Part shown: in pieces, positions 1 to 64,000 of the stretch | How the letters are laid out: each line of letters starts with the position of its first letter | Position numbering within the stretch: position 1 is the first letter of the stretch | NCBI RefSeq assembly: GCF_014279775.1 | Contig: NZ_CP047961.1 | Coordinates: 1,054,001 to 1,118,000 of the forward strand | DNA from: Synechococcus sp. PROS-9-1 | GTDB taxonomy: Bacteria > Cyanobacteriota > Cyanobacteriia > PCC-6307 > Cyanobiaceae | DNA: 64,000 nucleotides | Direction of reading: 5' to 3' | The notes under the pieces: generated by a model | Databases searched by the model: none | Seen by the model: only the letters and a program-made list of their open reading frames with translations | What the model was told of the DNA's origin: nothing | Program-made: the position numbers and the translations under genes

Positions 1-2295
1 CGTGACAAACATCCCAATGCCGACAAACTCAGTGTTTGTGTTGTGGATATTGGGGCGGAGAAAACGGTTCAGATCGTTTGTGGTGCCAGCAATGTACGGG
101 CAGGAATTCATGTTGCTGTAGCGACCATTGGCGCCGTTCTTCCTGCGGTCAATCTCACGATTAAGGCTGGTGAGCTGAGGGGGGTCGCGAGTCAAGGAAT
201 GATTTGTTCGCTGGCCGAGCTCGGGCAACCCACCGACGTTGACGGCATTGCTGTCTTAGACGATCTGCTTGAAGGCCTGCCAGCACCTGGTACGGCAGTG
301 GCATCTTGCCTCGGTTTGGATGACACCGTTCTGGAATTGGCAATCACCGCGAATCGGCCAGATGGCCTTTCGATGACAGGAATTGCAAGGGAAGTGGCGG
401 CACTGACAGGTGCCGCCCTGCAGTTGCCAAAGCCAGTTGCTCCGCAGTCGATAGCTGATTTGAACCCCTCAGCCGACCATGCTGCCGCCATGAAAGAGGG
501 GGGTGTGTACGCCTTGACCGAAGTGAGTGGTCTCGATGGTGGGAAAGATGCTCCTGTCTGGCTCCAACAAAGACTTCTCCGCGCCGGGGTGAAACCCGTT
601 AACGCGATTGTGGACATCACCAATCTGGTGATGTTGGAACAAGGTCAACCTCTTCATGCTTTTGATCTCGATGCCTTGGAGCGGCTATGTGGCAGCGACC
701 TGAAGCCAGCTGATTTTGGCCTTAGGCAAGGGCGGGACAAGGAACTCTTTACGGGATTGGATGGCCGCACCATCGAGGTTGACGAACGCGTTCAGTTGGT
801 TACCTGTCGTGATCGACCGGTTGCGATTGCGGGGGTGATCGGTAGTGCTGAGAGCGGAGTGACGGCCACGACCACCAAAATCTGGTTGGAGTCAGCCCTG
901 TTCACTCCCGCCTCGATTCGCAGCAGCAGTCGTGCAACAGGGTTGCGCACGGATGCCAGTTCTCGTTACGAAAAGGGGTTACCGCGTCAGATCACCTTGC
1001 CTGCAGCGGGTCGTGCACTCGAACTGATGGAACAGCTCCTAGGCGGAGTGGCAGGCCGCAGTTGGCAGTGCTGTGCCGAAGAAGGCCCGGAACCCGTGGT
1101 GACGCTTCGCCGTCATGCTCTTCATCAACTTCTAGGTCCTTTGGCTTCTGAAGACGAGGAGGGATCCGATGTGAGTGATCAACAGGTAGAGGATTGTCTT
1201 TCCGCACTCGGCTGCCACCTCAGCACTACTGAGGATGGCTGGACGGTGGTTGTACCTCCCTCCCGTCGGATGGATCTTCTTCGCGAGGTGGATCTGATCG
1301 AGGAGGTGGCTCGTCTTGTTGGTTTCGACTGTTTTGGGGCCCACTTGCCCGATCCCCTGGCTCCTGGTGGTCTTACGGACATGCAGCAGGCGGAGCGTCG
1401 GTTGCGTCGCCGCCTTTGCAGTGCTGGCCTCCAAGAGATCACTTGCTTATCGCTTACAGGGGCGGACGCCGATGATCCGAATCGGATTCCAATCAGTAAT
1501 CCTCTATTGGCGGAAACCAGCCATCTCAGAACCGCGCTCTGGCAGGAGCATCTCCAGATTTGCCAACGCAACCTTCAGGCTTCTCAACCCGGTTGTTGGC
1601 TGTTTGAAATTGGTCATGTTTTCCATCCCCAGGACAGAGAGATAGTGCAGACAGCACGTCTTGGCGGCGTGATTTGCGGAGAACGGCGTGTTTCACGCTG
1701 GGCGACCAGCGGCAAGGCACTCGCTCCGGATTACTTCATGGCTCGCGGAGCACTCGCCACTGTTTTGAACTCCATGGGTCTTGAAACCCAAGACCGGCCC
1801 TTATCTGACGACTCGCGTCTTCATCCGGGGCGGGCTGCAGCGGTGGTGGTGGAAGGCCGAACCCTTGGTTGCTTTGGTCAGCTCCATCCGGTGTTGTGTG
1901 CTCAGTACGAGCTCCCCGACGCCACCTACCTGTTTGATCTTGATCTTCACCGTCTTCTTGAAGCGGTGACGCGTCGCAATCGCTGGGTGCCTTCCTTTAA
2001 AGCGTTCTCAACACTTCCAGCGATGGAAAGGGATCTCGCGATGCTTGTTCCGAAAACATTGCCAGCTGCAGATTTGATGCAGGCCATCCGTAAAGCAGGT
2101 AAGCCACTTCTAGAAAGTGTTGAGTTGATCGATCGGTTTGAAGGTGGTCAACTGCCTGATGATCAATGCAGCCAAGCCTTCCGACTTCGCTACCGAGGCA
2201 AAGACAGCACGCTCACGGATGAGCAATTGCAGCCAGTGCAAGACAAAGTTAGACAGGCTTTGGTTCAACAATTCAAGGTTGAACTTCGCAGTTAA
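1..2295 (+). CDS. pheT: Phenylalanyl-tRNA synthetase beta subunit (5' truncated by window)
   Basis: Beta subunit of the tetrameric PheRS, which charges tRNA-Phe in the cytoplasm. The frame is already open at base 1 and reads through HPNADKL, a hallmark of the N-terminal EMAP/tRNA-binding OB fold, so the gene begins upstream; the GTG at 43 is internal. About 764 codons are visible. The B3/B4 core follows (NAIVDITNLV and QPLHAFD around codons 200-222), then the B5 domain, the catalytic-like core and a C-terminal FDX-ACB anticodon-binding domain (SFKAFSTLPAMERDLAMLV region). The family is usually about 800 residues, so only a few tens of residues are missing. The stop overlaps the end of the convergent methyltransferase gene by 23 bp. 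Confidence 0.97.
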   Translation, partial: RDKHPNADKLSVCVVDIGAEKTVQIVCGASNVRAGIHVAVATIGAVLPAVNLTIKAGELRGVASQGMICSLAELGQPTDVDGIAVLDDLLEGLPAPGTAVASCLGLDDTVLELAITANRPDGLSMTGIAREVAALTGAALQLPKPVAPQSIADLNPSADHAAAMKEGGVYALTEVSGLDGGKDAPVWLQQRLLRAGVKPVNAIVDITNLVMLEQGQPLHAFDLDALERLCGSDLKPADFGLRQGRDKELFTGLDGRTIEVDERVQLVTCRDRPVAIAGVIGSAESGVTATTTKIWLESALFTPASIRSSSRATGLRTDASSRYEKGLPRQITLPAAGRALELMEQLLGGVAGRSWQCCAEEGPEPVVTLRRHALHQLLGPLASEDEEGSDVSDQQVEDCLSALGCHLSTTEDGWTVVVPPSRRMDLLREVDLIEEVARLVGFDCFGAHLPDPLAPGGLTDMQQAERRLRRRLCSAGLQEITCLSLTGADADDPNRIPISNPLLAETSHLRTALWQEHLQICQRNLQASQPGCWLFEIGHVFHPQDREIVQTARLGGVICGERRVSRWATSGKALAPDYFMARGALATVLNSMGLETQDRPLSDDSRLHPGRAAAVVVEGRTLGCFGQLHPVLCAQYELPDATYLFDLDLHRLLEAVTRRNRWVPSFKAFSTLPAMERDLAMLVPKTLPAADLMQAIRKAGKPLLESVELIDRFEGGQLPDDQCSQAFRLRYRGKDSTLTDEQLQPVQDKVRQALVQQFKVELRS

Positions 2296-3667
2296 TGCGC
2301 TCCATGAGGACAAGGCATTCCAGATGGGTTGTTTGGGGAAAAAAGTCCACGGGATGAATGCGATCAATGGCATAGGGACCGCTCTCTGAGACCAGTCTCT
2401 TGAGGTCCCTTGCCAGGGTTGCCGAGTCACAACTCAAGTAGGCCAGGCTTTTGGGTGGACAATTCAAAATGGCGTCAAGCACATCCGGAGCCAATCCTTT
2501 TCGCGGTGGGTCCACCACAAGAGCATCATGATCTGGAAGGTAATTGCTCAGCAGCAAGGCCACATCACCAGCTTCAAAGCTGGCATCAGTGATTCCATTC
2601 AAAGCCGCGTTTTGTTGTGCCTGTTGAACAGAGGCGGGATTGATTTCAAGACCAACCACACCAATTCCAGCTGCAGCAATCGGCAAGCTGATGGTTCCGA
2701 TACCGCAATAGGCATCAATTAAGCGATTGCAATCCTTACGCGCGAGAAGCCAATCACGCAAAACAATCACGATCTGCTCGGCACGAGCGGTGTTGATTTG
2801 GAAGAAGGTGGTGGTTCCAAGAAGGAGCTGAAGATCGCAGAAACGCTCGCTGATGCAATCTCGACCAGCGAGGGTGTGGGTGATCGCACCGAGGACGGTA
2901 TTGCTCCGTCGCGGTTGCAGGTTCAAGGTCACACCGCTTACGGCAGGCCAACGGTTCATCCACTCCACGGCCAGCTCTTTCACACCGTTGAGTTCGCTCG
3001 TTGCACTGACCAATGTGATCAACAGTTCCCCGGTTCGCACGCCAACGCGCAAGCCGAGATGGCGAAGACCGAGTTCGCCGTGTAAATCAGCATCAGCGGG
3101 CCAACCACTGGCTTCAAGATCTTGTTTCAGGGGTTTGATGAGGGCATCGATGCGTGGGTCTAAAACAGGACAACGATTGAGGTTCACGATGCGATGGCTT
3201 CCGCGTCGGTAGTAACCCAAACGCAGCTGATCGTTTTGTCGAAGCAGAGGAATGAGGGCTCTATTGCGGTAGCCCAAGTGTTCAAGATCGTGATGGATTG
3301 GGGCAGGCGACTGGATGTCGATCCCACCGATTCGTTTCAGGGTCTGTTCAAGTCGCGTGCGCTTCCATTCCGCTTGAACACTTTCCTCGAGGTGTTGCAG
3401 TGAACAACCCCCACAGTCTTTGGCAAGGATGCACGGAGGTTTCCTCGCACCTGGAGCTGCAACGATCGTTTTGAGATGGCGCGCAAACCATTGCGACTTC
3501 TTGCGTTGTAGCAATTGCACCTGGGCCTCTTCACCTGGAAGCAACTGGGGAACAATCACCACCCAGCCTTGCCAGCGTGCGAGTCCGAGGCCCTGGTGAT
3601 TGAGATCGATCCCCAGAACAGTGATGATTTGACCAGCTACTGGTGGGTCGCTTAAGGACTGGGCCAT
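2273..3667 (-). CDS. rlmD: 23S rRNA (uracil-C5)-methyltransferase, RlmD/RumA family
   Basis: TrmA/RumA-type SAM-dependent RNA m5U methyltransferase, 464 residues from the chosen start. An N-terminal TRAM domain (VLGIDLNHQGLGLARW) is followed by a cysteine set suited to a [4Fe-4S] cluster (CILAKDCGGC plus a later Cys before PVLDPR). The Rossmann motif is DAYCGIGTISLPIA, the DPPRKG motif follows, and the catalytic Cys lies in LSCDSATLARDL near the C-terminus. The frame stays open to 3733, but the ATG at 3667 (MAQSLSDPP) fits the family N-terminus. Whether the target is U1939, U747 or a tRNA uridine cannot be told from sequence alone. The gene is divergent from apcD with about 80 bp between the starts, and converges on pheT with a 23 bp overlap. 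Confidence 0.9.
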   Translation of the reverse strand: MAQSLSDPPVAGQIITVLGIDLNHQGLGLARWQGWVVIVPQLLPGEEAQVQLLQRKKSQWFARHLKTIVAAPGARKPPCILAKDCGGCSLQHLEESVQAEWKRTRLEQTLKRIGGIDIQSPAPIHHDLEHLGYRNRALIPLLRQNDQLRLGYYRRGSHRIVNLNRCPVLDPRIDALIKPLKQDLEASGWPADADLHGELGLRHLGLRVGVRTGELLITLVSATSELNGVKELAVEWMNRWPAVSGVTLNLQPRRSNTVLGAITHTLAGRDCISERFCDLQLLLGTTTFFQINTARAEQIVIVLRDWLLARKDCNRLIDAYCGIGTISLPIAAAGIGVVGLEINPASVQQAQQNAALNGITDASFEAGDVALLLSNYLPDHDALVVDPPRKGLAPDVLDAILNCPPKSLAYLSCDSATLARDLKRLVSESGPYAIDRIHPVDFFPQTTHLECLVLMERINCEVQP

Positions 3668-3747
3668 TGCAAAGGCGTAACACCAATCGCTGCAACTGCA
3701 TGCGAAGCGATCGATAGCTCTAGACTCATTCAAGCTTGCCAGCTGAC

Positions 3748-4242
3748 ATGAGCGTTGTTCGGGATCTGATTCTCAAAGCAGATGACGATCTGCGTTACCC
3801 AAGCAGCGGTGAACTGCGATCAATGGTTGATTTCCTCAGCCAGGGGTCGATTCGTTTATCTGTTGTTCGAAGTCTCACTGAGAACGAGAAAAAAATCATC
3901 GATGAATCAGCGAAACAGCTGTTCACTCGTAAACCTGAATACGTTGCTCCTGGAGGCAACGCCTTCGGTCAGAAGCAACGTGCCCAGTGCCTGCGTGACT
4001 ACAGCTGGTATTTGCGCCTTGTCACCTACGGAGTTCTTGCTGGCAGTACAGAGCTGATTCAACAGATTGGTCTTGTGGGTGCCCGTGAGATGTACAACAG
4101 CCTTGGCGTTCCCATGCCTGGAATGGTGGAAGCCATGCGCTGCATGAGAGAGGCGTCCTTGGCCCTCCTTTCCGAAGACCAGCAAGCCGTCGCATCTCCT
4201 TACTTTGATTACCTCATTCAAGGAATGCAGACTTCGACCTAA
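3748..4242 (+). CDS. apcD: Allophycocyanin alpha-B subunit (phycobilisome terminal emitter)
   Basis: Phycobiliprotein of 164 residues. It matches ApcD rather than ApcA in its N-terminal ADDDLRYPSSGELRS segment and in YVAPGGNAFGQKQRAQC. The chromophore-binding cysteine is C81 in QCLRDYSWYLR, followed by TYGVLAG and YNSLGVPMPGMVEAMR, which are typical of the family. ApcD sits in the phycobilisome core as a red-shifted terminal emitter that passes energy to the photosystems. The reading frame also opens at a TTG at 3736, but the ATG at 3748 gives the standard N-terminus. It is monocistronic and followed by a strong terminator. Its presence is a main reason for calling the source a phycobilisome-containing cyanobacterium. 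Confidence 0.94.
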   Translation: MSVVRDLILKADDDLRYPSSGELRSMVDFLSQGSIRLSVVRSLTENEKKIIDESAKQLFTRKPEYVAPGGNAFGQKQRAQCLRDYSWYLRLVTYGVLAGSTELIQQIGLVGAREMYNSLGVPMPGMVEAMRCMREASLALLSEDQQAVASPYFDYLIQGMQTST

Positions 4243-4263
4243 ACCGTCTTGCTTTCATCTGTT

Positions 4264-4290
4264 AGCCGCCCATAGAGGCGGCTTTTTTAA
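4264..4290 (+). terminator. Rho-independent terminator of apcD
   Basis: A perfect 7-bp stem AGCCGCC (4264-4270) / GGCGGCT (4277-4283) with a six-base loop is followed directly by a T run (4283-4288). It lies 21 bp past the apcD stop codon on the same strand. Confidence 0.88.
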
Positions 4291-4496
4291 TGCAAACGAC
4301 ATTCAAAAATGGATTGCATGCGTCTCAGGTGAGACACTTCATGAGTCCATTTAATAGTCTTAGCTTGGACCTCTGAGAAACACATTTGATTGCTGAGGGC
4401 GGGCATGCCTTGCTCTACTGAGTCTGGCTTTTCATAGCGGATTTCAGCTGCGCTTCCCTTCAAAGCGAATCTCGTTTCGGTAGGAATGATCCACAC
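4287..4496 (-). CDS. Small hypothetical protein (possible remnant), 69 aa
   Basis: An open frame of 69 codons starting with GTG at 4496. I do not recognise the product. The residue mix (WIIPTETRFALKGSAAE, EIRYEKPDSVEQG) looks protein-like, and the frame stays open upstream to an in-frame TGA at 4551-4553 with no ATG, GTG or TTG in that part. This could mean a GTG start, a 5'-truncated pseudogene, or chance. Its 3' half contains the perfect palindrome at 4322-4335, and a cluster of GACTC repeats lies directly upstream. Its 3' end abuts the apcD terminator. Coding status is uncertain. Confidence 0.35.
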   Translation of the reverse strand: MWIIPTETRFALKGSAAEIRYEKPDSVEQGMPALSNQMCFSEVQAKTIKWTHEVSHLRRMQSIFECRLH

Positions 4497-5036
4497 AATC
4501 TTTGTTTCATGTCGAGCAAATAAGACTCTTGCTGAGTCTAGAAATAAGACTCATCTGAGGCTGTTGACTCATTAGTTTGATGCGGCGAAAGCTTGCGCCA
4601 CTGCTTCCATCCCGCGCAAGGGGATCCAGGTTAGTGAGCTGGCAAGGTCGACCATTGTTCTTGCGTCACTGTGTCTACAGCAGGTACGCAAGCTTTAAAA
4701 ACGAAGCTACAACTTGTATTTGCGTTGGCCAAGAATTGCTTGGACATTGGATTGTCAGGCTTGGACAGGATGTAGGCGGTCATTCGGTTGGTCTTTGATG
4801 CCCAACTGGTCTTTAGACCTTGATGATCTATTGCTTGTTGTTGGCTCATTCAAGGAAGGGGGTATTACAGGCGTATGCATTTAAAACAATGGAAAAATGA
4901 GTTCATAACAACAAGCCCTTCTGGGTCTCGGATGGGACTCTTACTTAGACCTGCGGCAAGACTCAATTGAGACGAATAATTCTCTTTTGTCTAGCCTGAG
5001 TCTTGTGATGCGTCTAGTCTTGGTACTCAGTTGAGA
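4322..5036. repeat. Cluster of GAGTC/GACTC motifs and CTCA-N2-TGAG palindromes
   Basis: Nine GAGTC/GACTC pentamers occur in about 715 bp (4343, 4420, 4524, 4534, 4548, 4566, 4936, 4960, 4998); equal base use predicts about 1.4. Four CTCA-N2-TGAG palindromes lie at 4324-4333, 4550-4559, 4962-4971 and 5026-5035, the first extended to GTCTCA/TGAGAC. A perfect inverted repeat AGACTC-TTGCT-GAGTCT sits at 4523-4539. A 37-bp unit at 4524-4560 recurs at 4936-4972 with 25 of 37 identical bases and the same 24-bp spacing between its two GACTC cores. The copies form two groups, 4322-4571 and 4936-5036, around a 365-bp spacer. The stretch 4497-5036 holds no gene I trust; one minus-strand frame at 4631-4849 (72 codons) is not convincing. 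An operator array or decayed mobile repeat are both possible. Confidence 0.6.
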
Positions 5037-6080
5037 CTATTGAGGCTCTTTGTCCCTGTAGAGCTCCCGAAGCATCTGATAGGCCTCATTCAGTCGTCTC
5101 ATGCCATCCGTAGATCCACCGGCATCTGGGTGCGCTTCGATCGCTTTTTTCTTGTATGCGTCACGGATGGAACGCAGCGTTAGGGAAGCTCCAGCTTGCG
5201 TGGGTAGATCTAGCAATCTCAGCGCGCCATGCAGGGTCATGGTGGATTCCAAGGTTTCAAATGACGTCACACGCCGACTCCGTTTGAAGCGGTTCACAAA
5301 GCGACGAATCAAAGTTGGGATGCGATCCTCCACGCTGCCTGCGGCAAATGGATCTTCGAGAACTGCAGCAGCGACAATCACATGTTCAAATTTTGGAGAC
5401 TGTACGGACCAATCAGCGCAGACATCCTGCATCGATTGGTTCACCTGGCTCCAGGTGAAGGTGCGTCCCTCACTTCCATCCAATTGGGGCCAAATATCTC
5501 GGGCCATCCAGAGCATCACAGCCTCAAGAACCGTTGCTCCTGGCATGGATCCATACAAACTGGTCCAATGATCGATGGCTTTATTGCAGCAAGCGGTTAG
5601 GTGATCGAAGCTCACCACAGGGACAAAGGGACTATCACGCCGATCTTCTTGTGTTTGAGGCTGTTGCAGGCTGGTTCGGATCGCCTGCGTACGGCTTCGC
5701 ACAAATCCAGGTAAGTCGATGCCACGACTTTTTGTGCTGCTCTCCCTCGCTTGAATGGTGTCGGGGGTGAGCACTGAAGCTGCGTCTTGCTCCTTCGGGT
5801 CTTGACTACTGCGAACCAAGACGATGGCCCGGTCTTCGTCGTAAGAGGGTTCTGATGGTGGCTGGTCTCGCTGTAATTCGATAGCAGCAGCAGAGGTGGC
5901 CACGGATAAGACCCCTGGATCCTCGTTGTCGCCAGAGTCGAAATCTGTCTCATCAGTCCAGATTTCTTCCAGCAATCGCGTTAAGCAATCGCCTCTGGAC
6001 CTGATGCACCACTCTTTCTTCAGCTCGTCGAGGCGGCCAACGAGATGATCAGGAAGTTCAAGTGTGATCCGACGCCCCAT
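5037..6080 (-). CDS. Ribbon-helix-helix / J-domain fusion protein
   Basis: A 347-residue protein with an unusual domain order. Residues 1-45 (GRRITLELPDHLVGRLDELK) fit a ribbon-helix-helix fold, normally a dimeric DNA-binding domain that inserts a beta-ribbon in the major groove. The middle is an acidic, Ser/Gln-rich linker to about residue 140, then an alpha-helical domain with several tryptophans. The last ~55 residues are a J domain with the HPD triad at 317-319 (AHPDAGG), the signature needed to stimulate an Hsp70. No Gly/Phe region, zinc finger or DnaJ C-terminal domain is present. The gene lies 42 bp downstream of the DUF3370 gene on the same strand, perhaps as one transcript. Its stop codon touches the palindrome cluster. 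Function unknown; a regulator coupled to DnaK is inference. Confidence 0.7.
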   Translation of the reverse strand: MGRRITLELPDHLVGRLDELKKEWCIRSRGDCLTRLLEEIWTDETDFDSGDNEDPGVLSVATSAAAIELQRDQPPSEPSYDEDRAIVLVRSSQDPKEQDAASVLTPDTIQARESSTKSRGIDLPGFVRSRTQAIRTSLQQPQTQEDRRDSPFVPVVSFDHLTACCNKAIDHWTSLYGSMPGATVLEAVMLWMARDIWPQLDGSEGRTFTWSQVNQSMQDVCADWSVQSPKFEHVIVAAAVLEDPFAAGSVEDRIPTLIRRFVNRFKRSRRVTSFETLESTMTLHGALRLLDLPTQAGASLTLRSIRDAYKKKAIEAHPDAGGSTDGMRRLNEAYQMLRELYRDKEPQ

Positions 6081-6122
6081 TCAACCTGCCGCGATGATTC
6101 GAGTAAAACCGATGCGCGAAGC

Positions 6123-7790
6123 CTATCGACCTTGTAGTCGGCGTACCCATTCCTTTTGAGCCTTGATTGCATCGCTATAGCGCTTCTCTAATGACTCATT
6201 AACGCGCTGAGGCATGATCATCGCTGCTGGTAACCGATTGGCACCACTTGATGGTGCTGCAATGGCCTGAGCCGAAATCCTTGGGGCTGGTTTGGGATCG
6301 GTCTGAGGTGTGGCTTGAGGAAGAGACGTTCTGATGATCTGCTTTGGATTGTTGTTGGTGACTTGAATAAATTTCGGCTGTGCCTGGGTCGCCGGTGGAG
6401 GCGTTGACGGAACAACCTTGCGTGTTTTTGCCACTGCTTCAGATTTTTTTGCTGCTTCAACAAAATCTTCACGACGACGAAGCATGGCGAGCTGGGTTGT
6501 TGGAACCACGCTTAGCAAGTGCCCTGGCGTGGCATCCGCTGGATAAACAACGCTCACCGTGATGGGATTGACAGCATTTGCCTGAACATTAATTGCACCG
6601 AGGGGCAGGCTTTCTCCTGATTTCATCCCGACATGAACTTCTCGATACCCTTCGGTACTTTTAATTCCGATCGATCCTCGGAATGCGGTGAATGGTTTTC
6701 GACCGGATGCCACGGGATGGCTTAAAACCAATTCGTGAGTACCAACGCCAGACAGATTTAGTTCAACATCAAATCGCACGCCATAGGTGCCAATATTGTT
6801 CAGAGCAGAATCAATCATTCGTGTTGATAATTGATTAACCTGTATGTCGCTCGTTCCAAAGTGGTGCCTGCGAGTACTTGTTAATGGAATGTGTAATGCA
6901 CCTTGTGAGAGATCATGATTAATTGAGGCCTTATACTCATCACCAAGGGCAACACCAGCAACTCTTGAAAAGACTTTTCCAGTACTGATCTCATTGAGAC
7001 GCTTCAAATAAACGCGTCCTGGGGCTAGTTTATTGTTCTCAAGAACGGAGATAAGCTCTTGATCTTGGTTGGTTTCCTCTGCCGCTATCACAGCAAGCTG
7101 GAAAGGCCCGTTACTACGACCTCTCAACAGCCCGTTCATAATTCCCCTAGCAGGAAGAATTGAACTCACAATCACTTTGCTACTTCGAGCAGGAATCGTT
7201 ATTTCCCGTGGGAGTTTTCGATCAAGCTCTCCTCGCAGCATTTGCACAGCTGTAGCGTCACCCGGGCCAGTATTCCAAGGGCGACGTCCCAGGGTTTTCA
7301 CCCCCATCAAACGGTTGGGATGATAAGGAGCTTCGAAACTGTTTTTTACAGAACCTCGTTTAAACTTAAGGATAACGGGTTTGTTGCCTGGGTTGATAGC
7401 GATTGCTGCAACCGTAAGCAATCCTCTTGCCCGACTTCCACCTAATTTACTGCTATCTTGAGGGTAATACTTATGGTGCATATGCAACCCGAATTCGCCG
7501 TTAAATGTGAACTCAGCATTCTTTAGGGGCTGGCTGTTTTCGGCGGTGGTAGCAGAACCTGGGGCTGTAGTAACGAGGATCCCTGGCCCTTTGACAATTT
7601 CGGGTTGGTTGGAATGAAGGACTGGAACGTTATTGAAGGTGCCATTGAGAGCACGAGCTCTTTGTCCAGCCATTAAGGGCACATAGGCGTGCGCCTGTTC
7701 CATGACGCCAAAATCGCAGGTCGCAATTGCGACGCCGATTAGGACCAGTTTTGGTAATCGGTGAGACACGCGAGACTGGCTTTTGAGCAA
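6123..7790 (-). CDS. Exported DUF3370-domain protein
   Basis: A 555-residue protein with an N-terminal signal peptide: a basic start, the hydrophobic run LVLIGVAIATC, and a likely AHA signal-peptidase I site near residue 35. The mature N-terminus (YVPLMAGQRARALNGTFNNVPVLHSN) and the HMHHKYYP segment resemble the cyanobacterial DUF3370 family, whose function is not established. The last ~130 residues are low-complexity and rich in Pro, Gln and Lys, ending in a short helix. The only start in the frame is TTG at 7790, because a stop codon lies just upstream. It probably acts in the periplasm or envelope. It precedes the RHH-J gene in the same direction. Confidence 0.65.
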   Translation of the reverse strand: MLKSQSRVSHRLPKLVLIGVAIATCDFGVMEQAHAYVPLMAGQRARALNGTFNNVPVLHSNQPEIVKGPGILVTTAPGSATTAENSQPLKNAEFTFNGEFGLHMHHKYYPQDSSKLGGSRARGLLTVAAIAINPGNKPVILKFKRGSVKNSFEAPYHPNRLMGVKTLGRRPWNTGPGDATAVQMLRGELDRKLPREITIPARSSKVIVSSILPARGIMNGLLRGRSNGPFQLAVIAAEETNQDQELISVLENNKLAPGRVYLKRLNEISTGKVFSRVAGVALGDEYKASINHDLSQGALHIPLTSTRRHHFGTSDIQVNQLSTRMIDSALNNIGTYGVRFDVELNLSGVGTHELVLSHPVASGRKPFTAFRGSIGIKSTEGYREVHVGMKSGESLPLGAINVQANAVNPITVSVVYPADATPGHLLSVVPTTQLAMLRRREDFVEAAKKSEAVAKTRKVVPSTPPPATQAQPKFIQVTNNNPKQIIRTSLPQATPQTDPKPAPRISAQAIAAPSSGANRLPAAMIMPQRVNESLEKRYSDAIKAQKEWVRRLQGR

Positions 7791-7989
7791 TGTGGCTTGT
7801 GTTCTTCGCTAGTTCCAAACTAATCGTCTGGTTCAGAAGCGCCACATGTGTGTTGGCAGTCCCGATTTCTGGAACAATTCGCCAGGATTATGGAAAAGCT
7901 TGTGTCTGCTCATGCTGCCTCCTTTCTTCTGTCAGCCTTCGTGTGAGTCCAGTTCTTGGCGTAGTCATCACCAGCAACGCAAGTTGGAG

Positions 7990-8097
7990 ATGCTCCGTTT
8001 CTGGCGTGATGGTCTTGAGCGTCAGCTTGCTGCCGTCACTGCAGCGATGACCACACTTGAGGGTCAAATTCAGCGCGACCACAGCGACGAATCCTGA
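7990..8097 (+). CDS. Possible 35-aa small protein
   Basis: A short frame from ATG at 7990 encoding a 35-residue, amphipathic, probably helical peptide (MLRFWRDGLERQLAAVTAAM, then an acidic tail). GGAG lies just before the start, closer than ideal for a ribosome binding site. The frame extends upstream to 7846 with residues that look non-coding, so the short form is preferred. Its end overlaps the 3' end of the sigma-factor gene by 28 bp. The remainder of 7791-7989 shows nothing I can assign beyond the upstream region of the DUF3370 gene. Confidence 0.35.
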   Translation: MLRFWRDGLERQLAAVTAAMTTLEGQIQRDHSDES

Positions 8098-8726
8098 TCG
8101 ACAAGTTCATGTCGCAACTGGGCTAGGGCCCGTTTCAGCCTTCGCTGCATTGTCATTGCGCTGACACCCTGCTTGTTTCCAGCACCACGGAGGCTGGCAC
8201 CTTCGATCACCACCTCAATGAGCGCCCTTTGCTCTAAGGGCGCTAATCCATTGATCGCTTTCCTGATCCGACGGGCGCTTTCCTGCATCAGCATTGGTTG
8301 CCATCCAGGTTGCTCTGCTGCCACCCTGGCTTCGTCCAAGGGTTCCCATGATTGACGTCGGCGATAGGCCTGGACGTTGACTTCCATCTCCGCTGACATC
8401 GCTTCACCTTGTTGCGTTGCAGAGGAACCATTTTTAATTGTGGTCTGGGCTTGCTCTTGGAGACGTCTTGGCAGTCGAACCAGTCCCACGCTGTCTCTGA
8501 GGTAGTGAAGGATGGCTCCCCTGATGTGTGGCCTTGCGTATACCTCAAATGGCTTGTCTTGGTCTTGCTGATACCCCTCTGCGGCACGCAATAAGCCAAG
8601 CCTGCCCACCTGTTTGAGATCATCTCGATCCGTGCCCGATCGTTTGGCGTAATGGCCAGCAATTGGATCGACCAGTTTCAGATGATGCTCAATCCTTTTG
8701 TTTCTGATCTTGTGGCTCTTGTTCAT
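8070..8726 (-). CDS. Alternative RNA polymerase sigma-70 family factor
   Basis: A 218-residue sigma factor. Region 2 is clear: KLVDPIAGHYAKRSGTDRDDLKQVG then LGLLRAAEGYQ and PFEVYARPHIRGAILHYLRDS, which match the 2.1-2.4 core. Region 4 is near the C-terminus (LAPLEQRALIEVVIEGASLRGAG and TMQRRLKRALAQLR), where the usual helix-turn-helix is somewhat degenerate. The length and lack of region 1.1 suggest a group 3 / type III factor such as those used for stress or surface functions in cyanobacteria. The frame opens to 8837, but the ATG at 8726 is preferred because the longer form would overlap the upstream apa gene. It runs downstream of apa in the same direction. Confidence 0.85.
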   Translation of the reverse strand: MNKSHKIRNKRIEHHLKLVDPIAGHYAKRSGTDRDDLKQVGRLGLLRAAEGYQQDQDKPFEVYARPHIRGAILHYLRDSVGLVRLPRRLQEQAQTTIKNGSSATQQGEAMSAEMEVNVQAYRRRQSWEPLDEARVAAEQPGWQPMLMQESARRIRKAINGLAPLEQRALIEVVIEGASLRGAGNKQGVSAMTMQRRLKRALAQLRHELVDQDSSLWSR

Positions 8727-8793
8727 GGCTGTTGTTGAAGAATTTAGGGCGGTGTCGGCCGGTTGTCCTTCTTCAGACAGACAGCTATAGGGG

Positions 8794-9681
8794 TTACTCC
8801 ACAACCGTATTTTCACGGATTTCGAGAACGACTTCACGCAATAAGGCCTCGGGTCCGTAGGTCTTCAGCCAGTTCAGATCAGCGCTTGCAGTGGCCAAGA
8901 GATATCCAGCAAATCCAAGCGCATTGATGCTGAAACCCGCAGCACCTTCACGTCGACGCCTCACCATCGCTATCCATCGAGGAGTTATTAACAGGTTGTA
9001 AAAAGACCTTGGGCGTTGATCTTGAGAGGGATGCCCAATCCCTAGCTGTCTAGAGAGTGACAGATAGCATTGATAGAGGTGTTGAGCCTGTTCATCGTTA
9101 TCCTTTTCATGACTTAATCGCGAGACAACGGCGCAGCAGTTCAGCAAGGAATCGCTGGTTGTTTCGATTGTTCTTTGCGATGACAATCGTTTTTGAAACC
9201 ATAGATCTCTGGGACAACTTGTCTCGTCTTTGTTGCGCGGCAGAAGCTGAAGATGTCGATGGGGTTGACTCGCTCCTGCGATTGGTCCGCTGTTGAAAAA
9301 CCACAGCCCAGATGTGTCATGGTCAACTTGAACTAAAGCGCTCCAGTCAGCCAATGTGAGCCAACCATCCTGGGCGGCCCAATCGGCAGTAATCAGAAGC
9401 ATATGTCCGCGTTGGACCGGATATTTGTTCAGAATGACCGTATGACCTGGATTCAATCGTGCCACCTCAAGTTGTGGATCCCATGGTCGAAAAGGATTGG
9501 GTTTAGGTCCCTCTCTCTTTAAATGTTTGGGCAAGCGACTTTCTAGAGTTCTCAGCTCAAAATTTGATTCTGGACTGCTAATAAGATGTTCTAACGAGGT
9601 GCTGAGTGGTACGAGAGCTCCAGACTTAATTGCCCTTTTGCTTTGCTCGAGCGCACGATTCCAGTAAGTCTCAGTTCCCAT
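8794..9681 (-). CDS. apa: Ap4A phosphorylase / ATP adenylyltransferase (HIT-like)
   Basis: A 295-residue enzyme that cleaves diadenosine tetraphosphate with phosphate to give ADP and ATP. The diagnostic histidine motif QPHRHLQLLP is present, preceded by NSGPIAGAS, as in fungal and cyanobacterial Ap4A phosphorylases of the GalT/HIT superfamily. The N-terminal part carries NPFRPWDPQLEVARL and the nucleotide-binding VILNKYPVQRGHMLLI. The C-terminal domain (INALGFAGYLLA) is also typical. The start overlaps the end of the upstream SpoIID-like gene by 11 bp, suggesting co-transcription. Confidence 0.88.
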   Translation of the reverse strand: MGTETYWNRALEQSKRAIKSGALVPLSTSLEHLISSPESNFELRTLESRLPKHLKREGPKPNPFRPWDPQLEVARLNPGHTVILNKYPVQRGHMLLITADWAAQDGWLTLADWSALVQVDHDTSGLWFFNSGPIAGASQPHRHLQLLPRNKDETSCPRDLWFQKRLSSQRTIETTSDSLLNCCAVVSRLSHEKDNDEQAQHLYQCYLSLSRQLGIGHPSQDQRPRSFYNLLITPRWIAMVRRRREGAAGFSINALGFAGYLLATASADLNWLKTYGPEALLREVVLEIRENTVVE

Positions 9682-10648
9682 TTGTTTTGAGCCTCGCCAA
9701 GGATGCGCCTACGTAATAACGACGAAGGATTTCGTTAAACTTGAGCCCATTCATGGCCATGTTTTGTGCTCCGTGCTGACTCATACTTGCTCCCAAATGG
9801 CTGTGCGCTTCAGCGGCGATTTCACTGGTTGAAGCGTACAGAGATTCCACTAAACCTCCTTGAAAACTGAGCACTAAACCCTGGGTCGCTTTCGTTGCTG
9901 CTGCCGTCGGCTCGGTTTGACTATTGAGGCCTCCATAGGCTTGCCAACGGGTCGTATCACCAAGATTGAAATCAGAATCTGCAGGACGCACAAGATGCAC
10001 GAGGGCATAGGACCGTGCGGCCACAGCTTGTGCCTTTAACGCTTCAGGATTCCAGTGACTCGGCATCTCCGCCCCAACCACAGAGGCAACGTAACGTTCA
10101 AGAGGGAGTTGGTTGATGACAATCCCACCGCCACCTCTGTTCAGAAAGTAAACCGTCTTAGGATAGGGGCGTTCATTCACAATTACGGCACCATCTTGAC
10201 CGGACTGGCATGTCACTAAATATGAACGACGACTGGTAATTACCTTCGTCAGGGTTCTTTTTTGAACGATTACACCATTTCTAAATCTGCACTCTGCCTG
10301 TCCTGATAAATCTACGGAACGGGGTGGCGATTGACTTAATAACGCAACGCGCACAATCGGGTTGCTAGGAGCACCTATTGGCTTGAAATCTGGAGTTTGG
10401 TGGAACAGCGAATTGGATGGTTTGGGTGGATTTTCAGAGGAATCAGCAGACGAGTGAACAAGTTGGTGATCTGTTGAGGAGCTCTCTAACAGCGTTTCAA
10501 GGGTGGTTTGTTGGCTTCGCTGTTGTTCCAACTGTCCAATCGCTTGGACGCTCCAGGCGACCACAGCAATCAGCCCCGCAGTGGCGGACATGCCCAGCAA
10601 CAGTGGGGTGAGCTGTCTCACTGTCCCTCGGACAACGCTTTTGATCAT
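9671..10648 (-). CDS. SpoIID/LytB-domain protein (amidase-enhancer-like)
   Basis: A 325-residue protein with one N-terminal membrane segment (LLLGMSATAGLIAVVAW), a Ser-rich linker, and a C-terminal SpoIID domain: LPLERYVASVVGAEMPSHW, then ALKAQAVAARSYAL, ending with GASMSQHGAQNMA. The conserved glutamate of the AEMP motif and the SQHGA motif are the family hallmarks; SpoIID enzymes are lytic transglycosylases acting on denuded glycan. The protein should face the periplasm. The ATG at 10648 is chosen over a TTG at 10660. Its start codon lies on the same CATG as that of the divergent SDR gene, so the promoter of each must lie within or overlap the other gene. Confidence 0.85.
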   Translation of the reverse strand: MIKSVVRGTVRQLTPLLLGMSATAGLIAVVAWSVQAIGQLEQQRSQQTTLETLLESSSTDHQLVHSSADSSENPPKPSNSLFHQTPDFKPIGAPSNPIVRVALLSQSPPRSVDLSGQAECRFRNGVIVQKRTLTKVITSRRSYLVTCQSGQDGAVIVNERPYPKTVYFLNRGGGGIVINQLPLERYVASVVGAEMPSHWNPEALKAQAVAARSYALVHLVRPADSDFNLGDTTRWQAYGGLNSQTEPTAAATKATQGLVLSFQGGLVESLYASTSEIAAEAHSHLGASMSQHGAQNMAMNGLKFNEILRRYYVGASLARLKTNGN

Positions 10649-11375
10649 GCCTGATATCAACAGAGTTGCTTGGATTGGCCGTGCATTGATCGTTGGTCGT
10701 GGTGGTCTCGGCGCGGCACTTGCACAGGAACTGCAACGCCGTCAGCCCGCTTTGGCGGTCATGCTCTGCGGTCGGACCGTGAGTTCAGCCAATGATTGGT
10801 TCGTGGATCTTGAGTCCCCCCAGAGCCTTGAGGTGTTGTCTCAGAGGCTCCTGGAGGATCCCCAGCCCCTGCGTTTGGTGATCAATGCCACTGGGAGACT
10901 CCATGGAGGCTCACTAAGCCCTGAGAAGCGTCTGCAGCAGGTTTGTGCTGATCAGTTGATGGAATCCTTTGCGATCAATGCTGCGGGCCCTCTTCTCTTG
11001 GCTAAAGCGATCGAGCCAGCCTTGAAGCGTGATCGCCCTTTTCACTTTGCGAGTCTCAGTGCGCGGGTCGGGAGCATCGGCGACAACAGAAGTGGAGGCT
11101 GGTACGCCTATCGCGGAGCCAAAGCAGCCCAGAACATGTTTTTGCGTTCGTTGAGTGTGGAGTGGGCGCGGCGTTTTCCACTTGCCACAGTCACGATGCT
11201 GCATCCAGGCACTACAGATACAGCGCTTTCTAAGCCGTTTCAAGATTTTGTTCCGCCAGACCGTCTGTTCAGTCCTCAAAAAGCGGCCTCCCTGTTGCTC
11301 GATGTTTTGCTTGAACAGACATCAGACGACAGTGGCCGTTTCCTGGCTTGGGATGGTCAGGAGATTCCTTGGTGA
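10647..11375 (+). CDS. Short-chain dehydrogenase/reductase (SDR) family protein
   Basis: A 242-residue Rossmann-fold oxidoreductase. The nucleotide-binding motif is ALIVGRGGLGAALAQEL near the N-terminus, followed by CGRTVSS as the cofactor-specificity loop (Arg suggests NADP). An NATG-type motif appears as VINATGRLHG, and the active-site YxxxK lies in WYAYRGAKAAQN. Substrate cannot be deduced; similar cyanobacterial proteins are often annotated as C-factor-like SDRs. The ATG at 10647 overlaps the divergent SpoIID-like start codon. The 3' end overlaps the convergent DUF2237 gene by 19 bp. Confidence 0.85.
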   Translation: MPDINRVAWIGRALIVGRGGLGAALAQELQRRQPALAVMLCGRTVSSANDWFVDLESPQSLEVLSQRLLEDPQPLRLVINATGRLHGGSLSPEKRLQQVCADQLMESFAINAAGPLLLAKAIEPALKRDRPFHFASLSARVGSIGDNRSGGWYAYRGAKAAQNMFLRSLSVEWARRFPLATVTMLHPGTTDTALSKPFQDFVPPDRLFSPQKAASLLLDVLLEQTSDDSGRFLAWDGQEIPW

Positions 11376-11764
11376 GCGTGCGTTTTGAGGACGTCCAAAG
11401 GGATCACCTGCAGCGCTGTGTGTTCAGTTGCTTCGAGTCGTACCGGCGGTGCCATTCCGTCGTCATAGGCCTGTTTCCAGCGTGGGGCGCAGACACACCA
11501 GTGATCGCCAGGCTTGAGACCTGCGAAGCCGAAATCGGGCATGGGAGTGCTCAGGTCATTGCCCTGGGCCTTGCTGTAGTTCAGAAATCGTTCTGACATC
11601 ACGCAGCAGACGCTGTGTTGCCCCAAGTCGCTGGGATCGGTGCGGCAATGTCCATCTCGAAACCAACCTGTCATCGGCTCACAACTACAGACTTCAAGAG
11701 CACCACCTAAGACATTCAGATCACCCTGCTCAACTGGCTTTTGCTCTTGTGGTTGTGATGGCAT
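11357..11764 (-). CDS. DUF2237 family protein
   Basis: A 135-residue soluble protein recognised as DUF2237 from NVLGGALEVCS, MTGWFRDGHC, LGQHSVCCVMSERFL and GDHWCVCAPRW. The conserved cysteines suggest a metal or redox site, but the family function is not known to me. The frame opens at 11806; the ATG at 11764 (MPSQPQEQ) matches the family start better. It overlaps the convergent SDR gene at the 3' end. Confidence 0.82.
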   Translation of the reverse strand: MPSQPQEQKPVEQGDLNVLGGALEVCSCEPMTGWFRDGHCRTDPSDLGQHSVCCVMSERFLNYSKAQGNDLSTPMPDFGFAGLKPGDHWCVCAPRWKQAYDDGMAPPVRLEATEHTALQVIPLDVLKTHAHQGIS

Positions 11765-11875
11765 TCGTTTGCATTTTCTACCAGGAGTCTGCCGAACGAC
11801 TGGCACATTCCGAGACGAGATAGTTGACGGATCACGGGGGTCAGGCGTTAAAGGTCGTTCAGTTATGCCTCCTCG

Positions 11876-12106
11876 ATGGATTGGGAGTTCACTGAAGACG
11901 CGGCGTTCATCGCCCTCTGCGATTCGTTCCGCGAAAGTGGCGAGTCATCGGCTATCGAGTTCCTCGCCAATGGCGAAGGAGCCTTCCACTTTCAGGATCT
12001 TGCGCAGAACGCTGCGGGAGAAGGATTTGATTTGAGCGAGTCCAGTGCGCTGGATGAATTTCAGCAGGACGTGATCGACACGATGGAAAAGCTCTGCCAG
12101 GAGTGA
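11876..12106 (+). CDS. Small acidic hypothetical protein, 76 aa
   Basis: A strongly acidic 76-residue protein (MDWEFTEDAAFIALCDSF start, MEKLCQE end) with no membrane segment. I do not recognise a named family. The biased acidic composition and clean ATG support real coding. It is divergent from the DUF2237 gene. Its 3' end forms one arm of the hairpin at 12091-12117. Confidence 0.65.
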   Translation: MDWEFTEDAAFIALCDSFRESGESSAIEFLANGEGAFHFQDLAQNAAGEGFDLSESSALDEFQQDVIDTMEKLCQE

Positions 12107-12117
12107 TCCTGCAGAGC
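12087..12117 (-). terminator. Possible terminator for the minus-strand DUF4090 gene
   Basis: A stem GCTCTG(C)CAGGA (12091-12102) / TCCTGCAGAGC (12107-12117) with one bulged base and a four-base loop. Read on the minus strand it is followed by four T residues (12087-12090). It lies 18 bp beyond the minus-strand stop at 12135 and overlaps the plus-strand gene end. The short T run makes it a weak call. Confidence 0.45.
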
Positions 12118-12134
12118 TCAAATTGAATCGGCTC

Positions 12135-12407
12135 TCAGCTGAAGTAAAAGCTGATTTCCTTGTCCTTCAGGCCTTCCCAGCCAGCCTCGATTAATCGGGT
12201 GTTCAGGACGTCCTGGCTGAAATGTTTGGCACCCGTGCGCACGATGCGATTTCTCATCGACTTACGCACTCCACTGCGTTTTCGTTGTGCCTCTTGATCC
12301 ATGACCTCGCGATAAAGAGTGAGCATCGCTTCTGGAAGAGGGCTCCCATCGATGTCCAATCCAGCCTTAATCGCGTTGTCGATGGCGTCGGGGCCGCTGA
12401 AGTCCAT
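12135..12407 (-). CDS. Conserved cyanobacterial protein, DUF4090-like
   Basis: A 90-residue soluble protein (MDFSGPDAIDNAIKAGLDID start; QRKRSGVRKSMRNRIVRTGAKHF middle; KDKEISFYFS end). It resembles the small DUF4090 family found in cyanobacteria; the function is not known. It lies 51 bp downstream of metH on the same strand, with a hairpin in the gap, so read-through from metH is possible. Confidence 0.65.
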   Translation of the reverse strand: MDFSGPDAIDNAIKAGLDIDGSPLPEAMLTLYREVMDQEAQRKRSGVRKSMRNRIVRTGAKHFSQDVLNTRLIEAGWEGLKDKEISFYFS

Positions 12408-12420
12408 GGGAGCGAGTGCA

Positions 12421-12442
12421 GTGCCTCAGAAGTCTGAGGCAC
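12421..12442. other. Perfect hairpin between metH and the DUF4090 gene
   Basis: A 9-bp perfect stem GTGCCTCAG (12421-12429) / CTGAGGCAC (12434-12442) with a four-base loop. On the minus strand it is not followed by a T run, so it is not a standard terminator for metH. On the plus strand a T run appears only 11 bases later (12454-12459). It could be an RNA-processing or stability element separating the two cistrons. Confidence 0.55.
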
Positions 12443-12458
12443 CACATTTCTGCGTTTT

Positions 12459-15400
12459 TTAAGCGCTGAAGTAGCGAGCGTTGCTGTGCAAAGCAACCAG
12501 GGCTGTTGTGCTCTGTTCTGGATGCAGTTGATCGCTTTCGTCCATGGTCAAACCAATGCGATCAGCCTGAAGCCATTCCAGTTGTTGACGGGAGTCCGCC
12601 ACGTTGGGACAGGCCGGATAGCCAAAGGAATAGCGGCTACCCCTATAGCGCTGGGCAAAAATGTCTCTGAGAGGCATCGCTTCGGGATCGGAGAAGCCGC
12701 ATTCGCGGCGGATGCGCGCATGGGTCCACTCAGCAAGCGCTTCTGCCATCTGAACGGCTAATCCGTGGAAAAAGAGGTAATCGCTGTAGGCATCCTTGCG
12801 AAACAGCTCTTGGCTGAAGCGACTGGCTTCCTCGCCCATGGTGACGGCTTGCATCGGCAGTACATCACAGGGTTGGCCCTCTTTGAGGTCTCGGAAGAAA
12901 TCGGCGATGCAATAGCGATTGCCACTGCGTTGACGGGGGACGTCAAATCGACCCAGAGCTGCATCACCCTCCGGGTTGAACACCGCCACCGCGTTGCCAT
13001 CACGTCCGCAAGGGAAATAGCCGTAAGCCACTGCTGGAAGTAGGAGTTTTTCGTCTTTGGCGCGCGCCAGCCATGTTTGAAGAATTGGTTCGGCCTTGTC
13101 CGCGAGATCCTGTTCGTAGTCCTCACGGCTTTGGTTTTTGGCTTTGCGCATCTGCCACTGACCAGCGAACAGTGCTTGGCGGTCGAGGAACGCAATCACC
13201 TCATCGAGCGGAATCTGATCCTCTCCCTGAAGGACGGATGCACCAAGGAAGGGCGTACTGATGGTTGCTTCTTCAGGAACGGCATCCGATCGGTGGTAGG
13301 TAACCGGAAGCTTGCGATCAGGGGTCTCAGTTGGCTCAGAGGAGTTCTCAGCCGATGCATCGGCTGAATCTGAGGGGTCCGCATCAACGCCAATCGATAG
13401 ACCATCAGGGGTGCCATCGAGAAAGCCAGCGCGATCATCCCAGCGATCCTTTGCTTTTGCCGTCACTAGGGCATCCATAAAGCGCAGATCTGTAAAAGCA
13501 TCTTTGCCATAAATCACTTTGCCTTCATATACGTCGTTGCAGTCTTTATTGACGAACCTGGGTGTAAGTGCAGCACCACCTAGAACGACCGGTACGTTGA
13601 TACCTGCTTCGTTAAAAGACTGCAAATTATTTTTCATAAAGGCAGTGGATTTCACTAGGAGTCCACTCATGGCGATGCAATCAGCTTGATGTTCTTCCTG
13701 GGCGGCAATGATTGCATTGACATCTTGCTTGATGCCAAGGTTAATGACTTCATAGCCGTTATTGGTCAAAATAATGTCTACAAGGTTTTTCCCGATATCA
13801 TGAACATCACCCTTGACTGTTGCGATTAAAAATTTAGCCTTGGCGGATCGCTCGCCGTCCTCTTTCTCCATAAACGGCTCCAAAAATGCCACTGCAGATT
13901 TCATCGTTTCGGCAGATTGAAGAACAAAAGGAAGTTGCATTTGTCCGGAACCAAATAGTTCTCCAACCACTTTCATTCCATCAAGCAAGTATGTATTGAC
14001 AATGTCTAGGGGTGGATAATTCTTTAAGCCCTCTTTGAGAGCATCTTCTAATCCAATCCGTTCACCATCGATGATGTGTTGTTTTAGCCGTTCGTCAACG
14101 GGGAGGTCGCTCAGGGATGGTCCAGATTCACGGGCCGCTTTGGCGCTGACACCCTCGAATAAGGTTGTTAGAACTGTAAGCGGGTCATAAGTACAAACAT
14201 CGCCCTCAAATCCACGGCGATCATTAATCAAGTCTCGACAAACTTTTTGATGCTCTTCGCTGATTTTTATAAGAGGGAGGATTTTTGCTGGTGAGACAAT
14301 GGCTGCATCCATTCCAGCTTCACAGCAATCATGCAGAAAGACTGAATTGAGTGTAATTCTGGCAGCAGGAGACAAACCAAAGCTCACATTGGAGACACCA
14401 AGAACAACGTGAACTTGGGGAAGATCCTCGCGAATCCTTCGAATGGCTTCGATGGTTTCAGCGCCGTTGCGACGATCTTCCTCAATGCCTGTGGAGATTG
14501 GTAGCGCGAGCGCGTCGTAAAAGATTTCGCGAGCTGGAATTCCATACTCCACAGCATCTCGGTAGGCCCTTTTCGCAATTGCAAGCTTTTGGTCTGCAGT
14601 CCTGGCCATTCCGTCTTCGTCAATCGTGCCAATCACCACCCCGGCCCCGTAACGTTTGGCTAGCTCCAACACTTTGAAGAAACGTTCATCGCCGTCTTCG
14701 TAGTTCGTTGAATTGAGGATGCACTTCCCTCCAGCAACTTTGAGTCCGGCTTCCATCTTTTGCCATTCGGTGGAATCCAGCATTAAAGGAAGATTCACGT
14801 TGGTGACGACTCGATTCACCAGTTCGCGCATATCTCTTTCACCATCACGACCGACATAATCAACATTGATATCCAGTACATGAGCATTCTCTTTGACCTG
14901 TCCTCGGGCAACGCCTACCAGTCCGTCCCAATCTTCTTCATTCAATAATTCACGTACTTTCTTGGAGCCACTGGCATTGAGTCGTTCACCGATAATCAAG
15001 AATGAATTGTCTTGTAGATAGGGAGTTGCGCCATAAATCGATGAGGCTGCTGCTTCGTAACTGAGTGCTTTTCTTTCATGGTGGTGGGAGCGCACATTTC
15101 TTGGTGCGGCACTTAGCTCTGATGAAATTTCAGAAAGAGCAGCAATATGAGCAGGTGTTGTTCCGCAACACCCACCAATCACTTGAACACCAAGATCTTC
15201 TACAAAGTGCATTAATTGCATCTTCAGCTCTACCGGCGTAAGTCGGTAATGCGCCACGCCTCCAACATTTTCTGGTAAGCCTGCGTTGGGGATGCAGCTC
15301 ACCACAAACGGAGCATTCTCCGTGAGGTAGCGCATGTGCTCTTTCATTTGTTCAGGACCTGTTGCGCAGTTCAGGCCAAGAACATCAATCGGAAAGGGTT

Positions 15401-16079
15401 CCAGAATAGAAACAACAGCTGCGATGTCGGAACCCACCAGCATGGTGCCTGTGGTTTCCATCGTTACGGACACCATCAAGGGGCGGCGTTCACCACTGGT
15501 TTCAAAGGCTTGCTCAATTCCTTGAAGAGCTGCCTTGATCTGCAGAACGTCCTGACAGGTTTCAATGATGAGTAGATCCACATCGCCGGCAATCAGTCCT
15601 TCCGCTTGCTCCTGATAGGAATCGCGAAGGAGATCAAAACTGATGTGTCCGAGCGTGGGTAATTTTGTGGTGGGTCCCATCGAGCCAGCCACAAATCGTG
15701 GTTTGTCATCGGTGCTGTATTCCATGGCCACTTCTTTGGCCAGCTCAGCAGCACGCTTATTGAGCTCGAAGGTTTTGTTTTCTAGGCCGTATTCAGCCAG
15801 GACCACAGAAGCGGCTCCAAAGGTATCGGTTTCGATGACATCACAACCTGCGTCAAGAAACTGTCGATGCACACTTTGAACGGCATCGGGTCTTGTGACC
15901 ACAAGGTTTTCGTTGCAACCTTCCAATGCCTCTCCGCCGAAATCATCGGCGGAGAGGTCCATCTGCTGCAGGGATGTGCCTGTTGCTCCGTCAAATACCA
16001 AGACGGGCCGTGACGGATCGTGCAGACGCTTTAAAAAACGTGAGGCGATCACGGTTGGGGTCTCGGTGACGGCCTGCAT
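12459..16079 (-). CDS. metH: Cobalamin-dependent methionine synthase
   Basis: A full-length 1206-residue MetH that transfers the methyl group of methyltetrahydrofolate to homocysteine via methylcobalamin. The homocysteine domain is at the N-terminus ([14 protein letters not shown]; zinc ligands in GGCCGT near residue 303). The pterin-binding domain follows ([16 protein letters not shown]), then the cap, then the B12 domain with DVHDIGKN near residue 760 (the lower-axial His). An acidic linker ([16 protein letters not shown]) leads to the AdoMet-activation domain, with [10 protein letters not shown] near residue 1152. It lies 58 bp downstream of ilvE. No cobalamin or SAM riboswitch is visible upstream. 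With cobN nearby, the organism probably makes its own corrinoid. Confidence 0.97.
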
Positions 16080-16137
16080 CGCTCGGTTACTTCTCTCAGC
16101 ACATTCTATGAACTGCTCTTGATCTGAAGGCCGATCC

Positions 16138-17055
16138 TTAGGCTTCGAGCTCGATCCTGGTGACCCAGTGGCTGAAGTCTGGGTCTCGACCTTCCGTAAT
16201 CGACACCAGACGTTGCCTTAAGGCGTTCATCACAGGTCGGTTGGTCGGTAAGACCGTGGATTCGAGTTGACGAATTGGCGTAATTTTTGCCGCTGTTCCT
16301 GTGAGGAACACTTCGTCGGCGATACAGAGTTCGGTTTTATCAACAGGGCGTTCAATCACTTGCAAACCCATGTGCTTCGCCAGCTCGATCACACTGGAGC
16401 GGGTGATTCCTTCAAGAATGTCTTGATCAACGCCAGGTGTGATGAGGACGCCATCGCGTACCAAAAACAGATTCATGCCACTGGCTTCGCTCACCTTTCC
16501 CCGCGTGTTCATGAGCAGAGCTTCGTCAAAACCGCTGGTGACGGCTTCTGTTTTGGCAAGGGAGCTTGTGATGTAAGCACCACTGATTTTTCCGCGAAGC
16601 GGTAGTGAGCGATCTTCCTGCCGGGTCCAACTACTAATTCGGCAACTCACGCCATCGGGAGAGAGGTAATCGCCGAGCTCTAAGCCGTAAATCAGAAAAT
16701 CGGTCTCGATGTTGTGCAGACGTGGTGCAATGCCTAAATCACTGGTGTATACAAACGGCCTTAAGTAGATGGGCGTTGTGGGCTTATTAGCCCTTAGCAC
16801 CGCAATGAGTGCCTCCATCACGGTTTCTTCCGTGAGATCAGCAAGCAGGAGCTTGGCGCTTTGCGAGAGGCGCCGGGCATGGCGGTCCGGTCGAAACAAC
16901 AGCATGCCGCCGGGCTTTTCGGGATCTGGAATCGCGCGCATGCCTCCGAAAGCACCGGTCCCGTAGTGAAGGGCATGCGTAGCGATCGAAACTTTGGCCT
17001 GGTCAAATGGGATGCAGCGGCCTTCAAACCAGGCGTAGGGCAGGAACTGATGCAT
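16138..17055 (-). CDS. ilvE: Branched-chain amino acid aminotransferase
   Basis: A 305-residue class IV PLP aminotransferase that makes Val, Leu and Ile from their keto acids. Family motifs include [34 protein letters not shown], the PLP lysine in [13 protein letters not shown] and the [14 protein letters not shown] phosphate-binding segment. The C-terminal [15 protein letters not shown] is also typical. It runs toward metH in the same direction and is divergent from cobN with 76 bp between the starts. Confidence 0.93.
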
Positions 17056-17131
17056 CGCTTATTGATCGATGCTCAAATTTTCTCACTCACCTCGCTCGTT
17101 GGGTGTGATGTGATCAGACCAGAATGGAGAC

Positions 17132-20100
17132 ATGCATCGACTGAGCAGTCTTCCTGGCGCCGAAAGCAACGAGGTTTTCACCGTTGTTGAGCAACCGCCT
17201 GCTCCCATTCTTTTTCTGACGAGCGCTGCAACCGACATCAGTACGCTCTCAGCCTGCCTTCAGCAGCCAGAGCTGGGGCACTTGAAGGAGCAATTGCGAG
17301 CTTTGCCACTCGACTGTCTGCGCCATCCAGCTCAAATTGATCATTATTTGGCCACAACGGGGCGTACGGCTCGAGTGCTCGTGGTGCGCTTGTTGGGAGG
17401 GCGGGGACACTGGAGCTACGGGCTTGAACAGTGCCGCCGCTGGCAGTCGTCTGCTCAAGATCGGACGTTGATCGTCCTGGCGGGGACCGCTGATCAAAAC
17501 GACGAACTCCATCCGATTGGATCGGTGTCTTCCACCCTGTCTCAACAGCTAGCTCTGTTGTTGCGCGAAGGCGGGATGCCCAACATGACCAAGGTTTTGA
17601 AGGCGATTCATCCCTTCATTACCCGTGGGAAGGAAGCTGAAACCCTTATTGACGCTACCGATCTTCAGCCGGAGCGGATGGCTGATCCCGCCCCGTTTGA
17701 TTGGCGTGATGAACCTGGTGCAAAGGTTGGTGTCTTGCTGTATCGGGCCCATGCCCGTGCCGCTGACACGGATTGGTGTGATCAACTTTTAACGGCCTTG
17801 CGAAGCCGCGGATTAGCACCGCGTGCCCTCTGGGTGAGCAGCTTGAGGGACCCCGTGGTTCAAGAGGGGGTGCAACGAGCTTTTCAAGCGCAGGATGTTC
17901 AGCTGGTGGTCTGCACCACGGCATTCGCATCGGTGCAGTTTCAAGAGGCTGGGCTAGGCACTCCTCTTTGGGATGGTCTTGATCTACCTGTGTTGCAGTT
18001 GCTTTGTTCGGGACGATCCAAGCAAGCCTGGGACGCAACCACCCAGGGGCTCGATCCCATCGATCTCTCCCTTCAAGTGGTGCTTCCTGAGTTGGATGGA
18101 CGTATCACCACGAGAATTGGCGCCTTCCGTGAAGTCCAGGATGCGGAGTCCAGTCTGTCGACGGCGGTCAAAGCTTTGGTTGCCGACACTGCTGGGCTGC
18201 ATTGGCTTGCTGAGCATGCCCGTTGTTGGGTGGATCTTCGTCAAACGGACGCAGCAGAGAAACGCGTGGCATTGGTGCTAGCGAATTACCCCGTTCGTAA
18301 TGGACGTTTGGCCAATGGGGTTGGTCTGGATACACCCGCTAGCACGATCAATATCTTGAACTGGCTTGCTGAAGCCGGCGTTGGCCTTGGCAGCGCTTCG
18401 CGTCCCGAAGAGTCTCAGGCGCTAATGGCCCAATTGTTGTCTGGTCGCAGCAACGATCCGGAGAGTTTTCACCTACGGCCCCTTGCCTATCTGCCCCTCA
18501 ACCACTACTTGCGTTGGTGGGAAAAACTCACTCCCGTCGCTCGAGCTCTCATTGAGCAACGCTGGGGTTCACCGGAACAAGCCGTGGATCTGGAGGAGAA
18601 GGGTTTTGCTGTGCATGGTCTTCTGCTGGGTCATGTGGCCGTGTTGATTCAGCCCAGCCGTGGCTACGACCCCGATCAGATCAGTGATCTTCATTCTCCT
18701 GATCTCCCTCCTCCGCATCGTTATTTGGCCCAATATCTCTGGCTGCAGGAGGTGCATGGCACCCAACTGATGGTTCATGTGGGGAAACATGGCAGCGCCG
18801 AATGGCTACCAGGCAAGTCGGTTGGACTGAGTGAGGCCTGCGGGCCAGGACTGGCGCTTGCTCCGATCCCTCACGTCTATCCGTTCATCGTGAATGATCC
18901 GGGGGAGGGATCCCAAGCCAAGCGTCGTGGCCATGCCGTGATTCTCGATCACCTCACTCCACCCTTGGGTCGGGCTGGTCTGCACGGATCATTGCTGTCT
19001 CTGGAAGCCTTACTGGACGAGTACGTCGAGGCTCGTCAGGTTGCTGCCGAGCGATGCGCTGTGCTCGAGCAGCAAATTAAGCAGCTGTTGCAAGGCCTCG
19101 ATTGGCCCTCCTTCCCCAATTCATCAAACGAACCATCGAACGAGCAATCAGGGTTTGCTGATCAAGACAACGAGTCTTGGGCCCGCTGTCTTGATCAGGT
19201 TGAGACCTATCTCTGTGAGTTGAAGGAGGCGCAAATCCGAACAGGCTTGCATCGTCTTGGCAGCCAGCCTGAACCGTTGATTCAGAGAGAACTTCTCCTG
19301 GCCATTGCCCGATCGCCGTCCGGTGGCTGCAAGGGCATCACTCAGGCGATGGCCAAGGTGATTGGACTGGAGTGCGACCCCTGGTCTGATGAAGACGGTG
19401 CCCGTCTTAGCGATCACGACTGCAGAACCCTCGAGCAGTTGGGATGTGATCAGCCCAGACGTGTATCGGCAGCTGTGAGTTGGCTCGATGATCAAGCGCT
19501 TCGCTTGCTGGAACAGATCACAGACCAGCCCTCGGAACCTCTAAGTCCTGCTCTGCAGCATTGGCTCGACGACAACAAGGAGCCTGCTCTACTGCGCTTG
19601 CGCGACGAGCTCTTACCCCGATTGTTGGCCTGTGCATCCAGTGAAAAGAAGGCCTTCCTTGCTGCTTTGGCTGGGCGACGGATCGCAAGTGGTCCCTCCG
19701 GCGCCCCAACGCGAGGACGTCCAGATGTGTTGCCAACGGGTCGCAATTTCTATTCCGTTGACCTGCGTGGTCTTCCAACCGAAGCGGCCTGGGATTTGGG
19801 CCGGCGGAGCGCTGAGCAATTGTTGGATCTCTACCGACTCGAGCATGGAGAAGATCTGCGGCATCTTGCGTTGTCGGTGTGGGGAACAGCCACGATGCGC
19901 AATGGCGGTGAAGACATCGCCCAGATGTTCGCGTTGTTGGGGGTACGTCCTCTCTGGGATGGCCCAACACGGCGAATGGTGGAGCTTGAAGTGATCCCGT
20001 TGAGCCTGTTGGCTCGCCCCCGGGTTGATGTCACCTTGCGGATGTCAGGACTGTTCCGCGATGCCTTCCCTCAGCTTGTGGGTTGGGTGAATCGCGCTGT

Positions 20101-20908
20101 ACAACTCGTTTCATCCCTCGATGAACCTGACGCCGAGAATCCGCTTGCGGCGATCACCCGTCAGGACGGACCTCAAGCCAGGATTTTTGGTTCTGCACCG
20201 GGTGCGTATGGCGCTGGATTGCAGGCCTTGATTGATTCCGGCCAATGGGACAACCAGGATGAACTTGGCGAGGCTTTTTTAGCCTGGAGTTCGTGGAGTT
20301 ATGACGGCGACGTTCATGCCCGGGCCAATCGCACAGGGTTAGAGGGTGCTCTGCGCCATGTGCAGGTGGTTCTTCATAACCAAGACAACAGGGAACACGA
20401 TTTACTCGATTCTGATGACTACTACCAGTTCCATGGGGGGATGACCGCTGCGGTGCGTCGCTCTGGAGGGACCACAGTGGAGCCCTGGTTTGCAGACCAT
20501 TCACGCCAAGAAAGGCTTCGCATTCATTCCCTCAGCCGTGAAATCGACAAGGTAGTCAGAAGCCGTTTATTGAATCCTCGTTGGATCAAGGGAATGCAAC
20601 AGCACGGCTACAAGGGAGCGTTCGAAATGGGAGCCAGCCTTGATTATCTGTTTGCTTACGACGCTTCAACAGAAGCCGTTCCTGATTGGTGCTATGGAGC
20701 CATCTGTGATCAATGGCTACTGGAATCTGGCACTCAAGCCTTCTTAAGCCGGTCCAATCCCTGGGTGCTTAGAGATATGGCCGAACGACTGTTGGAAGCG
20801 GCAAACCGTGGATTGTGGTCTCAACCGTCCCCTGATCAGCTTGAGCAGATCAGGGGCTTGGTTCTCCAGGCCGAGCAGGCTGTCGAGAATGGAGGCCTTA
20901 GTTGTTGA
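17132..20908 (+). CDS. cobN: Cobaltochelatase subunit CobN
   Basis: A 1258-residue large chelatase subunit that inserts cobalt into the corrin ring in B12 synthesis. The CobN/Mg-chelatase H fold is evident from RNGRLANGVGLDTPAST with NILNWLAEAGVGL, from HVGKHGSAEWLPGKSVGLSEACGP, and from the C-terminal DNREHDLLDSDDYYQFHGGM and KGMQQHGYKGAFEM motifs. Overall resemblance is to CobN rather than ChlH, though the two are homologous and a ChlH-like paralogue is the main alternative. A GGAG sits upstream of the ATG. Its 3' end overlaps the convergent hypothetical gene by 11 bp. In cyanobacteria CobN likely works with ChlI/ChlD-type partners, which are not in this window. Confidence 0.9.
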   Translation: MHRLSSLPGAESNEVFTVVEQPPAPILFLTSAATDISTLSACLQQPELGHLKEQLRALPLDCLRHPAQIDHYLATTGRTARVLVVRLLGGRGHWSYGLEQCRRWQSSAQDRTLIVLAGTADQNDELHPIGSVSSTLSQQLALLLREGGMPNMTKVLKAIHPFITRGKEAETLIDATDLQPERMADPAPFDWRDEPGAKVGVLLYRAHARAADTDWCDQLLTALRSRGLAPRALWVSSLRDPVVQEGVQRAFQAQDVQLVVCTTAFASVQFQEAGLGTPLWDGLDLPVLQLLCSGRSKQAWDATTQGLDPIDLSLQVVLPELDGRITTRIGAFREVQDAESSLSTAVKALVADTAGLHWLAEHARCWVDLRQTDAAEKRVALVLANYPVRNGRLANGVGLDTPASTINILNWLAEAGVGLGSASRPEESQALMAQLLSGRSNDPESFHLRPLAYLPLNHYLRWWEKLTPVARALIEQRWGSPEQAVDLEEKGFAVHGLLLGHVAVLIQPSRGYDPDQISDLHSPDLPPPHRYLAQYLWLQEVHGTQLMVHVGKHGSAEWLPGKSVGLSEACGPGLALAPIPHVYPFIVNDPGEGSQAKRRGHAVILDHLTPPLGRAGLHGSLLSLEALLDEYVEARQVAAERCAVLEQQIKQLLQGLDWPSFPNSSNEPSNEQSGFADQDNESWARCLDQVETYLCELKEAQIRTGLHRLGSQPEPLIQRELLLAIARSPSGGCKGITQAMAKVIGLECDPWSDEDGARLSDHDCRTLEQLGCDQPRRVSAAVSWLDDQALRLLEQITDQPSEPLSPALQHWLDDNKEPALLRLRDELLPRLLACASSEKKAFLAALAGRRIASGPSGAPTRGRPDVLPTGRNFYSVDLRGLPTEAAWDLGRRSAEQLLDLYRLEHGEDLRHLALSVWGTATMRNGGEDIAQMFALLGVRPLWDGPTRRMVELEVIPLSLLARPRVDVTLRMSGLFRDAFPQLVGWVNRAVQLVSSLDEPDAENPLAAITRQDGPQARIFGSAPGAYGAGLQALIDSGQWDNQDELGEAFLAWSSWSYDGDVHARANRTGLEGALRHVQVVLHNQDNREHDLLDSDDYYQFHGGMTAAVRRSGGTTVEPWFADHSRQERLRIHSLSREIDKVVRSRLLNPRWIKGMQQHGYKGAFEMGASLDYLFAYDASTEAVPDWCYGAICDQWLLESGTQAFLSRSNPWVLRDMAERLLEAANRGLWSQPSPDQLEQIRGLVLQAEQAVENGGLSC

Positions 20909-21473
20909 GGTCGCGGACCATGTCTTTGAACGGATCAATCGATCCTGGTTTTGAGGATGGAGTCCGCGTAGGCATCTGTGGTGCAGGCTGCATCGATGGG
21001 GGTTCGGACTTCAACTCCTCCTTGCGACCTGCAGGGGCTGCGTTAGCAGCCATGGGTGAATTCACACCAGCTGTACGTAAGGCATTGCCCTTAAGTTTTT
21101 GATCCAGTTGCTCCTTTGTCATCGCCTCGGCGAACGTCTTTTTCACCGGGGTGGGAACACCACTTGAAAAAACGGAGGGGATGGAAGGCTCTTCGTTGGG
21201 TTTTTCATCACCCAAACCCTTGGACCGAGTCCCAATTTTGACATCCATTGCGTCAACTTCTGTCACCAGTTCTTTATTGCCTGGATTGTCAGCGGACCCT
21301 GGGAAGGTGCGGCGGATGGTTTTGGCCTCCCGCATGTAGTCCACATTTCCGTAGGACGACGACGCGTCAGAGTCGAGGTAGAAGGCTTCTGTCTTCGGCT
21401 TGCCAGCATCTTTGGGGGCCTGTTGACCATCGTCCTTGGAGCGTGACTTCAGTAGCCGATCAAAGAGGCCCAT
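20898..21473 (-). CDS. Conserved hypothetical protein, low complexity
   Basis: A 191-residue hydrophilic protein starting MGLFDRLLKSRSKDD. It is rich in Lys, Pro, Ser and Glu, with no membrane segment and a predicted disordered character. A semi-ordered segment (YGNVDYMREAKTIRRTFPG) and a C-terminal DPFKDMVRDLNN helix could be binding motifs. I do not recognise a named family. It lies 27 bp upstream of the PHP gene's stop region on the same strand as the downstream member of that run, and overlaps cobN at its 3' end. Confidence 0.6.
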   Translation of the reverse strand: MGLFDRLLKSRSKDDGQQAPKDAGKPKTEAFYLDSDASSSYGNVDYMREAKTIRRTFPGSADNPGNKELVTEVDAMDVKIGTRSKGLGDEKPNEEPSIPSVFSSGVPTPVKKTFAEAMTKEQLDQKLKGNALRTAGVNSPMAANAAPAGRKEELKSEPPSMQPAPQMPTRTPSSKPGSIDPFKDMVRDLNN

Positions 21474-21500
21474 TTCATCTATCTAGATCGATACGTGAAT

Positions 21501-22157
21501 TTAACGGCCTTTTAGGTCCATACCGTGGGTATCGGTGCCACAAGTACGCAAAAGGCCAAGGTTTTTTAACTGTTTGTCGATTGATTCGCAGATCAATGGC
21601 GTGGAGGCCCAGCGTTGTTGCATGTCGTAGTCGTACCAGGCTTCTCCACCGTCGTAACCCAGCTCAGCTGCTGCATCAATCAGCTCTGAGAAGCCCAACC
21701 TGTAGCGACCTGGATGGGCGAGGATTGCAAGCCCTCCGGCTTCATGAATGGCTTTGCGAACCTCAGCAGCCCTGAGAGGAGCGCCCACCGCAGCATCGCC
21801 GCTGGAATAGGGCAAAAGAGCGGGATGACCTGGCGTAAAGCCAAGAGCCAAAACGTGGACCAAACAACCGCGCAAGATGCAACTGATTTCCATGCCACTC
21901 CAGAGTGTTGGAGTGCTTTCGCCCCGACCGCGGGCGCGATCAAGCCAGTCGACCATTGGCATGTAGGCAGCGATCGAATGGTGATCGGTGACCGCAATGT
22001 GATGCAGCTTTCTAGCCGTGGCTTGTTCAATCAGAGCAATCGGTTCCAGGCTTCCGTCGCTGCAAACGGTATGGCAATGAAAATTGAGTAAGCCCGGACA
22101 GCTCTCCGGTCCAATCGTGTTCAAGACAGCCCGCAATGGGTGCTGGTCATGAGTCAC
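21501..22157 (-). CDS. PHP-domain metal-dependent phosphoesterase
   Basis: A 218-residue PHP protein. Metal-binding motifs are NFHCHTVCSDG (HxH), AVTDHHSI, SGMEIS, ILAHPGRY and the C-terminal GTDTHG. This is the arrangement seen in the YciV/RnmAM-like group that hydrolyses 3',5'-bisphosphate nucleotides or short RNA ends; the substrate here is not proven. Its start overlaps the end of hemJ by 11 bp. Confidence 0.85.
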   Translation of the reverse strand: MTHDQHPLRAVLNTIGPESCPGLLNFHCHTVCSDGSLEPIALIEQATARKLHHIAVTDHHSIAAYMPMVDWLDRARGRGESTPTLWSGMEISCILRGCLVHVLALGFTPGHPALLPYSSGDAAVGAPLRAAEVRKAIHEAGGLAILAHPGRYRLGFSELIDAAAELGYDGGEAWYDYDMQQRWASTPLICESIDKQLKNLGLLRTCGTDTHGMDLKGR

Positions 22158-22752
22158 TGGCTTGCTCCTGCGCTAGCGCTGCTTCACGAAGACGCCGCCA
22201 GCGGGCATAAAACTGAATGGTTCCTGCCATGAACACCACCAGTCCGACGGTGAGCCAGGTTGCCGCCCCAGTGGGGAACTGGGTCTTGAACACCACCAGC
22301 ATCACCACCAGGACCAGCAACAGGGTGGGCAGTTCATTGAGAGCTCGGAGTTGCCGTCCGCTCCATTGGCAAACCCCAGCCTCAAGTTGGCCCATGATTC
22401 GATAGCAAAACACGTGATACGCCAATAACAAGGCCACAAAACCGAGCTTTGCGTGCATCCAGCCTTGGTGCAGCCAGGACGGTTGGGCGATCAACAGCCC
22501 TGCTGCCATCGTCACGGTGAGGATGAGTCCAGGTGTGGTGATGATGTTGGCCAGTCGCCGTTCCATCAGGGCGTATTGGGCTTTGAAGGCTTCGCGAACA
22601 GGTGACGACTCCTCTTCGGCTTCAACGTGATAGATGAACAGCCTGACGAGATAAAACAATCCGGCGAACCAGACCACCACTCCAATGATGTGCAGGGTCT
22701 TGAACCACAGGTAAGCCTCAGGAGGAAGCGTCAGTGTCATGTCCCCATCCAT
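22147..22752 (-). CDS. hemJ: Protoporphyrinogen IX oxidase HemJ
   Basis: A 201-residue membrane protein with about four transmembrane segments. The N-terminal YLWFKTLHIIGVVVWFAGLF carries the conserved His, and MHAKLGFVALLLAYHVF and RALNELPTLLLVLVV are family motifs. HemJ is the heme b-containing enzyme that oxidises protoporphyrinogen IX in most cyanobacteria, feeding heme, chlorophyll and bilin synthesis. Start is ambiguous between ATG at 22752 and ATG at 22740; the former has GGGAG at good spacing. It overlaps the downstream PHP gene. Confidence 0.88.
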   Translation of the reverse strand: MDGDMTLTLPPEAYLWFKTLHIIGVVVWFAGLFYLVRLFIYHVEAEEESSPVREAFKAQYALMERRLANIITTPGLILTVTMAAGLLIAQPSWLHQGWMHAKLGFVALLLAYHVFCYRIMGQLEAGVCQWSGRQLRALNELPTLLLVLVVMLVVFKTQFPTGAATWLTVGLVVFMAGTIQFYARWRRLREAALAQEQASDS

Positions 22753-22775
22753 CTCCCATCAACAATAGAAAGGTG

Positions 22776-24182
22776 CTAGCTGAGCGAGTCAAGAAACTGT
22801 TGCGCCTTGGAGTAATGGGTTTCCATCACCTCTGGTGCCATGCGATCGAGATTGCGCGTCATCATCGCCAATCTTGGTTGAGACCGAAAAAAGTCTCCAT
22901 GACGGTGAATAAAACTCCAGAACAAACCATCCCATATTCCACACCACTCTCCGGGTTTGTAGTCCGACATTTTGCGCACGTAATTGGAACCTGATAAATA
23001 AGGTTTAGTTGTAAAGATTCCACCGTCAGCAAACTGACTCATCCCATAAACATTCGGGACCATCACCCAATCGTAAGCATCCACAAAAAGTTCCATGAAC
23101 CAGGTGTAGATGCGGGTGGGGTGGAAGCTGCAAAGAAGCATCATATTTCCAAGCAACATTAAACGCTCAATATGATGACAATAACCAGTATTAAGGGCGC
23201 GTTTAATGGCATCATCAATCGGCGGAATTCCTGTCGTTCCTTGATAAAAAGCATCTGGGATGGGACGATCCTCAAAATTCCAAAAATTGCTGTTTCGCAT
23301 CGTTACTCCGTGTCGCAAATACATGGCGGCCATGAATTCACGCCAGCCAATGATCTGTCTTAAAAAACCTTCCAATGAATTGAGGGGCATGGCATTGGCA
23401 TCTGCGGCTTCGAGTGTTCTGTTGAGAACCTGTTCTGGAGTGAGCAGTCCAAGATTAAGCATCGGCGTAAGGACGCTATGCCACATCACACGGTGCTGGG
23501 AGCTGATCGCATCCTCATAGGTGCCAAAACCAGCCAGTCTGTGTTCAAGAAAAGTGTCCAACCATTGTTGTGCCGATAAGTGATCAATGGGCAAGTCAAT
23601 AGATGGTTCTTCGGGAACAGTGATTCCCTTGGGAAGTTTTTTACGATTATCGGCATCAAAACTCCAACGCCCTCCTACAGGAGACCCCTGATCATCGATC
23701 AATACTCCCAGGCGTTTGCGCTGCATTTGATAGAAATGGACCATCATTGGCTTGCGTCGGCCATTGAAATACTCATCCATCACTTCAGTTGGTGTGAGCA
23801 ACATCGGAGTGGGCACAATCTCTAGGACGCAACTTCGCTGATGCAGGGTCTTTCTGACTCTCTTGGTTAAAAGGTCGTCGACTGGATCAGCAAGGTAAAA
23901 CGTTTGATAGCCAGAGTCGATTAGTTGGTTCAGGAGATCTGACGTTTGTTGCTGTTCGTTTGGCGTCAGCGTGAAAACGCTATGGCCTTTGGATTCAAGG
24001 CGCTTTTTATAGGCAAGCATCGATTGTTGATGCAACTGCTGCTTGCGTGGATGGATGGTGAGTGGCCATTGAGGATCCCCACCAAGAATCAAGCCATCAG
24101 CAATCAGGGCAATGCTTCTATTGGCACGAATTCCGGGATGGTGTTCGAACAGCTGATGGGGAAAAACAAGGGTGACTTCCAT
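22776..24182 (-). CDS. Cryptochrome/photolyase-related protein (FeS-BCP/CryPro subfamily, Fe-S loop absent)
   Basis: A 468-residue flavoprotein of the prokaryotic (6-4) photolyase-like group. The N-terminal LVFPHQLFEHHP starts the Rossmann-like antenna domain. The catalytic half holds FLRQIIGWREFM, GYCHHIERLMLLGN and VPNVYGMSQFADGG, all typical. Only four cysteines exist (118, 335, 351, 414). The YCxxC...C segment that ligates [4Fe-4S] in Agrobacterium PhrB is replaced by a shorter DYKPGEWCGIWDGLF stretch, so a cluster appears unlikely. Expected role is light-driven repair of (6-4) photoproducts or a related lesion. It is 23 bp upstream of hemJ on the same strand. Confidence 0.85.
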   Translation of the reverse strand: MEVTLVFPHQLFEHHPGIRANRSIALIADGLILGGDPQWPLTIHPRKQQLHQQSMLAYKKRLESKGHSVFTLTPNEQQQTSDLLNQLIDSGYQTFYLADPVDDLLTKRVRKTLHQRSCVLEIVPTPMLLTPTEVMDEYFNGRRKPMMVHFYQMQRKRLGVLIDDQGSPVGGRWSFDADNRKKLPKGITVPEEPSIDLPIDHLSAQQWLDTFLEHRLAGFGTYEDAISSQHRVMWHSVLTPMLNLGLLTPEQVLNRTLEAADANAMPLNSLEGFLRQIIGWREFMAAMYLRHGVTMRNSNFWNFEDRPIPDAFYQGTTGIPPIDDAIKRALNTGYCHHIERLMLLGNMMLLCSFHPTRIYTWFMELFVDAYDWVMVPNVYGMSQFADGGIFTTKPYLSGSNYVRKMSDYKPGEWCGIWDGLFWSFIHRHGDFFRSQPRLAMMTRNLDRMAPEVMETHYSKAQQFLDSLS

Positions 24183-24188
24183 CGCGAC

Positions 24189-24503
24189 TTAACCGGCTTC
24201 TCCTGCGAGTCGACAGGCACGCCGCCCAAGAGCTGTGGCTGGGATGCGATCCACCAATCCGCCTCTTGGGCTGAGCTGTTGGTTGCGACAGTCCATCACC
24301 ACACGTTCCCGATGACCTTGTTGATCTTCTAATCGCATGCGGAGTTGCCAGTGATTTTTGGCGCTGCGGGTGATTTCATCGGCGCACACCACACCTGTGC
24401 AGAGGCCAGGTGCGGCAACGGCTCGATCAGGGCCGATCAGTGTGATGGCGACGCCGATCAAAACAGAGAAGATCAAGTTTGCGGCTTGAAAGCTCCGTTT
24501 CAT
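24189..24503 (-). CDS. Small exported hypothetical protein, 104 aa
   Basis: A 104-residue protein with a signal peptide (hydrophobic [15 protein letters not shown], then AVAAP with an AxA cleavage site). The mature part has a Cys pair LCTGVVC and a third and fourth Cys (MDCRN, RRACRL), possibly disulfides. No family recognised. Its ATG overlaps the uvrC stop as ATGA, so it is translationally coupled to uvrC, though no functional link is evident. Confidence 0.65.
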
Positions 24504-26455
24504 GCCATGTCCTCGCCTGCCATCACCACGTTGTCCTCATCCGCTTCCTGAGGATGAAAATAGGCGCGGATCTGCTTGGCCAGCGAGAGTCCCACACCGG
24601 GGGCTTGATGGAGCTGATCCACGCTGGCGAGCTGAATGGCATCAATGGATTGAAAGTGGGCCAGAAGATCTCGCACGCGTTTTGGGCCTAGCCCTGGGAT
24701 GTCAGATAGCCGTGAGCGCTTCATCCGCTGGCCCCGTTGCTGTCGATGGAAGGTCACTGCAAAGCGATGCGCCTCGTCGCGCAAACGCCGCAGCAAGGCC
24801 ACTCCGAGTTGATCGGGTTCACTTTCAAGGGGTTGCTTGGCTTCTGGCAGGAAGATCTCTTCGCGTTGTTTGGCCAAGGAACACACCACAAGATCCTCAT
24901 CTAGATCCAACTCGCGTAAGGCTTCCATCACTGCTGAAAGCTGACCTTTGCCGCCGTCGATCATCACGACATCGGGCCAATCATGCAGTCCGTCCATGTT
25001 CAGGCTGCTGCTGGATTGACGCCTGATCTGAACCAGATCAGCACCCTCCGCTTTGATGCGAGCCCATTTGCGAAATCGCCGACGCATGATTTCTGCCATG
25101 GCCATAAAGTCATCGCTGTGACCGGCCTGAATGCTGCTGCTTTGGATTTTGTATCGGCGGTAATGCTGCTTGGCAGGAAGTCCATCAATAAAGACCACCT
25201 GCGAGGCAACAGCATCGCTGCCCTGAATATGACTGATGTCATAGCCCTCGATTCGTCTTGGTGGTGTGGCCAATTCAAGAAGTTGAGCGAGATCTTCATT
25301 CGCTAAGGCCTGTTGCTCCTGGCTTTGGCGAGCTCGACCTAGTTCAAATTCAGCGTTACGCATCACCAACTCAATCAGATCTGCTTTTTGGCGCCGTTTG
25401 GGATGCAAGACCTGAACTTTGCGCTCTCTTTGCTCGCTTAGCCATTCGGCAATCAAGGGCTGTTGAGGAAGCGGATGCTGCACTAAGACTTCTGGAGGAA
25501 TCTCAACAGCATCAACCTGGCTGTAGTGCTCTTCGATGACCCGTTGAAGAATTAATCCCGCCTGCAGGTCTTTTGCGTCTGCTGCAAAACCAAGCCTCCC
25601 AACAAGTTTTCCAGCACGCATCTGGAACAACTGAATCGCTGCAAAATGATCATCTTGGGCAACAGCTAGAACATCCCTGTTCACAGTTGCATCTGGCAAA
25701 CTCATTTTTTGATCAGCCGTTAACTGATCAATGCCCTGAAGCTGATCGCGTAGTCGAGCAGCAGATTCAAAATCAAGCCTCTCAGCGTAGCGCTCCATCT
25801 GCTGGTTGAGGAGTTGCCTGAGTTCATCACTGCGCCCCTGAAACACCATCGCGACTTTGCGTAAAGTTTGGTGATAATCCTCAGAACTCACCTTCTCCTG
25901 ACAAACACCTGGACAACGACCAATCGAATAATTAAGGCAGGTTCGATTTGGATGAAGTGGACGTGGTCGTTGGCGTAGTGGAAACACTCGTTTCACAAGA
26001 AAAAGAGTTCTTCTCAGTAAGCCCACATCCACATAGGGTCCATAAAATCGATCAAGAGGGCTTCGAAACCTTCGCCGTCTAGTAATAAAAATGCGGGGGT
26101 AGGGTTCGCTCCATGTAATGCAGAGATAGGGATATTTTTTGTCGTCTTTCAACAGCACATTGAAATGTGGTTGCTGGTTTTTAATGAGATTGGATTCCAG
26201 AGCGAGCGCTTCTGCCTCGCTGTCGGTCACGATGAATTCAATTTCACAGATCTGTCGCACCATCAAGCGGATGCGTGGGCTCAGGTCTTGGCTGCTGCGA
26301 AAGTAACTTCGAACCCTGCTGCGCAAGGTTTTTGATTTTCCGACATAGAGCAACCGATCGTCGGCATCACGCATGAGATAACAGCCCGGCTCAGGGGGGA
26401 TCTCTTTCAGGCGCTGTTCCAGGCGCTCCGGTTGCTCGAGCAAAGGACGCTGCAT
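24500..26455 (-). CDS. uvrC: Excinuclease ABC subunit C
   Basis: A 651-residue UvrC, the nuclease that makes both incisions in nucleotide excision repair. An N-terminal GIY-YIG domain ([25 protein letters not shown]) is followed by a Cys-containing region ([13 protein letters not shown]), the UVR domain that contacts UvrB ([17 protein letters not shown]), an RNase H-like endonuclease domain ([29 protein letters not shown]), and C-terminal tandem helix-hairpin-helix motifs ([28 protein letters not shown]). It sits near a photolyase-like gene, a loose DNA-repair neighbourhood. It is divergent from coaD with 55 bp between starts. Confidence 0.97.
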
Positions 26456-26510
26456 GAAATGAATCTAGGGAACCTGCGCTGCATAGGATCCAATCAGTCC
26501 TGCACAGCTG

Positions 26511-26993
26511 ATGCGCGCTCTTTACCCGGGCAGTTTCGATCCTCTCACCCTTGGACACCTCGATTTAATCGAGCGTGGTTGTTCTCTGTTCGGAGAAGTG
26601 GTGATTGCTGTTCTCCAGAACCCAGGAAAGTCCCCCACATTCAGCCTTGATCAGCGGCTGGAACAAATCACTCAGGCCACCTCCCATCTGCAAGGGGTCA
26701 CGGTGACCAGCTTTAACGGCCTAACGGTGAATTGTGCTCGCGAACACCATGCCCAGTTGATTTTGCGCGGTTTACGAGCGATGAGTGATTTCGAATACGA
26801 GCTCCAGATCGCGCATACGAATCGATCTTTGGATTCTGAATTTGAAACGATTTTCCTAAGCACAGCAGCCCACTACAGCTTTCTGAGCAGTTCTGTTGTG
26901 AAAGAAGTAGCCCGTTTTGGTGGTCGTGTTGAACACATGGTTCCGTCGGTGGTGGCGGAGGACCTCAAGAGGTTCTTTAATTCAGCTTTATAA
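26511..26993 (+). CDS. coaD: Phosphopantetheine adenylyltransferase
   Basis: A 160-residue nucleotidyltransferase for the penultimate step of coenzyme A synthesis (4'-phosphopantetheine + ATP to dephospho-CoA). The T/HxGH motif is [17 protein letters not shown], and the C-terminal ATP-binding segment is [17 protein letters not shown]. Length is standard. The gene is 10 bp upstream of the Cdv3-like gene and probably co-transcribed with it. Confidence 0.96.
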
Positions 26994-27003
26994 GTCAGTT
27001 GCG

Positions 27004-27954
27004 ATGAGCGAGATCCAGTTCTCCGTGCTCGACCAGCTCGACCAGCTCGAGGAAATTGTTCTTGAAGGTAGCCGCATTCCCTTCAGTGGGGGAAGGCTGG
27101 TGAATGAGCAGGATGCCGTCGAGATCATGGATGGCGTTAGAGCATCGCTGCCTGGGCAGGTCACTCAAGCTGATCAGTTGCTGCAAAAAAAGGATGAGTT
27201 CATCAACTCGGCGCGCAGTCAGGCCGACGAAATTGTTCAAAAAGCTCAGATTCAGCGCGAACAGCTTGTGAGTGCTGCTTCGGTTCGGCAGGAAGCGGAG
27301 CGACAAGTCAATGAGATGAGAGATCAAGTTCGCCAGCAGTGTGAACAGCTGCTGCAGAGCTCTCGCCAGCAGGCCGCTCAAATGGAGCACGACATGCAGT
27401 CCAAGCAGGTGCAGCTGGAGCAGCAATTTGCTGCGCGTCGGCAACAGTTAGAGCAAGAGGCTTTGCAACGCCGGCAACAGCTTGATCAGGAAGCTCTCGA
27501 ACTGAAGCGCCAGTTGGCCGAGCACCATGAGCGCAGCCGGCAGCAGTCAGCTCAGGAGCTCGAGCAGATTCGTAGTGAAGGGGTCAAACTCCATAAAGAA
27601 GCTCAATTGGAAGCTGAGCGTATTCATCACGATGCACTCCAGTTTCGCCAGCAAACCCAACAGCAGTGTGAATCCTTGATTCAGCGCACACGTCACGACG
27701 CTGCTTCTGTTCAGGACGGTGCCAACCGCTATGCCGAGCAAACACTGGGAGAACTTGAGCAAAGACTCAAGGAGATGTCCCAGGTTGTTTTGGCTGGTCG
27801 CCAGGAGCTCGTCACAATTCAAATGATCCGCCCCGACAGTTCCTCTCCCGAGACAGAGACTCCTGGCACGAAAAACCGTCAGGGGAAAGCAGTCACGATG
27901 AACAAGGCACGTCGTGCCGCCTCCCGTCTCAGATCGATGAAGGGCACGGGCTGA
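27004..27954 (+). CDS. DivIVA-like coiled-coil protein (Cdv3-like)
   Basis: A 316-residue cytoplasmic coiled-coil protein. The N-terminus (LDQLDQLEEIVLEGSRIPFSG and LVNEQDAVEIMDGVRASLP) resembles the cyanobacterial Cdv3/DivIVA-like cell-division factor. Residues ~60-270 form a long Gln- and Glu-rich coiled coil with local repeats (QQLEQEALQ, QQLDQEALEL). The C-terminus is basic (MNKARRAASRLRSMKGTG). The longer frame from 26917 lies inside coaD, so the ATG at 27004 is chosen. Its last 26 bp overlap the convergent dacB. The division role is inferred from similarity of the N-terminal motif only. Confidence 0.6.
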   Translation: MSEIQFSVLDQLDQLEEIVLEGSRIPFSGGRLVNEQDAVEIMDGVRASLPGQVTQADQLLQKKDEFINSARSQADEIVQKAQIQREQLVSAASVRQEAERQVNEMRDQVRQQCEQLLQSSRQQAAQMEHDMQSKQVQLEQQFAARRQQLEQEALQRRQQLDQEALELKRQLAEHHERSRQQSAQELEQIRSEGVKLHKEAQLEAERIHHDALQFRQQTQQQCESLIQRTRHDAASVQDGANRYAEQTLGELEQRLKEMSQVVLAGRQELVTIQMIRPDSSSPETETPGTKNRQGKAVTMNKARRAASRLRSMKGTG

Positions 27955-29203
27955 GGTTATAAACGGTCCTCAAAATCTGGCCGATCGTTGCGTTCGGTCG
28001 GTTGGCACCATTCGAGATCATGCTCACGTACCGCGGGCCGTCGCTCGTTTGGAGAATCCCAGAAATCGAGCGCACCCCTCTGATGGTTCCTGTTTTCCCC
28101 CAAAACTTGCCTTGGATTGGTGAGCCGATGAAGTAATTGCGCAGCGTTCCTCGCTGTCCAGCAATCGCCATCGAAGCTTGGTAAAAGGCGGCTAAAGGAT
28201 GTTGATCCATCCGCATCAACAACGCCGCGATGGTCTGACTCGACACACGGTTGTTGCGCGAGAGACCACTGCCGTCTGCAACCCTGAGCCCCCCCACTGG
28301 GATTCCTTGTTGATGCATCCAATGGTGTGCGGCCGCCGATGCCGCTCTGACATCCCATTGGTCAGCTGCTTGTCTCAGCAAGACTTCTGCCGTGAAGTTA
28401 TGACTTTCAGTGTTGGCAAGGCTTAGCAGAGCATGCATCGGAGCAGAGGTCTCCTCATGCAGAACGATCTGATCGCCGCTTTGTTCTGCCCGTTGGGTGT
28501 TGTTGATGGGTCGCGCTTGTTGAACTTTGATGGCTCCGCCACGCCGTTTCACTTCTTTCTTGAACAACGTCTCGAACCGTTGATAGGGGTCGCTTACGGC
28601 ACCTCCTAAGGCGTTACTGGTTAAGGCAAGACGAGTAATCGGGGCTCCATAGGCATAGGCGCGATCTGCGGGGTGCCAATCGTGCGGCCACCAATTTTGA
28701 CGAGGTTCCTCTCGAACCATCAAGTTCACTGGATCGGCTGAGGTTCCCAGCGCTCCTCCCTGGCCCATAGCAGCCATGGCAAAACGCTGTAAACCGGCAA
28801 TTCCAAGATCAGGATCACCTTGACCCTTGAGCTCAAGGGTTCCATCAGCACGTTGGACTAACTGTGTCCGCAAGCGGAAATCTGGACCTAATTGGTCGAG
28901 AGCGAAGGCTGTACTGATGAGTTTTTGGTTGGAGGCTGGAATGCGTGCCATCGCGCCATTCACGTCACCCAGCAGATCACCATTGCTGTTGACCACAGAC
29001 ACGCTCCAAGCCCAGGCAACGGGAGCAATCAGGCGATTCAACGCTTGCTGTAAAGCTCCACATGAGCGACCCCGTTGTTGAAGATCAGGAAGGGGCTGGT
29101 CGGAGGGCGGTGGTGGAGGGGTGAGTAAGGGAGGCTCGGCCCGACTAGGCATCGACGTAGAAGTGGTTGCCGCTAGCGTTAGGGAAAGGAGGGCTGCTTT
29201 CAT
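27929..29203 (-). CDS. dacB: D-alanyl-D-alanine carboxypeptidase/endopeptidase (PBP4, S13)
   Basis: A 424-residue serine peptidase of family S13 that trims or cleaves peptidoglycan cross-links in the periplasm. It has a signal peptide and a Pro-rich linker (LLTPPPPPSDQPLP). The active-site SxxK is in ASNQKLIS, the SxN motif in GSGLSRNN, and KTG in WGKTGTIRG. The C-terminus overlaps the convergent Cdv3-like gene. The start shares four bases with the stop of the upstream DUF4330 gene. Confidence 0.92.
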   Translation of the reverse strand: MKAALLSLTLAATTSTSMPSRAEPPLLTPPPPPSDQPLPDLQQRGRSCGALQQALNRLIAPVAWAWSVSVVNSNGDLLGDVNGAMARIPASNQKLISTAFALDQLGPDFRLRTQLVQRADGTLELKGQGDPDLGIAGLQRFAMAAMGQGGALGTSADPVNLMVREEPRQNWWPHDWHPADRAYAYGAPITRLALTSNALGGAVSDPYQRFETLFKKEVKRRGGAIKVQQARPINNTQRAEQSGDQIVLHEETSAPMHALLSLANTESHNFTAEVLLRQAADQWDVRAASAAAHHWMHQQGIPVGGLRVADGSGLSRNNRVSSQTIAALLMRMDQHPLAAFYQASMAIAGQRGTLRNYFIGSPIQGKFWGKTGTIRGVRSISGILQTSDGPRYVSMISNGANRPNATIGQILRTVYNLSPCPSSI

Positions 29204-29721
29204 TGCACCTTGACACCGCTAACCGTTCCATTCAGGCGGTAGAGCGCACCTTCAAGTTCCACGGGTGTGCCGACTTTCAACTTGGTACCGGCCAGAACCA
29301 CGCCTGATTTTGAAACTGTTGCATCACCTTCCAGCACAAAGCGAGCATTCAATGTGCCCACATTCGTCGGGTTTGGATCAGTGGCTGTTACGACGGATCC
29401 ATCGGGTTGAACTTCTACCAGCACTTGGTTGATGTCGTCGACGCGAATCAACTTGACGCTTCCAGCGGGCTGATTTCGAATGATGATGCTCGTCCGTCCA
29501 GAGGCAAGAGCGTCCTGGATCAAAGCTTCCGGGTCTGCCGCACTCACACGACGGACGTCGACCATGACCTGCACGGATTTCACCGATCCGTTTGCTTTGG
29601 CTAACGCATTGGAGAGTTTTGGACTCCAAAGCACACCACCAACGGCCACTAGAGCAATCAGGCCAGCAGTGGCATCCAGAACTGACAACCCGCGTAATCG
29701 GTCTCTTAAAGCCATACCCAT
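29200..29721 (-). CDS. DUF4330-domain membrane-anchored protein
   Basis: A 173-residue protein with one N-terminal membrane helix (LDATAGLIALVAVGGVLW) and a periplasmic beta-rich domain. The SVKSVQVMVDVRR and PTNVGTLNARFVLEG segments resemble DUF4330. Function unknown; the placement directly upstream of dacB with a 4-bp overlap suggests an envelope role. Starts ATG at 29721 or 29715 are equally plausible. Confidence 0.75.
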   Translation of the reverse strand: MGMALRDRLRGLSVLDATAGLIALVAVGGVLWSPKLSNALAKANGSVKSVQVMVDVRRVSAADPEALIQDALASGRTSIIIRNQPAGSVKLIRVDDINQVLVEVQPDGSVVTATDPNPTNVGTLNARFVLEGDATVSKSGVVLAGTKLKVGTPVELEGALYRLNGTVSGVKVQ

Positions 29722-29761
29722 TCCGATTACCTGGCCACAGTAAAAGCGTTAGTTGGGAACA

Positions 29762-30508
29762 TCAACCACGTAGATCTTCGATGAAGCGGTCGACGGCCCC
29801 TAATTGGCGTCCAAGACTGTCGCCATCACCGCTGAGTGCCATTGCAATCACTTCGGCGTCTGGTTTTGAGGGCATGGTTCCCAGGAACCGATAGCCATCA
29901 GGATCGGCTTTAAACAGATGCCACATCTCCTGTTCATTTTGCAGGAGTGCTCCTTCAGCTAGCGGCTCTAAGTGAAAGGCAGACCGCCAGATCGAGAGAA
30001 ACCCTTTGCGTCTGCCCCTGGCGACACTGCCAATACCGACACCTGCGTCCTCAAGCTTTCCATTGAGAAGAACCACCGCTCCCTGCCAGATATTGCAGAT
30101 CTGCTCGACCATCTCGTAATCGCTGGGTTGAGGTCCCATAGCCAAGAGCAATCGTCCTGTGATCTCGGGATCGCTGGAAAGCATCAGATCCTTTAGGGCA
30201 AAACAGTTGGCTGCCATTTCAGGGCTTTCTCGCTGCGCCAGAGCCGCTGAACCTGCATCCGGCCAGCCCAAAACAACCTCATGTCCTGCATCCTCCATTG
30301 CCTTAGCGAGGCGCAAAGCGGGTTTTAGGAGCCTGAGTCCTTCGAAGCGCCAGGTCACTGTCCAGCGTCTTTGCTGACGATCGCTCAGAGCTTGCTTGAG
30401 GGAGGCGAGGGTCATCGCCTCGGCCTGTACAAGGTCGGCAGGAAGGGTGACGGACAAACTCAACTTGATTGGGTGGGGTGCGCGGACGGTACTAAAAGCC
30501 CGACTCAA
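29762..30508 (-). CDS. DUF1995-domain protein
   Basis: A 248-residue soluble protein of the cyanobacterial/plastid DUF1995 family (LPADLVQAEAMTLASLKQAL, then VTWRFEGLRLLKPALRLAKAM and QICNIWQGAVVLLN). Plant members of the family are linked to photosystem biogenesis (LPA3-like), so a role in photosynthesis is possible but not shown here. The likely start is TTG at 30508, overlapping the stop of the cysteine desulfurase gene as TTGA. It is the last gene of the dapF operon. Confidence 0.75.
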   Translation of the reverse strand: MSRAFSTVRAPHPIKLSLSVTLPADLVQAEAMTLASLKQALSDRQQRRWTVTWRFEGLRLLKPALRLAKAMEDAGHEVVLGWPDAGSAALAQRESPEMAANCFALKDLMLSSDPEITGRLLLAMGPQPSDYEMVEQICNIWQGAVVLLNGKLEDAGVGIGSVARGRRKGFLSIWRSAFHLEPLAEGALLQNEQEMWHLFKADPDGYRFLGTMPSKPDAEVIAMALSGDGDSLGRQLGAVDRFIEDLRG

Positions 30509-31686
30509 TTGTGTTCCAAACGGTCGATGGCGATCTGAATACGATTGTTGATGTTAGGCAATGTTGCAGGGTCAATCCAGTTGCCAAGACTGAGCCGAAG
30601 CCCGGAGCGTTGCCAGGCAGGATCCACCCCCATCGCTGCAAGGACGGGACTATCACTATCGCGACCGGAGGAACAGGCACTGCCACTACTCGCTGCGATT
30701 CCTTCACGATCCAGGGCTCGGACCAAGGCGCGACCCGACATGGGCTGTCCATGGCGATCGGAGATGAGCACTGACAGATGGTGCGGCAGACGCTCTCTGG
30801 GATGGCCACTGAGACGGATTGCATCGTTCTGGCAAAGCAGAGCAAGCAAGGCATCGCGCAACCGAGCGATCCCAGATCCTGATGCTTCGACTTGATGCGC
30901 CTGACAAGAAGCGATCTCACGGAATGCTGCTGCCATCCCTTGAGCTAAGACGGGGCATTCGGTTCCGGCGCGAAGCCCATTTTCTTGTTGGCCTCCGGCA
31001 AATAAGGGCTGGATGCGTTCAGCAATCTCCTGTCTGATGAGCAACAGGCCGATGCCTCTTGGACCACCGCACTTGTGTGCTGAGGCCGTTAACAGATCAA
31101 CTTGAAGCTCACTCCAATTCGGGCACCCCTGGCTCAGAACTTGGGTGGCATCGGTATGAAATGGAATGTGCTTCGACCGACAGGCCTCACCCACAGCCTG
31201 AATCGGTTGAAGCGTTCCCACTTCACTCTGCCCCCAGATCAAGGACACGATTTTGGTTGGTGGTTGCAGCAATCGATCCAGATGTTGCATTTGGATCTGT
31301 CCGTAGGCATCCACCGGCCATCGCTCAACGGTCCATCCGCAGGCAACCAATTGATGAGCCGCCGCCGCAACAGCGGGATGTTCTACAGCAGAGATCACCA
31401 ATCGACCTGGTGATTGGGTTTTGGCGAGTCCAATCAGGGCGAGATGGGCCGACTCGGTGGCACCTGAGCTGAACAAAATGTCTGACCGCTCTGCTCCCAG
31501 GCTGGCGCTGATGGAAAGGCGCGCCCGTTCCAGTGACTCAGCAGCATCACAGCCGATCCGATGAAGGCTTGAAGGATTGCCCCAACCGTCCTGCTGCGCC
31601 CTGACCATGCAAGAGATCACGCTCTCTCTTAGGGGAGCTGTGGCACACGCATCTAGATAAAAGTAGGGGTCTTCAGGGCCTGTCAT
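30505..31686 (-). CDS. Cysteine desulfurase (NifS/IscS-like class V aminotransferase)
   Basis: A PLP enzyme of 393 residues from the ATG at 31686 (396 from 31695) that takes sulfur from cysteine for Fe-S clusters or thiolation. Motifs: YLDACATAPLRESV at the N-terminus, GNPSSLHRIG, FSSGATESAHLALIG, the PLP lysine K205 in ASAHKCGGPRGIG, and the catalytic cysteine C338 in SSGSACSSG. The loop places it in the IscS/NifS group rather than SufS. The gene start lies inside the end of dapF and its stop overlaps the DUF1995 gene, forming a tightly packed operon. Confidence 0.88.
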   Translation of the reverse strand: MTGPEDPYFYLDACATAPLRESVISCMVRAQQDGWGNPSSLHRIGCDAAESLERARLSISASLGAERSDILFSSGATESAHLALIGLAKTQSPGRLVISAVEHPAVAAAAHQLVACGWTVERWPVDAYGQIQMQHLDRLLQPPTKIVSLIWGQSEVGTLQPIQAVGEACRSKHIPFHTDATQVLSQGCPNWSELQVDLLTASAHKCGGPRGIGLLLIRQEIAERIQPLFAGGQQENGLRAGTECPVLAQGMAAAFREIASCQAHQVEASGSGIARLRDALLALLCQNDAIRLSGHPRERLPHHLSVLISDRHGQPMSGRALVRALDREGIAASSGSACSSGRDSDSPVLAAMGVDPAWQRSGLRLSLGNWIDPATLPNINNRIQIAIDRLEHN

Positions 31687-32809
31687 CACGATCAAAGCGG
31701 GACAAGGTTCGCTCTTCGAGGGAGTCGCCAGCGAGGTTGATCATGGCGTCTAGAGAGGTTGACGACAAAAATTCTTGGACGCGAGCTTGGGCTTCATCGC
31801 GTAGGCAATGGTCTGGTTGCTGGCAGGTGTCTTTGCAATCATTCGCGCAGTCCAAGCTGTTCTCAACCTGCGTTGATGGTGAGGAGGAATCAGCGGTAGA
31901 TGACGTTGATTGTCCAGCAACTGCAGTTGGCTGTTCTTGTCTTGGCTGTGGAAGTAATTCAGGATTAAGAACGCCATCAAAAACTGCTACGGCGGGTCCG
32001 GTCATAAAAACGGACCCTTCGGGATCAGGCCAGTTGATCTCGAGTGGCCCGCCTGGAAGGTTCACAGTGGCCTCCGATTCCGATAACCCGAGCAGCCTTG
32101 CCGCAACCAGCGTGGCGCAGGCACCCGTGCCGCACGCAAGGGTTGGACCTGCTCCGCGCTCCCAAACGCGGATCTCAAGGGTGTGCTGATTGATTACCTG
32201 CAGGAAGTGAACATTCGTTTTGGCTGGAAACAAAGGATCGATCTCAAGCGCAGATCCCCATGTGTCAAAGGGAATGGCTTTGAGGTCTTGCACCGGAACG
32301 ACCACATGGGGATTGCCCATCCCCACAGCGGCGAGCTGAAGGGTGCTGCCCTGGAGTTCGATCTCTCCTTGAGGCAGTCCAGACCGTCCTTTTGAGAGTG
32401 TGGTTGGAACTTGATCCGGTTCAAGGAATGGCTGACCCATATCGACCCTGATCTGTCCGTCTTCACATAGTTCAGGCACGATCACGCCAGCCATGGTTTC
32501 GGTTCTCCAAGTCCGACCTGGCTGATCTCCATCGTTATCTGCAAGAAAACGGGCTAAGCAGCGAATGCCGTTGCCGCACATTTCGGCCTCGCTTCCATCC
32601 GCATTAAAAATGCGCATCCGTAGTTCTTCGCCATGCTGTGGAGGCAAGGCCAAAATCAAGCCATCGCCTCCGATCCCAAAACGGCGATCACACAGCTGGC
32701 GCACCCAATTGGGATCTGGCTCCGTGATCTCTAGAGGAAGTTGCCCACCGCGGCCTTCCAACAGCACGAAGTCATTGCCTAAACCTTGATACTTGCTGAA
32801 CTGCAGCAT
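31673..32809 (-). CDS. dapF: Diaminopimelate epimerase with Cys-rich C-terminal extension
   Basis: DapF converts LL- to meso-diaminopimelate for lysine and peptidoglycan. Catalytic cysteines lie in EMCGNGIRC and TLACGTGACATL, with FSKYQGLGNDFVLLEG at the N-terminus. The enzyme domain ends near residue 286, as usual for the family (about 275-290). The protein continues to 378 residues: a Ser/Thr/Gln-rich linker, a cysteine cluster C321-x3-C325-x3-C329-x5-C335, and a helical tail. This extension is not part of standard DapF. It overlaps the downstream cysteine desulfurase gene and is divergent from hfq, with 26 bp between the starts. Confidence 0.93.
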   Translation of the reverse strand: MLQFSKYQGLGNDFVLLEGRGGQLPLEITEPDPNWVRQLCDRRFGIGGDGLILALPPQHGEELRMRIFNADGSEAEMCGNGIRCLARFLADNDGDQPGRTWRTETMAGVIVPELCEDGQIRVDMGQPFLEPDQVPTTLSKGRSGLPQGEIELQGSTLQLAAVGMGNPHVVVPVQDLKAIPFDTWGSALEIDPLFPAKTNVHFLQVINQHTLEIRVWERGAGPTLACGTGACATLVAARLLGLSESEATVNLPGGPLEINWPDPEGSVFMTGPAVAVFDGVLNPELLPQPRQEQPTAVAGQSTSSTADSSSPSTQVENSLDCANDCKDTCQQPDHCLRDEAQARVQEFLSSTSLDAMINLAGDSLEERTLSRFDRDDRP

Positions 32810-32835
32810 GAAATGTCCGATCCCTCTCTGATCCT

Positions 32836-33066
32836 ATGGAGCCAAGTTCCTTTGATCCGAGCTTGCCCAGCGTTCGCCTGTTGCAGACATGGATTCGTGA
32901 ACGGAAAATTCTCAGTCTGGAATTATTCGATGGACGTCGGCTGATTGGAGTACTGATCTGGCAAGACCAACTTTGCTTGGCGCTTCAACCGTCGGATTCA
33001 GACGACCCGGTTTTGATCAATCGTGCCGCCATGCTCCTAGTCCGGCCGTTGCCCCGTGGCCTTTGA
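32836..33066 (+). CDS. hfq: Hfq-like Sm protein (cyanobacterial type)
   Basis: A 76-residue Sm-fold protein. [20 protein letters not shown], then [16 protein letters not shown] and [12 protein letters not shown], match the divergent cyanobacterial Hfq, which lacks the bacterial YKHAI motif and most canonical RNA-contact residues. In other cyanobacteria this protein is linked to motility and phototaxis through pilus-motor binding rather than sRNA pairing. Location beside dapF is the conserved cyanobacterial arrangement, which supports the call. Its 3' end overlaps an optional upstream start of leuS. Confidence 0.8.
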
Positions 33067-33109
33067 AAACCAGCATTTGTGTCACGATCTTTCCAAATGT
33101 TCCCCTGAC

Positions 33110-35713
33110 GTGACGGCTTCCTCGTCCCCATCCGCCAGCCCAGCCTCTTCGGCCCCTGATCGGTATCAACCCTTTGCGCTTGAAGAGCGATGGCAAGTGC
33201 TTTGGAACGACCAGCGGCTCTATGAAACGCAGGACCCGAAGCCAGGCCAGCGACCTTTCTATGCCTTGTCGATGTTTCCGTATCCCTCGGGAACGCTTCA
33301 CATGGGACATGTTCGCAATTACGTCATTACGGATGTGATTGCTCGGGTGCAACGCATGCGAGGAGATGCGGTGCTTCATCCCATGGGTTGGGATGCTTTT
33401 GGCTTACCAGCTGAAAATGCTGCGATTGAACGAAAGATCGAACCCGGCGTTTGGACAGACAGCAACATCGCTCAGATGCGTGGACAGTTGAGTCGCCTGG
33501 GGTTGTCAATCGACTGGGATCGTGAGCTAGCAACCTGTCACAGCGATTACTACCGCTGGACTCAATGGCTGTTCCTGGAACTTCATGCCGGCGGGCTTGC
33601 TTACCAAAAGGACGCCACTGTCAACTGGGATCCCGTTGATCAAACGGTGCTTGCCAATGAGCAAGTGGATGCAGAGGGACGCTCCTGGCGCTCTGGAGCG
33701 TTGGTGGAAAAGCGGGACTTGCGCCAATGGTTTTTACGCATCACTGATTACGCCGACGCCCTGCTTGATGATCTTGATCAACTTCAGGGTTGGCCTGAAC
33801 GCGTCCGCACCATGCAGGCCAATTGGATTGGCCGTTCCATTGGTGCGGAGATCGATTTCCAAGTTGAAGCCCATCCAGGCACTTCAATCACTGTTTTTAC
33901 AACGCGTCCTGACACGTTGTTTGGAGTGAGCTATCTCGTATTGGCTCCTGATAACGCTCTCGTCGATCAACTCACCACAAGCGATGAACGGATCTCGGTG
34001 ACTGCGTTCAGGGAGCTTATGGCTGAATTGAGTCAAGAGGAGCGTACCTCTGAAGATCAACCAAAACGTGGAGTTCCCACCGGTGCGATAGCCATTAATC
34101 CAGCCAATGGTGAATCGATTCCCATTTGGATTGCCGATTACGTGCTGGCTGATTACGGCACTGGAGCTGTCATGGGGGTACCGGCCCATGATGTTCGAGA
34201 TTTTACATTTGCTCGGCAACATGAATTACCCGTTCAACGGGTCATTGAAGTTGCAGGAACCAATGAGCATCTCAATGACGGCGAAGCATGGACGGGACCA
34301 GGCAGCTTGATTCACAGCGCTGGTTTTAGTGGATTAACGAATGAAGAGGCTAAAACTGCGATAACAAATCATGGGGCCGAGAACGGTTGGGCTCGGGCTA
34401 AACGCCAATACAGGCTTCGCGATTGGTTGATTTCCCGTCAGAGATATTGGGGATGTCCGATCCCAATTATTCATTGTGATGATTGTGGTGCTGTTCCAGT
34501 TCCCCGTGATCAGCTTCCTGTGGAATTGCCAACTGGGGTTGATCTCAAAGGTTCGGGAGGATCTCCCCTCGCATGTGCTGAGGATTGGGTCAGTGTGAGC
34601 TGTCCCAAGTGTGGAAAACCTGCTCGCCGCGAGACCGACACGATGGACACTTTTATGTGTTCATCGTGGTATTTCCTGCGTTTTGCAGACCCTCATAATC
34701 GAGAGCTTCCATTTGATGCAACCTCGGTTAATCGATGGTTGCCGGTTAAGCAGTATGTGGGGGGAATTGAGCATGCAATTCTTCACTTATTGTATGCGCG
34801 CTTTTTTACAAAGGCATTGAAAGATCGTGATTTACTAGAGGCAAAGGAACCTTTTGAACGCTTGCTAACGCAAGGCATGGTGCAGGGCACCACCTACCGC
34901 AATCCGAGAACAGGGCGTTATGTCTCCCCGAAAGCGGTGAAAGATGAATCCAACCCCCTCGATCCGGATGACGGTGGACCTTTGGAGGTTTCGTTCGAGA
35001 AAATGTCTAAGTCGAAGCACAACGGGGTGGATCCTGCTGCTGTGATCGATCGCTACGGCGCCGATACCGCTCGGATGTTCATTCTCTTCAAAGCGCCTCC
35101 AGAAAAGGATTTGGAATGGGACGACGCGGATGTGGAGGGTCAATTCCGTTTCTTGCAGCGTCTTTGGCGTCTAGTGGATGCGCAGGTCAAGCATGTTGCA
35201 GTCTCCCCTGCCACAGGCGAATCAGACAGTGACATGCGTCGGGCCGTTCACCAGGCCATCAAGGCTGTTAGCGAGGATCTCAGTGATGACTTTCAGTTCA
35301 ATACGGCGATTTCTGAGCTGATGAAGCTGAGCAATGCCCTCTCTTCTGGCTTAGCTCAAGCCTCTGCTGGTGTGCGGCAAGAAGCGATGTCTGCTCTCGT
35401 ACGTTTACTGGCGCCCTTTGCGCCTCACTTGGCCGAGGAGTTTTGGCAACAACTAGGCGGTGAAGACAGTGTTCACCTTCAGCCATGGCCAGACCATGAC
35501 CCTGCTGCTCTTGTCTTGGAGTCCATTGAAGTGGTGATTCAAGTCAAAGGAAAGGTGCGGGGATCGATGTCCGTAGCCGTGGATTGCAGCAAAGAAGAGC
35601 TAGAGCGTCTGGCTCTTGCCAGCGACGTGGCCCAACGCTGGCTGGAAGGCAAGCCCCCTAGACGCGTGATTGTGGTTCCAGGAAAGCTCGTCAACCTGGT
35701 GCCGAGCTCCTAA
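33110..35713 (+). CDS. leuS: Leucyl-tRNA synthetase
   Basis: A class Ia aminoacyl-tRNA synthetase of 867 residues. The HIGH-type motif is HMGHVRNYV, the CP1 editing domain contains [18 protein letters not shown] and [14 protein letters not shown], a zinc-type [18 protein letters not shown] segment is present, and KMSKS appears in [12 protein letters not shown]. The frame stays open to 33056 (GTG) inside hfq; the GTG at 33110 gives a short Ser/Pro-rich leader before [12 protein letters not shown]. Neither has a clear Shine-Dalgarno. It converges on pgi with 4 bp between the stops. Confidence 0.95.
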
Positions 35714-35717
35714 CGGA

Positions 35718-37316
35718 TCAACCTTTGCTGAAGCGCAGTGAGGCTGGACTGTCCCAGCTTCCCTGTGCCACGTATCCACGATCGTTACCTGTGAGATGAC
35801 GCAGGATCCAAAAAATGGCTTCTTCGGTGCCTGATCCAACGGCCTTCTGGATGTCCAATGCAGACCTGGACACTCCGTCAGAGAGGACATCTTCTACTTG
35901 CTTTTGCAAATTGAGAATGGCGGCAGCGGCTTTTTTGCCTGCTTCGACACCTTGCTGGTGATAGGCATTCACATTGACCAATTCCCCATACAAACCAACG
36001 GTCCGCTCAAACAAGGCGATCAGTGCTCCGAGACGGCGGGCATCAAAGCTCCGCATGCTGATACTCAGGCTTTGCCGCCCTCCTTCCGTGAGTGCTGAGC
36101 GCGTTCCTTGCAGGAACCCATCGAGGAAATCTCCAGGGCGCTCACCCTCGATCGCAGGGATGTCATCAACATCACGCAGGACTTCGATGAAGGTCACGAA
36201 AAAATTATCGATACCGTCACGCAACTGCTGAACGTAGGCGTGTTGGTCGGTTGATCCCTTGTTTCCATACACAGCAATTCCCTGATGCACTTCCTGGCCA
36301 TCGCGATCAAGGTGTTTACCGAGCGATTCCATCACCAGCTGTTGGAGGTAACGACTGAAAACCTCAAGACGATCTCGGTAAGGGAGCACGACCATGTCGC
36401 GTTTGCCTTTGCCCTCGCCGGCGGCATACCAGGCCGCTGCCATGAGTGCTGATGGATTGCGGCGCACATCTGGACAGCGCGTGGCTTCATCCATTTGAGC
36501 GGCACCTGCCAAGAAGCCACGGATATCGCAACCGATCAAAGCGCCAGGTAATAAACCAACAGCACTCGTGATGCTTGTTCGACCTCCAATCCAGTCGAAC
36601 ATGTCGAAGCGCTGAAGCCAGTTTTCTTTTTCAGCTTGCTGATCGAGCTTGCTGCCCGCCATGGTGACCACGACTGCTTGCCCTGGCCAAATGCCTCCTG
36701 CAGCTTCGAGGCGGTGTCTGGCTTGTTCCATGCCGAGATGAGGCTCCGGTGTTCCCCCCGACTTGCTCACTGTGATCACCAGCGTTGTACGGAGACGTTC
36801 ACCCAGGCTTTGAAGAACCCGGCTCATGCCATTGGGGTCCACGTTGTCGAAAAAGTGGAACGGCAGGCCTACTTCATGGTCCTGAAGAGCTCGAACCATG
36901 AGCAGAGGACCAAGAGCACTCCCTCCGATTCCGATCCAAAGGACATCGGTAAAGGACTGTCCGTTCGGAGCCTGAATGGATCCAGCAAGAATCGATTTGC
37001 CAAATTGATCGATGGCATCAATTTCAGCAGAGATGCTCACCCCAACCTGTTGATCCGGCGCTAGTTGCGGCTGACGCAACCAATAGTGGCCAACTTGACG
37101 TTGCTCATCGGCGTTGGCGATCGCACCTCCTTCCAAGGCCTCCATCGCCTTAAACGCTTGTTCCAGACGGGGAGTGAGCGCCTCGAGATCAGAACTGTTG
37201 AGATGCATCCGACTGACATCAAGCCAGAGGCCGAGATCGTCGTGATACCAAAGCAAATCGCAAAAGCGTTGCCACTGGGTCTGGCTATCGATGGAGCTGA
37301 AATCCGGGAAGCTCAT
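35718..37316 (-). CDS. pgi: Glucose-6-phosphate isomerase
   Basis: A 532-residue phosphoglucose isomerase of the long bacterial/cyanobacterial type, linking glycolysis, the pentose phosphate cycle and glycogen synthesis. Motifs include DVLWIGIGGSALGPLLM, the TLVITVSKSGGTPE sugar-phosphate loop, WIGGRTSITSAVGLLPG, and the C-terminal NAYHQQGVEAGKKA with its catalytic Lys. It is monocistronic in appearance. Confidence 0.95.
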   Translation of the reverse strand: MSFPDFSSIDSQTQWQRFCDLLWYHDDLGLWLDVSRMHLNSSDLEALTPRLEQAFKAMEALEGGAIANADEQRQVGHYWLRQPQLAPDQQVGVSISAEIDAIDQFGKSILAGSIQAPNGQSFTDVLWIGIGGSALGPLLMVRALQDHEVGLPFHFFDNVDPNGMSRVLQSLGERLRTTLVITVSKSGGTPEPHLGMEQARHRLEAAGGIWPGQAVVVTMAGSKLDQQAEKENWLQRFDMFDWIGGRTSITSAVGLLPGALIGCDIRGFLAGAAQMDEATRCPDVRRNPSALMAAAWYAAGEGKGKRDMVVLPYRDRLEVFSRYLQQLVMESLGKHLDRDGQEVHQGIAVYGNKGSTDQHAYVQQLRDGIDNFFVTFIEVLRDVDDIPAIEGERPGDFLDGFLQGTRSALTEGGRQSLSISMRSFDARRLGALIALFERTVGLYGELVNVNAYHQQGVEAGKKAAAAILNLQKQVEDVLSDGVSRSALDIQKAVGSGTEEAIFWILRHLTGNDRGYVAQGSWDSPASLRFSKG

Positions 37317-37421
37317 CTCTTGCGGAGAACCTTCACCACCGAACCTATCCTTGATTTTCCGAGATGCCCATGAATTGGAATAACGCGGTTATTCTCTCGG
37401 CGGAAACGTGGACAGTGTTTA

Positions 37422-38198
37422 GTGAGCTTTTTTGGACGTCAGGTTGTTGCCATAGCGGGAGTTTTGGGCTTCATCTGTTTGTCCGTTGCTCACCTTCGCA
37501 ACCCCGCACAACTTCCCTTAGTCGATGCTGAGATCCAGACGCAGCCTCTGCAGGGTGATCCGAGTGTCTTCAGCCCAGAAGAGCTTTTGCTGCTGCAGCG
37601 TCGTTTTGGAGTCCATGGACCACAGACGCGACTCGCTCAGTTGTTCACTCGGGGCATGGACCAATTCCAGCCTCTGCGCACTCAAACGGTCAATCGACTT
37701 CAAGACCTGAAGCCCGTTATTAAGCGGGAATCGCGACGTTATCGGGTCAATCCGATGCTAGTAACAGCAATCTTGTTTGATGAAATACAGCATTCCAAGC
37801 CGGGAGAAGATCTGCCCTTTGTTGTGCATTCCGGACTTGTGTCAACGCACGGCCCTGCTCAGCTTGGAATTAGTGAGTTAATTCATCAAGGTCGACTTCC
37901 CTTGCAACCATCAAAAATTGAAATCGCTGAAGCGAGAAATCTTTTGATGAATTCCGAAGCGAATGTTGAATTACTTGCAGCAAAGATAGCTCGCCTCAAA
38001 AAAGAATTAGGCCTCTCTCCTGATCAAGTTTTAATTGCGAGTCGTTCGTATGTTGATGCCAAAGCAATTGCAACCTTGGCGTACCTCCATAATGGCAAGC
38101 TTGATTATCCAAGACGTGTGTTGCGATACATGCAAGATACTGAGTTGCACGGCCTAATCTATTCTGAGCGTCGTCCAATCACACAGCCTTTGGTTTAA
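37422..38198 (+). CDS. Membrane-anchored lysozyme-like-fold protein (hypothetical)
   Basis: A 258-residue protein starting at GTG 37422. It has an N-terminal signal anchor (QVVAIAGVLGFICLSVAHL) and a C-terminal helical domain. VNPMLVTAILFDEIQHSKPG with the later THGPAQLGISELI recalls the lysozyme/SLT superfamily, where a Glu ending the first helix is catalytic and a GxMQ/GPAQ-type loop follows. I cannot confirm enzymatic activity. Neighbouring genes encode an amidase and an M61 peptidase, which fits a periplasmic role. The product family name is not known to me. Confidence 0.55.
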   Translation: MSFFGRQVVAIAGVLGFICLSVAHLRNPAQLPLVDAEIQTQPLQGDPSVFSPEELLLLQRRFGVHGPQTRLAQLFTRGMDQFQPLRTQTVNRLQDLKPVIKRESRRYRVNPMLVTAILFDEIQHSKPGEDLPFVVHSGLVSTHGPAQLGISELIHQGRLPLQPSKIEIAEARNLLMNSEANVELLAAKIARLKKELGLSPDQVLIASRSYVDAKAIATLAYLHNGKLDYPRRVLRYMQDTELHGLIYSERRPITQPLV

Positions 38199-38268
38199 TA
38201 GCTGATTGTAATCTAGTGATTTAAATATATATTATTTGATCACCGGCTATTCATCAATATTTCCTGAC

Positions 38269-39192
38269 TCAAGAAGGACAAAGCGCTTCTAAAGCACCAA
38301 GTCGGATTTGAAGTTCTTCCCAATCAAAACTTCTTGGATCACCACGTTCTCCACCAAGATCTACATGACGGTGGGTCGTAATGGCTGCTGGAGTAAATCC
38401 AAAACGATCGATCCAGTCTTTCAATACAAGTGCCAGTGAGTCATATTGAGCTGATGAGTATCCGCTATGGCTAGATCTGCTATTTTCGCCATCAAAAGGC
38501 GTTTCAAGGCTTAAGTGAAGTGCAAAGTTATTAACGGAGCCCCTTATTTTTGCATTGGTTACAGCCCATTCACCCAGAAAAGCTGAATAGCCAGCACCAT
38601 AGGCACGTTTGAGTGGATCAACAAGATCAACGATTTTTCCATCAAGCCCAATCACTGTGTGATAGCTCACTTGGTCTGGATCTCTGGGATGAGGAGTCAT
38701 AAAGGTATTCACTGCCGAATCAAGCGAGTACACCGTTTCATGAAGGACAACGACGCGTGGATCTGGATTAAGAGACTCTCCCCATGGATTCATTCTGAAG
38801 CGTTTTCCGAAATTAGAAGGATCTGTTGCTACAGAAACACGTCTTTGCTTCAGGGTGCCTTGTTGTGCTTTAAGCCTTTTTTTCACCTTGGAGTCAAAAC
38901 CTGAACATTGTTTAGCCAGGGGCGACGACCAGGAGATCGCCCTAGGGGGTAGCGGTGGTTTGGTTTGCTCAACTTTTTTACGCTCTAGATTCGCCTCGCT
39001 GCCAACTTGATCGAGAAGATCGAGGAGAGATGGACTCCTTTCTTTTAGTGCAACACTTTGATCATTGCTCAACCAGGCCAGCGCACCCATGCCAACAACA
39101 AGAGTGCCACTACAAAGAATGACAGTGGAGCTACGACGTGATGATTGAGTCTGCAGTCGCTTCCAGATTTCAGTTACACGATTGAAAACCAT
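38269..39192 (-). CDS. N-acetylmuramoyl-L-alanine amidase (Amidase_2/AmpD-like)
   Basis: A 307-residue protein with an N-terminal membrane anchor (VILCSGTLVVGMGALAWL), a Lys-rich linker and a C-terminal Amidase_2 domain. Zinc-ligand motifs: VVVLHETVYS, YHTVIGLDGKIVDLVD, and THRHVDLGGERGDPRSFDW, which carries the third ligand and the catalytic Lys/Arg region. It should cleave the MurNAc-L-Ala bond in the periplasm. It overlaps the upstream M61 peptidase gene by 19 bp. Confidence 0.88.
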   Translation of the reverse strand: MVFNRVTEIWKRLQTQSSRRSSTVILCSGTLVVGMGALAWLSNDQSVALKERSPSLLDLLDQVGSEANLERKKVEQTKPPLPPRAISWSSPLAKQCSGFDSKVKKRLKAQQGTLKQRRVSVATDPSNFGKRFRMNPWGESLNPDPRVVVLHETVYSLDSAVNTFMTPHPRDPDQVSYHTVIGLDGKIVDLVDPLKRAYGAGYSAFLGEWAVTNAKIRGSVNNFALHLSLETPFDGENSRSSHSGYSSAQYDSLALVLKDWIDRFGFTPAAITTHRHVDLGGERGDPRSFDWEELQIRLGALEALCPS

Positions 39193-40871
39193 CGATCACG
39201 TAATTCTTTTTGTGATGACGAGGCACCAGAGTCCCAAGTGATCTCCCATTGCTCCACAATTGGATCGCTTTTCTTCAGGATTGTCGAGCTAAGCCGACCG
39301 CGACGTGCGTAAAGAACTGGAATCTGTTCTGGACCTTGAATGAGTGCTTGCCAATGCTCAAGTCCCCTTAGACGCCAATCATGAGCTCCGATCACTTCGT
39401 CCCCTGGGACAAGGCCTGCTTGTTCGGCAGGACCGTCAGGACTCACCTTGTTGATCAACAATCGACCTTTTTGTTTGGAAAGTTGCATTCCTACGTATGG
39501 ATGCTTCGAGTGAATCGCGACAGCTTGCAAGCCAAGAGCGTTCAGGCTGTCGTGAATCGGAGCTGAATTCGTAGTTTCAAGCCAGGTTGGTAAACGCTCG
39601 GCTAGTGACATGTTGTGAGCAGCTACAGCATCAATCAGGTCTGTTGGCTCATACCCCTTGCCATGGCGCCCTAAGCGCTGCCAAAGATCTCGAACAACGG
39701 AGGAGAGAGATGAACCTGATTGCCTTAGCTGTACATCAAGGCAAAATGAGACAACAGTGCCAAGTCGGTAATAGCTAATTTGAGCCACAGAATTAGCGGC
39801 TGTTTGCTTGTAAAGCCTTAGCCATGCTTCTCTTGAACTATCTGCTAAGGATTGGATCTTACATCCAGGATTAACCAGGACATGAGAAATATCTTTTCCT
39901 AAATCTTCAAGAAAAGTCTGACGGTCAGATTTAGCTGCTAATAGCGACAGCGTTAGATCAAAATAACTGGTAATTCCTTCTGCAAACCAAAGACCATCGC
40001 TGATTTCTGCCTTATCGTATCGATAGGGAACGTAGGCGCCAGGTCGGAGTCTACGTACATTCCATTGGTGAAAGTATTCATGGCCAATCAATTGCAGAAG
40101 CTGTCGATAGCCATCCTTTTTTGTGAGAGCTTCCCACGAAAATTGAAGCACTGAAGAATGATCATGCTCTAAACCGCCATAGCCTTGATCAAGTATCTGA
40201 ATCACTAATTGATAACGATCCCCAGCCGGTGGTGGGGTTCCCATCAACTTGCAGGCGGCTGCACAGACGGCCTCAATATCTGCTTGAAGCGTCAGAGGCC
40301 AACCCATCGGTGGTTCGCCAATCGTTAGTAATTCATGGTGATGACCACAAACCGTGAACCGGCGTGAATGGAAGGGACCGGCGTGTATGGGTGCATCAAC
40401 GAGATGGTCAAAGTCTTGTGCTTCGTATCCATCGACCCCACTTGGCAGGGGGAGATGTCCCAACCAACCGGGTGGCAATGACAGCTGCAGATGATGCGGA
40501 TTCCAGCGTTCCCCATCAATCAGCATGACCACTGCGGGAAGGCACAGGGATGCGAAATCTGGATCTAAATGATTAGTGCGAACTGTGAGCTGACGCGCTT
40601 CCAGCGTGTAGGTCAAGCAAACGGGGTCGAGGTTCAGGAGCTCGGCCACCCAGCACGAAGGAGCAACTCGCTTGGTAATAACAGCGCGACCCGATTGCTG
40701 AAGCTGAAGACTGTGAAGATGCTGTGCGTGGTCACGAACGGTATAGGACCCAGGTGTCCAACTAGGCATCAGCCAGGATTGGTGATGCACTCGTGGTGTC
40801 CACTCGAGTTTCACCTTGAGTTGCTGACGTGCAGGCTCACAGAGATCGATCGAAATCCTGACGCCACCCAT
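39174..40871 (-). CDS. M61 family peptidase with C-terminal PDZ domain
   Basis: A 565-residue metallopeptidase of the glycyl-aminopeptidase family. The N-terminal beta-domain begins ISIDLCEPARQQLKVKLEW with MPSWTPGSYTVRD. The zinc motif HExxH is H264-E-Y-F-H268 in GHEYFHQWNVRRLRP, with the distal Glu in WFAEGITSYFD. The last ~110 residues form a PDZ domain (GRLLINKVSPDGPAEQAGLVPGDEVIGA). No signal peptide is seen. The ATG at 40871 overlaps the DUF1257 stop by one base as TGATG. Confidence 0.88.
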   Translation of the reverse strand: MGGVRISIDLCEPARQQLKVKLEWTPRVHHQSWLMPSWTPGSYTVRDHAQHLHSLQLQQSGRAVITKRVAPSCWVAELLNLDPVCLTYTLEARQLTVRTNHLDPDFASLCLPAVVMLIDGERWNPHHLQLSLPPGWLGHLPLPSGVDGYEAQDFDHLVDAPIHAGPFHSRRFTVCGHHHELLTIGEPPMGWPLTLQADIEAVCAAACKLMGTPPPAGDRYQLVIQILDQGYGGLEHDHSSVLQFSWEALTKKDGYRQLLQLIGHEYFHQWNVRRLRPGAYVPYRYDKAEISDGLWFAEGITSYFDLTLSLLAAKSDRQTFLEDLGKDISHVLVNPGCKIQSLADSSREAWLRLYKQTAANSVAQISYYRLGTVVSFCLDVQLRQSGSSLSSVVRDLWQRLGRHGKGYEPTDLIDAVAAHNMSLAERLPTWLETTNSAPIHDSLNALGLQAVAIHSKHPYVGMQLSKQKGRLLINKVSPDGPAEQAGLVPGDEVIGAHDWRLRGLEHWQALIQGPEQIPVLYARRGRLSSTILKKSDPIVEQWEITWDSGASSSQKELRDRWFSIV

Positions 40872-41242
40872 CAACTCATGGCCCGCTCAGCTCCCTGCTG
40901 GTCTGTCGTTGAGACGGAAGGATCGAAGGTGACCCCATCTGCAGAGCGGAGGGCTGACCTCAGGGCATAAGCCCGCAAAATGGTTTTGAGATGTGTTTTG
41001 TGGCCTGCGGAATCTCTGGTTTGCCCAAGATCCAGCATCAACGCCAAGGATCCATCGTCATCCCACCTCCAGCCCATTTGGAGCCCGCTGCTGTCTGTGG
41101 CCACCAATTCAGCCGGATACATCTCCTGGCCAAACGCTTTGATCAGGCCTGGACGCTGGACGAGGTAGTGCTCCGCCAACAGAGTTTCCTCAAGAAGCTC
41201 GAGGTCTGTAATGACGGTTGGCAGGATGGTCAAATGGGACAT
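40871..41242 (-). CDS. DUF1257 / Ycf35-like protein
   Basis: A 123-residue soluble protein. MSHLTILPTVITDLELLEETL and the following HYLVQRPG with WRWDDDGSLALMLDL match the DUF1257 family, known as Ycf35 in red-algal plastids; function unknown. The frame opens at 41278, but the ATG at 41242 matches the family. It is 9 bp from the divergent purN start and overlaps the M61 gene start. Confidence 0.8.
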   Translation of the reverse strand: MSHLTILPTVITDLELLEETLLAEHYLVQRPGLIKAFGQEMYPAELVATDSSGLQMGWRWDDDGSLALMLDLGQTRDSAGHKTHLKTILRAYALRSALRSADGVTFDPSVSTTDQQGAERAMS

Positions 41243-41251
41243 GAGCAGATG

Positions 41252-41962
41252 ATGCCCTCGCATTTGAACCTTAGCCACTGTGCTGATGATGCACTCGATT
41301 CAGGTCTCGAGCTGATCTCCCCATCGATCCAGCAATGGCCACATTTTCAGCCAGCATTGCAATTGGGAGTGATGGCCTCTGGCAACGGAAGCAATTTCGA
41401 GGCGATTCAAGAGTCGATCTCTGCTAATGAGCTTCATGCCGACATTCGCCTATTAGTGGTCAACAACCGAGGCTGTGGCGCTGAGAAGAGAGCACAACGT
41501 CTCAACATTCCTTGTCAGTTATTGGATCATCGTCAGTTTGAGACGAGAGAACGTCTTGATCACGCCCTTGTGACTGCGTTTCTTGAGGCGGGTGTGGACC
41601 TGATTGTGATGGCTGGATGGATGAGGATTGTGACTCCAGTGCTGATCGAAGCTTTCCCGAACAGATTGCTCAATATCCACCCATCACTTTTGCCCAGCTT
41701 CAAAGGTCTCGATGCGGTTGGTCAAGCTCTTCAAGCGTCGGTGCGGATCAGTGGTTGCACGGCACATCTGGTCCAGGCTGATGTGGATACCGGACCAGTT
41801 ATCGCCCAGGCGGCTGTTCCAGTGCTTCAGGACGACAGTCCAGCGTCCTTGGCCACGCGTATTCAATCCCAGGAACATCGCATTTTGCCCTGGGCCATTG
41901 CTCTTGCCGGATTGAAGTGGCGGCAGGCCTTGGCGCTGTCGACCAACAGAGATCAAGGATAA
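41252..41962 (+). CDS. purN: Phosphoribosylglycinamide formyltransferase
   Basis: GAR transformylase, the folate-dependent third step of purine synthesis. Core motifs: LGVMASGNGSNFEAI, VVNNRGCGAEKRA, MAGWMRIVTP, NIHPSLLPSFKG (catalytic Asn and His) and the QADVDTGPVIAQAAVPV segment with the catalytic Asp. From ATG at 41252 it is 236 residues, with a ~40-residue N-terminal leader; ATG at 41234 and 41249 are alternatives. The divergent DUF1257 start is 9 bp away. The 3' end overlaps argC by 10 bp. Confidence 0.92.
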   Translation: MPSHLNLSHCADDALDSGLELISPSIQQWPHFQPALQLGVMASGNGSNFEAIQESISANELHADIRLLVVNNRGCGAEKRAQRLNIPCQLLDHRQFETRERLDHALVTAFLEAGVDLIVMAGWMRIVTPVLIEAFPNRLLNIHPSLLPSFKGLDAVGQALQASVRISGCTAHLVQADVDTGPVIAQAAVPVLQDDSPASLATRIQSQEHRILPWAIALAGLKWRQALALSTNRDQG

Positions 41963-43017
41963 AAAGGAGCGAGCGGCAAAGCTGTCTCGCCCGGCAGGCC
42001 TGCCATCAGGTTCAGACATTGAATGGCTTGTGCGGCTTGTCCTTTCATCAAGTTGTCAACAGCGCTCATCAGAACAAGACGTCCGGTTCGATTGTCGACT
42101 TGTACGGATAAAAAGGCCCGATTGGTGTGTTTGGCCCATTTGGTTGCTGGGTAGGTTCCAACAGGCAACACCGTGACGCAGGTGTGATGGCGATAAAAAC
42201 TATCCAGAACTGTGGTGCAGTCTTCGGCTGTCAGTCCCGGATCGCGCAATCTGGCGTACACCGTTGAGAGCAGCCCGCGCACCATGGGAACGAGATGGGG
42301 GGTGAACTGCAACTGGATGCCACATCCAGCAACCTCACTGGCCATCTGCTCAATTTCAGAGGTGTGGCGATGGCCAACAACGCCGTAAGGACTTATTGAT
42401 TCAGAAGCTTCCGCCAGCAGTAGATGTTCTTTTGCAGCGCGACCGCCACCGGATGTACCCGTCTTTGCATCGATGATCACACCGTCCTGTTCGATCAAAC
42501 CTTGCTTGAGGAAGGGCAACAAAGGAAGCAAGCTCGCGGTGGGAAAGCAGCCAGGTGCAGCAACCAATCGAGCTGTTGCAATGGCAGAAGCATTCCACTC
42601 AGGTAATCCGTAGACGGCTTCTAAGCACAGATCGGCATCCGTGCGCTTGCACGAAAGAGCCTCCTGGGCATAGACGCTCGACCACTGGTCGAGCGAGCGG
42701 TATCGATAATCAGCAGACAGATCGATAACCCGAACGCCTCGTTCCAGAAGTCCAGGAACGAGGCCACTCGCCAATCCATTCGGAAGGCTGAGCAAAGCCA
42801 CATCAGCCCGCTCAGCAATTCTTGTGGGCTCAGGACTCTCCACCAGGGGATCATCCGGTAGGGGCAAAAACGGGCACAGCTCGCTCCAACGTTTGCCAGC
42901 ACTGCGTTCTCCGCCGAGCAGGCTGATCTCAAAATTGGGATGGGACTGCAACAGCCTCAGGCTTTGCAAGCCCCCATATCCGGATGCTCCGATGACCGCA
43001 ACTCGTTTGATCGCCAT
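41953..43017 (-). CDS. argC: N-acetyl-gamma-glutamyl-phosphate reductase
   Basis: A 354-residue NADP-dependent enzyme for the third step of arginine synthesis. The Rossmann motif is VAVIGASGYGGLQSLRLL, the catalytic cysteine lies in APGCFPTASLLPL, and GTSGGGRAAKEHL and the HRHTSEIEQ motif are family-typical. Divergent from ribBA with 101 bp between starts. Confidence 0.95.
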   Translation of the reverse strand: MAIKRVAVIGASGYGGLQSLRLLQSHPNFEISLLGGERSAGKRWSELCPFLPLPDDPLVESPEPTRIAERADVALLSLPNGLASGLVPGLLERGVRVIDLSADYRYRSLDQWSSVYAQEALSCKRTDADLCLEAVYGLPEWNASAIATARLVAAPGCFPTASLLPLLPFLKQGLIEQDGVIIDAKTGTSGGGRAAKEHLLLAEASESISPYGVVGHRHTSEIEQMASEVAGCGIQLQFTPHLVPMVRGLLSTVYARLRDPGLTAEDCTTVLDSFYRHHTCVTVLPVGTYPATKWAKHTNRAFLSVQVDNRTGRLVLMSAVDNLMKGQAAQAIQCLNLMAGLPGETALPLAPFYP

Positions 43018-43118
43018 GAACTGAGCGGAATGATCGGCTGATCGTACTGGCGTCGATCATGATGAGAGCCTGTTGGATACCTAGAACGCTGAGCCATTCA
43101 GCCGTAGCTGCCGAGGGC

Positions 43119-44729
43119 ATGGATCCGATCTTTGATTCCATCCCCGATGCCCTCAACGCCATCCGTAATGGCGAGTGCGTTGTTGTCGTCGATGACGAAC
43201 GCCGTGAAAACGAAGGAGATTTGATTTGTGCTTCGCAGTTTGCGACGCCAGAACAGATCAATTTCATGGCCAAAGAGGCTCGAGGCTTGATCTGTCTTGC
43301 CATCGAAGGTGATCGTCTTGATGCCCTCGACCTTCCCTTGATGGTTGATCGCAACACCGATGAAAATCAAACGGCATTCACGGTGAGTATTGATGCCGGC
43401 CCTGAGCATGGTGTCTCGACTGGAATTTCAGCGGAGGACCGATCTCGCACGATTCAGGTTGTGCTTCAGGCCGATGCCAAGCCATCCGATCTGCGGCGTC
43501 CAGGGCACGTGTTTCCGCTGAGGGCCCGTTCTGGAGGTGTGCTCAAACGTGCTGGACATACAGAAGCTGCCGTTGATCTCGCCCAGCTCGCAGGACTCAT
43601 CCCATCGGGGGTGATTTGCGAAATACAGAATTCCGATGGGTCGATGGCTCGTCTGCCAGAACTGCAGGACTACGCCAAACAATTTGGCTTACGGCTGATC
43701 AGCATTGCAGATCTCATCAGCTACAGGCTTCAAAACGAGCGGTTTGTTCGTCGCCATGCTCAGGCTGTCATGCCTAGTCAGTTCGGACAGTTCCAGGCGA
43801 TCGGATTTCGCAATGAACTGGACAACAGTGAGCATGTTGCCCTGGTGAAAGGTATTCCCGGGCAACTCCAAGAACCTGTACTGGTTCGGATGCATTCAGA
43901 GTGCCTTACGGGTGATGCCTTTGGTTCTCTTCGTTGTGACTGCAGGCCACAACTTGAGGCTGCGCTGTCTCAAATAGAGCAAGAAGGTGAAGGTGTTGTT
44001 GTTTATTTACGCCAAGAAGGTCGTGGCATTGGTCTGATCAATAAGTTGAAGGCTTACAGCCTTCAAGATGGAGGCCTTGACACCGTGGAAGCAAACGAGA
44101 AGCTGGGATTTGGAGCTGATTTAAGAAATTACGGAGTTGGAGCACAGATTCTTGGTGATCTTGGTATTCATCGCCTAAGGCTCCTGACCAACAACCCTCG
44201 CAAAATTGCTGGACTCGGTGGTTATGGCCTGGAAGTGGTGAGTCGAATCCCACTCATCATCAACCCAGGTGACCATAATGCCAATTATCTAGCCACAAAA
44301 AGAGATAAATTAGGACATCTATTTAATGAAAATAGTGCAGCCGATGTTGTAACTCTTGCTTGGGATTGTGGCGAAGCTCTCAGTGCCAAGCTCCCAGATC
44401 TTTTGAATAGGGCTGAGATGCTGGCATCAAAATTAAGTCTTACTTTGCAACCAGAACAAACACCAAGACTGCTTGCGCTTTGGGAGCGTCCTCAATTTGT
44501 TTGGACTGTGTCAGGCGACATCACTGCGATTGAGCTATTTCTCAAATCTTTGGCCTCTTGGACGGAAACAAAAAGGCTCGGGCTCTTGAAAACGGCAAAA
44601 GCGGAACAGCGTCTCCATCCTTCCTTGCAACTTAATCGTGAAGACAGGGACTTGGCTTCTCTGCTGAATCACAAAAAAAATGGCTGGTCAGACCAATCTG
44701 ACCAGCCGATTTTGATTCACTGGTCCTGA
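43119..44729 (+). CDS. ribBA: Bifunctional DHBP synthase / GTP cyclohydrolase II with C-terminal extension
   Basis: Two early enzymes of riboflavin synthesis in one chain of 536 residues. The N-terminal RibB half has [17 protein letters not shown] and [14 protein letters not shown]. The RibA half has the zinc motif C-x10-C-x-C ([17 protein letters not shown]), [11 protein letters not shown] and [11 protein letters not shown]. RibBA is usually near 400 residues; here about 140 extra residues follow the [13 protein letters not shown] segment, as in some cyanobacteria. The frame opens at 43059, but ATG 43119 fits the family N-terminus. The last ~20 codons contain a terminator-like hairpin. Confidence 0.94.
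44673..44708 (-). terminator. Terminator for the cyclophilin gene, inside ribBA coding end
   Basis: A perfect 11-bp stem GGCTGGTCAGA (44683-44693) / TCTGACCAGCC (44698-44708) with a CCAA loop. On the minus strand it is followed by A and then eight T residues (44674-44681), an excellent intrinsic terminator 26 bp after the cyclophilin stop. On the plus strand a weaker GATTTTG follows, so it may act in both directions. It is encoded within the last codons of ribBA. Confidence 0.82.
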
Positions 44730-44733
44730 CGGA

Positions 44734-45246
44734 TCAGTCGGTCACGGTGACGCTTTCAATGCGACTGCCATTTTTCAAGGCGAGAACAACATCCATGTCG
44801 CCGGTTTGCCCAAACACGGTGTGAACACCATCGAGGTGCGGCTGAGCTTCATGGACGATGAAGAATTGGCTTCCGCCCGTGTTCTTACCGGCATGGGCCA
44901 TCGAAAGAATGCCCGGGGCATGCTTTTTGCTGTTGATCTCGCAATTGATCATGTAGCCAGGACCGCCTGTTCCAGGCATTCCTTTTGCGCCTTCACGGCT
45001 ATTGGGGCATCCACCCTGAGCCATAAAACCGTCAATGACGCGATGGAAGGCAAGACCGTCGTAAAACCCTTCCCGCGCGAGTTTCACAAAATTGGCGACG
45101 GTGTTCGGCGCATCTTGATCGAACATTTCCAGCTTGATCTGGCCGGCATCCGTTTTCATCAGGACTGTCGTCAAGGCACCAAAGGCAAAAAACGATCTTA
45201 GGCAAGCGAGCAAGATGAGTGTCAATGCACGCCCGCTTTTCACCAT
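44734..45246 (-). CDS. Cyclophilin-type peptidyl-prolyl cis-trans isomerase
   Basis: A cyclophilin whose core starts near [13 protein letters not shown] and contains [48 protein letters not shown] and [10 protein letters not shown], so the catalytic Arg, Phe and Gln positions are present. The ATG at 45246 adds a ~29-residue hydrophobic leader ([18 protein letters not shown]) that could target it to a membrane or the periplasm. A TTG at 45174 or ATG at 45159 would give the common ~145-residue cytosolic form. The divergent mtnP start shares the same CATG if 45246 is right. Confidence 0.85.
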
Positions 45247-46162
45247 GACCACACTCCACTCCTCCCTCCAAGACGCTCGCGTTGGTGTGATTGGTGGTAG
45301 TGGTTTGTATGCGATCGATGGACTCGAATCCGTTGAAGAGGTCACGTTGGATACACCATTTGGTGTTCCTTCTGATTGTTTGCGAGTCGGCCAATTGAAT
45401 GGAGTTGAGGTGGTGTTTCTTGCCCGCCATGGACGCTCGCATCACCTGCTGCCAAGCGAAGTTCCCTATCGAGCCAATCTCTGGGCCATGAGGTCCTTAG
45501 GAGTCCGCTGGTTGATCTCAGTTTCAGCCGTGGGATCTCTTCAGGAACATCTGCGCCCTCGCGACATGGTTGTTCCCAACCAGTTCATCGACAGAACGAT
45601 GCAGAGGCCTCAATCCTTCTTTGGCGATGGCTGCGTTGCTCACGTCAGTCTTGCTGATCCCTTTTGCGAGCGATTGAGTGATTTGCTTGCAACTGCAGCA
45701 TCCACCGAAATGCCATCGGGACATCGGCTGCATCGTGGTGGCACCTATCTGTGCATGGAAGGTCCGGCGTTCTCAACGAGAGCTGAAAGCGAGATGTATC
45801 GCACCTGGGGTTGTGATGTGATTGGCATGACAAATCACACCGAAGCCCGTTTAGCAAGAGAAGCCGAAATCGCCTATGCCTCGCTCAGCATGGTGACTGA
45901 TTTTGATTGCTGGCATACCGAGCACGATGCTGTGACGGTTGAAATGATCATTGGCAACCTCAAAGCCAATGCCGATGCCACAGGTCCAATCCTGTTCGCT
46001 CTCATGGAGAAATTAGCTCGTGAACGTCCGTCTTCTCCTGCTCATCAGGCCCTTAAAGATGCCTTGATGACCCCTCCAGATGCCGTTCCTGCGGCGACCC
46101 GGCAACGCCTGGATTTATTCACGAGTGCCTATTGGGGGCCAGCAACCGCTCAAGCTCAATGA
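45245..46162 (+). CDS. mtnP: S-methyl-5'-thioadenosine phosphorylase
   Basis: A 305-residue enzyme that salvages methylthioadenosine to adenine and methylthioribose-1-phosphate. Typical motifs: [53 protein letters not shown] and [16 protein letters not shown], and a [13 protein letters not shown] segment. ATG at 45245 is preferred; ATG at 45215 is an alternative. The 3' end overlaps murQ by 7 bp. No other methionine-salvage genes are adjacent, but metH lies in this window. Confidence 0.93.
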
Positions 46163-47091
46163 GCTGCTGCATTCAGAGTGATTCCGATCGAGCCAAGGGC
46201 TTTGCGCAGGTTGCCGTTGTAATTGGTGAGCAGGGTTTCGGATTCTTGAAGATCCATGGATCCAGCAGCCATGACCAGAGCCCGCTTCACCGATCCCTTG
46301 GCTTCGGTGAGGAGGGGAAGCCCCTGCTCGCGTGATAAGCCAACGAGATCGGTCAAAATTCTCAGTGAGCGGTCGACAAGTTTGCTGTTGCTAGCAGCGA
46401 CATCAACCATGCGGTTTCCATACACCTTTCCCAATTTCACCATCACACCGGTGGAAAGAATGTTGAGTGCCATTTTTGTGGCGGTTCCCGCCTTCAAACG
46501 CGTTGATCCAGTGAGCAGTTCTGGGCCGGTGAGCAAGCGGATGTCCAGGTGGCAGGGCATGGGCGCCTGTTCTGCGGGAACGCAGGCCATTGCAATCGCC
46601 AAGGCTTGTAAATCCACGGCGTATTGAAGTGCACCCCGTACATAGGGAGTGGTGCCACCAGCGGCAATGCCTACTAAGCAATCATCAGCGCCGAATTGAT
46701 GTTCTTTGAGGTCGTCTACGCCTGCTGTGTCTAGATCCTCAAGTCCCTCTGAACTGCGTAAAAGGGCCGGAGCACCTCCGGCCAAAACACCTTGTACCAG
46801 TTCTGGTGGGCTGCAAAAGGTGGGGGGACATTCAGCGGCATCCAAAACACCAAGACGACCAGAGGTTCCTGCTCCGATGTAAAACAATCGCCCGCCTTTG
46901 CTTAACCGCGATGCCACAGCATCGACTGCAGCGCTAAGGGCTTCTGAAGCACCCTCAACAGCTAATTGAGGTTTGCGATCTTCATCGATGAACAGCTTCA
47001 CCAGATCAATTGTGGACAACACATCCAAATCAGCGCTGCGTGGGTTCGACTGCTCTGTTGTGAGGTAGCCCCGATTTTCAGACGGATTCAC
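46156..47091 (-). CDS. murQ: N-acetylmuramic acid 6-phosphate etherase
   Basis: A 311-residue SIS-domain enzyme that removes the lactyl ether from MurNAc-6-phosphate during cell-wall recycling. Motifs: FYIGAGTSGRLGVLDAAECPPTF, GGAPALLRSSEGLEDL, GIAAGGTTPYVRGAL and GSTRLKAGTATKMALN. A GTG start overlaps the DUF3110 stop as GTGA, implying coupling. MurNAc kinase (AnmK/MurK) is not in the window. Confidence 0.94.
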   Translation of the reverse strand: MNPSENRGYLTTEQSNPRSADLDVLSTIDLVKLFIDEDRKPQLAVEGASEALSAAVDAVASRLSKGGRLFYIGAGTSGRLGVLDAAECPPTFCSPPELVQGVLAGGAPALLRSSEGLEDLDTAGVDDLKEHQFGADDCLVGIAAGGTTPYVRGALQYAVDLQALAIAMACVPAEQAPMPCHLDIRLLTGPELLTGSTRLKAGTATKMALNILSTGVMVKLGKVYGNRMVDVAASNSKLVDRSLRILTDLVGLSREQGLPLLTEAKGSVKRALVMAAGSMDLQESETLLTNYNGNLRKALGSIGITLNAAAH

Positions 47092-47489
47092 AGCAAACCT
47101 TCCAGGCGACGGCGGACATCATCCAGACCATCACTTGGGCTTGTTGGCTGAACACTATCCACCGATTGATCTTCTGTTTGCCAATTACTGACATCACGAT
47201 TGGAACTCGGAGGAGCGAGCATCAAGCGCTCGTCATCCGATTTAGGTACGAAGCCTGTTTCGACGAGTCGCGCTTCATATCCAGCCTCCGTGCAGAACAG
47301 TTCCACCTCGTGTTGCTCGAGAGCTTCAACAGTGGGAGTTGGGAAATCTTGGGCCTCTAAAAGACCTGCATACCGTTCGGCATCGTCGCAGTTTTCAAAC
47401 ATCAAAACCACGGTCTGGCCAGAGAGCTCAAGGGAATGAATGCCCTCACTGTCCTGACCGGCGTCGTAAAGAAGGACGTGAACGAGCAT
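47088..47489 (-). CDS. DUF3110-domain protein
   Basis: A 133-residue soluble protein whose first ~85 residues (VHVLLYDAGQDSEGIHSLEL, then VVLMFENCDDAERYAGLLEAQ) match DUF3110 of cyanobacteria and plastids. The C-terminal third is a hydrophilic tail. Function unknown. It lies between the dnaK-dnaJ pair and murQ, in the same direction as both. Confidence 0.8.
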   Translation of the reverse strand: MLVHVLLYDAGQDSEGIHSLELSGQTVVLMFENCDDAERYAGLLEAQDFPTPTVEALEQHEVELFCTEAGYEARLVETGFVPKSDDERLMLAPPSSNRDVSNWQTEDQSVDSVQPTSPSDGLDDVRRRLEGLL

Positions 47490-47533
47490 GAGCTGATTGA
47501 GGTCGCTTTCAGTCTCTCATCGAAAGTCCTGGA

Positions 47534-48442
47534 TTAGATCCGACCCTGATCCAAGCTCAGTTCCTGAAGCCTCTGGTACAAGGCTTGTTCGTCATCGTTC
47601 AAATGGGCAGGAATCACAATGACCACCTCCACAAGCTGATCCCCTTGTCGATCGTTCCAAGACAAGCCACGTTCTCGAAGTCGCAACAGGCGACCACTCG
47701 ATGAACCTGGGGGGACTTGAAGGGTCACCGATCCGGACAGCGTTGGAACGTCTACCGCGCATCCCAGGGCCGCATCCGGCGGAAACAGTTCCAAGCGGTA
47801 CAGCACACGCAATCCATCAATGCGTAACCCCTCATCCGTTACCACCTGCAGCTGCAAAAAATGATCCCGTCCACCTGGGGCGACTCCCTCCAAACGGAGG
47901 CGCCAGCCATCTCCTGCGAATGGGGGCGTGTCCACTTCGATCACCGTTCCATCGGCGAGCTCCAGGTTCACCGCAGTGCCACGAAGGGCTTGATCAGGAG
48001 TCAAGACAACCGTTGTTTCGAGATTGTCTTGCGAGCGGACAGGGGATGGAGGCTGGGGAGATGGGGTTGGTCTGCGCTCAGGTTCATCTTGATCCTCATT
48101 GTGAGTGGATTCGGCGCGATCAGGCTCTGGAGGATCACCGATGCCCAGAACAACAGATAGATACTCCTCGAAATCCGGGAACCCAGAAGCAAACGGGTCC
48201 TGGCTAAAACTTCGACCGTTGCGACGTCGCTCCCAGGCAACGCGCCTGTCGTGATCACTGAGGACGGCATAGGCCTCATTGACGAGTTTGAAGCGCTCTT
48301 CCGCCTGGCGATCGTTCCCGTTGAGATCAGGGTGCCAGCGCCTTGCCTCACGCCTAAAGGCACTCTTCAGCGAATCTCCGTCACTGCCTGGATCGAGACC
48401 CAGCAGGGACCAATAATCGGGGTCAGCGATAGAAGTCATCAT
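47534..48442 (-). CDS. dnaJ: DnaJ-family co-chaperone lacking the zinc finger
   Basis: A ~302-residue Hsp40. The J domain starts DPDYWSLLGLDP and has its HPD triad in RRWHPDLNGND. After an acidic Pro-rich linker comes a DnaJ C-terminal substrate domain (VVLTPDQALRGTAVNLEL, VQVPPGSSSGRLLRLRERG). No Cys-rich zinc region is present, as in type-B/CbpA-like proteins. Start is ATG at 48442 or 48439; the gene begins inside the end of dnaK, so translation is coupled and the two form a chaperone pair. Confidence 0.88.
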   Translation of the reverse strand: MMTSIADPDYWSLLGLDPGSDGDSLKSAFRREARRWHPDLNGNDRQAEERFKLVNEAYAVLSDHDRRVAWERRRNGRSFSQDPFASGFPDFEEYLSVVLGIGDPPEPDRAESTHNEDQDEPERRPTPSPQPPSPVRSQDNLETTVVLTPDQALRGTAVNLELADGTVIEVDTPPFAGDGWRLRLEGVAPGGRDHFLQLQVVTDEGLRIDGLRVLYRLELFPPDAALGCAVDVPTLSGSVTLQVPPGSSSGRLLRLRERGLSWNDRQGDQLVEVVIVIPAHLNDDEQALYQRLQELSLDQGRI

Positions 48443-50417
48443 CCCAGGGATCGATTCCGCGACGTCCACGTCTCATACGGTCGTCGGAACGACTACTCCC
48501 CGTGGACCAGGGGTCATCATCCCAATCATCGTCTGCGAAGAGTTCATCTTTAAGCGTCCCAAGCGTGCTGCGAATGCCCTGCAGTGGCCCCGCATCGCTG
48601 CTTCGTTCTGCTGAAAGGCGTCGGTTTAAACCGAAGAGAGCTTCTTGAAGGCCGCTCACGCCCATCTCTAATTGCTGAGGATCATCTTGCTCAAGCAAAT
48701 CCTGAACATCACGCATGGCCATTTCAACGGCCCTCTGCTGCCGTTCGGCGCCGTATGGACCGAGCTCAAGGGCGGCATCACGCAAGCGTCTCTCCGCTTG
48801 CGCTACCAAGGTGAGGGCTGAATTGCGCCGCTCAATCGAAGCACGTCGGCGCCGGTCTTCATCTGAACGGGCTTCCGCTTCGGCAAGGAGTGCTTGCAAT
48901 TCGTCTTCGTTGAGGTTCGAGCCCCCCTGAATCGTGACGGATTGCTTTCGCCCCGTGGTGCGATCTGTTGCACTCACTTGAAGGATCCCGTTGGCATCAA
49001 TGTCAAAAGCAACCTGAATCTGAGGGACACCTCGCGGTGCAGGCGGGATCCCTGATAAGCGGAAACGGCCTAATGACTTGTTGTCTTGTGCCATTTGACG
49101 CTCACCTTGCCAAACGTGAATCTCCACAGAGGATTGATTGGCACCAGAGGTGCTGAAAACGTCGGATTGACGCACTGGAATCGGCGTATTTCGAGGAATC
49201 AACACCTTCATGAGGCCGCCCACGGTTTCCAAACCAAGGGATAGGGGTGTGACGTCATTGAGCAGCAGATCTCTTAGCTCACCGGTGATGATTCCTGCCT
49301 GTACGGCTGCACCTACAGCCACAACCTCATCAGGATTGACGGATTGACAGGGGTCATGAGGAATCAAGGTCCTCACGAGCTGCATCACCATGGGCATCCT
49401 TGTGCTGCCACCCACAAGCACAACATCGTCAACATCTTCTGCAAGCCAGCCTGAGTCGCGCAGAGCGGCCTGAACAGGCGTCAGCAGTCGATCAAGCAAA
49501 TCAGGGCAGAGGTTTTCAAATGTTTTGCGATCAAGGGTGGTCTCGATATGAAGTGGTCCTTCCTGACCGGTTGCAATGAAAGGAAGGGAAATGGGTGTGG
49601 TGGACACGCCTGAGAGTTCTTGTTTGGCTTTTTCAGCCGCTTCGGTGAGACGTTGAAGCGCTTGACGATCCCTACGCAGATCAATTTGATGTTGCTGGAG
49701 AAAGGCATCGGCAAGCCAATCCACGATGAGTTGGTCAAAGTCATTTCCACCCAATTGGGTGTCACCGTTTGTGGCCTTCACATCGAAGACACCATTCGCG
49801 ATCCGAAGGAGCGAAACATCAAAGGTGCCTCCACCCAGATCGAAAACGAGAACACGACGAACAGCACTGCGATCAAAGCCATAGGCAAGGGCAGCAGCCG
49901 TGGGCTCATTGAGAATCCGTTCAATCGATAAGCCGGCAAGGCGTCCCGCGTCTCGAGTGGCCTGACGTTGAGCATCGTTGAAGTAAGCCGGAACGGTGAG
50001 AACGGCTGCATCAACCGTTTCGCCTAGGTAGGTGCTGGCATCATCAACAAGCTTGCGCAAGATGCTTGAAACAAGCTCTTCAGGGGCATATTCCCGTTCG
50101 GTCTGAGGACAGGCCACACGAACGTTTCCCTGTGTGTTCGCACTCACGGTGTAGGGAACGGTAAGTGTGTTGTCGTCGAGCTCATCCCAGGCGCGTCCAA
50201 CAAAGCGCTTGAGATTGGAAAACGTGTTGCGGGGGTTGAGGACGAGTTGGCGCCTGGCGGGCTGACCAACCAGAAGTTCATCCTCTTTGGTGTAACCAAC
50301 AACAGATGGCGTTGTCCTCGTGCCCTCCGCGTTAGCAATTACCACCGGTCGACCCGCTTCAAGCACGGCGACGACGGAGTTCGTGGTTCCCAGGTCGATT
50401 CCGACGATCCGGCCCAT
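48423..50417 (-). CDS. dnaK: Hsp70 chaperone DnaK (cyanobacterial paralogue)
   Basis: A 664-residue Hsp70. The ATPase domain begins GRIVGIDLGTTNSVVAVLE and has VPAYFNDAQRQATRDAG, VFDLGGGTFDVSLL and VLVGGSTRMPMV. The substrate domain has VTPLSLGLETVGG. The C-terminal lid ends in an acidic/basic tail (DDDWDDDPWS, then Arg-rich) instead of the usual EEVD-like end. Cyanobacteria carry several DnaKs; the divergent tail suggests a DnaK1/DnaK3-type paralogue rather than the main DnaK2, but I cannot settle which. It is followed by dnaJ in an overlapping pair. Confidence 0.93.
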   Translation of the reverse strand: MGRIVGIDLGTTNSVVAVLEAGRPVVIANAEGTRTTPSVVGYTKEDELLVGQPARRQLVLNPRNTFSNLKRFVGRAWDELDDNTLTVPYTVSANTQGNVRVACPQTEREYAPEELVSSILRKLVDDASTYLGETVDAAVLTVPAYFNDAQRQATRDAGRLAGLSIERILNEPTAAALAYGFDRSAVRRVLVFDLGGGTFDVSLLRIANGVFDVKATNGDTQLGGNDFDQLIVDWLADAFLQQHQIDLRRDRQALQRLTEAAEKAKQELSGVSTTPISLPFIATGQEGPLHIETTLDRKTFENLCPDLLDRLLTPVQAALRDSGWLAEDVDDVVLVGGSTRMPMVMQLVRTLIPHDPCQSVNPDEVVAVGAAVQAGIITGELRDLLLNDVTPLSLGLETVGGLMKVLIPRNTPIPVRQSDVFSTSGANQSSVEIHVWQGERQMAQDNKSLGRFRLSGIPPAPRGVPQIQVAFDIDANGILQVSATDRTTGRKQSVTIQGGSNLNEDELQALLAEAEARSDEDRRRRASIERRNSALTLVAQAERRLRDAALELGPYGAERQQRAVEMAMRDVQDLLEQDDPQQLEMGVSGLQEALFGLNRRLSAERSSDAGPLQGIRSTLGTLKDELFADDDWDDDPWSTGSSRSDDRMRRGRRGIDPWDDDFYR

Positions 50418-50557
50418 AACCGCGCATTTGGTTTCTCCAAGCTAACGGTCCAAACCCCAATCACCAAGCTCCTCTGGCGAGCCTGTGTTGATGTTGTGTC
50501 TCTTACCAGCAAAAAATTGCGAAAAGGCTAGTGTTCATCTGCATATGTGCTGATTGA

Positions 50558-51505
50558 GTGGCCCAATTCAAGGCTCAATATCTTCTTAGGCACAGACCAA
50601 CAGCAGAAAAGCTGGTGGATAAAGGCTTTAAGAACCTTGTCGTGGTCATGGCCTCCATGGTTGCGCTTGTTCTCATCTCCATTCTTGTGGTTGTGTTTTG
50701 GGGATCCTTGGACTCGATGGGGCGCTACGGACTGAATTTTTTAATCACGTCCAACTGGAACCCTGTTGATGACGAATACGGTGCCTTCACGGCGATTTAT
50801 GGAACGCTCGTCAGTTCTCTTCTGGCACTAGTTATTGCCATTCCTTTGGGTGTGGGCACTGCAATATTCATCACCGAAAACATCATTCCGAAGAAGATTA
50901 GAAACGTTATTGGATTAATGGTGGAGCTTTTGGCATCTATTCCATCAGTCGTTTTAGGCTTGTGGGCAATTTTTATTTTAGAACCGCTTATCCGACCTTT
51001 TCTTATGCTCTTATATGAGGATTTTGGATGGATTCCTATTTTTAGCAGTGAGCCTTTGGGTCCAGGAATGGCACCTGCGATCTTGATTCTGGTTGTGATG
51101 ATTTTACCGATCATTACTGCAATTTCCCGTGATTCTTTAAACCAAGTACCTCTTGAACTCCGCCAAGCCGCCTATGGAGTTGGCGCAACACGCTGGGGCG
51201 CAATTCTCAATATCATCCTGCCTGCGGCCATTTCAGGAATTATTGGTGGAGTGATGCTCGCCCTAGGACGAGCAATGGGGGAAACCATGGCTGTCACCAT
51301 GATTATCGGAAACTCCAACGTTTTTAATTGGTCATTGTTGGCTCCAGGAAATACAATTTCAGCCATGCTTGCTAATCAGTTTGGCGAGGCAGACATATCA
51401 CAATTATCCTCACTAATGTATGCAGCTTTTGTTTTAATGGTATTGACATTAATTGTCAATATTGCTGCTCAATGGCTTGTAAAACGCTTAAGTTTAAAGT
51501 ATTGA
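50558..51505 (+). CDS. pstC: Phosphate ABC transporter permease PstC
   Basis: A 315-residue inner-membrane permease with about six transmembrane helices, the first at VVVMASMVALVLISILVVVF. The ELLASIPSVVLGLWAIF and SLNQVPLELRQAAYGVGATRW segments (EAA loop contacting PstB) are PstC hallmarks. Start is GTG at 50558. The 140 bp upstream, shared with divergent dnaK, show no clear Pho box by eye. It is the first gene of pstCAB; pstS is not adjacent. Confidence 0.95.
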   Translation: MAQFKAQYLLRHRPTAEKLVDKGFKNLVVVMASMVALVLISILVVVFWGSLDSMGRYGLNFLITSNWNPVDDEYGAFTAIYGTLVSSLLALVIAIPLGVGTAIFITENIIPKKIRNVIGLMVELLASIPSVVLGLWAIFILEPLIRPFLMLLYEDFGWIPIFSSEPLGPGMAPAILILVVMILPIITAISRDSLNQVPLELRQAAYGVGATRWGAILNIILPAAISGIIGGVMLALGRAMGETMAVTMIIGNSNVFNWSLLAPGNTISAMLANQFGEADISQLSSLMYAAFVLMVLTLIVNIAAQWLVKRLSLKY

Positions 51506-51508
51506 TTC

Positions 51509-52411
51509 ATGAATTATCCCTCAGTCGCCAAGTCAGCAACAGGAACCCCTGACCTCAACTATAAGAGTTGGCTAAAACGAAATATTGGCAGTCAGGCTTT
51601 ATCGATTTTGGCTGGATTGTTTTCACTTGTGTGTGTTTTGCCACTGATTGCGGTGCTTGCTTATCTTGTAATAAAAGGAATATCAACATTTAACTTGGAC
51701 CTTTTCACCAAGCTCCCGCCGCCACCAGGTGTTGAAGATGGAGGAATTGCCAATGCAATTCTTGGAAGTATCATTGTCACCATAATTGCGGCAATGATCG
51801 CGATTCCTATAGGTGTAGGTGGTGGAATCTACTTGGCAGAATATTCTACCGGCCGAGGATTTTCTCAATTCATTCGTTTTGGAACCAACGTTCTTGCTGG
51901 CGTCCCATCAATTATTGCTGGTGTTTTTGTTTACGGAGTGATTGTTTCTACTCGAATCATTTTTGGCAATACCTTTAGCGCGATAGCAGGAGGAACTGCT
52001 CTTTCTGTATTGATGCTTCCCACTGTGGTCAAGACAACAGATGAAGGCTTGAAACTTGTTTCTAACGACCTAAGGCGTGCTGCCCTTGGAGTTGGTGCAT
52101 CTCGTTTTGTGACAGTGACTCAAATCACTCTCCCTAAAGCTTTCACACCAATAGCAACTGGAGTGGTGTTGGCGATCGCGAGAGCATCGGGTGAAACTGC
52201 ACCTTTAATATTTACAGCGCTTTTCTCACCATTTTGGCCGAATGGGATCTTTGATCCTATTGCAACGTTATCTGTTTTAATTTATAATTTTGCTGCTCAG
52301 CCTTATGAAGTTCAAAATGAACTCGCTTGGGCAGCGTCCTTTATTCTTGTTATGTTCATATTGGCTCTCAATCTCTTTGCTCGATGGCTTGGACGGAGAG
52401 TCTCGAGCTAA
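51509..52411 (+). CDS. pstA: Phosphate ABC transporter permease PstA
   Basis: A 300-residue permease partner of PstC, 3 bp downstream of it. Transmembrane segments include LAGLFSLVCVLPLIAVLAYL and ILGSIIVTIIAAMIAIPIGV; LAGVPSIIAGVFVYG and SNDLRRAALGVGASRF are the family and EAA-loop motifs. Together PstC and PstA form the phosphate channel. Confidence 0.95.
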   Translation: MNYPSVAKSATGTPDLNYKSWLKRNIGSQALSILAGLFSLVCVLPLIAVLAYLVIKGISTFNLDLFTKLPPPPGVEDGGIANAILGSIIVTIIAAMIAIPIGVGGGIYLAEYSTGRGFSQFIRFGTNVLAGVPSIIAGVFVYGVIVSTRIIFGNTFSAIAGGTALSVLMLPTVVKTTDEGLKLVSNDLRRAALGVGASRFVTVTQITLPKAFTPIATGVVLAIARASGETAPLIFTALFSPFWPNGIFDPIATLSVLIYNFAAQPYEVQNELAWAASFILVMFILALNLFARWLGRRVSS

Positions 52412-52472
52412 TGACTTCTATCATAAACATTTTCAAACAAATCTAATTTCCTACACTTAATTTTTCATACCA

Positions 52473-53291
52473 ATGACTTTTACAGAATCGACAGAGTTAG
52501 CCAATCAAAAGCTTGAAACTTGTGTATCTATTCAAAATACAACAATCAGCTATGGCTCCTTCGAGGCCTTAAAGAATGTATTTTGTGATATACCGAGAGG
52601 TCAAGTAACAGCTTTTATTGGACCCTCGGGGTGTGGAAAGTCCACAGTCCTACGAGCCATTAATCGGATGAACGATTTGATTGAGGGATGTTCTCTCAAA
52701 GGAAGAATTCTGTTTGAAGGTGCTGATTTATATTCTCCCGATGTTGATCCAGTTGAAGTACGCCGACGTATCGGGATGGTTTTTCAACAACCGAATCCTT
52801 TTCCAAAGAGCATTTATGAAAATATAGCTTTTGGTGCACGTATTAATGGCTATAACGGCGATATGGATGAATTAGTGGAGAGGTCACTGCGTCAGGCAGC
52901 AGTATGGGATGAATGCAAAGATAAACTCAAAGAAAGTGGCAACTCACTTTCTGGTGGTCAACAGCAGCGTCTTTGTATTGCACGCACCATCGCGATTGAG
53001 CCTGAAGTGATCCTGATGGATGAACCATGCTCTGCTCTTGATCCCATCTCTACCCTGAAGATTGAGGAAACGATCCATGAGCTCAAGAAGACTTTCACGA
53101 TTGTGATCGTGACTCACAACATGCAGCAGGCCTCACGTGTGAGTGATATGACAGCTTTCTTCAATGCTGAAGCGGTTGAAGGGGGTTCAGGCAAAGTAGG
53201 TTATCTCGTTGAATTCAATGAAACAAATAAAATCTTTAATTCTCCTGCGCAGAAGGCTACCCAGGATTACGTTTCAGGTCGCTTTGGATGA
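52473..53291 (+). CDS. pstB: Phosphate ABC transporter ATPase PstB
   Basis: A 272-residue ATP-binding subunit. Walker A is GPSGCGKST at residues 50-58, the signature is [16 protein letters not shown], and Walker B is [13 protein letters not shown]. The insert [20 protein letters not shown] is PstB-specific. It is 61 bp after pstA; the gap is AT-rich and shows no terminator. Confidence 0.96.
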
Positions 53292-53308
53292 TTGTCTTGG
53301 CTGGATAA

Positions 53309-53332
53309 GTTTTTAGATATAGTCCTAAAAAC
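53309..53332 (+). other. AT-rich hairpin downstream of pstB
   Basis: GTTTTTAG (53309-53316) and CTAAAAAC (53325-53332) form a perfect 8-bp inverted repeat with an 8-base loop, 18 bp past the pstB stop. It could mark the transcript end, but the stem is weak and no T run follows directly. The rest of 53333-53460 is AT-rich with no gene seen. Confidence 0.35.
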
Positions 53333-53462
53333 ATAAGTTAAGCAACCTTTCGAATATATCTTTACTGGTTTTTTTCTAATTTTTCACGTTTTACCTTCTT
53401 CATGCTTGCAGTTTAAATGTCTTTTTTATCAGTTTTAAATTATTTTTTTGTCAATGATCTCC

Positions 53463-53488
53463 AAAAAAAAACCCTTGCATCGCAAGGG
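53463..53488 (-). terminator. Terminator of tRNA-Ser
   Basis: A 7-bp stem CCCTTGC (53472-53478) / GCAAGGG (53482-53488) with a three-base loop. On the minus strand it is followed by nine T residues (53463-53471). It sits 14 bp past the tRNA 3' end. Confidence 0.85.
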
Positions 53489-53502
53489 GGATGTTTAGCT
53501 AA

Positions 53503-53589
53503 CGGAGAGGGAGGGATTCGAACCCTCGATAGAGTTGCCCCTATACAGCATTTCCAGTGCTGCGCCTTCGACCACTCGGCCACCTCTCC
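53503..53589 (-). tRNA. tRNA-Ser (anticodon GGA)
   Basis: An 87-nt class II tRNA. The acceptor stem GGAGAGG / CCTCTCC closes with a G discriminator. The anticodon loop reads CTGGAAA with anticodon GGA, a long variable arm follows, and the T-arm contains GGTTCGAATCC. CCA is not encoded. It reads UCC/UCU serine codons. Confidence 0.97.
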
Positions 53590-53635
53590 AGTGGCTGAAG
53601 TGAGAATGTAGCAGGGCGTTTCCTGAGGGCCTGAT

Positions 53636-54004
53636 ATGAGACCAAACCACACGGTCACCATTCACTGGCCTCAGGCTGGACGGACGATCACCCATCAGGT
53701 TCCAGAGGGGGAGTACATCCTCCAAAGCTTTGAGCAGCAGGGTGATCCGCTCCCTTTTTCATGCCGTAATGGTTGCTGCACGTCTTGCGCAGTAAGAGTT
53801 CAAAGTGGAAGCCTGGATCAATCCGAGGCCATGGGACTTTCAAAAGAGCTCAGACAACAGGGTTACGGGTTGCTTTGCGTTGCAAGAGCCATCGGTCCTC
53901 TTGAGGCGGTCACACAAGATGAGGATGAGGTGTATGAGCTGCAGTTTGGACGTCATTTCGGGCGTGGTCAGGTTCGTCCTGGCCTTCCTTTGGATGAGGA
54001 GTGA
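53636..54004 (+). CDS. [2Fe-2S] plant-type ferredoxin
   Basis: A 122-residue soluble electron carrier. Cluster ligands are in SCRNGCCTSCAVRV (C-x4-C-x2-C) with the fourth in YGLLCVARA. The N-terminus VTIHWPQAGRTITHQVPEGEYIL is a beta-grasp start. The chain is ~20 residues longer than petF-type ferredoxin, with a C-terminal tail (HFGRGQVRPGLPLDEE), so it is probably a minor isoform rather than the main photosynthetic one. Its stop overlaps the next ATG. Confidence 0.9.
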   Translation: MRPNHTVTIHWPQAGRTITHQVPEGEYILQSFEQQGDPLPFSCRNGCCTSCAVRVQSGSLDQSEAMGLSKELRQQGYGLLCVARAIGPLEAVTQDEDEVYELQFGRHFGRGQVRPGLPLDEE

Positions 54005-54870
54005 TGACTTCAGTTCTTGATTGCAGGCAGGTGGCCAGCGATGCTGATCTGGACGCAGCGAGCCAGCAAGAGCTTGCTGAGATCGCCCGTACAGCTGCAA
54101 ACCTGGGAGCTGCCGTGCTGATGCAGCATTACGGCCGTCTCAGCAGCATCGAAAGTAAGGGGCGTATTGGCGACTTGGTCACAAACGCTGATGTGGCCGC
54201 AGAAAAAGTGGTTCTTGATTACTTAAGAGAGCACACTCCTACGATTGCGATCCTTGCCGAAGAATCCGGCTCCAGTGGTACTCCAGGTTCGTTGTGTTGG
54301 TGCGTGGATCCCCTGGACGGCACAACGAATTTTGCTCACGGATATCCCTTTTTTGCCACTTCAGTGGGCTTGATCTGGAAGGGTTTACCACTGCTGGGTT
54401 CGGTGGCAGTGCCGTTCCTCAATGAGACCTATTGGTGTTCTCCCCATCAAGGGAGCTATCTCAACGACACTCCCATTCATGTGAGTGATTGCATCACCTT
54501 GCAGGACAGCCTTCTCGTGACGGGATTTGCTTACGACAGGCATGAGGTTACCGATAACAATTACGCCGAGTTCTGTTGGCTAACCCATCGATGTCGTGGT
54601 GTAAGGCGGGGTGGGGCCGCAGCCGTTGATCTTGCTTTTGTGGCCAGCGGGCGACTGGACGGCTATTGGGAGCGTGGTTTGGCACCTTGGGACCTGGCAG
54701 CAGGTGCTGCCTTGGTGGCTTGCGCTGGTGGTGTTGTTGGTGATTACAAAGACTCCTTATTCGATGTGGGCGAAGGCAGGATTCTCGCAACGTCTTCAGG
54801 GCTCCATCTCCCGCTCAAACAAGAGCTTGCTCGCGTGACCGCCTTCTCACCCAAGCTTTATGGAGCTTGA
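54004..54870 (+). CDS. Inositol monophosphatase family phosphatase
   Basis: A 288-residue Mg-dependent sugar-phosphate phosphatase. Metal motifs: LAEESGSS (Glu), VDPLDGTTNFAHGYPFF and the C-terminal GLAPWDLAAGAAL (Asp). GD(L)VTNADVAAEK is the typical N-terminal segment. The substrate could be inositol-phosphate, histidinol-phosphate or another sugar phosphate; adjacency to hisZ makes a histidinol-phosphatase role conceivable but unproven. The ATG at 54004 shares one base with the ferredoxin stop; a GTG at 54001 is also possible. Confidence 0.88.
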   Translation: MTSVLDCRQVASDADLDAASQQELAEIARTAANLGAAVLMQHYGRLSSIESKGRIGDLVTNADVAAEKVVLDYLREHTPTIAILAEESGSSGTPGSLCWCVDPLDGTTNFAHGYPFFATSVGLIWKGLPLLGSVAVPFLNETYWCSPHQGSYLNDTPIHVSDCITLQDSLLVTGFAYDRHEVTDNNYAEFCWLTHRCRGVRRGGAAAVDLAFVASGRLDGYWERGLAPWDLAAGAALVACAGGVVGDYKDSLFDVGEGRILATSSGLHLPLKQELARVTAFSPKLYGA

Positions 54871-54905
54871 GGTTCGGCAGTCATAAGATCGTTGTTCGTG
54901 ATTCG

Positions 54906-56096
54906 ATGACTAGCTGGATGGCCCTGCAACCCGCCACGGGCGCTCGAGATCTGAATCCGAAGCAAGTTCAACAAAACCAGCATCTAAGAGAACAGTTAGC
55001 GACGGTCTATCGCCATTGGGGGTACGACGAGGTGTCTCCACCCCAGGTCGAACGGCTCGACACACTGATGGCCGGTGGTGCGATTGCTAGTCATGACGTG
55101 GTTCGGCTCGTAGCCGATGACCCGCTGGGTCTTCGACCAGAGATGACAGCGTCGATTGCTAGAGCAGCCTGCACAAGACTGAAGGATCGGCCTAGGCCGC
55201 TGCGCCTTTGTGCTTGCGGAACCATTTTCGAAAGCCGAACGGCAGAAGAGGGAGGGCTGTGCATCGAGGAAAAACTGCACAGCGGTGTAGAGCTCTTTGG
55301 CGTTAAAGATCTGGCAGCAGAACTTGAACTTCTAACGCTGCTGTTAGAGGCCATGAATGCTCTCTCGCTGTTGGGAGAGCATCAGCCCAAACTGCTGATC
55401 GGCCACACGGCGTTGATGGAATTGGTCTTGGCACCATTTGAGCAACCGATGCGCGAAGACATCCGCACCTGCTTAATCCAATACGACCGACTCGGACTCG
55501 AAGCGATGGGGCTTGATTCATCAGATCTGAGACGGTTAGTGAACCTCCTGGACTGCCGGGGCACACCAAAGACGATTCTTGATTTGTTGGGAGAACACTT
55601 TGGCTCCCAAACCGTTCTCAATGATCTGAACCGCGTATTTGTCCATCTCAGTCCCCTTGCTCAACAACAATCTCTGGCACTTCAATTGGATCCAACCTTT
55701 CACCCTCATCATCAGCTCTATGACGGCTTGGTGTTTCAACTGGTCTGTCAGGGAGTTTCAGCTCCAGTGGTGATTGCCCGTGGAGGTCGTTATGACGGAT
55801 TGGTGGAGCGGTGCGGAGAAAGTGAAGCAAATGCTGCGGGGGTGGGGTTTAGTTTTTGCCTCGACGATATTCGTAACCTTCCTGGCTCTAGTTCCGAGAA
55901 TGCCAAAAATGAATCGAGTGTTTTAATTTGCTGGAGCAATGATTCATGTCTTGAAAAGGCGTTGAGGAAACAGACGAGCTGGCATGCACAAGGGCAGGTT
56001 GCTCAATGTGATCTCAGGCCTTGTTGCAATCGTGAAGAAGCTGAGCAACGTCTCAAGTCTTCGCGATGCAACACCATCGACTGGCTCTCTGACTAG
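54906..56096 (+). CDS. hisZ: ATP phosphoribosyltransferase regulatory subunit HisZ
   Basis: A 396-residue class II synthetase-like protein that activates the short HisG in the first step of histidine synthesis. GARDLNPKQVQQNQHLREQL, LRPEMTASIARAACTRL, LRLCACGTIFE and the late VVIARGGRYDGLVERCG motif are shared with HisRS. No anticodon domain follows, which favours HisZ over HisS. ATG at 54906 or 54918 are both possible; the open frame to 54867 overlaps the phosphatase gene. Confidence 0.88.
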   Translation: MTSWMALQPATGARDLNPKQVQQNQHLREQLATVYRHWGYDEVSPPQVERLDTLMAGGAIASHDVVRLVADDPLGLRPEMTASIARAACTRLKDRPRPLRLCACGTIFESRTAEEGGLCIEEKLHSGVELFGVKDLAAELELLTLLLEAMNALSLLGEHQPKLLIGHTALMELVLAPFEQPMREDIRTCLIQYDRLGLEAMGLDSSDLRRLVNLLDCRGTPKTILDLLGEHFGSQTVLNDLNRVFVHLSPLAQQQSLALQLDPTFHPHHQLYDGLVFQLVCQGVSAPVVIARGGRYDGLVERCGESEANAAGVGFSFCLDDIRNLPGSSSENAKNESSVLICWSNDSCLEKALRKQTSWHAQGQVAQCDLRPCCNREEAEQRLKSSRCNTIDWLSD

Positions 56097-56122
56097 ATTG
56101 CCAATGACAGACAACCACCGCT

Positions 56123-56347
56123 ATGGCACACACGATCGTCACCGACATCTGCGAGGGCGTTGCTGACTGTGTCGATGCTTGTCCCGTTGCCTGCATCAAC
56201 CCAGGACGTGGGAAAAACAAAAAAGGGACCGATTTTTATTGGATTGATTTCGATACCTGCATTGACTGTGGCATTTGTCTCCAGGTTTGCCCAGTAGCAA
56301 ACGCCATCCTTCCTGAGGAGCGAGCTGACCTACAACAGCCTGGCTGA
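56123..56347 (+). CDS. Bacterial-type ferredoxin, probably 7Fe/8Fe
   Basis: A 74-residue ferredoxin with eight cysteines: C10, C16, C20, C24 and C46, C49, C52, C56. The second half is a standard CxxCxxCxxxCP motif. The first is C10-x5-C16-x3-C20-P-x2-C24, without the CxxCxxC start of a normal [4Fe-4S] site. By comparison with Azotobacter FdI this fits [3Fe-4S] (C10, C16, C56) plus [4Fe-4S] (C20, C46, C49, C52). It lies 26 bp after hisZ and may be co-transcribed. Confidence 0.88.
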   Translation: MAHTIVTDICEGVADCVDACPVACINPGRGKNKKGTDFYWIDFDTCIDCGICLQVCPVANAILPEERADLQQPG

Positions 56348-56649
56348 TGTCCGATGATCTTCAATTGATCGGATAACCGAAAGTTGTGATCAAATAGTTA
56401 ATAATAGAACTTTATTTTGTTATCTTTATGATTATTTGAATGAATCGAATGAGGGATGATTAATCCCTTTTACGTTGTGCAGAGATTTTCTTGCATACAA
56501 GAGCATGGTCCCTATGGGGGTTACCTCGTTGTTGATATCTACGCATTCAAACGAGCACAAAGCTTTGAAAAGGTTCGGAGAACCCCCTCAGCAGGCTGTT
56601 GTGCCCGGATGGGTTGTTTCTCTAAAATTGAGTTTTTCAAGTTGCTGTC
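56348..56649. promoter_or_regulatory. AT-rich intergenic region upstream of htpG
   Basis: About 300 bp without a credible gene. A short inverted repeat TCCGAT (56350-56355) / ATCGGA (56368-56373) follows the ferredoxin stop. 56375-56460 is strongly AT-rich, and the remainder is the probable htpG leader/promoter. I saw no CIRCE-type element. Frames in the region lack coding features. Confidence 0.4.
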
Positions 56650-58554
56650 ATGTCGGTGTTGGACGAGCAGGGTCAAATTCAGATCCACACCGAGAATATT
56701 TTTCCAATCATTAAAAAGGCTGTCTACTCCGGCCATGAGGTCTTTCTGCGAGAGCTTGTTAGCAATGGCGTTGATGCCATCAGCAAGCGGAGAATGGCTG
56801 CTATGGCTGGCGATTGCAGCGAAGGAGACGATGGCACAATTAAAATTCATGTAGACCGCGAGGCCAAAACTCTCACCATTTCCGACAACGGAATTGGTAT
56901 GACGGCTGATGAGGTTAAGCGGTATATCAATCAAGTGGCTTTTTCTAGCGCTGAAGACTTTCTCGAGAAATACAAGCAAGAAGATGATGCCATCATCGGC
57001 CACTTCGGTTTAGGTTTTTATTCGAGCTTTATGGTGGCGGCGCGCGTTGAACTGCTCACCAAATCTGCCAAGCCTGACCATGAAGCGGTTCTTTGGTCCT
57101 GCGACGGGTCGCCCAATTTCAACCTGACTAGCGCAGAGCGAGTTGATGCAGGAACAGATGTCATCCTGCATCTCATGGAAGAAGAATTAGAATATATAGA
57201 GCCAGCAAGAATTCGCACGCTTATCAATACGTACTGCGATTTTATGTCAGTACCTGTGCAGCTTGAAGGAGAAACAATTAATAAGATGGTAGCTCCATGG
57301 CGTAAGAGTGCTCGAGAGCTTTCGGATCAAGATTATATTGATCTTTATCATTATCTTTATCCATTCCAAGGTGATCCCTTGCTTTGGGTCCATTTGAATA
57401 CAGATTACCCGTACAATTTGCAAGGAATACTCTTCTTCCCCAAGCAAACGGGTAGAGCTGATTGGGAGAAAGGAGAAATCAAGCTCTACTGTAATCAAGT
57501 ATTTGTTAGCGATTCAATCAAGGAAGTGGTCCCCCGCTATCTTCTCCCTTTAAGAGGAGTGATTGACTCACCTGATATTCCATTAAATGTGAGCAGAAGT
57601 GCGCTTCAGACCGATCGCCGTGTGCGCTCCATTGGAAATTTTGTTGCCAAGAAAGTTTCAGACCGTCTTCGCAGTCTTAAAAAAGACGATGCACAAGCCT
57701 ATACAGAAGCTTGGGAGTCTTTAGCACCGTTCGTGAAAATCGGTGCCATGGAAGATGACAAGTTTGCTGAGCAAGTGGAAGAGTTAGTGATGTTTGCCAC
57801 CAGCGCACCCATCTCCACTGACGATAATCCGGATCCAATTGGAGGAGGTGAGCGCAATTTCACAACTCTTGATGGGTACCGTCGCCGTCTGCCTGATGAT
57901 GAAAAGATCATTTTGTATTGCACTGACGAAGTTTCACAATCAGCAGCACTCAACTTATGGACGTCACAAGAGCGAGAAGTGTTGTACGCCGATACCGTTA
58001 TTGATAGTCAATTCATCCCTTGGCTTGAATCACGACACGACGAATTAAAATTTCAGCGTGTTGATGCTGAGTTGGATGCTTCGCTTAAGGAAGAAACACC
58101 TGAATTAAGTGATGGTGATGGAGAGACCAAAAGTGAAAGCTTGCGAAAATTGATCAAAGATGCATTATCTAACGATAAAGTAACGATTCAAGTTCAATCC
58201 CTCAAATCTGGCTCAGAAGGACCTGCTGCCCTGATTTTGCTTCCAGAACAAATGCGTCGTATGAACGATATCGGTGCGTTGATGGACCAGCGGCTGCCAG
58301 GTTTGCCTGATTATCACGTCTTGCTCGTGAATCAAAAGCACCCCCTTGTGGAAGGTCTGCTCAAGCTTCAAGCCGGGGGTGTCATCGTTGGCGATGTTGG
58401 TCAATCTCCTAGCGAAGTACTTGCACGAGACCTGGCCCAACATCTTTATGAAACAGCAAAGCTGTCCGTGGGAGGCTTAGATCCCAAGGAACTTGCGAGT
58501 TTCCAAACCAACAATATGCAGCTGATGTCTCGCTTGATGGAACGGGGCTTCTGA
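56650..58554 (+). CDS. htpG: Hsp90 chaperone HtpG
   Basis: A 634-residue cytosolic Hsp90. The GHKL ATPase is clear: FLRELVSNGVDAISK, ISDNGIGMT, IGHFGLGFYSSFMVA and DVILHLMEEE. The middle domain has LFFPKQ and GVIDSPDIPLNVSRSALQ. The C-terminal dimerisation domain is present but, as in bacteria, without MEEVD. In cyanobacteria HtpG supports heat, high-light and oxidative stress tolerance and binds phycobilisome linkers. Followed by rpmB after 61 bp. Confidence 0.96.
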   Translation: MSVLDEQGQIQIHTENIFPIIKKAVYSGHEVFLRELVSNGVDAISKRRMAAMAGDCSEGDDGTIKIHVDREAKTLTISDNGIGMTADEVKRYINQVAFSSAEDFLEKYKQEDDAIIGHFGLGFYSSFMVAARVELLTKSAKPDHEAVLWSCDGSPNFNLTSAERVDAGTDVILHLMEEELEYIEPARIRTLINTYCDFMSVPVQLEGETINKMVAPWRKSARELSDQDYIDLYHYLYPFQGDPLLWVHLNTDYPYNLQGILFFPKQTGRADWEKGEIKLYCNQVFVSDSIKEVVPRYLLPLRGVIDSPDIPLNVSRSALQTDRRVRSIGNFVAKKVSDRLRSLKKDDAQAYTEAWESLAPFVKIGAMEDDKFAEQVEELVMFATSAPISTDDNPDPIGGGERNFTTLDGYRRRLPDDEKIILYCTDEVSQSAALNLWTSQEREVLYADTVIDSQFIPWLESRHDELKFQRVDAELDASLKEETPELSDGDGETKSESLRKLIKDALSNDKVTIQVQSLKSGSEGPAALILLPEQMRRMNDIGALMDQRLPGLPDYHVLLVNQKHPLVEGLLKLQAGGVIVGDVGQSPSEVLARDLAQHLYETAKLSVGGLDPKELASFQTNNMQLMSRLMERGF

Positions 58555-58615
58555 TCAGACCCTTTGCTAATATGAGCCATCGGCCAATGGCCATCGCTTT
58601 CTTAAGGACGCCGTT

Positions 58616-58852
58616 ATGTCACGGGTATGTCAGCTCACAGGTACTCGTGCCAACAACGGCATGGCTGTGAGCCACTCGCATATACGTACCAAAAAGCTGC
58701 AGCAGGCCAACCTGCAGCAGCGACGTCTGTGGTGGGCTGAGGGGAAACGTTGGATCAACATTCGCATCACGACACGTGCACTCAAGACCATCCAGAAAAA
58801 AGGGTTGGGTGCCTATGCACGGTCACTGGGAGTGAACCTCGCAAAGCTCTGA
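58616..58852 (+). CDS. rpmB: 50S ribosomal protein L28
   Basis: A 78-residue ribosomal protein. [21 protein letters not shown] and the following [15 protein letters not shown] with [14 protein letters not shown] are diagnostic of L28. AAGGA is 8 bp upstream of the ATG, a good ribosome binding site. Confidence 0.97.
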
Positions 58853-58886
58853 ACCTCTTTAGAATTTAGAAACTGACAGCAGTTTC

Positions 58887-59438
58887 ATGAAAAGACGATC
58901 CCTACTCCAGACTGCAGTTCTGGGAGCAGGGATTTTTTTATTGACGCCTGCTCGTGTAAGGGCGCTAGGTGGTACATCCCCTGAGATCGGAATAAAAGCC
59001 CCAGATTTTGATCTTCTCGGGTTCAGTAGTGTCAATCCAGAGCAAAAGCATTGGAATCTCGGCAACCTTCAGGGACGTTGGCTGGTCGTTTACTTTTATC
59101 CGAGAGATTTCACCTCTGGTTGCACGATCGAAGCCCATGGCTTTCAGGAAGCATTGCCAGCGTTCCAAAAGCAAGGAGCAGAGGTTCTTGCCATCAGTGC
59201 AGACTCAGTTAGCGATCATGAGTCGTTTTGTAGCTCTGAAGAGTTGAAGTTTCCCTTGCTCTCCGACCCGGATGGTCTTGTAAGCAAGGCTTACGGTTCC
59301 TGGATGGCGCCATATTCGATGCGGCATACGTTCCTCATCGATCCACAGTCCGTGCTTCAAGCTGTTTGGACAGGGGTTCGTCCCGTTGGGCATGCCAACG
59401 AGGTACTAAGCCGCCTCAAAGAGTTACAGACCGGTTGA
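58887..59438 (+). CDS. PrxQ/BCP-type peroxiredoxin with signal peptide, resolving Cys shifted
   Basis: A 183-residue peroxiredoxin. MKRRSLLQTAVLGAGIFLLT and a likely ARVRA site form a Tat- or Sec-like signal, which would place it in the periplasm or thylakoid lumen. The fold motifs are KAPDFDLLG, VVYFYPRDFTSGCTIEA and PLLSDPDGLVSKAYGSW. The peroxidatic Cys is C79. The resolving Cys normally five residues later is a His here; the only other Cys is C115 (SFCSSEEL). This may be a 1-Cys or an atypical 2-Cys enzyme. Confidence 0.85.
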   Translation: MKRRSLLQTAVLGAGIFLLTPARVRALGGTSPEIGIKAPDFDLLGFSSVNPEQKHWNLGNLQGRWLVVYFYPRDFTSGCTIEAHGFQEALPAFQKQGAEVLAISADSVSDHESFCSSEELKFPLLSDPDGLVSKAYGSWMAPYSMRHTFLIDPQSVLQAVWTGVRPVGHANEVLSRLKELQTG

Positions 59439-59506
59439 GTCACCAGCGCGTGTTAGAGATGGGATGTTGACCATGGTTCGGTAGAGCCAGGAAAGAGAGG
59501 TGAAGC

Positions 59507-61003
59507 ATGGCGGTCACAAAGGGACAAAGTCCGTTCATTCTTCTGTACCATCGCACACCATTTGATGAAGGAAAAGATGAAAATGGCAATAGGGTTTGGT
59601 GCGACCAGAAAAGCCCAAATGGAATTATTCCGACCCTAAGAAATTTATTTCGAACGCGAGAAAATGGTACTTGGATTGCTTGGAGGAAAGTAGATAAAAT
59701 TGAAGATGCGATGGATGAAAGCATCTCGATGTCTGATCCGAAGCCATTTACTTTGTGCAGAATTCCATTAGAAGAGAATCAAATATCAAGTTTTTATCAT
59801 GTAACCTCAAAAGAGTCTTTCTGGCCAATACTTCATACCTTTCCAACCCATTTTAATGTTAACAATGCCGACTGGGGTATTTTCGAAGAAGTTAATCTTC
59901 GTTTTGCAAAAGCCGCTTGTCACCAGGCCGCCGAAGCAGCAACCGTTTGGATTCATGACTACAACTTGTGGCTTGTTCCTGGCTATATAAGGGAATTAAG
60001 GCCTGACCTAAAGATTGCTTTCTTTCATCACACACCCTTCCCTGGAAATGATGTGTTTGCTATTTTGCCTTGGCGCGAGCAAATCCTCGAGAGCCTTTTA
60101 TCCTGTGATGTCGTGGGGTTTCATATTCCACGTTATACCGAAAACTTTGCGAGAGCGGCAAACTGTTTATTAGGTGCAGAAAAAGGTTCAAAGCAACCTG
60201 TTAATTCAAGATTTGTCTCAACCGGTTCTGCTTTAACGGAGCCCTCAGAAACCCCTTGTTTGCATTACAAGGGCCGAAAGATTCAACTATTGTCTTCTCC
60301 TGTTGGAACATCGCCAGATGTTATCCAAGAACTCGCAGCTCGGGCTGATGTTCAAGAATTAGCTGATCAGATTGATGACGACACTAAGAAAGGTAGGAAA
60401 CTAATCCTTTCTGCGAGCCGTGTGGATTACACCAAGGGCAATGAAGAGCTCCTGCTTGCCTTTGAACGTTTACTAGAACATCGCCCCGATTGGCATGGAA
60501 AAGTTGTTCTAATGCTCGCTTGTGTAGCAGCTGCAAGTGGGATGAAAATCTACGAAGATACGCAACGTACGATCGAAGAAACTGCAGGGCGTATCAACGG
60601 ACGATTTAGTTTGATTGATTGGGTTCCAATACGTTTCTCCACACGACGCATACCTTATGAAGAAATGGTTGCTTGGTTTACTCGTTCAGATATCTGTTGG
60701 ATTACACCTCTTCGCGATGGATTGAATTTGGTCGCTAAGGAATATGCTGCTGCTCGTAAGGATCGAGGTGGTGTTTTAGTGCTCTCAGAGTTTACAGGTG
60801 CTTCCGTTGTTCTTGATGGTGCAATTCTGACCAATCCTTATTCACATCGGCAGATGGATGAGGCGATTGAAAGGGCATTGGAAATGCCTCAAGACGAACA
60901 AATTAAAAGAATGACGAGGATGAGTAGTGCTGTTGAGAGCTTCACCGTGAGTGATTGGGTTAGCGAACAAATGGATGCTCTTGAAGGTCGGAAAAGTGAT
61001 TAG
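59507..61003 (+). CDS. ggpS: Glucosylglycerol-phosphate synthase
   Basis: A 498-residue GT20-family enzyme joining ADP-glucose and glycerol-3-phosphate, the committed step of the osmolyte glucosylglycerol. GPs differ from trehalose-phosphate synthase in the N-terminal LLYHRTPFDEG. Other motifs: WIHDYNLWLVPGYIREL, AFFHHTPFPGNDVF, SASRVDYTKGNEELL and TPLRDGLNLVAKEYAA. GAGAGG upstream gives a fair ribosome binding site. It heads the ggt operon, 2 bp before ggtB. It is likely salt-induced, as in other cyanobacteria. Confidence 0.93.
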   Translation: MAVTKGQSPFILLYHRTPFDEGKDENGNRVWCDQKSPNGIIPTLRNLFRTRENGTWIAWRKVDKIEDAMDESISMSDPKPFTLCRIPLEENQISSFYHVTSKESFWPILHTFPTHFNVNNADWGIFEEVNLRFAKAACHQAAEAATVWIHDYNLWLVPGYIRELRPDLKIAFFHHTPFPGNDVFAILPWREQILESLLSCDVVGFHIPRYTENFARAANCLLGAEKGSKQPVNSRFVSTGSALTEPSETPCLHYKGRKIQLLSSPVGTSPDVIQELAARADVQELADQIDDDTKKGRKLILSASRVDYTKGNEELLLAFERLLEHRPDWHGKVVLMLACVAAASGMKIYEDTQRTIEETAGRINGRFSLIDWVPIRFSTRRIPYEEMVAWFTRSDICWITPLRDGLNLVAKEYAAARKDRGGVLVLSEFTGASVVLDGAILTNPYSHRQMDEAIERALEMPQDEQIKRMTRMSSAVESFTVSDWVSEQMDALEGRKSD

Positions 61004-61005
61004 TC

Positions 61006-62277
61006 ATGAAGCAGAGTACATTTATTAGAAGAATTTTTGCTTCCTTATTCGCTGTTTTAATTTGTAGTGCTGGTTTTGGCCTTGTACGGGCAAGAACAAT
61101 TGAATCAGTTACGTTTTTGATGGCGGCTCCCTTTGCAGATGCTACTCGAGATTTGGTTAAGCAATTTAATCAAGAGCATCGTGGTGAAATCAACCTGAAA
61201 GTTGTTAGGGGGCCATTGGAAACAGAAGCAATGTCTGATTTAGCGATCAGTAGTTTGCTATTAGGTAATGCACCATTTGATGGCTTACTCATGGATGTCA
61301 CTTGGCTACCAAAGTATGCGGCAGCTGGTTGGATGGAACCCTTAGAGGATTTTTTCAATGAAAAGGATGTGCATGCTCTGGCGATAGGAGCACGGGAGGG
61401 GAACTCATATGACGGGCATCTTTATCGTTGGCCGCTGACTGCAGATATGGGTTTGCTCTATTACAGAACTGACCTGATGGAGCAACCACCAGAAACCCCA
61501 GAAGAATTAGTCTTAGTTAGTCAATCCTTACAAAAGGATCGAAAAGTTGATTGGGGTTATGTTTGGCAAGGCCGTCAGTATGAGGGTCTTAGTTGTGTCT
61601 ATTTAGAAATGATTGATGGTTTTGGGGGTGATTGGTTACAACCTAATAACAATCACATTGGATTAGATTTAGATCCAGGCGTGCAAGCAGCAGCTTGGCT
61701 GCAGGAACTAATTGATCAAGGGGTCAGCCCAAACGCAGTCACAAATTATGCTGAACCTGAGGCTTTACAGAGTTTCAAGGTTGGAGATGCCGCATTCATG
61801 CGCAACTGGCCCTACGCATGGACTGAACTTCAAAAATTAGATAGCGCCGTAAAAGGGAATGTTGGTATTACCACCATGGTGGCTAGGCCTGGTCACTCCA
61901 CTGCCACTCTTGGAAGCTGGGGGCTTACGGTTCTAAAAGGATCTGCGCATGTGAATGCCTCGATCGAAGCGATCCGTTTTCTAACAAATGAGTCATCACA
62001 AAAGCAGCTATTTCTGAAGCATGGCTATACACCAACACAACAAAGTGTTTTTGATGATCCTCAACTACTACAAGATAAACCAATCTTGGCGGAATTTGGC
62101 CAAGCCCTAAAAGTTGTTAAGGCGAGGCCTGAAACACCCTTGTATGCTCAAATTAGTGATGTCTTAACTCGCCAACTTAGTAGCATTCTTACCCGTGAGA
62201 CGACTCCAAAGGATGGGATGAATGTAGCTACCTCACACACCAATCAAATCCTGATCTCAGCAGGTGAGAAATTGTGA
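61006..62277 (+). CDS. ggtB: ABC transporter substrate-binding protein, probably GgtB
   Basis: A 423-residue family-1 sugar-binding protein. The signal peptide is basic (MKQSTFIRRI) plus hydrophobic (FASLFAVLICSAGFGLV). Mature motifs include FDGLLMDVTWLPKYAAAGWMEPL, YRWPLTADMGLLYYRTDLM and AAFMRNWPYAWTEL, which are typical of extracellular sugar binders. The assignment to GgtB (glucosylglycerol/sucrose/trehalose uptake) rests on position after ggpS and before two permeases. Confidence 0.85.
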   Translation: MKQSTFIRRIFASLFAVLICSAGFGLVRARTIESVTFLMAAPFADATRDLVKQFNQEHRGEINLKVVRGPLETEAMSDLAISSLLLGNAPFDGLLMDVTWLPKYAAAGWMEPLEDFFNEKDVHALAIGAREGNSYDGHLYRWPLTADMGLLYYRTDLMEQPPETPEELVLVSQSLQKDRKVDWGYVWQGRQYEGLSCVYLEMIDGFGGDWLQPNNNHIGLDLDPGVQAAAWLQELIDQGVSPNAVTNYAEPEALQSFKVGDAAFMRNWPYAWTELQKLDSAVKGNVGITTMVARPGHSTATLGSWGLTVLKGSAHVNASIEAIRFLTNESSQKQLFLKHGYTPTQQSVFDDPQLLQDKPILAEFGQALKVVKARPETPLYAQISDVLTRQLSSILTRETTPKDGMNVATSHTNQILISAGEKL

Positions 62278-63155
62278 CTGTCTTTCTGCTATTACCATCA
62301 CTACTTTTTCTTCTAGTTGTTTTTGTTGGCCCCTTATTTCGTTATGCGTGGCTGAGTTTCCATGCCGACTCCGTGATGACTGGCTTAATTGCCATTCCGA
62401 ATGGTAGTGCGAATTGGCTGCGCTTGGTGCAGGATCAACGCTATTGGCAAGATCTTGGCCAAACACTACGTTTTGCTGGAGCCTCTGTTGGACTTGAGCT
62501 CTTTCTTGCTCTGATTATCGCTCTGCTTTTGGATCAGCGCTGGCGTGGACGAGATCTCGTTCGCACCCTGGCCTTGATCCCTTGGGCCTTACCAACCACG
62601 GTGATGGCGCTTGGTTGGCGTTGGATCTTCAATACACCTTATGGTCCTATTGATTATTTTACCAACTTGGTTGGCATTGGTTCACTAAATATTCTCGGAG
62701 ACCCTAACCTTACATGGATGGCCACGGTATGGGCAGATGTTTGGAAAACAACGCCATTTGCAGCATTAATTCTGTTGGCTGGGTTACAGACGATTCCCGT
62801 TGACCTTTATGAAGCAGTACGACTAGAAGGTGGTAATCCCCTCATCTGTTTACGACGAATCACGCTTCCGTTGCTGCGACCATATATTCTTCTTGCCTTA
62901 TTATTTAGACTGGCTCAAGCATTCGGAGTCTTTGATTTAATTCAAGTTCTCACGGGAGGTGGTCCTGCCAGTAGTACCGAAAGTGTTGCTTTATATGCTT
63001 ATTGGAATGCACTGAGATTTTTAGACTTTGGATACAGTTCCACTATCATTATGGGAAGTTTTTTACTCATCAGTGTGATTTGTTTAATTGCCTGGATCGG
63101 TTTGCAAATTCTTATTCCTACCCATTCAGAATCCAGAGGAGTCATTAAATCATGA
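62274..63155 (+). CDS. ggtC: Sugar ABC transporter permease, probably GgtC
   Basis: A 293-residue MalF-type permease with about six transmembrane segments, starting VFLLLPSLLFLLVVFVGPLF. The EAA loop is VDLYEAVRLEGGNPLICLRRITLPLL. Start GTG at 62274 overlaps the ggtB stop as GTGA. It forms the pore with the next gene product. Confidence 0.87.
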   Translation: MTVFLLLPSLLFLLVVFVGPLFRYAWLSFHADSVMTGLIAIPNGSANWLRLVQDQRYWQDLGQTLRFAGASVGLELFLALIIALLLDQRWRGRDLVRTLALIPWALPTTVMALGWRWIFNTPYGPIDYFTNLVGIGSLNILGDPNLTWMATVWADVWKTTPFAALILLAGLQTIPVDLYEAVRLEGGNPLICLRRITLPLLRPYILLALLFRLAQAFGVFDLIQVLTGGGPASSTESVALYAYWNALRFLDFGYSSTIIMGSFLLISVICLIAWIGLQILIPTHSESRGVIKS

Positions 63156-63964
63156 ATCGTCGTTTTCTGATTGCTCTTCTTTTATTATGGTCATTAGGTC
63201 CATTGCTATGGCAGGTTTATACGTCCTTTTGTAGTGATCAAGCGCTGATTCAACCCTTCGTCTCCAACGACCATCGTTGGACATTAATTCACTACCAAAA
63301 TGTTCTCAATGCCAATCCATCATTTTGGCGGTATCTCATTAATAGTTTGATTGTAGGAGCAACAAGCACATTTCTATGCTTGGTGCTTGCACTCCCTGCT
63401 GCCTATGCTCTGAATCGAATTCCGAGACAATTGTCGGTTCTCACTCGTTTGGCACTCGTTGGTGCAGCATTATTCCCTTATGTATTATTGTTCTTGGCTT
63501 TGCTTGAATTAGCCCGTGCATTAAATCTGGGTAATCAACTCTTGGCTTTAAGCCTTCCTTACGCAGCTCTATCTCAACCTCTTGCGATCCTTTTGCTCAA
63601 TAGCGCATTTAATGATCTTCCACCTGAATTAGAAGATGCTGCAAAGCTAGAAGGTCTTTCTCTTTTTCAACGATTTCGTTGGATTTTGATCCCACTGATA
63701 TCACCTGCTACAGCTAGTACTGCAATCCTTGTATTCCTTTTTTCTTGGAATGAGTATCCAATTGCTTTAACTTGGATTAGTGATTCAAACAAATTAACTT
63801 TACCTGTTGCGATGGCAAGAATTGCAGGTTCATCTATTTATTCTGTTCCCTATGGAGCCTATGCAGCAGCTACCGTACTTGGATCGATTCCCTTGGTCTT
63901 ACTTGTTTTAATCTTCCAAAAACCAATTGTTTCTGGTCTTACTAGTGGAGCAGTAAAAGGATGA
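63152..63964 (+). CDS. ggtD: Sugar ABC transporter permease, probably GgtD
   Basis: A 270-residue MalG-type permease. FLIALLLLWSLGPLLWQ is the first helix, the EAA loop is PPELEDAAKLEGLSLFQRFRWI, and LFSWNEYPIALTW is the typical G-type motif. Start ATG overlaps the ggtC stop, and its own stop overlaps the next start, both as ATGA. Confidence 0.87.
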   Translation: MNRRFLIALLLLWSLGPLLWQVYTSFCSDQALIQPFVSNDHRWTLIHYQNVLNANPSFWRYLINSLIVGATSTFLCLVLALPAAYALNRIPRQLSVLTRLALVGAALFPYVLLFLALLELARALNLGNQLLALSLPYAALSQPLAILLLNSAFNDLPPELEDAAKLEGLSLFQRFRWILIPLISPATASTAILVFLFSWNEYPIALTWISDSNKLTLPVAMARIAGSSIYSVPYGAYAAATVLGSIPLVLLVLIFQKPIVSGLTSGAVKG

Positions 63965-64000
63965 CTCTTCAAATTCAAAATTTAGGTCGTAGTGTTGGTC
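63961..64000 (+). CDS. ggtA: Start of ABC transporter ATPase, probably GgtA (truncated by window)
   Basis: Thirteen codons are visible from an ATG that overlaps the ggtD stop as ATGA, reading MTLQIQNLGRSVG. Such an N-terminus and the position after two permease genes fit the ATP-binding subunit; the Walker motifs lie outside the window. Confidence 0.6.
   Translation, partial: MTLQIQNLGRSVG

Follow-up and report, generated by a model that had tools for sequence, protein, structure and literature searches.

Background

Several described systems resemble parts of the locus presented here. Chromosome dimer resolution by dif/XerCD uses a single short palindrome near the replication terminus, made of two 11-bp arms around a short centre of 6-8 bp, and this host site is also found on mobile DNA (IMEX). 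In the account given by PMC5357621, a single recombinase suffices in the XerS/difSL system of streptococci and lactococci, which acts on a 31-bp site with a centre enlarged to 11 bp, and in the archaeal XerA/dif system, which appears to be FtsK-independent and has its 28-bp dif at the terminus. The same account describes the cer site of ColE1 as a 30 bp core with ~180 bp of accessory DNA, on which PepA and ArgR form the complex needed for dimer resolution. In type II partition, as outlined in PMC5016525, ribbon-helix-helix (RHH) dimers of ParR bind one per parC repeat, a two-block arrangement of the repeats is possible, and the assembly is wrapped by the DNA. Published dif profiles failed in 5/5 cyanobacteria (PMC3025954), a later genome paper states that cyanobacteria have no predicted dif (PMC6416890), and xerC is described as rare in cyanobacteria (PMC5101192).

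We analysed a 64,000-nucleotide stretch of the chromosome of Synechococcus sp. PROS-9-1 (hereafter the window; G000 denotes the whole genome), together with the corresponding loci of related genomes. We lean towards the reading that the gap at 4243-5036 is a terminus site, in which a palindrome is dif-like, a core tyrosine recombinase cuts it without FtsK, and the protein encoded alongside, RHH-J, fills flanking arrays as an accessory complex. The palindrome probably marks the place where marine Synechococcus and Prochlorococcus separate joined chromosomes, and such a terminus site would be of the kind that the published genome-wide search missed in cyanobacteria.

Organisation of the gap

The gap is bounded on both sides by gene 3' ends, those of a phycobilisome (allophycocyanin-like) gene (3748..4242, + strand; PF00502, E=2.6e-58) and of the convergent RHH-J gene (5037..6080, - strand), so that it holds no promoter of either. 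The phycobilisome neighbour is the same in 28 genomes of the genus (the window's genome counted) and in G034. At its left end the gap carries a hairpin followed by a T-run (4264..4288, + strand), recognised by reading the sequence and present as a stem in the minimum-energy fold, which is probably the intrinsic terminator of the phycobilisome gene.

The remainder of the gap is occupied by three arrays of GAGWCTC-like sites, to which no strand is assigned, and by the palindrome. Array 1 (4322..4371), drawn from the site list and an alignment, has sites at 4322, 4345, 4357 and 4368, in steps of 23, 12 and 11 bp. Array 2 (4523..4570), drawn from the site list, has a 12+12 bp chain at 4523, 4535 and 4547 with a further site at 4566. 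The 31-bp palindrome, the proposed dif-like crossover site, lies at 4661..4691 (+ strand), and array 3 (4924..5038), with sites at 4924, 4935, 4947 and 4959 followed by others over 4989-5035, reaches the RHH-J stop codon. Between the palindrome and array 3, short blocks (TTGGCCA, CTTGGACA twice, GCATTTAAAACAATGGAAA and ATAACAACAA; 4725..4915, no strand assigned) are strongly conserved in an alignment of eight close relatives.

A small gene in the gap was considered and rejected: the open reading frames at 4287-4496(-), 4577-4798(+) and 4631-4849(-) have no Pfam match, and the alignment of the eight relatives contains a single-base indel near 4780, while its conserved blocks show no codon-like pattern on visual inspection.

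The 31-bp palindrome

Conservation within the gap is strongest in the palindrome at 4661-4691, TTGCGTCACTG-TGTCTACAG-CAGGTACGCAA, whose arms TTGCGTCACTG and CAGGTACGCAA surround TGTCTACAG. A preliminary description of the window, which was silent on this element, had treated the DNA around it as a spacer between two clusters of motifs. Used as a DNA query against 99 relatives, the gap matched 26 of them, mostly over the same 28-33 bp of this spacer, and the palindrome was present in 30/30 gaps with 0 to 9 differences from a 33-base form. Over 72 sites, the arms occupy positions 5 to 15 on either side of the centre, leaving a 9-bp centre, which is the two-arm layout of a dif site.

Within the family, 123/400 genomes have the palindrome at two mismatches or fewer (reversed control pattern: 2/400), and it is a single match in 120 of these 123, bearing in mind that some of the two-mismatch matches look like chance (e.g. 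G111, G184, G241). A scaffold was also defined as GCGTnnCTG-N9-CAGnnACGC, with a threshold of 12 or more of its 14 fixed bases; its exact form was found in 39/64 family genomes and in 7/324 genomes outside the family (control 3/324). One genus of the family, g9 (G038, G130 and G157 among others), gave no match to the palindrome pattern in 10/10 genomes and provides a natural loss for comparison; its 99%-complete genome G038 is also without RHH-J.

The arms covary across genera (AACTG/CAGTT, ACCTG/CAGGT, ATCTG/CAGAT). Among the 72 sites, position 8 from the centre is C-G in 26, A-T in 7 and T-A in 5, and position 9 is A-T in 49 and C-G in 9. In some genera the arms pair perfectly over 12 positions, as would the hairpin of a conserved transcript, and the whole gap folds with a z-score of -2.8 on the + strand. 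A structured or small RNA could also account for the T/G pair that adjoins the arms in 53/72 sites, a possible wobble that by itself does not discriminate RNA from a DNA site. This explanation seems to us quite improbable, since many stems keep mismatches that are not RNA wobbles: at positions 8-9 these are mainly C.T (14), A.G (15) and A.A (11), while at the outer pairs 14-15 G.T (16) and A.C (13) are about equal. In the window's genus the inner pairs are often C.T, A.G or A.A, common to many species; such shared mismatches are unexpected of an RNA stem but could persist in a DNA site with two unlike half-sites. Rfam at gathering score returned nothing in the gap (its sole match in the window is a tRNA), and the two sub-threshold matches at E up to 5, at 4200-4304, lie outside the palindrome. 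An RNA hairpin would also leave the near-terminus position and the phage copies described below unexplained.

The RHH-J protein and its linkage to the palindrome

RHH-J, the proposed array binder, combines an N-terminal ribbon-helix-helix domain, a middle region and a C-terminal DnaJ domain with an HPD motif; in an alignment of 73 RHH-J proteins, at least 95% have this motif. In the window's own protein both domains score below the Pfam cut-offs, DnaJ (PF00226) at 24.6 bits (E=2.7e-5; cut-off 27.8) and RHH_1 (PF01402) at 12.9 bits (E=0.11; cut-off 20.5 bits); among ten orthologues, four exceed the cut-off for DnaJ and two that for RHH_1. The AlphaFold model was unusable (pLDDT 36).

At E<1e-60, RHH-J was found in 48/99 relatives, all of them within the family. 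Of these 48 genomes, 47 have a palindrome (at least 12 of the 14 fixed bases) about 0.25-0.9 kb downstream of the stop codon of RHH-J, usually between the arrays; this count is made of 44/45 genomes with measured sites (246-880 bp) and of G033, G035 and G040, assigned by coordinate comparison. RHH-J is likewise present in 30/30 genomes picked for having the palindrome, three of which (G034, G039, G053) also belong to the 48. Over 71 sites, the distance from the RHH-J stop to the palindrome is 246-1125 bp (median 361); G015, with 114 bp, is excluded because the contig edge is reached without RHH-J, so that the distance is not real.

The one exception to the linkage with the scaffold, G047, has a reduced form, GTACTG-N9-CAGTAC, and another reduced form, with CAGCAC as right arm, lies about 400 bp from the RHH-J stop in G215. 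Both genomes appear to be high-light Prochlorococcus, where the palindrome version is much reduced.

Degenerate stretches resembling the RHH-J N-terminus and containing stop codons were seen at G000:C1:1963214-1963606, with similar ones in G007 and G020; they are perhaps remnants of a second copy.

Periodic arrays

The motif counts of the preliminary description were reproduced. Nine GAGTC/GACTC pentamers (4343, 4420, 4524, 4534, 4548, 4566, 4936, 4960, 4998) stand in the gap, where 5000 first-order Markov sequences built from it have a mean of 1.6 (p=0.0002), and CTCA-N2-TGAG occurs at 4324, 4550, 4962 and 5026 (Markov mean 0.03), the sole four occurrences in the 64-kb window. The two 37-bp units described there are indeed identical at 25/37 positions, each having its GACTC cores at a distance of 24 bp (4524/4548, 4936/4960), and the coordinates place 365 bp between the two clusters. 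A genome-wide search found CTCANNTGAG at 34 places, 4 of them in the gap (reversed control: 16), and GACTCANNTGAG at two places, both in the gap (reversed control: 1 forward, 2 reverse).

Alignment of eight close-relative gaps brings the pentamers and the short palindromes into one pattern of heptamers near GAGWCTC that recur every 11 or 12 bp. Several CTCA-N2-TGAG palindromes arise where two such heptamers adjoin, and the underlying regularity is therefore an 11-12 bp periodic array. Spacings of RGWCY in the eight gaps fall at 11 (9 pairs), 12 (28), 23 (18), 24 (12) and 35 bp (8); smaller peaks stand at 20, 32, 44, 52 and 55, and few pairs fall elsewhere. The same count over 404 kb of host DNA gives a flat distribution. 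The four-site chain at window position 4924 is the longest, and the sole four-site one, in these 404 kb; the motif is thus not equally dense elsewhere, as it would be if it were a general property of intergenic DNA.

The arrays extend over the family. In 74 family regions, pairs at 11, 12, 23, 24 and 35 bp number 503 against about 21 in shuffles (144 against 5.1 in 29 regions of the genus, 359 against 16.2 in 45 regions of other genera), in related genomes whose trials are not independent. The 74 regions include 30 loci (L140-L169) picked because the palindrome had already been found there; G034, which is among both these loci and the gaps, was counted once, and G015 is still counted in these statistics and in the profile of array positions. 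Taken singly, 62/74 regions are significant (P of 0.05 or less) and 12/74 are not, so the expected conservation of position next to RHH-J holds for most relatives. Array sites flank the palindrome on both sides and are concentrated between -400 and -50 and between +200 and +400; over 72 loci taken together, a single site falls within 50 bp of it, and the interval from -950 to -700, readable in 10-32 loci, has none.

Regularly spaced short palindromic sites adjoining an RHH gene have the form of an RHH operator or centromere array. The view of the preliminary description, an operator array for a multimeric DNA-binding protein, stands as to the array itself, in which distances of 11/12, 23/24 and 35 bp prevail throughout the family at the 3' end of RHH-J, and is weakened as to the operator. 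Repression by RHH-J, or by another repressor, of its own gene or of a promoter in the gap would agree with the fact that palindromic site arrays adjoining an RHH gene are typical of autoregulation; we judge it improbable, as the arrays are at the 3' end of RHH-J and of the convergent gene, not at a start, and as no apc match was found in the fetched flanks of G059 and G042, although both carry the palindrome. The other suggestion made there, the arms of a decayed mobile element, was based on the presence of repeats on both sides of the spacer. It can hardly be upheld: many genera keep the same position and spacing and the 31-bp site in the middle, and a genome search with the 851-bp region at E up to 0.001 gave no further copy.

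The main rival to a recombination site is a terminus centromere or organiser of the ParR/parC or MatP type (MatP acts in the Ter domain), in which RHH-J would coat the arrays as a segrosome and tether the terminus to the divider, the palindrome being a second protein-binding site. The blocks of 11-12 bp pitch on both sides, adjoining an RHH gene, have an anatomy similar to that of the one-dimer-per-repeat, two-block parC sites cited above. We regard this alternative as rather unlikely: the 11-9-11 anatomy of the palindrome is left unexplained by it, as are phage palindromes that have no such arrays.

Position relative to the replication terminus

In 18/18 contigs that start at dnaN (17 of 20 fetched, on which the first 4 kb were read, plus G000; the other three were dropped), the palindrome lies at 0.466-0.558 of the chromosome. 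With a single match in nearly all genomes that have it, the element has the copy number and near-terminus position of a dif site, G000 being the exception with respect to skew. In 7/8 genomes, the 100 kb to the left of the site have a higher GC skew than the 100 kb to its right; the two sides do not differ in G156. The local cumulative skew maximum lies 2, 4, 12, 15, 16, 26, 57 and 76 kb from the site in the eight genomes, the largest distances being those of G099 (76 kb) and G156 (57 kb); a two-segment fit likewise gives 2 to 76 kb, under which G010 shifts from 4 to 61 kb. G000 itself fits less well: its GC-skew maximum lies 118 kb (5%) from the site and both 100-kb flanks are positive overall, so that either the skew lags a rearrangement or termination does not occur exactly here.

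A local reversal of GC skew was also noticed around an integrase at 925113-925592 (G000:C1:914001-934000, L070), which suggests a genomic island.

In the 1,657,990-bp contig of G215, which we take to be Prochlorococcus MED4, RHH-J ends at 829,627 and the core of the reduced palindrome is at 829,207-829,221. This falls inside the ter/dif region at 826,000-832,000 where the DNA of MED4 vesicles is reported to peak (PMC10913375). The dif positions of that paper are stated there to be 'obtained from the literature' (its refs 9, 32 and 33), and a MED4 dif position is already in print. A terminus site here might explain why Prochlorococcus vesicles are rich in terminus DNA.

Recombinases and FtsK

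The window's genome has four matches to PF00589. One of them, a core tyrosine recombinase of 399 aa (G000:C1:1515511-1516689), has a strong orthologue (E below 1e-99) in 48/60 relatives: in 35/37 within the family, the remaining two genomes being 58-70% complete, and in 13/23 from other families, at 50-54% identity. Its best NCBIfam match is XerS, at 19 bits for a cut-off of 267, which places it at the margin of the curated Xer families. The gene is not adjacent to the palindrome, and no physical link between gene and site was seen. The recombinase is present in families nearly without the palindrome (7/324, control 3); if it is the enzyme, their sites therefore differ.

A 372-aa integrase was set aside, being patchy among relatives and often broken. 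This tyrosine recombinase (G000:C1:1906114-1907091) is intact in a few genomes of the genus, and fragments with stop codons occur in several others. The third integrase is a protein of 288 aa, at 925113.

No XerC/XerD pair was recognised in the window's genome, and no match to the FtsK profile PF01580 was found there at E up to 0.001, which leaves a dif/XerCD-FtsK system without a recognised FtsK; the same search matched 10/14 control genomes, Synechococcus elongatus not being among the ten.

Copies of the palindrome on cyanophage contigs

T7-like and other cyanophages carry the palindrome of the host's proposed terminus site. In IMG/VR, an 18-base version of the palindrome was found on 11 contigs; these matches are weak alone, because an altered-arm control pattern with 18 fixed bases gave 7. 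The claim is carried by a 23-base version, found on 18 contigs where, by our own estimate, well under one is expected. Together, 26 viral contigs (L234-L244, L295-L309) have the palindrome, in 14 clusters at 90% identity, and in none of the 26 does it lie inside an open reading frame of 100 aa or more.

Fourteen of these contigs encode a T7-type terminase large subunit, and in 13 of the 14 the palindrome lies 505-701 bp past the terminase stop; IMG/VR contigs being redundant, the 13 represent 8 of the 14 clusters. Others have T7-type RNA polymerase or head-tail adaptor genes. The uncultured phage AP013539 (Autographiviridae, Pedosvirus) also has the palindrome (L271:6263). The podoviruses S-RIP1, S-RIP2, S-CBP4, WH11-B, P-SCSP1f and the uncultured S45-C4 showed none at the 12-of-14 threshold within the stretches read, which extend up to 4 kb to either side of their terminase matches; the Prochlorococcus-type pattern matched 0 viral contigs; and blastn of the 33-bp core against named phages and plasmids gave short partial matches only, at E of 3-4 and in unrelated organisms.

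The phage copies are without the rest of the host locus. RHH-J, an apc gene and the core recombinase are absent from the fetched stretches of the 26 contigs, and the recombinase was not found in viral contigs by a scan for exact short peptides, which is sensitive to close relatives only. Array-type sites within 500 bp of the phage palindrome occur at 0.75 per kb, against 0.24 in the host background and 7.0 in RHH-J regions, with a few array-type pairs on 6/26 contigs and none on 20. On the host side, no prophage stands at the site in the 29 gaps measured, which are 517-1145 bp long, and no integrated phage in the genomes read. Borrowing of the host recombinase and processing of genome ends are both possible roles for a palindrome near the terminase, and by analogy the phage copies resemble mobile DNA that uses a host Xer site.

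Proposed mechanism

The palindrome has two 11-bp arms, occurs once per chromosome in the region of the terminus and has copies in phages; by comparison with described sites, its best reading is that of a site for site-specific recombination. For the enzyme that cuts it, the binder of the arrays, the accessory role and the DnaK step, we infer the following scheme. The palindrome would be a dif-like crossover site for resolving chromosome dimers, cut by the 399-aa core tyrosine recombinase. As no FtsK was found in the genome, this resolution would be FtsK-independent, and something else must restrict recombination to dimers. RHH-J dimers would fill the GAGWCTC arrays on both sides, one per 11-12 bp, and the resulting nucleoprotein complex would pair or wrap two sites and so limit recombination to dimers, in the manner of plasmid cer/XerCD. 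The J domain of RHH-J may then recruit DnaK to dismantle the complex.

A fuller and more tentative version, of which we remain doubtful, is an FtsK-less terminus machine in which the RHH/DnaJ polymer acts both as synapse and as topological gate for a single recombinase and is dismantled by DnaK at division; T7-like cyanophages would have taken over the bare site, placing it beside their terminase gene, in order to borrow the host recombinase.

Comparison with known systems

In the part of the literature that was searched, neither the palindrome nor the arrays were found described, and no account of RHH-J at this position was met. The RHH-J arrays are the most novel part, a dif position in MED4 being already in print. 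To our knowledge, a protein that joins a co-chaperone domain to a DNA-binding one and is encoded next to a site of this type would be new.

The dif/XerCD system is matched by the single short terminal palindrome with two 11-bp arms and a short centre, and by the carriage of the host site on mobile DNA. It differs in that the centre is 9 bp here (31 bp in all), not 6-8, and in that neither an FtsK match nor an XerC/XerD pair was recognised; compared by eye, the arms TTGCGTAnCTG do not appear to follow the dif consensus. The XerS/difSL system shares the single recombinase, the 31-bp site and the enlarged centre, yet xerS is located beside difSL and uses FtsK, whereas here RHH-J is beside the site and the recombinase, with its 19-bit match, is elsewhere. 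XerA/dif of archaea shares the single recombinase, the apparent independence from FtsK and the terminus site; its dif is 28 bp long, and flanking arrays are not mentioned in the relevant text of PMC5357621.

The closest parallels to the flanking DNA are cer and parC. RHH-J and its arrays fit, by analogy, a cer-like accessory role or a ParR-like wrapping role. With cer, the locus would share a core of about the same length next to accessory DNA on which a complex is built, but the flanking DNA here consists of periodic sites that apparently serve an RHH-DnaJ protein, and it is chromosomal, not plasmid-borne. With type II ParR/parC, it would share RHH dimers set one per repeat in two blocks; here, however, the repeats lie near the terminus, around a conserved palindrome, and the RHH protein carries a DnaJ domain.
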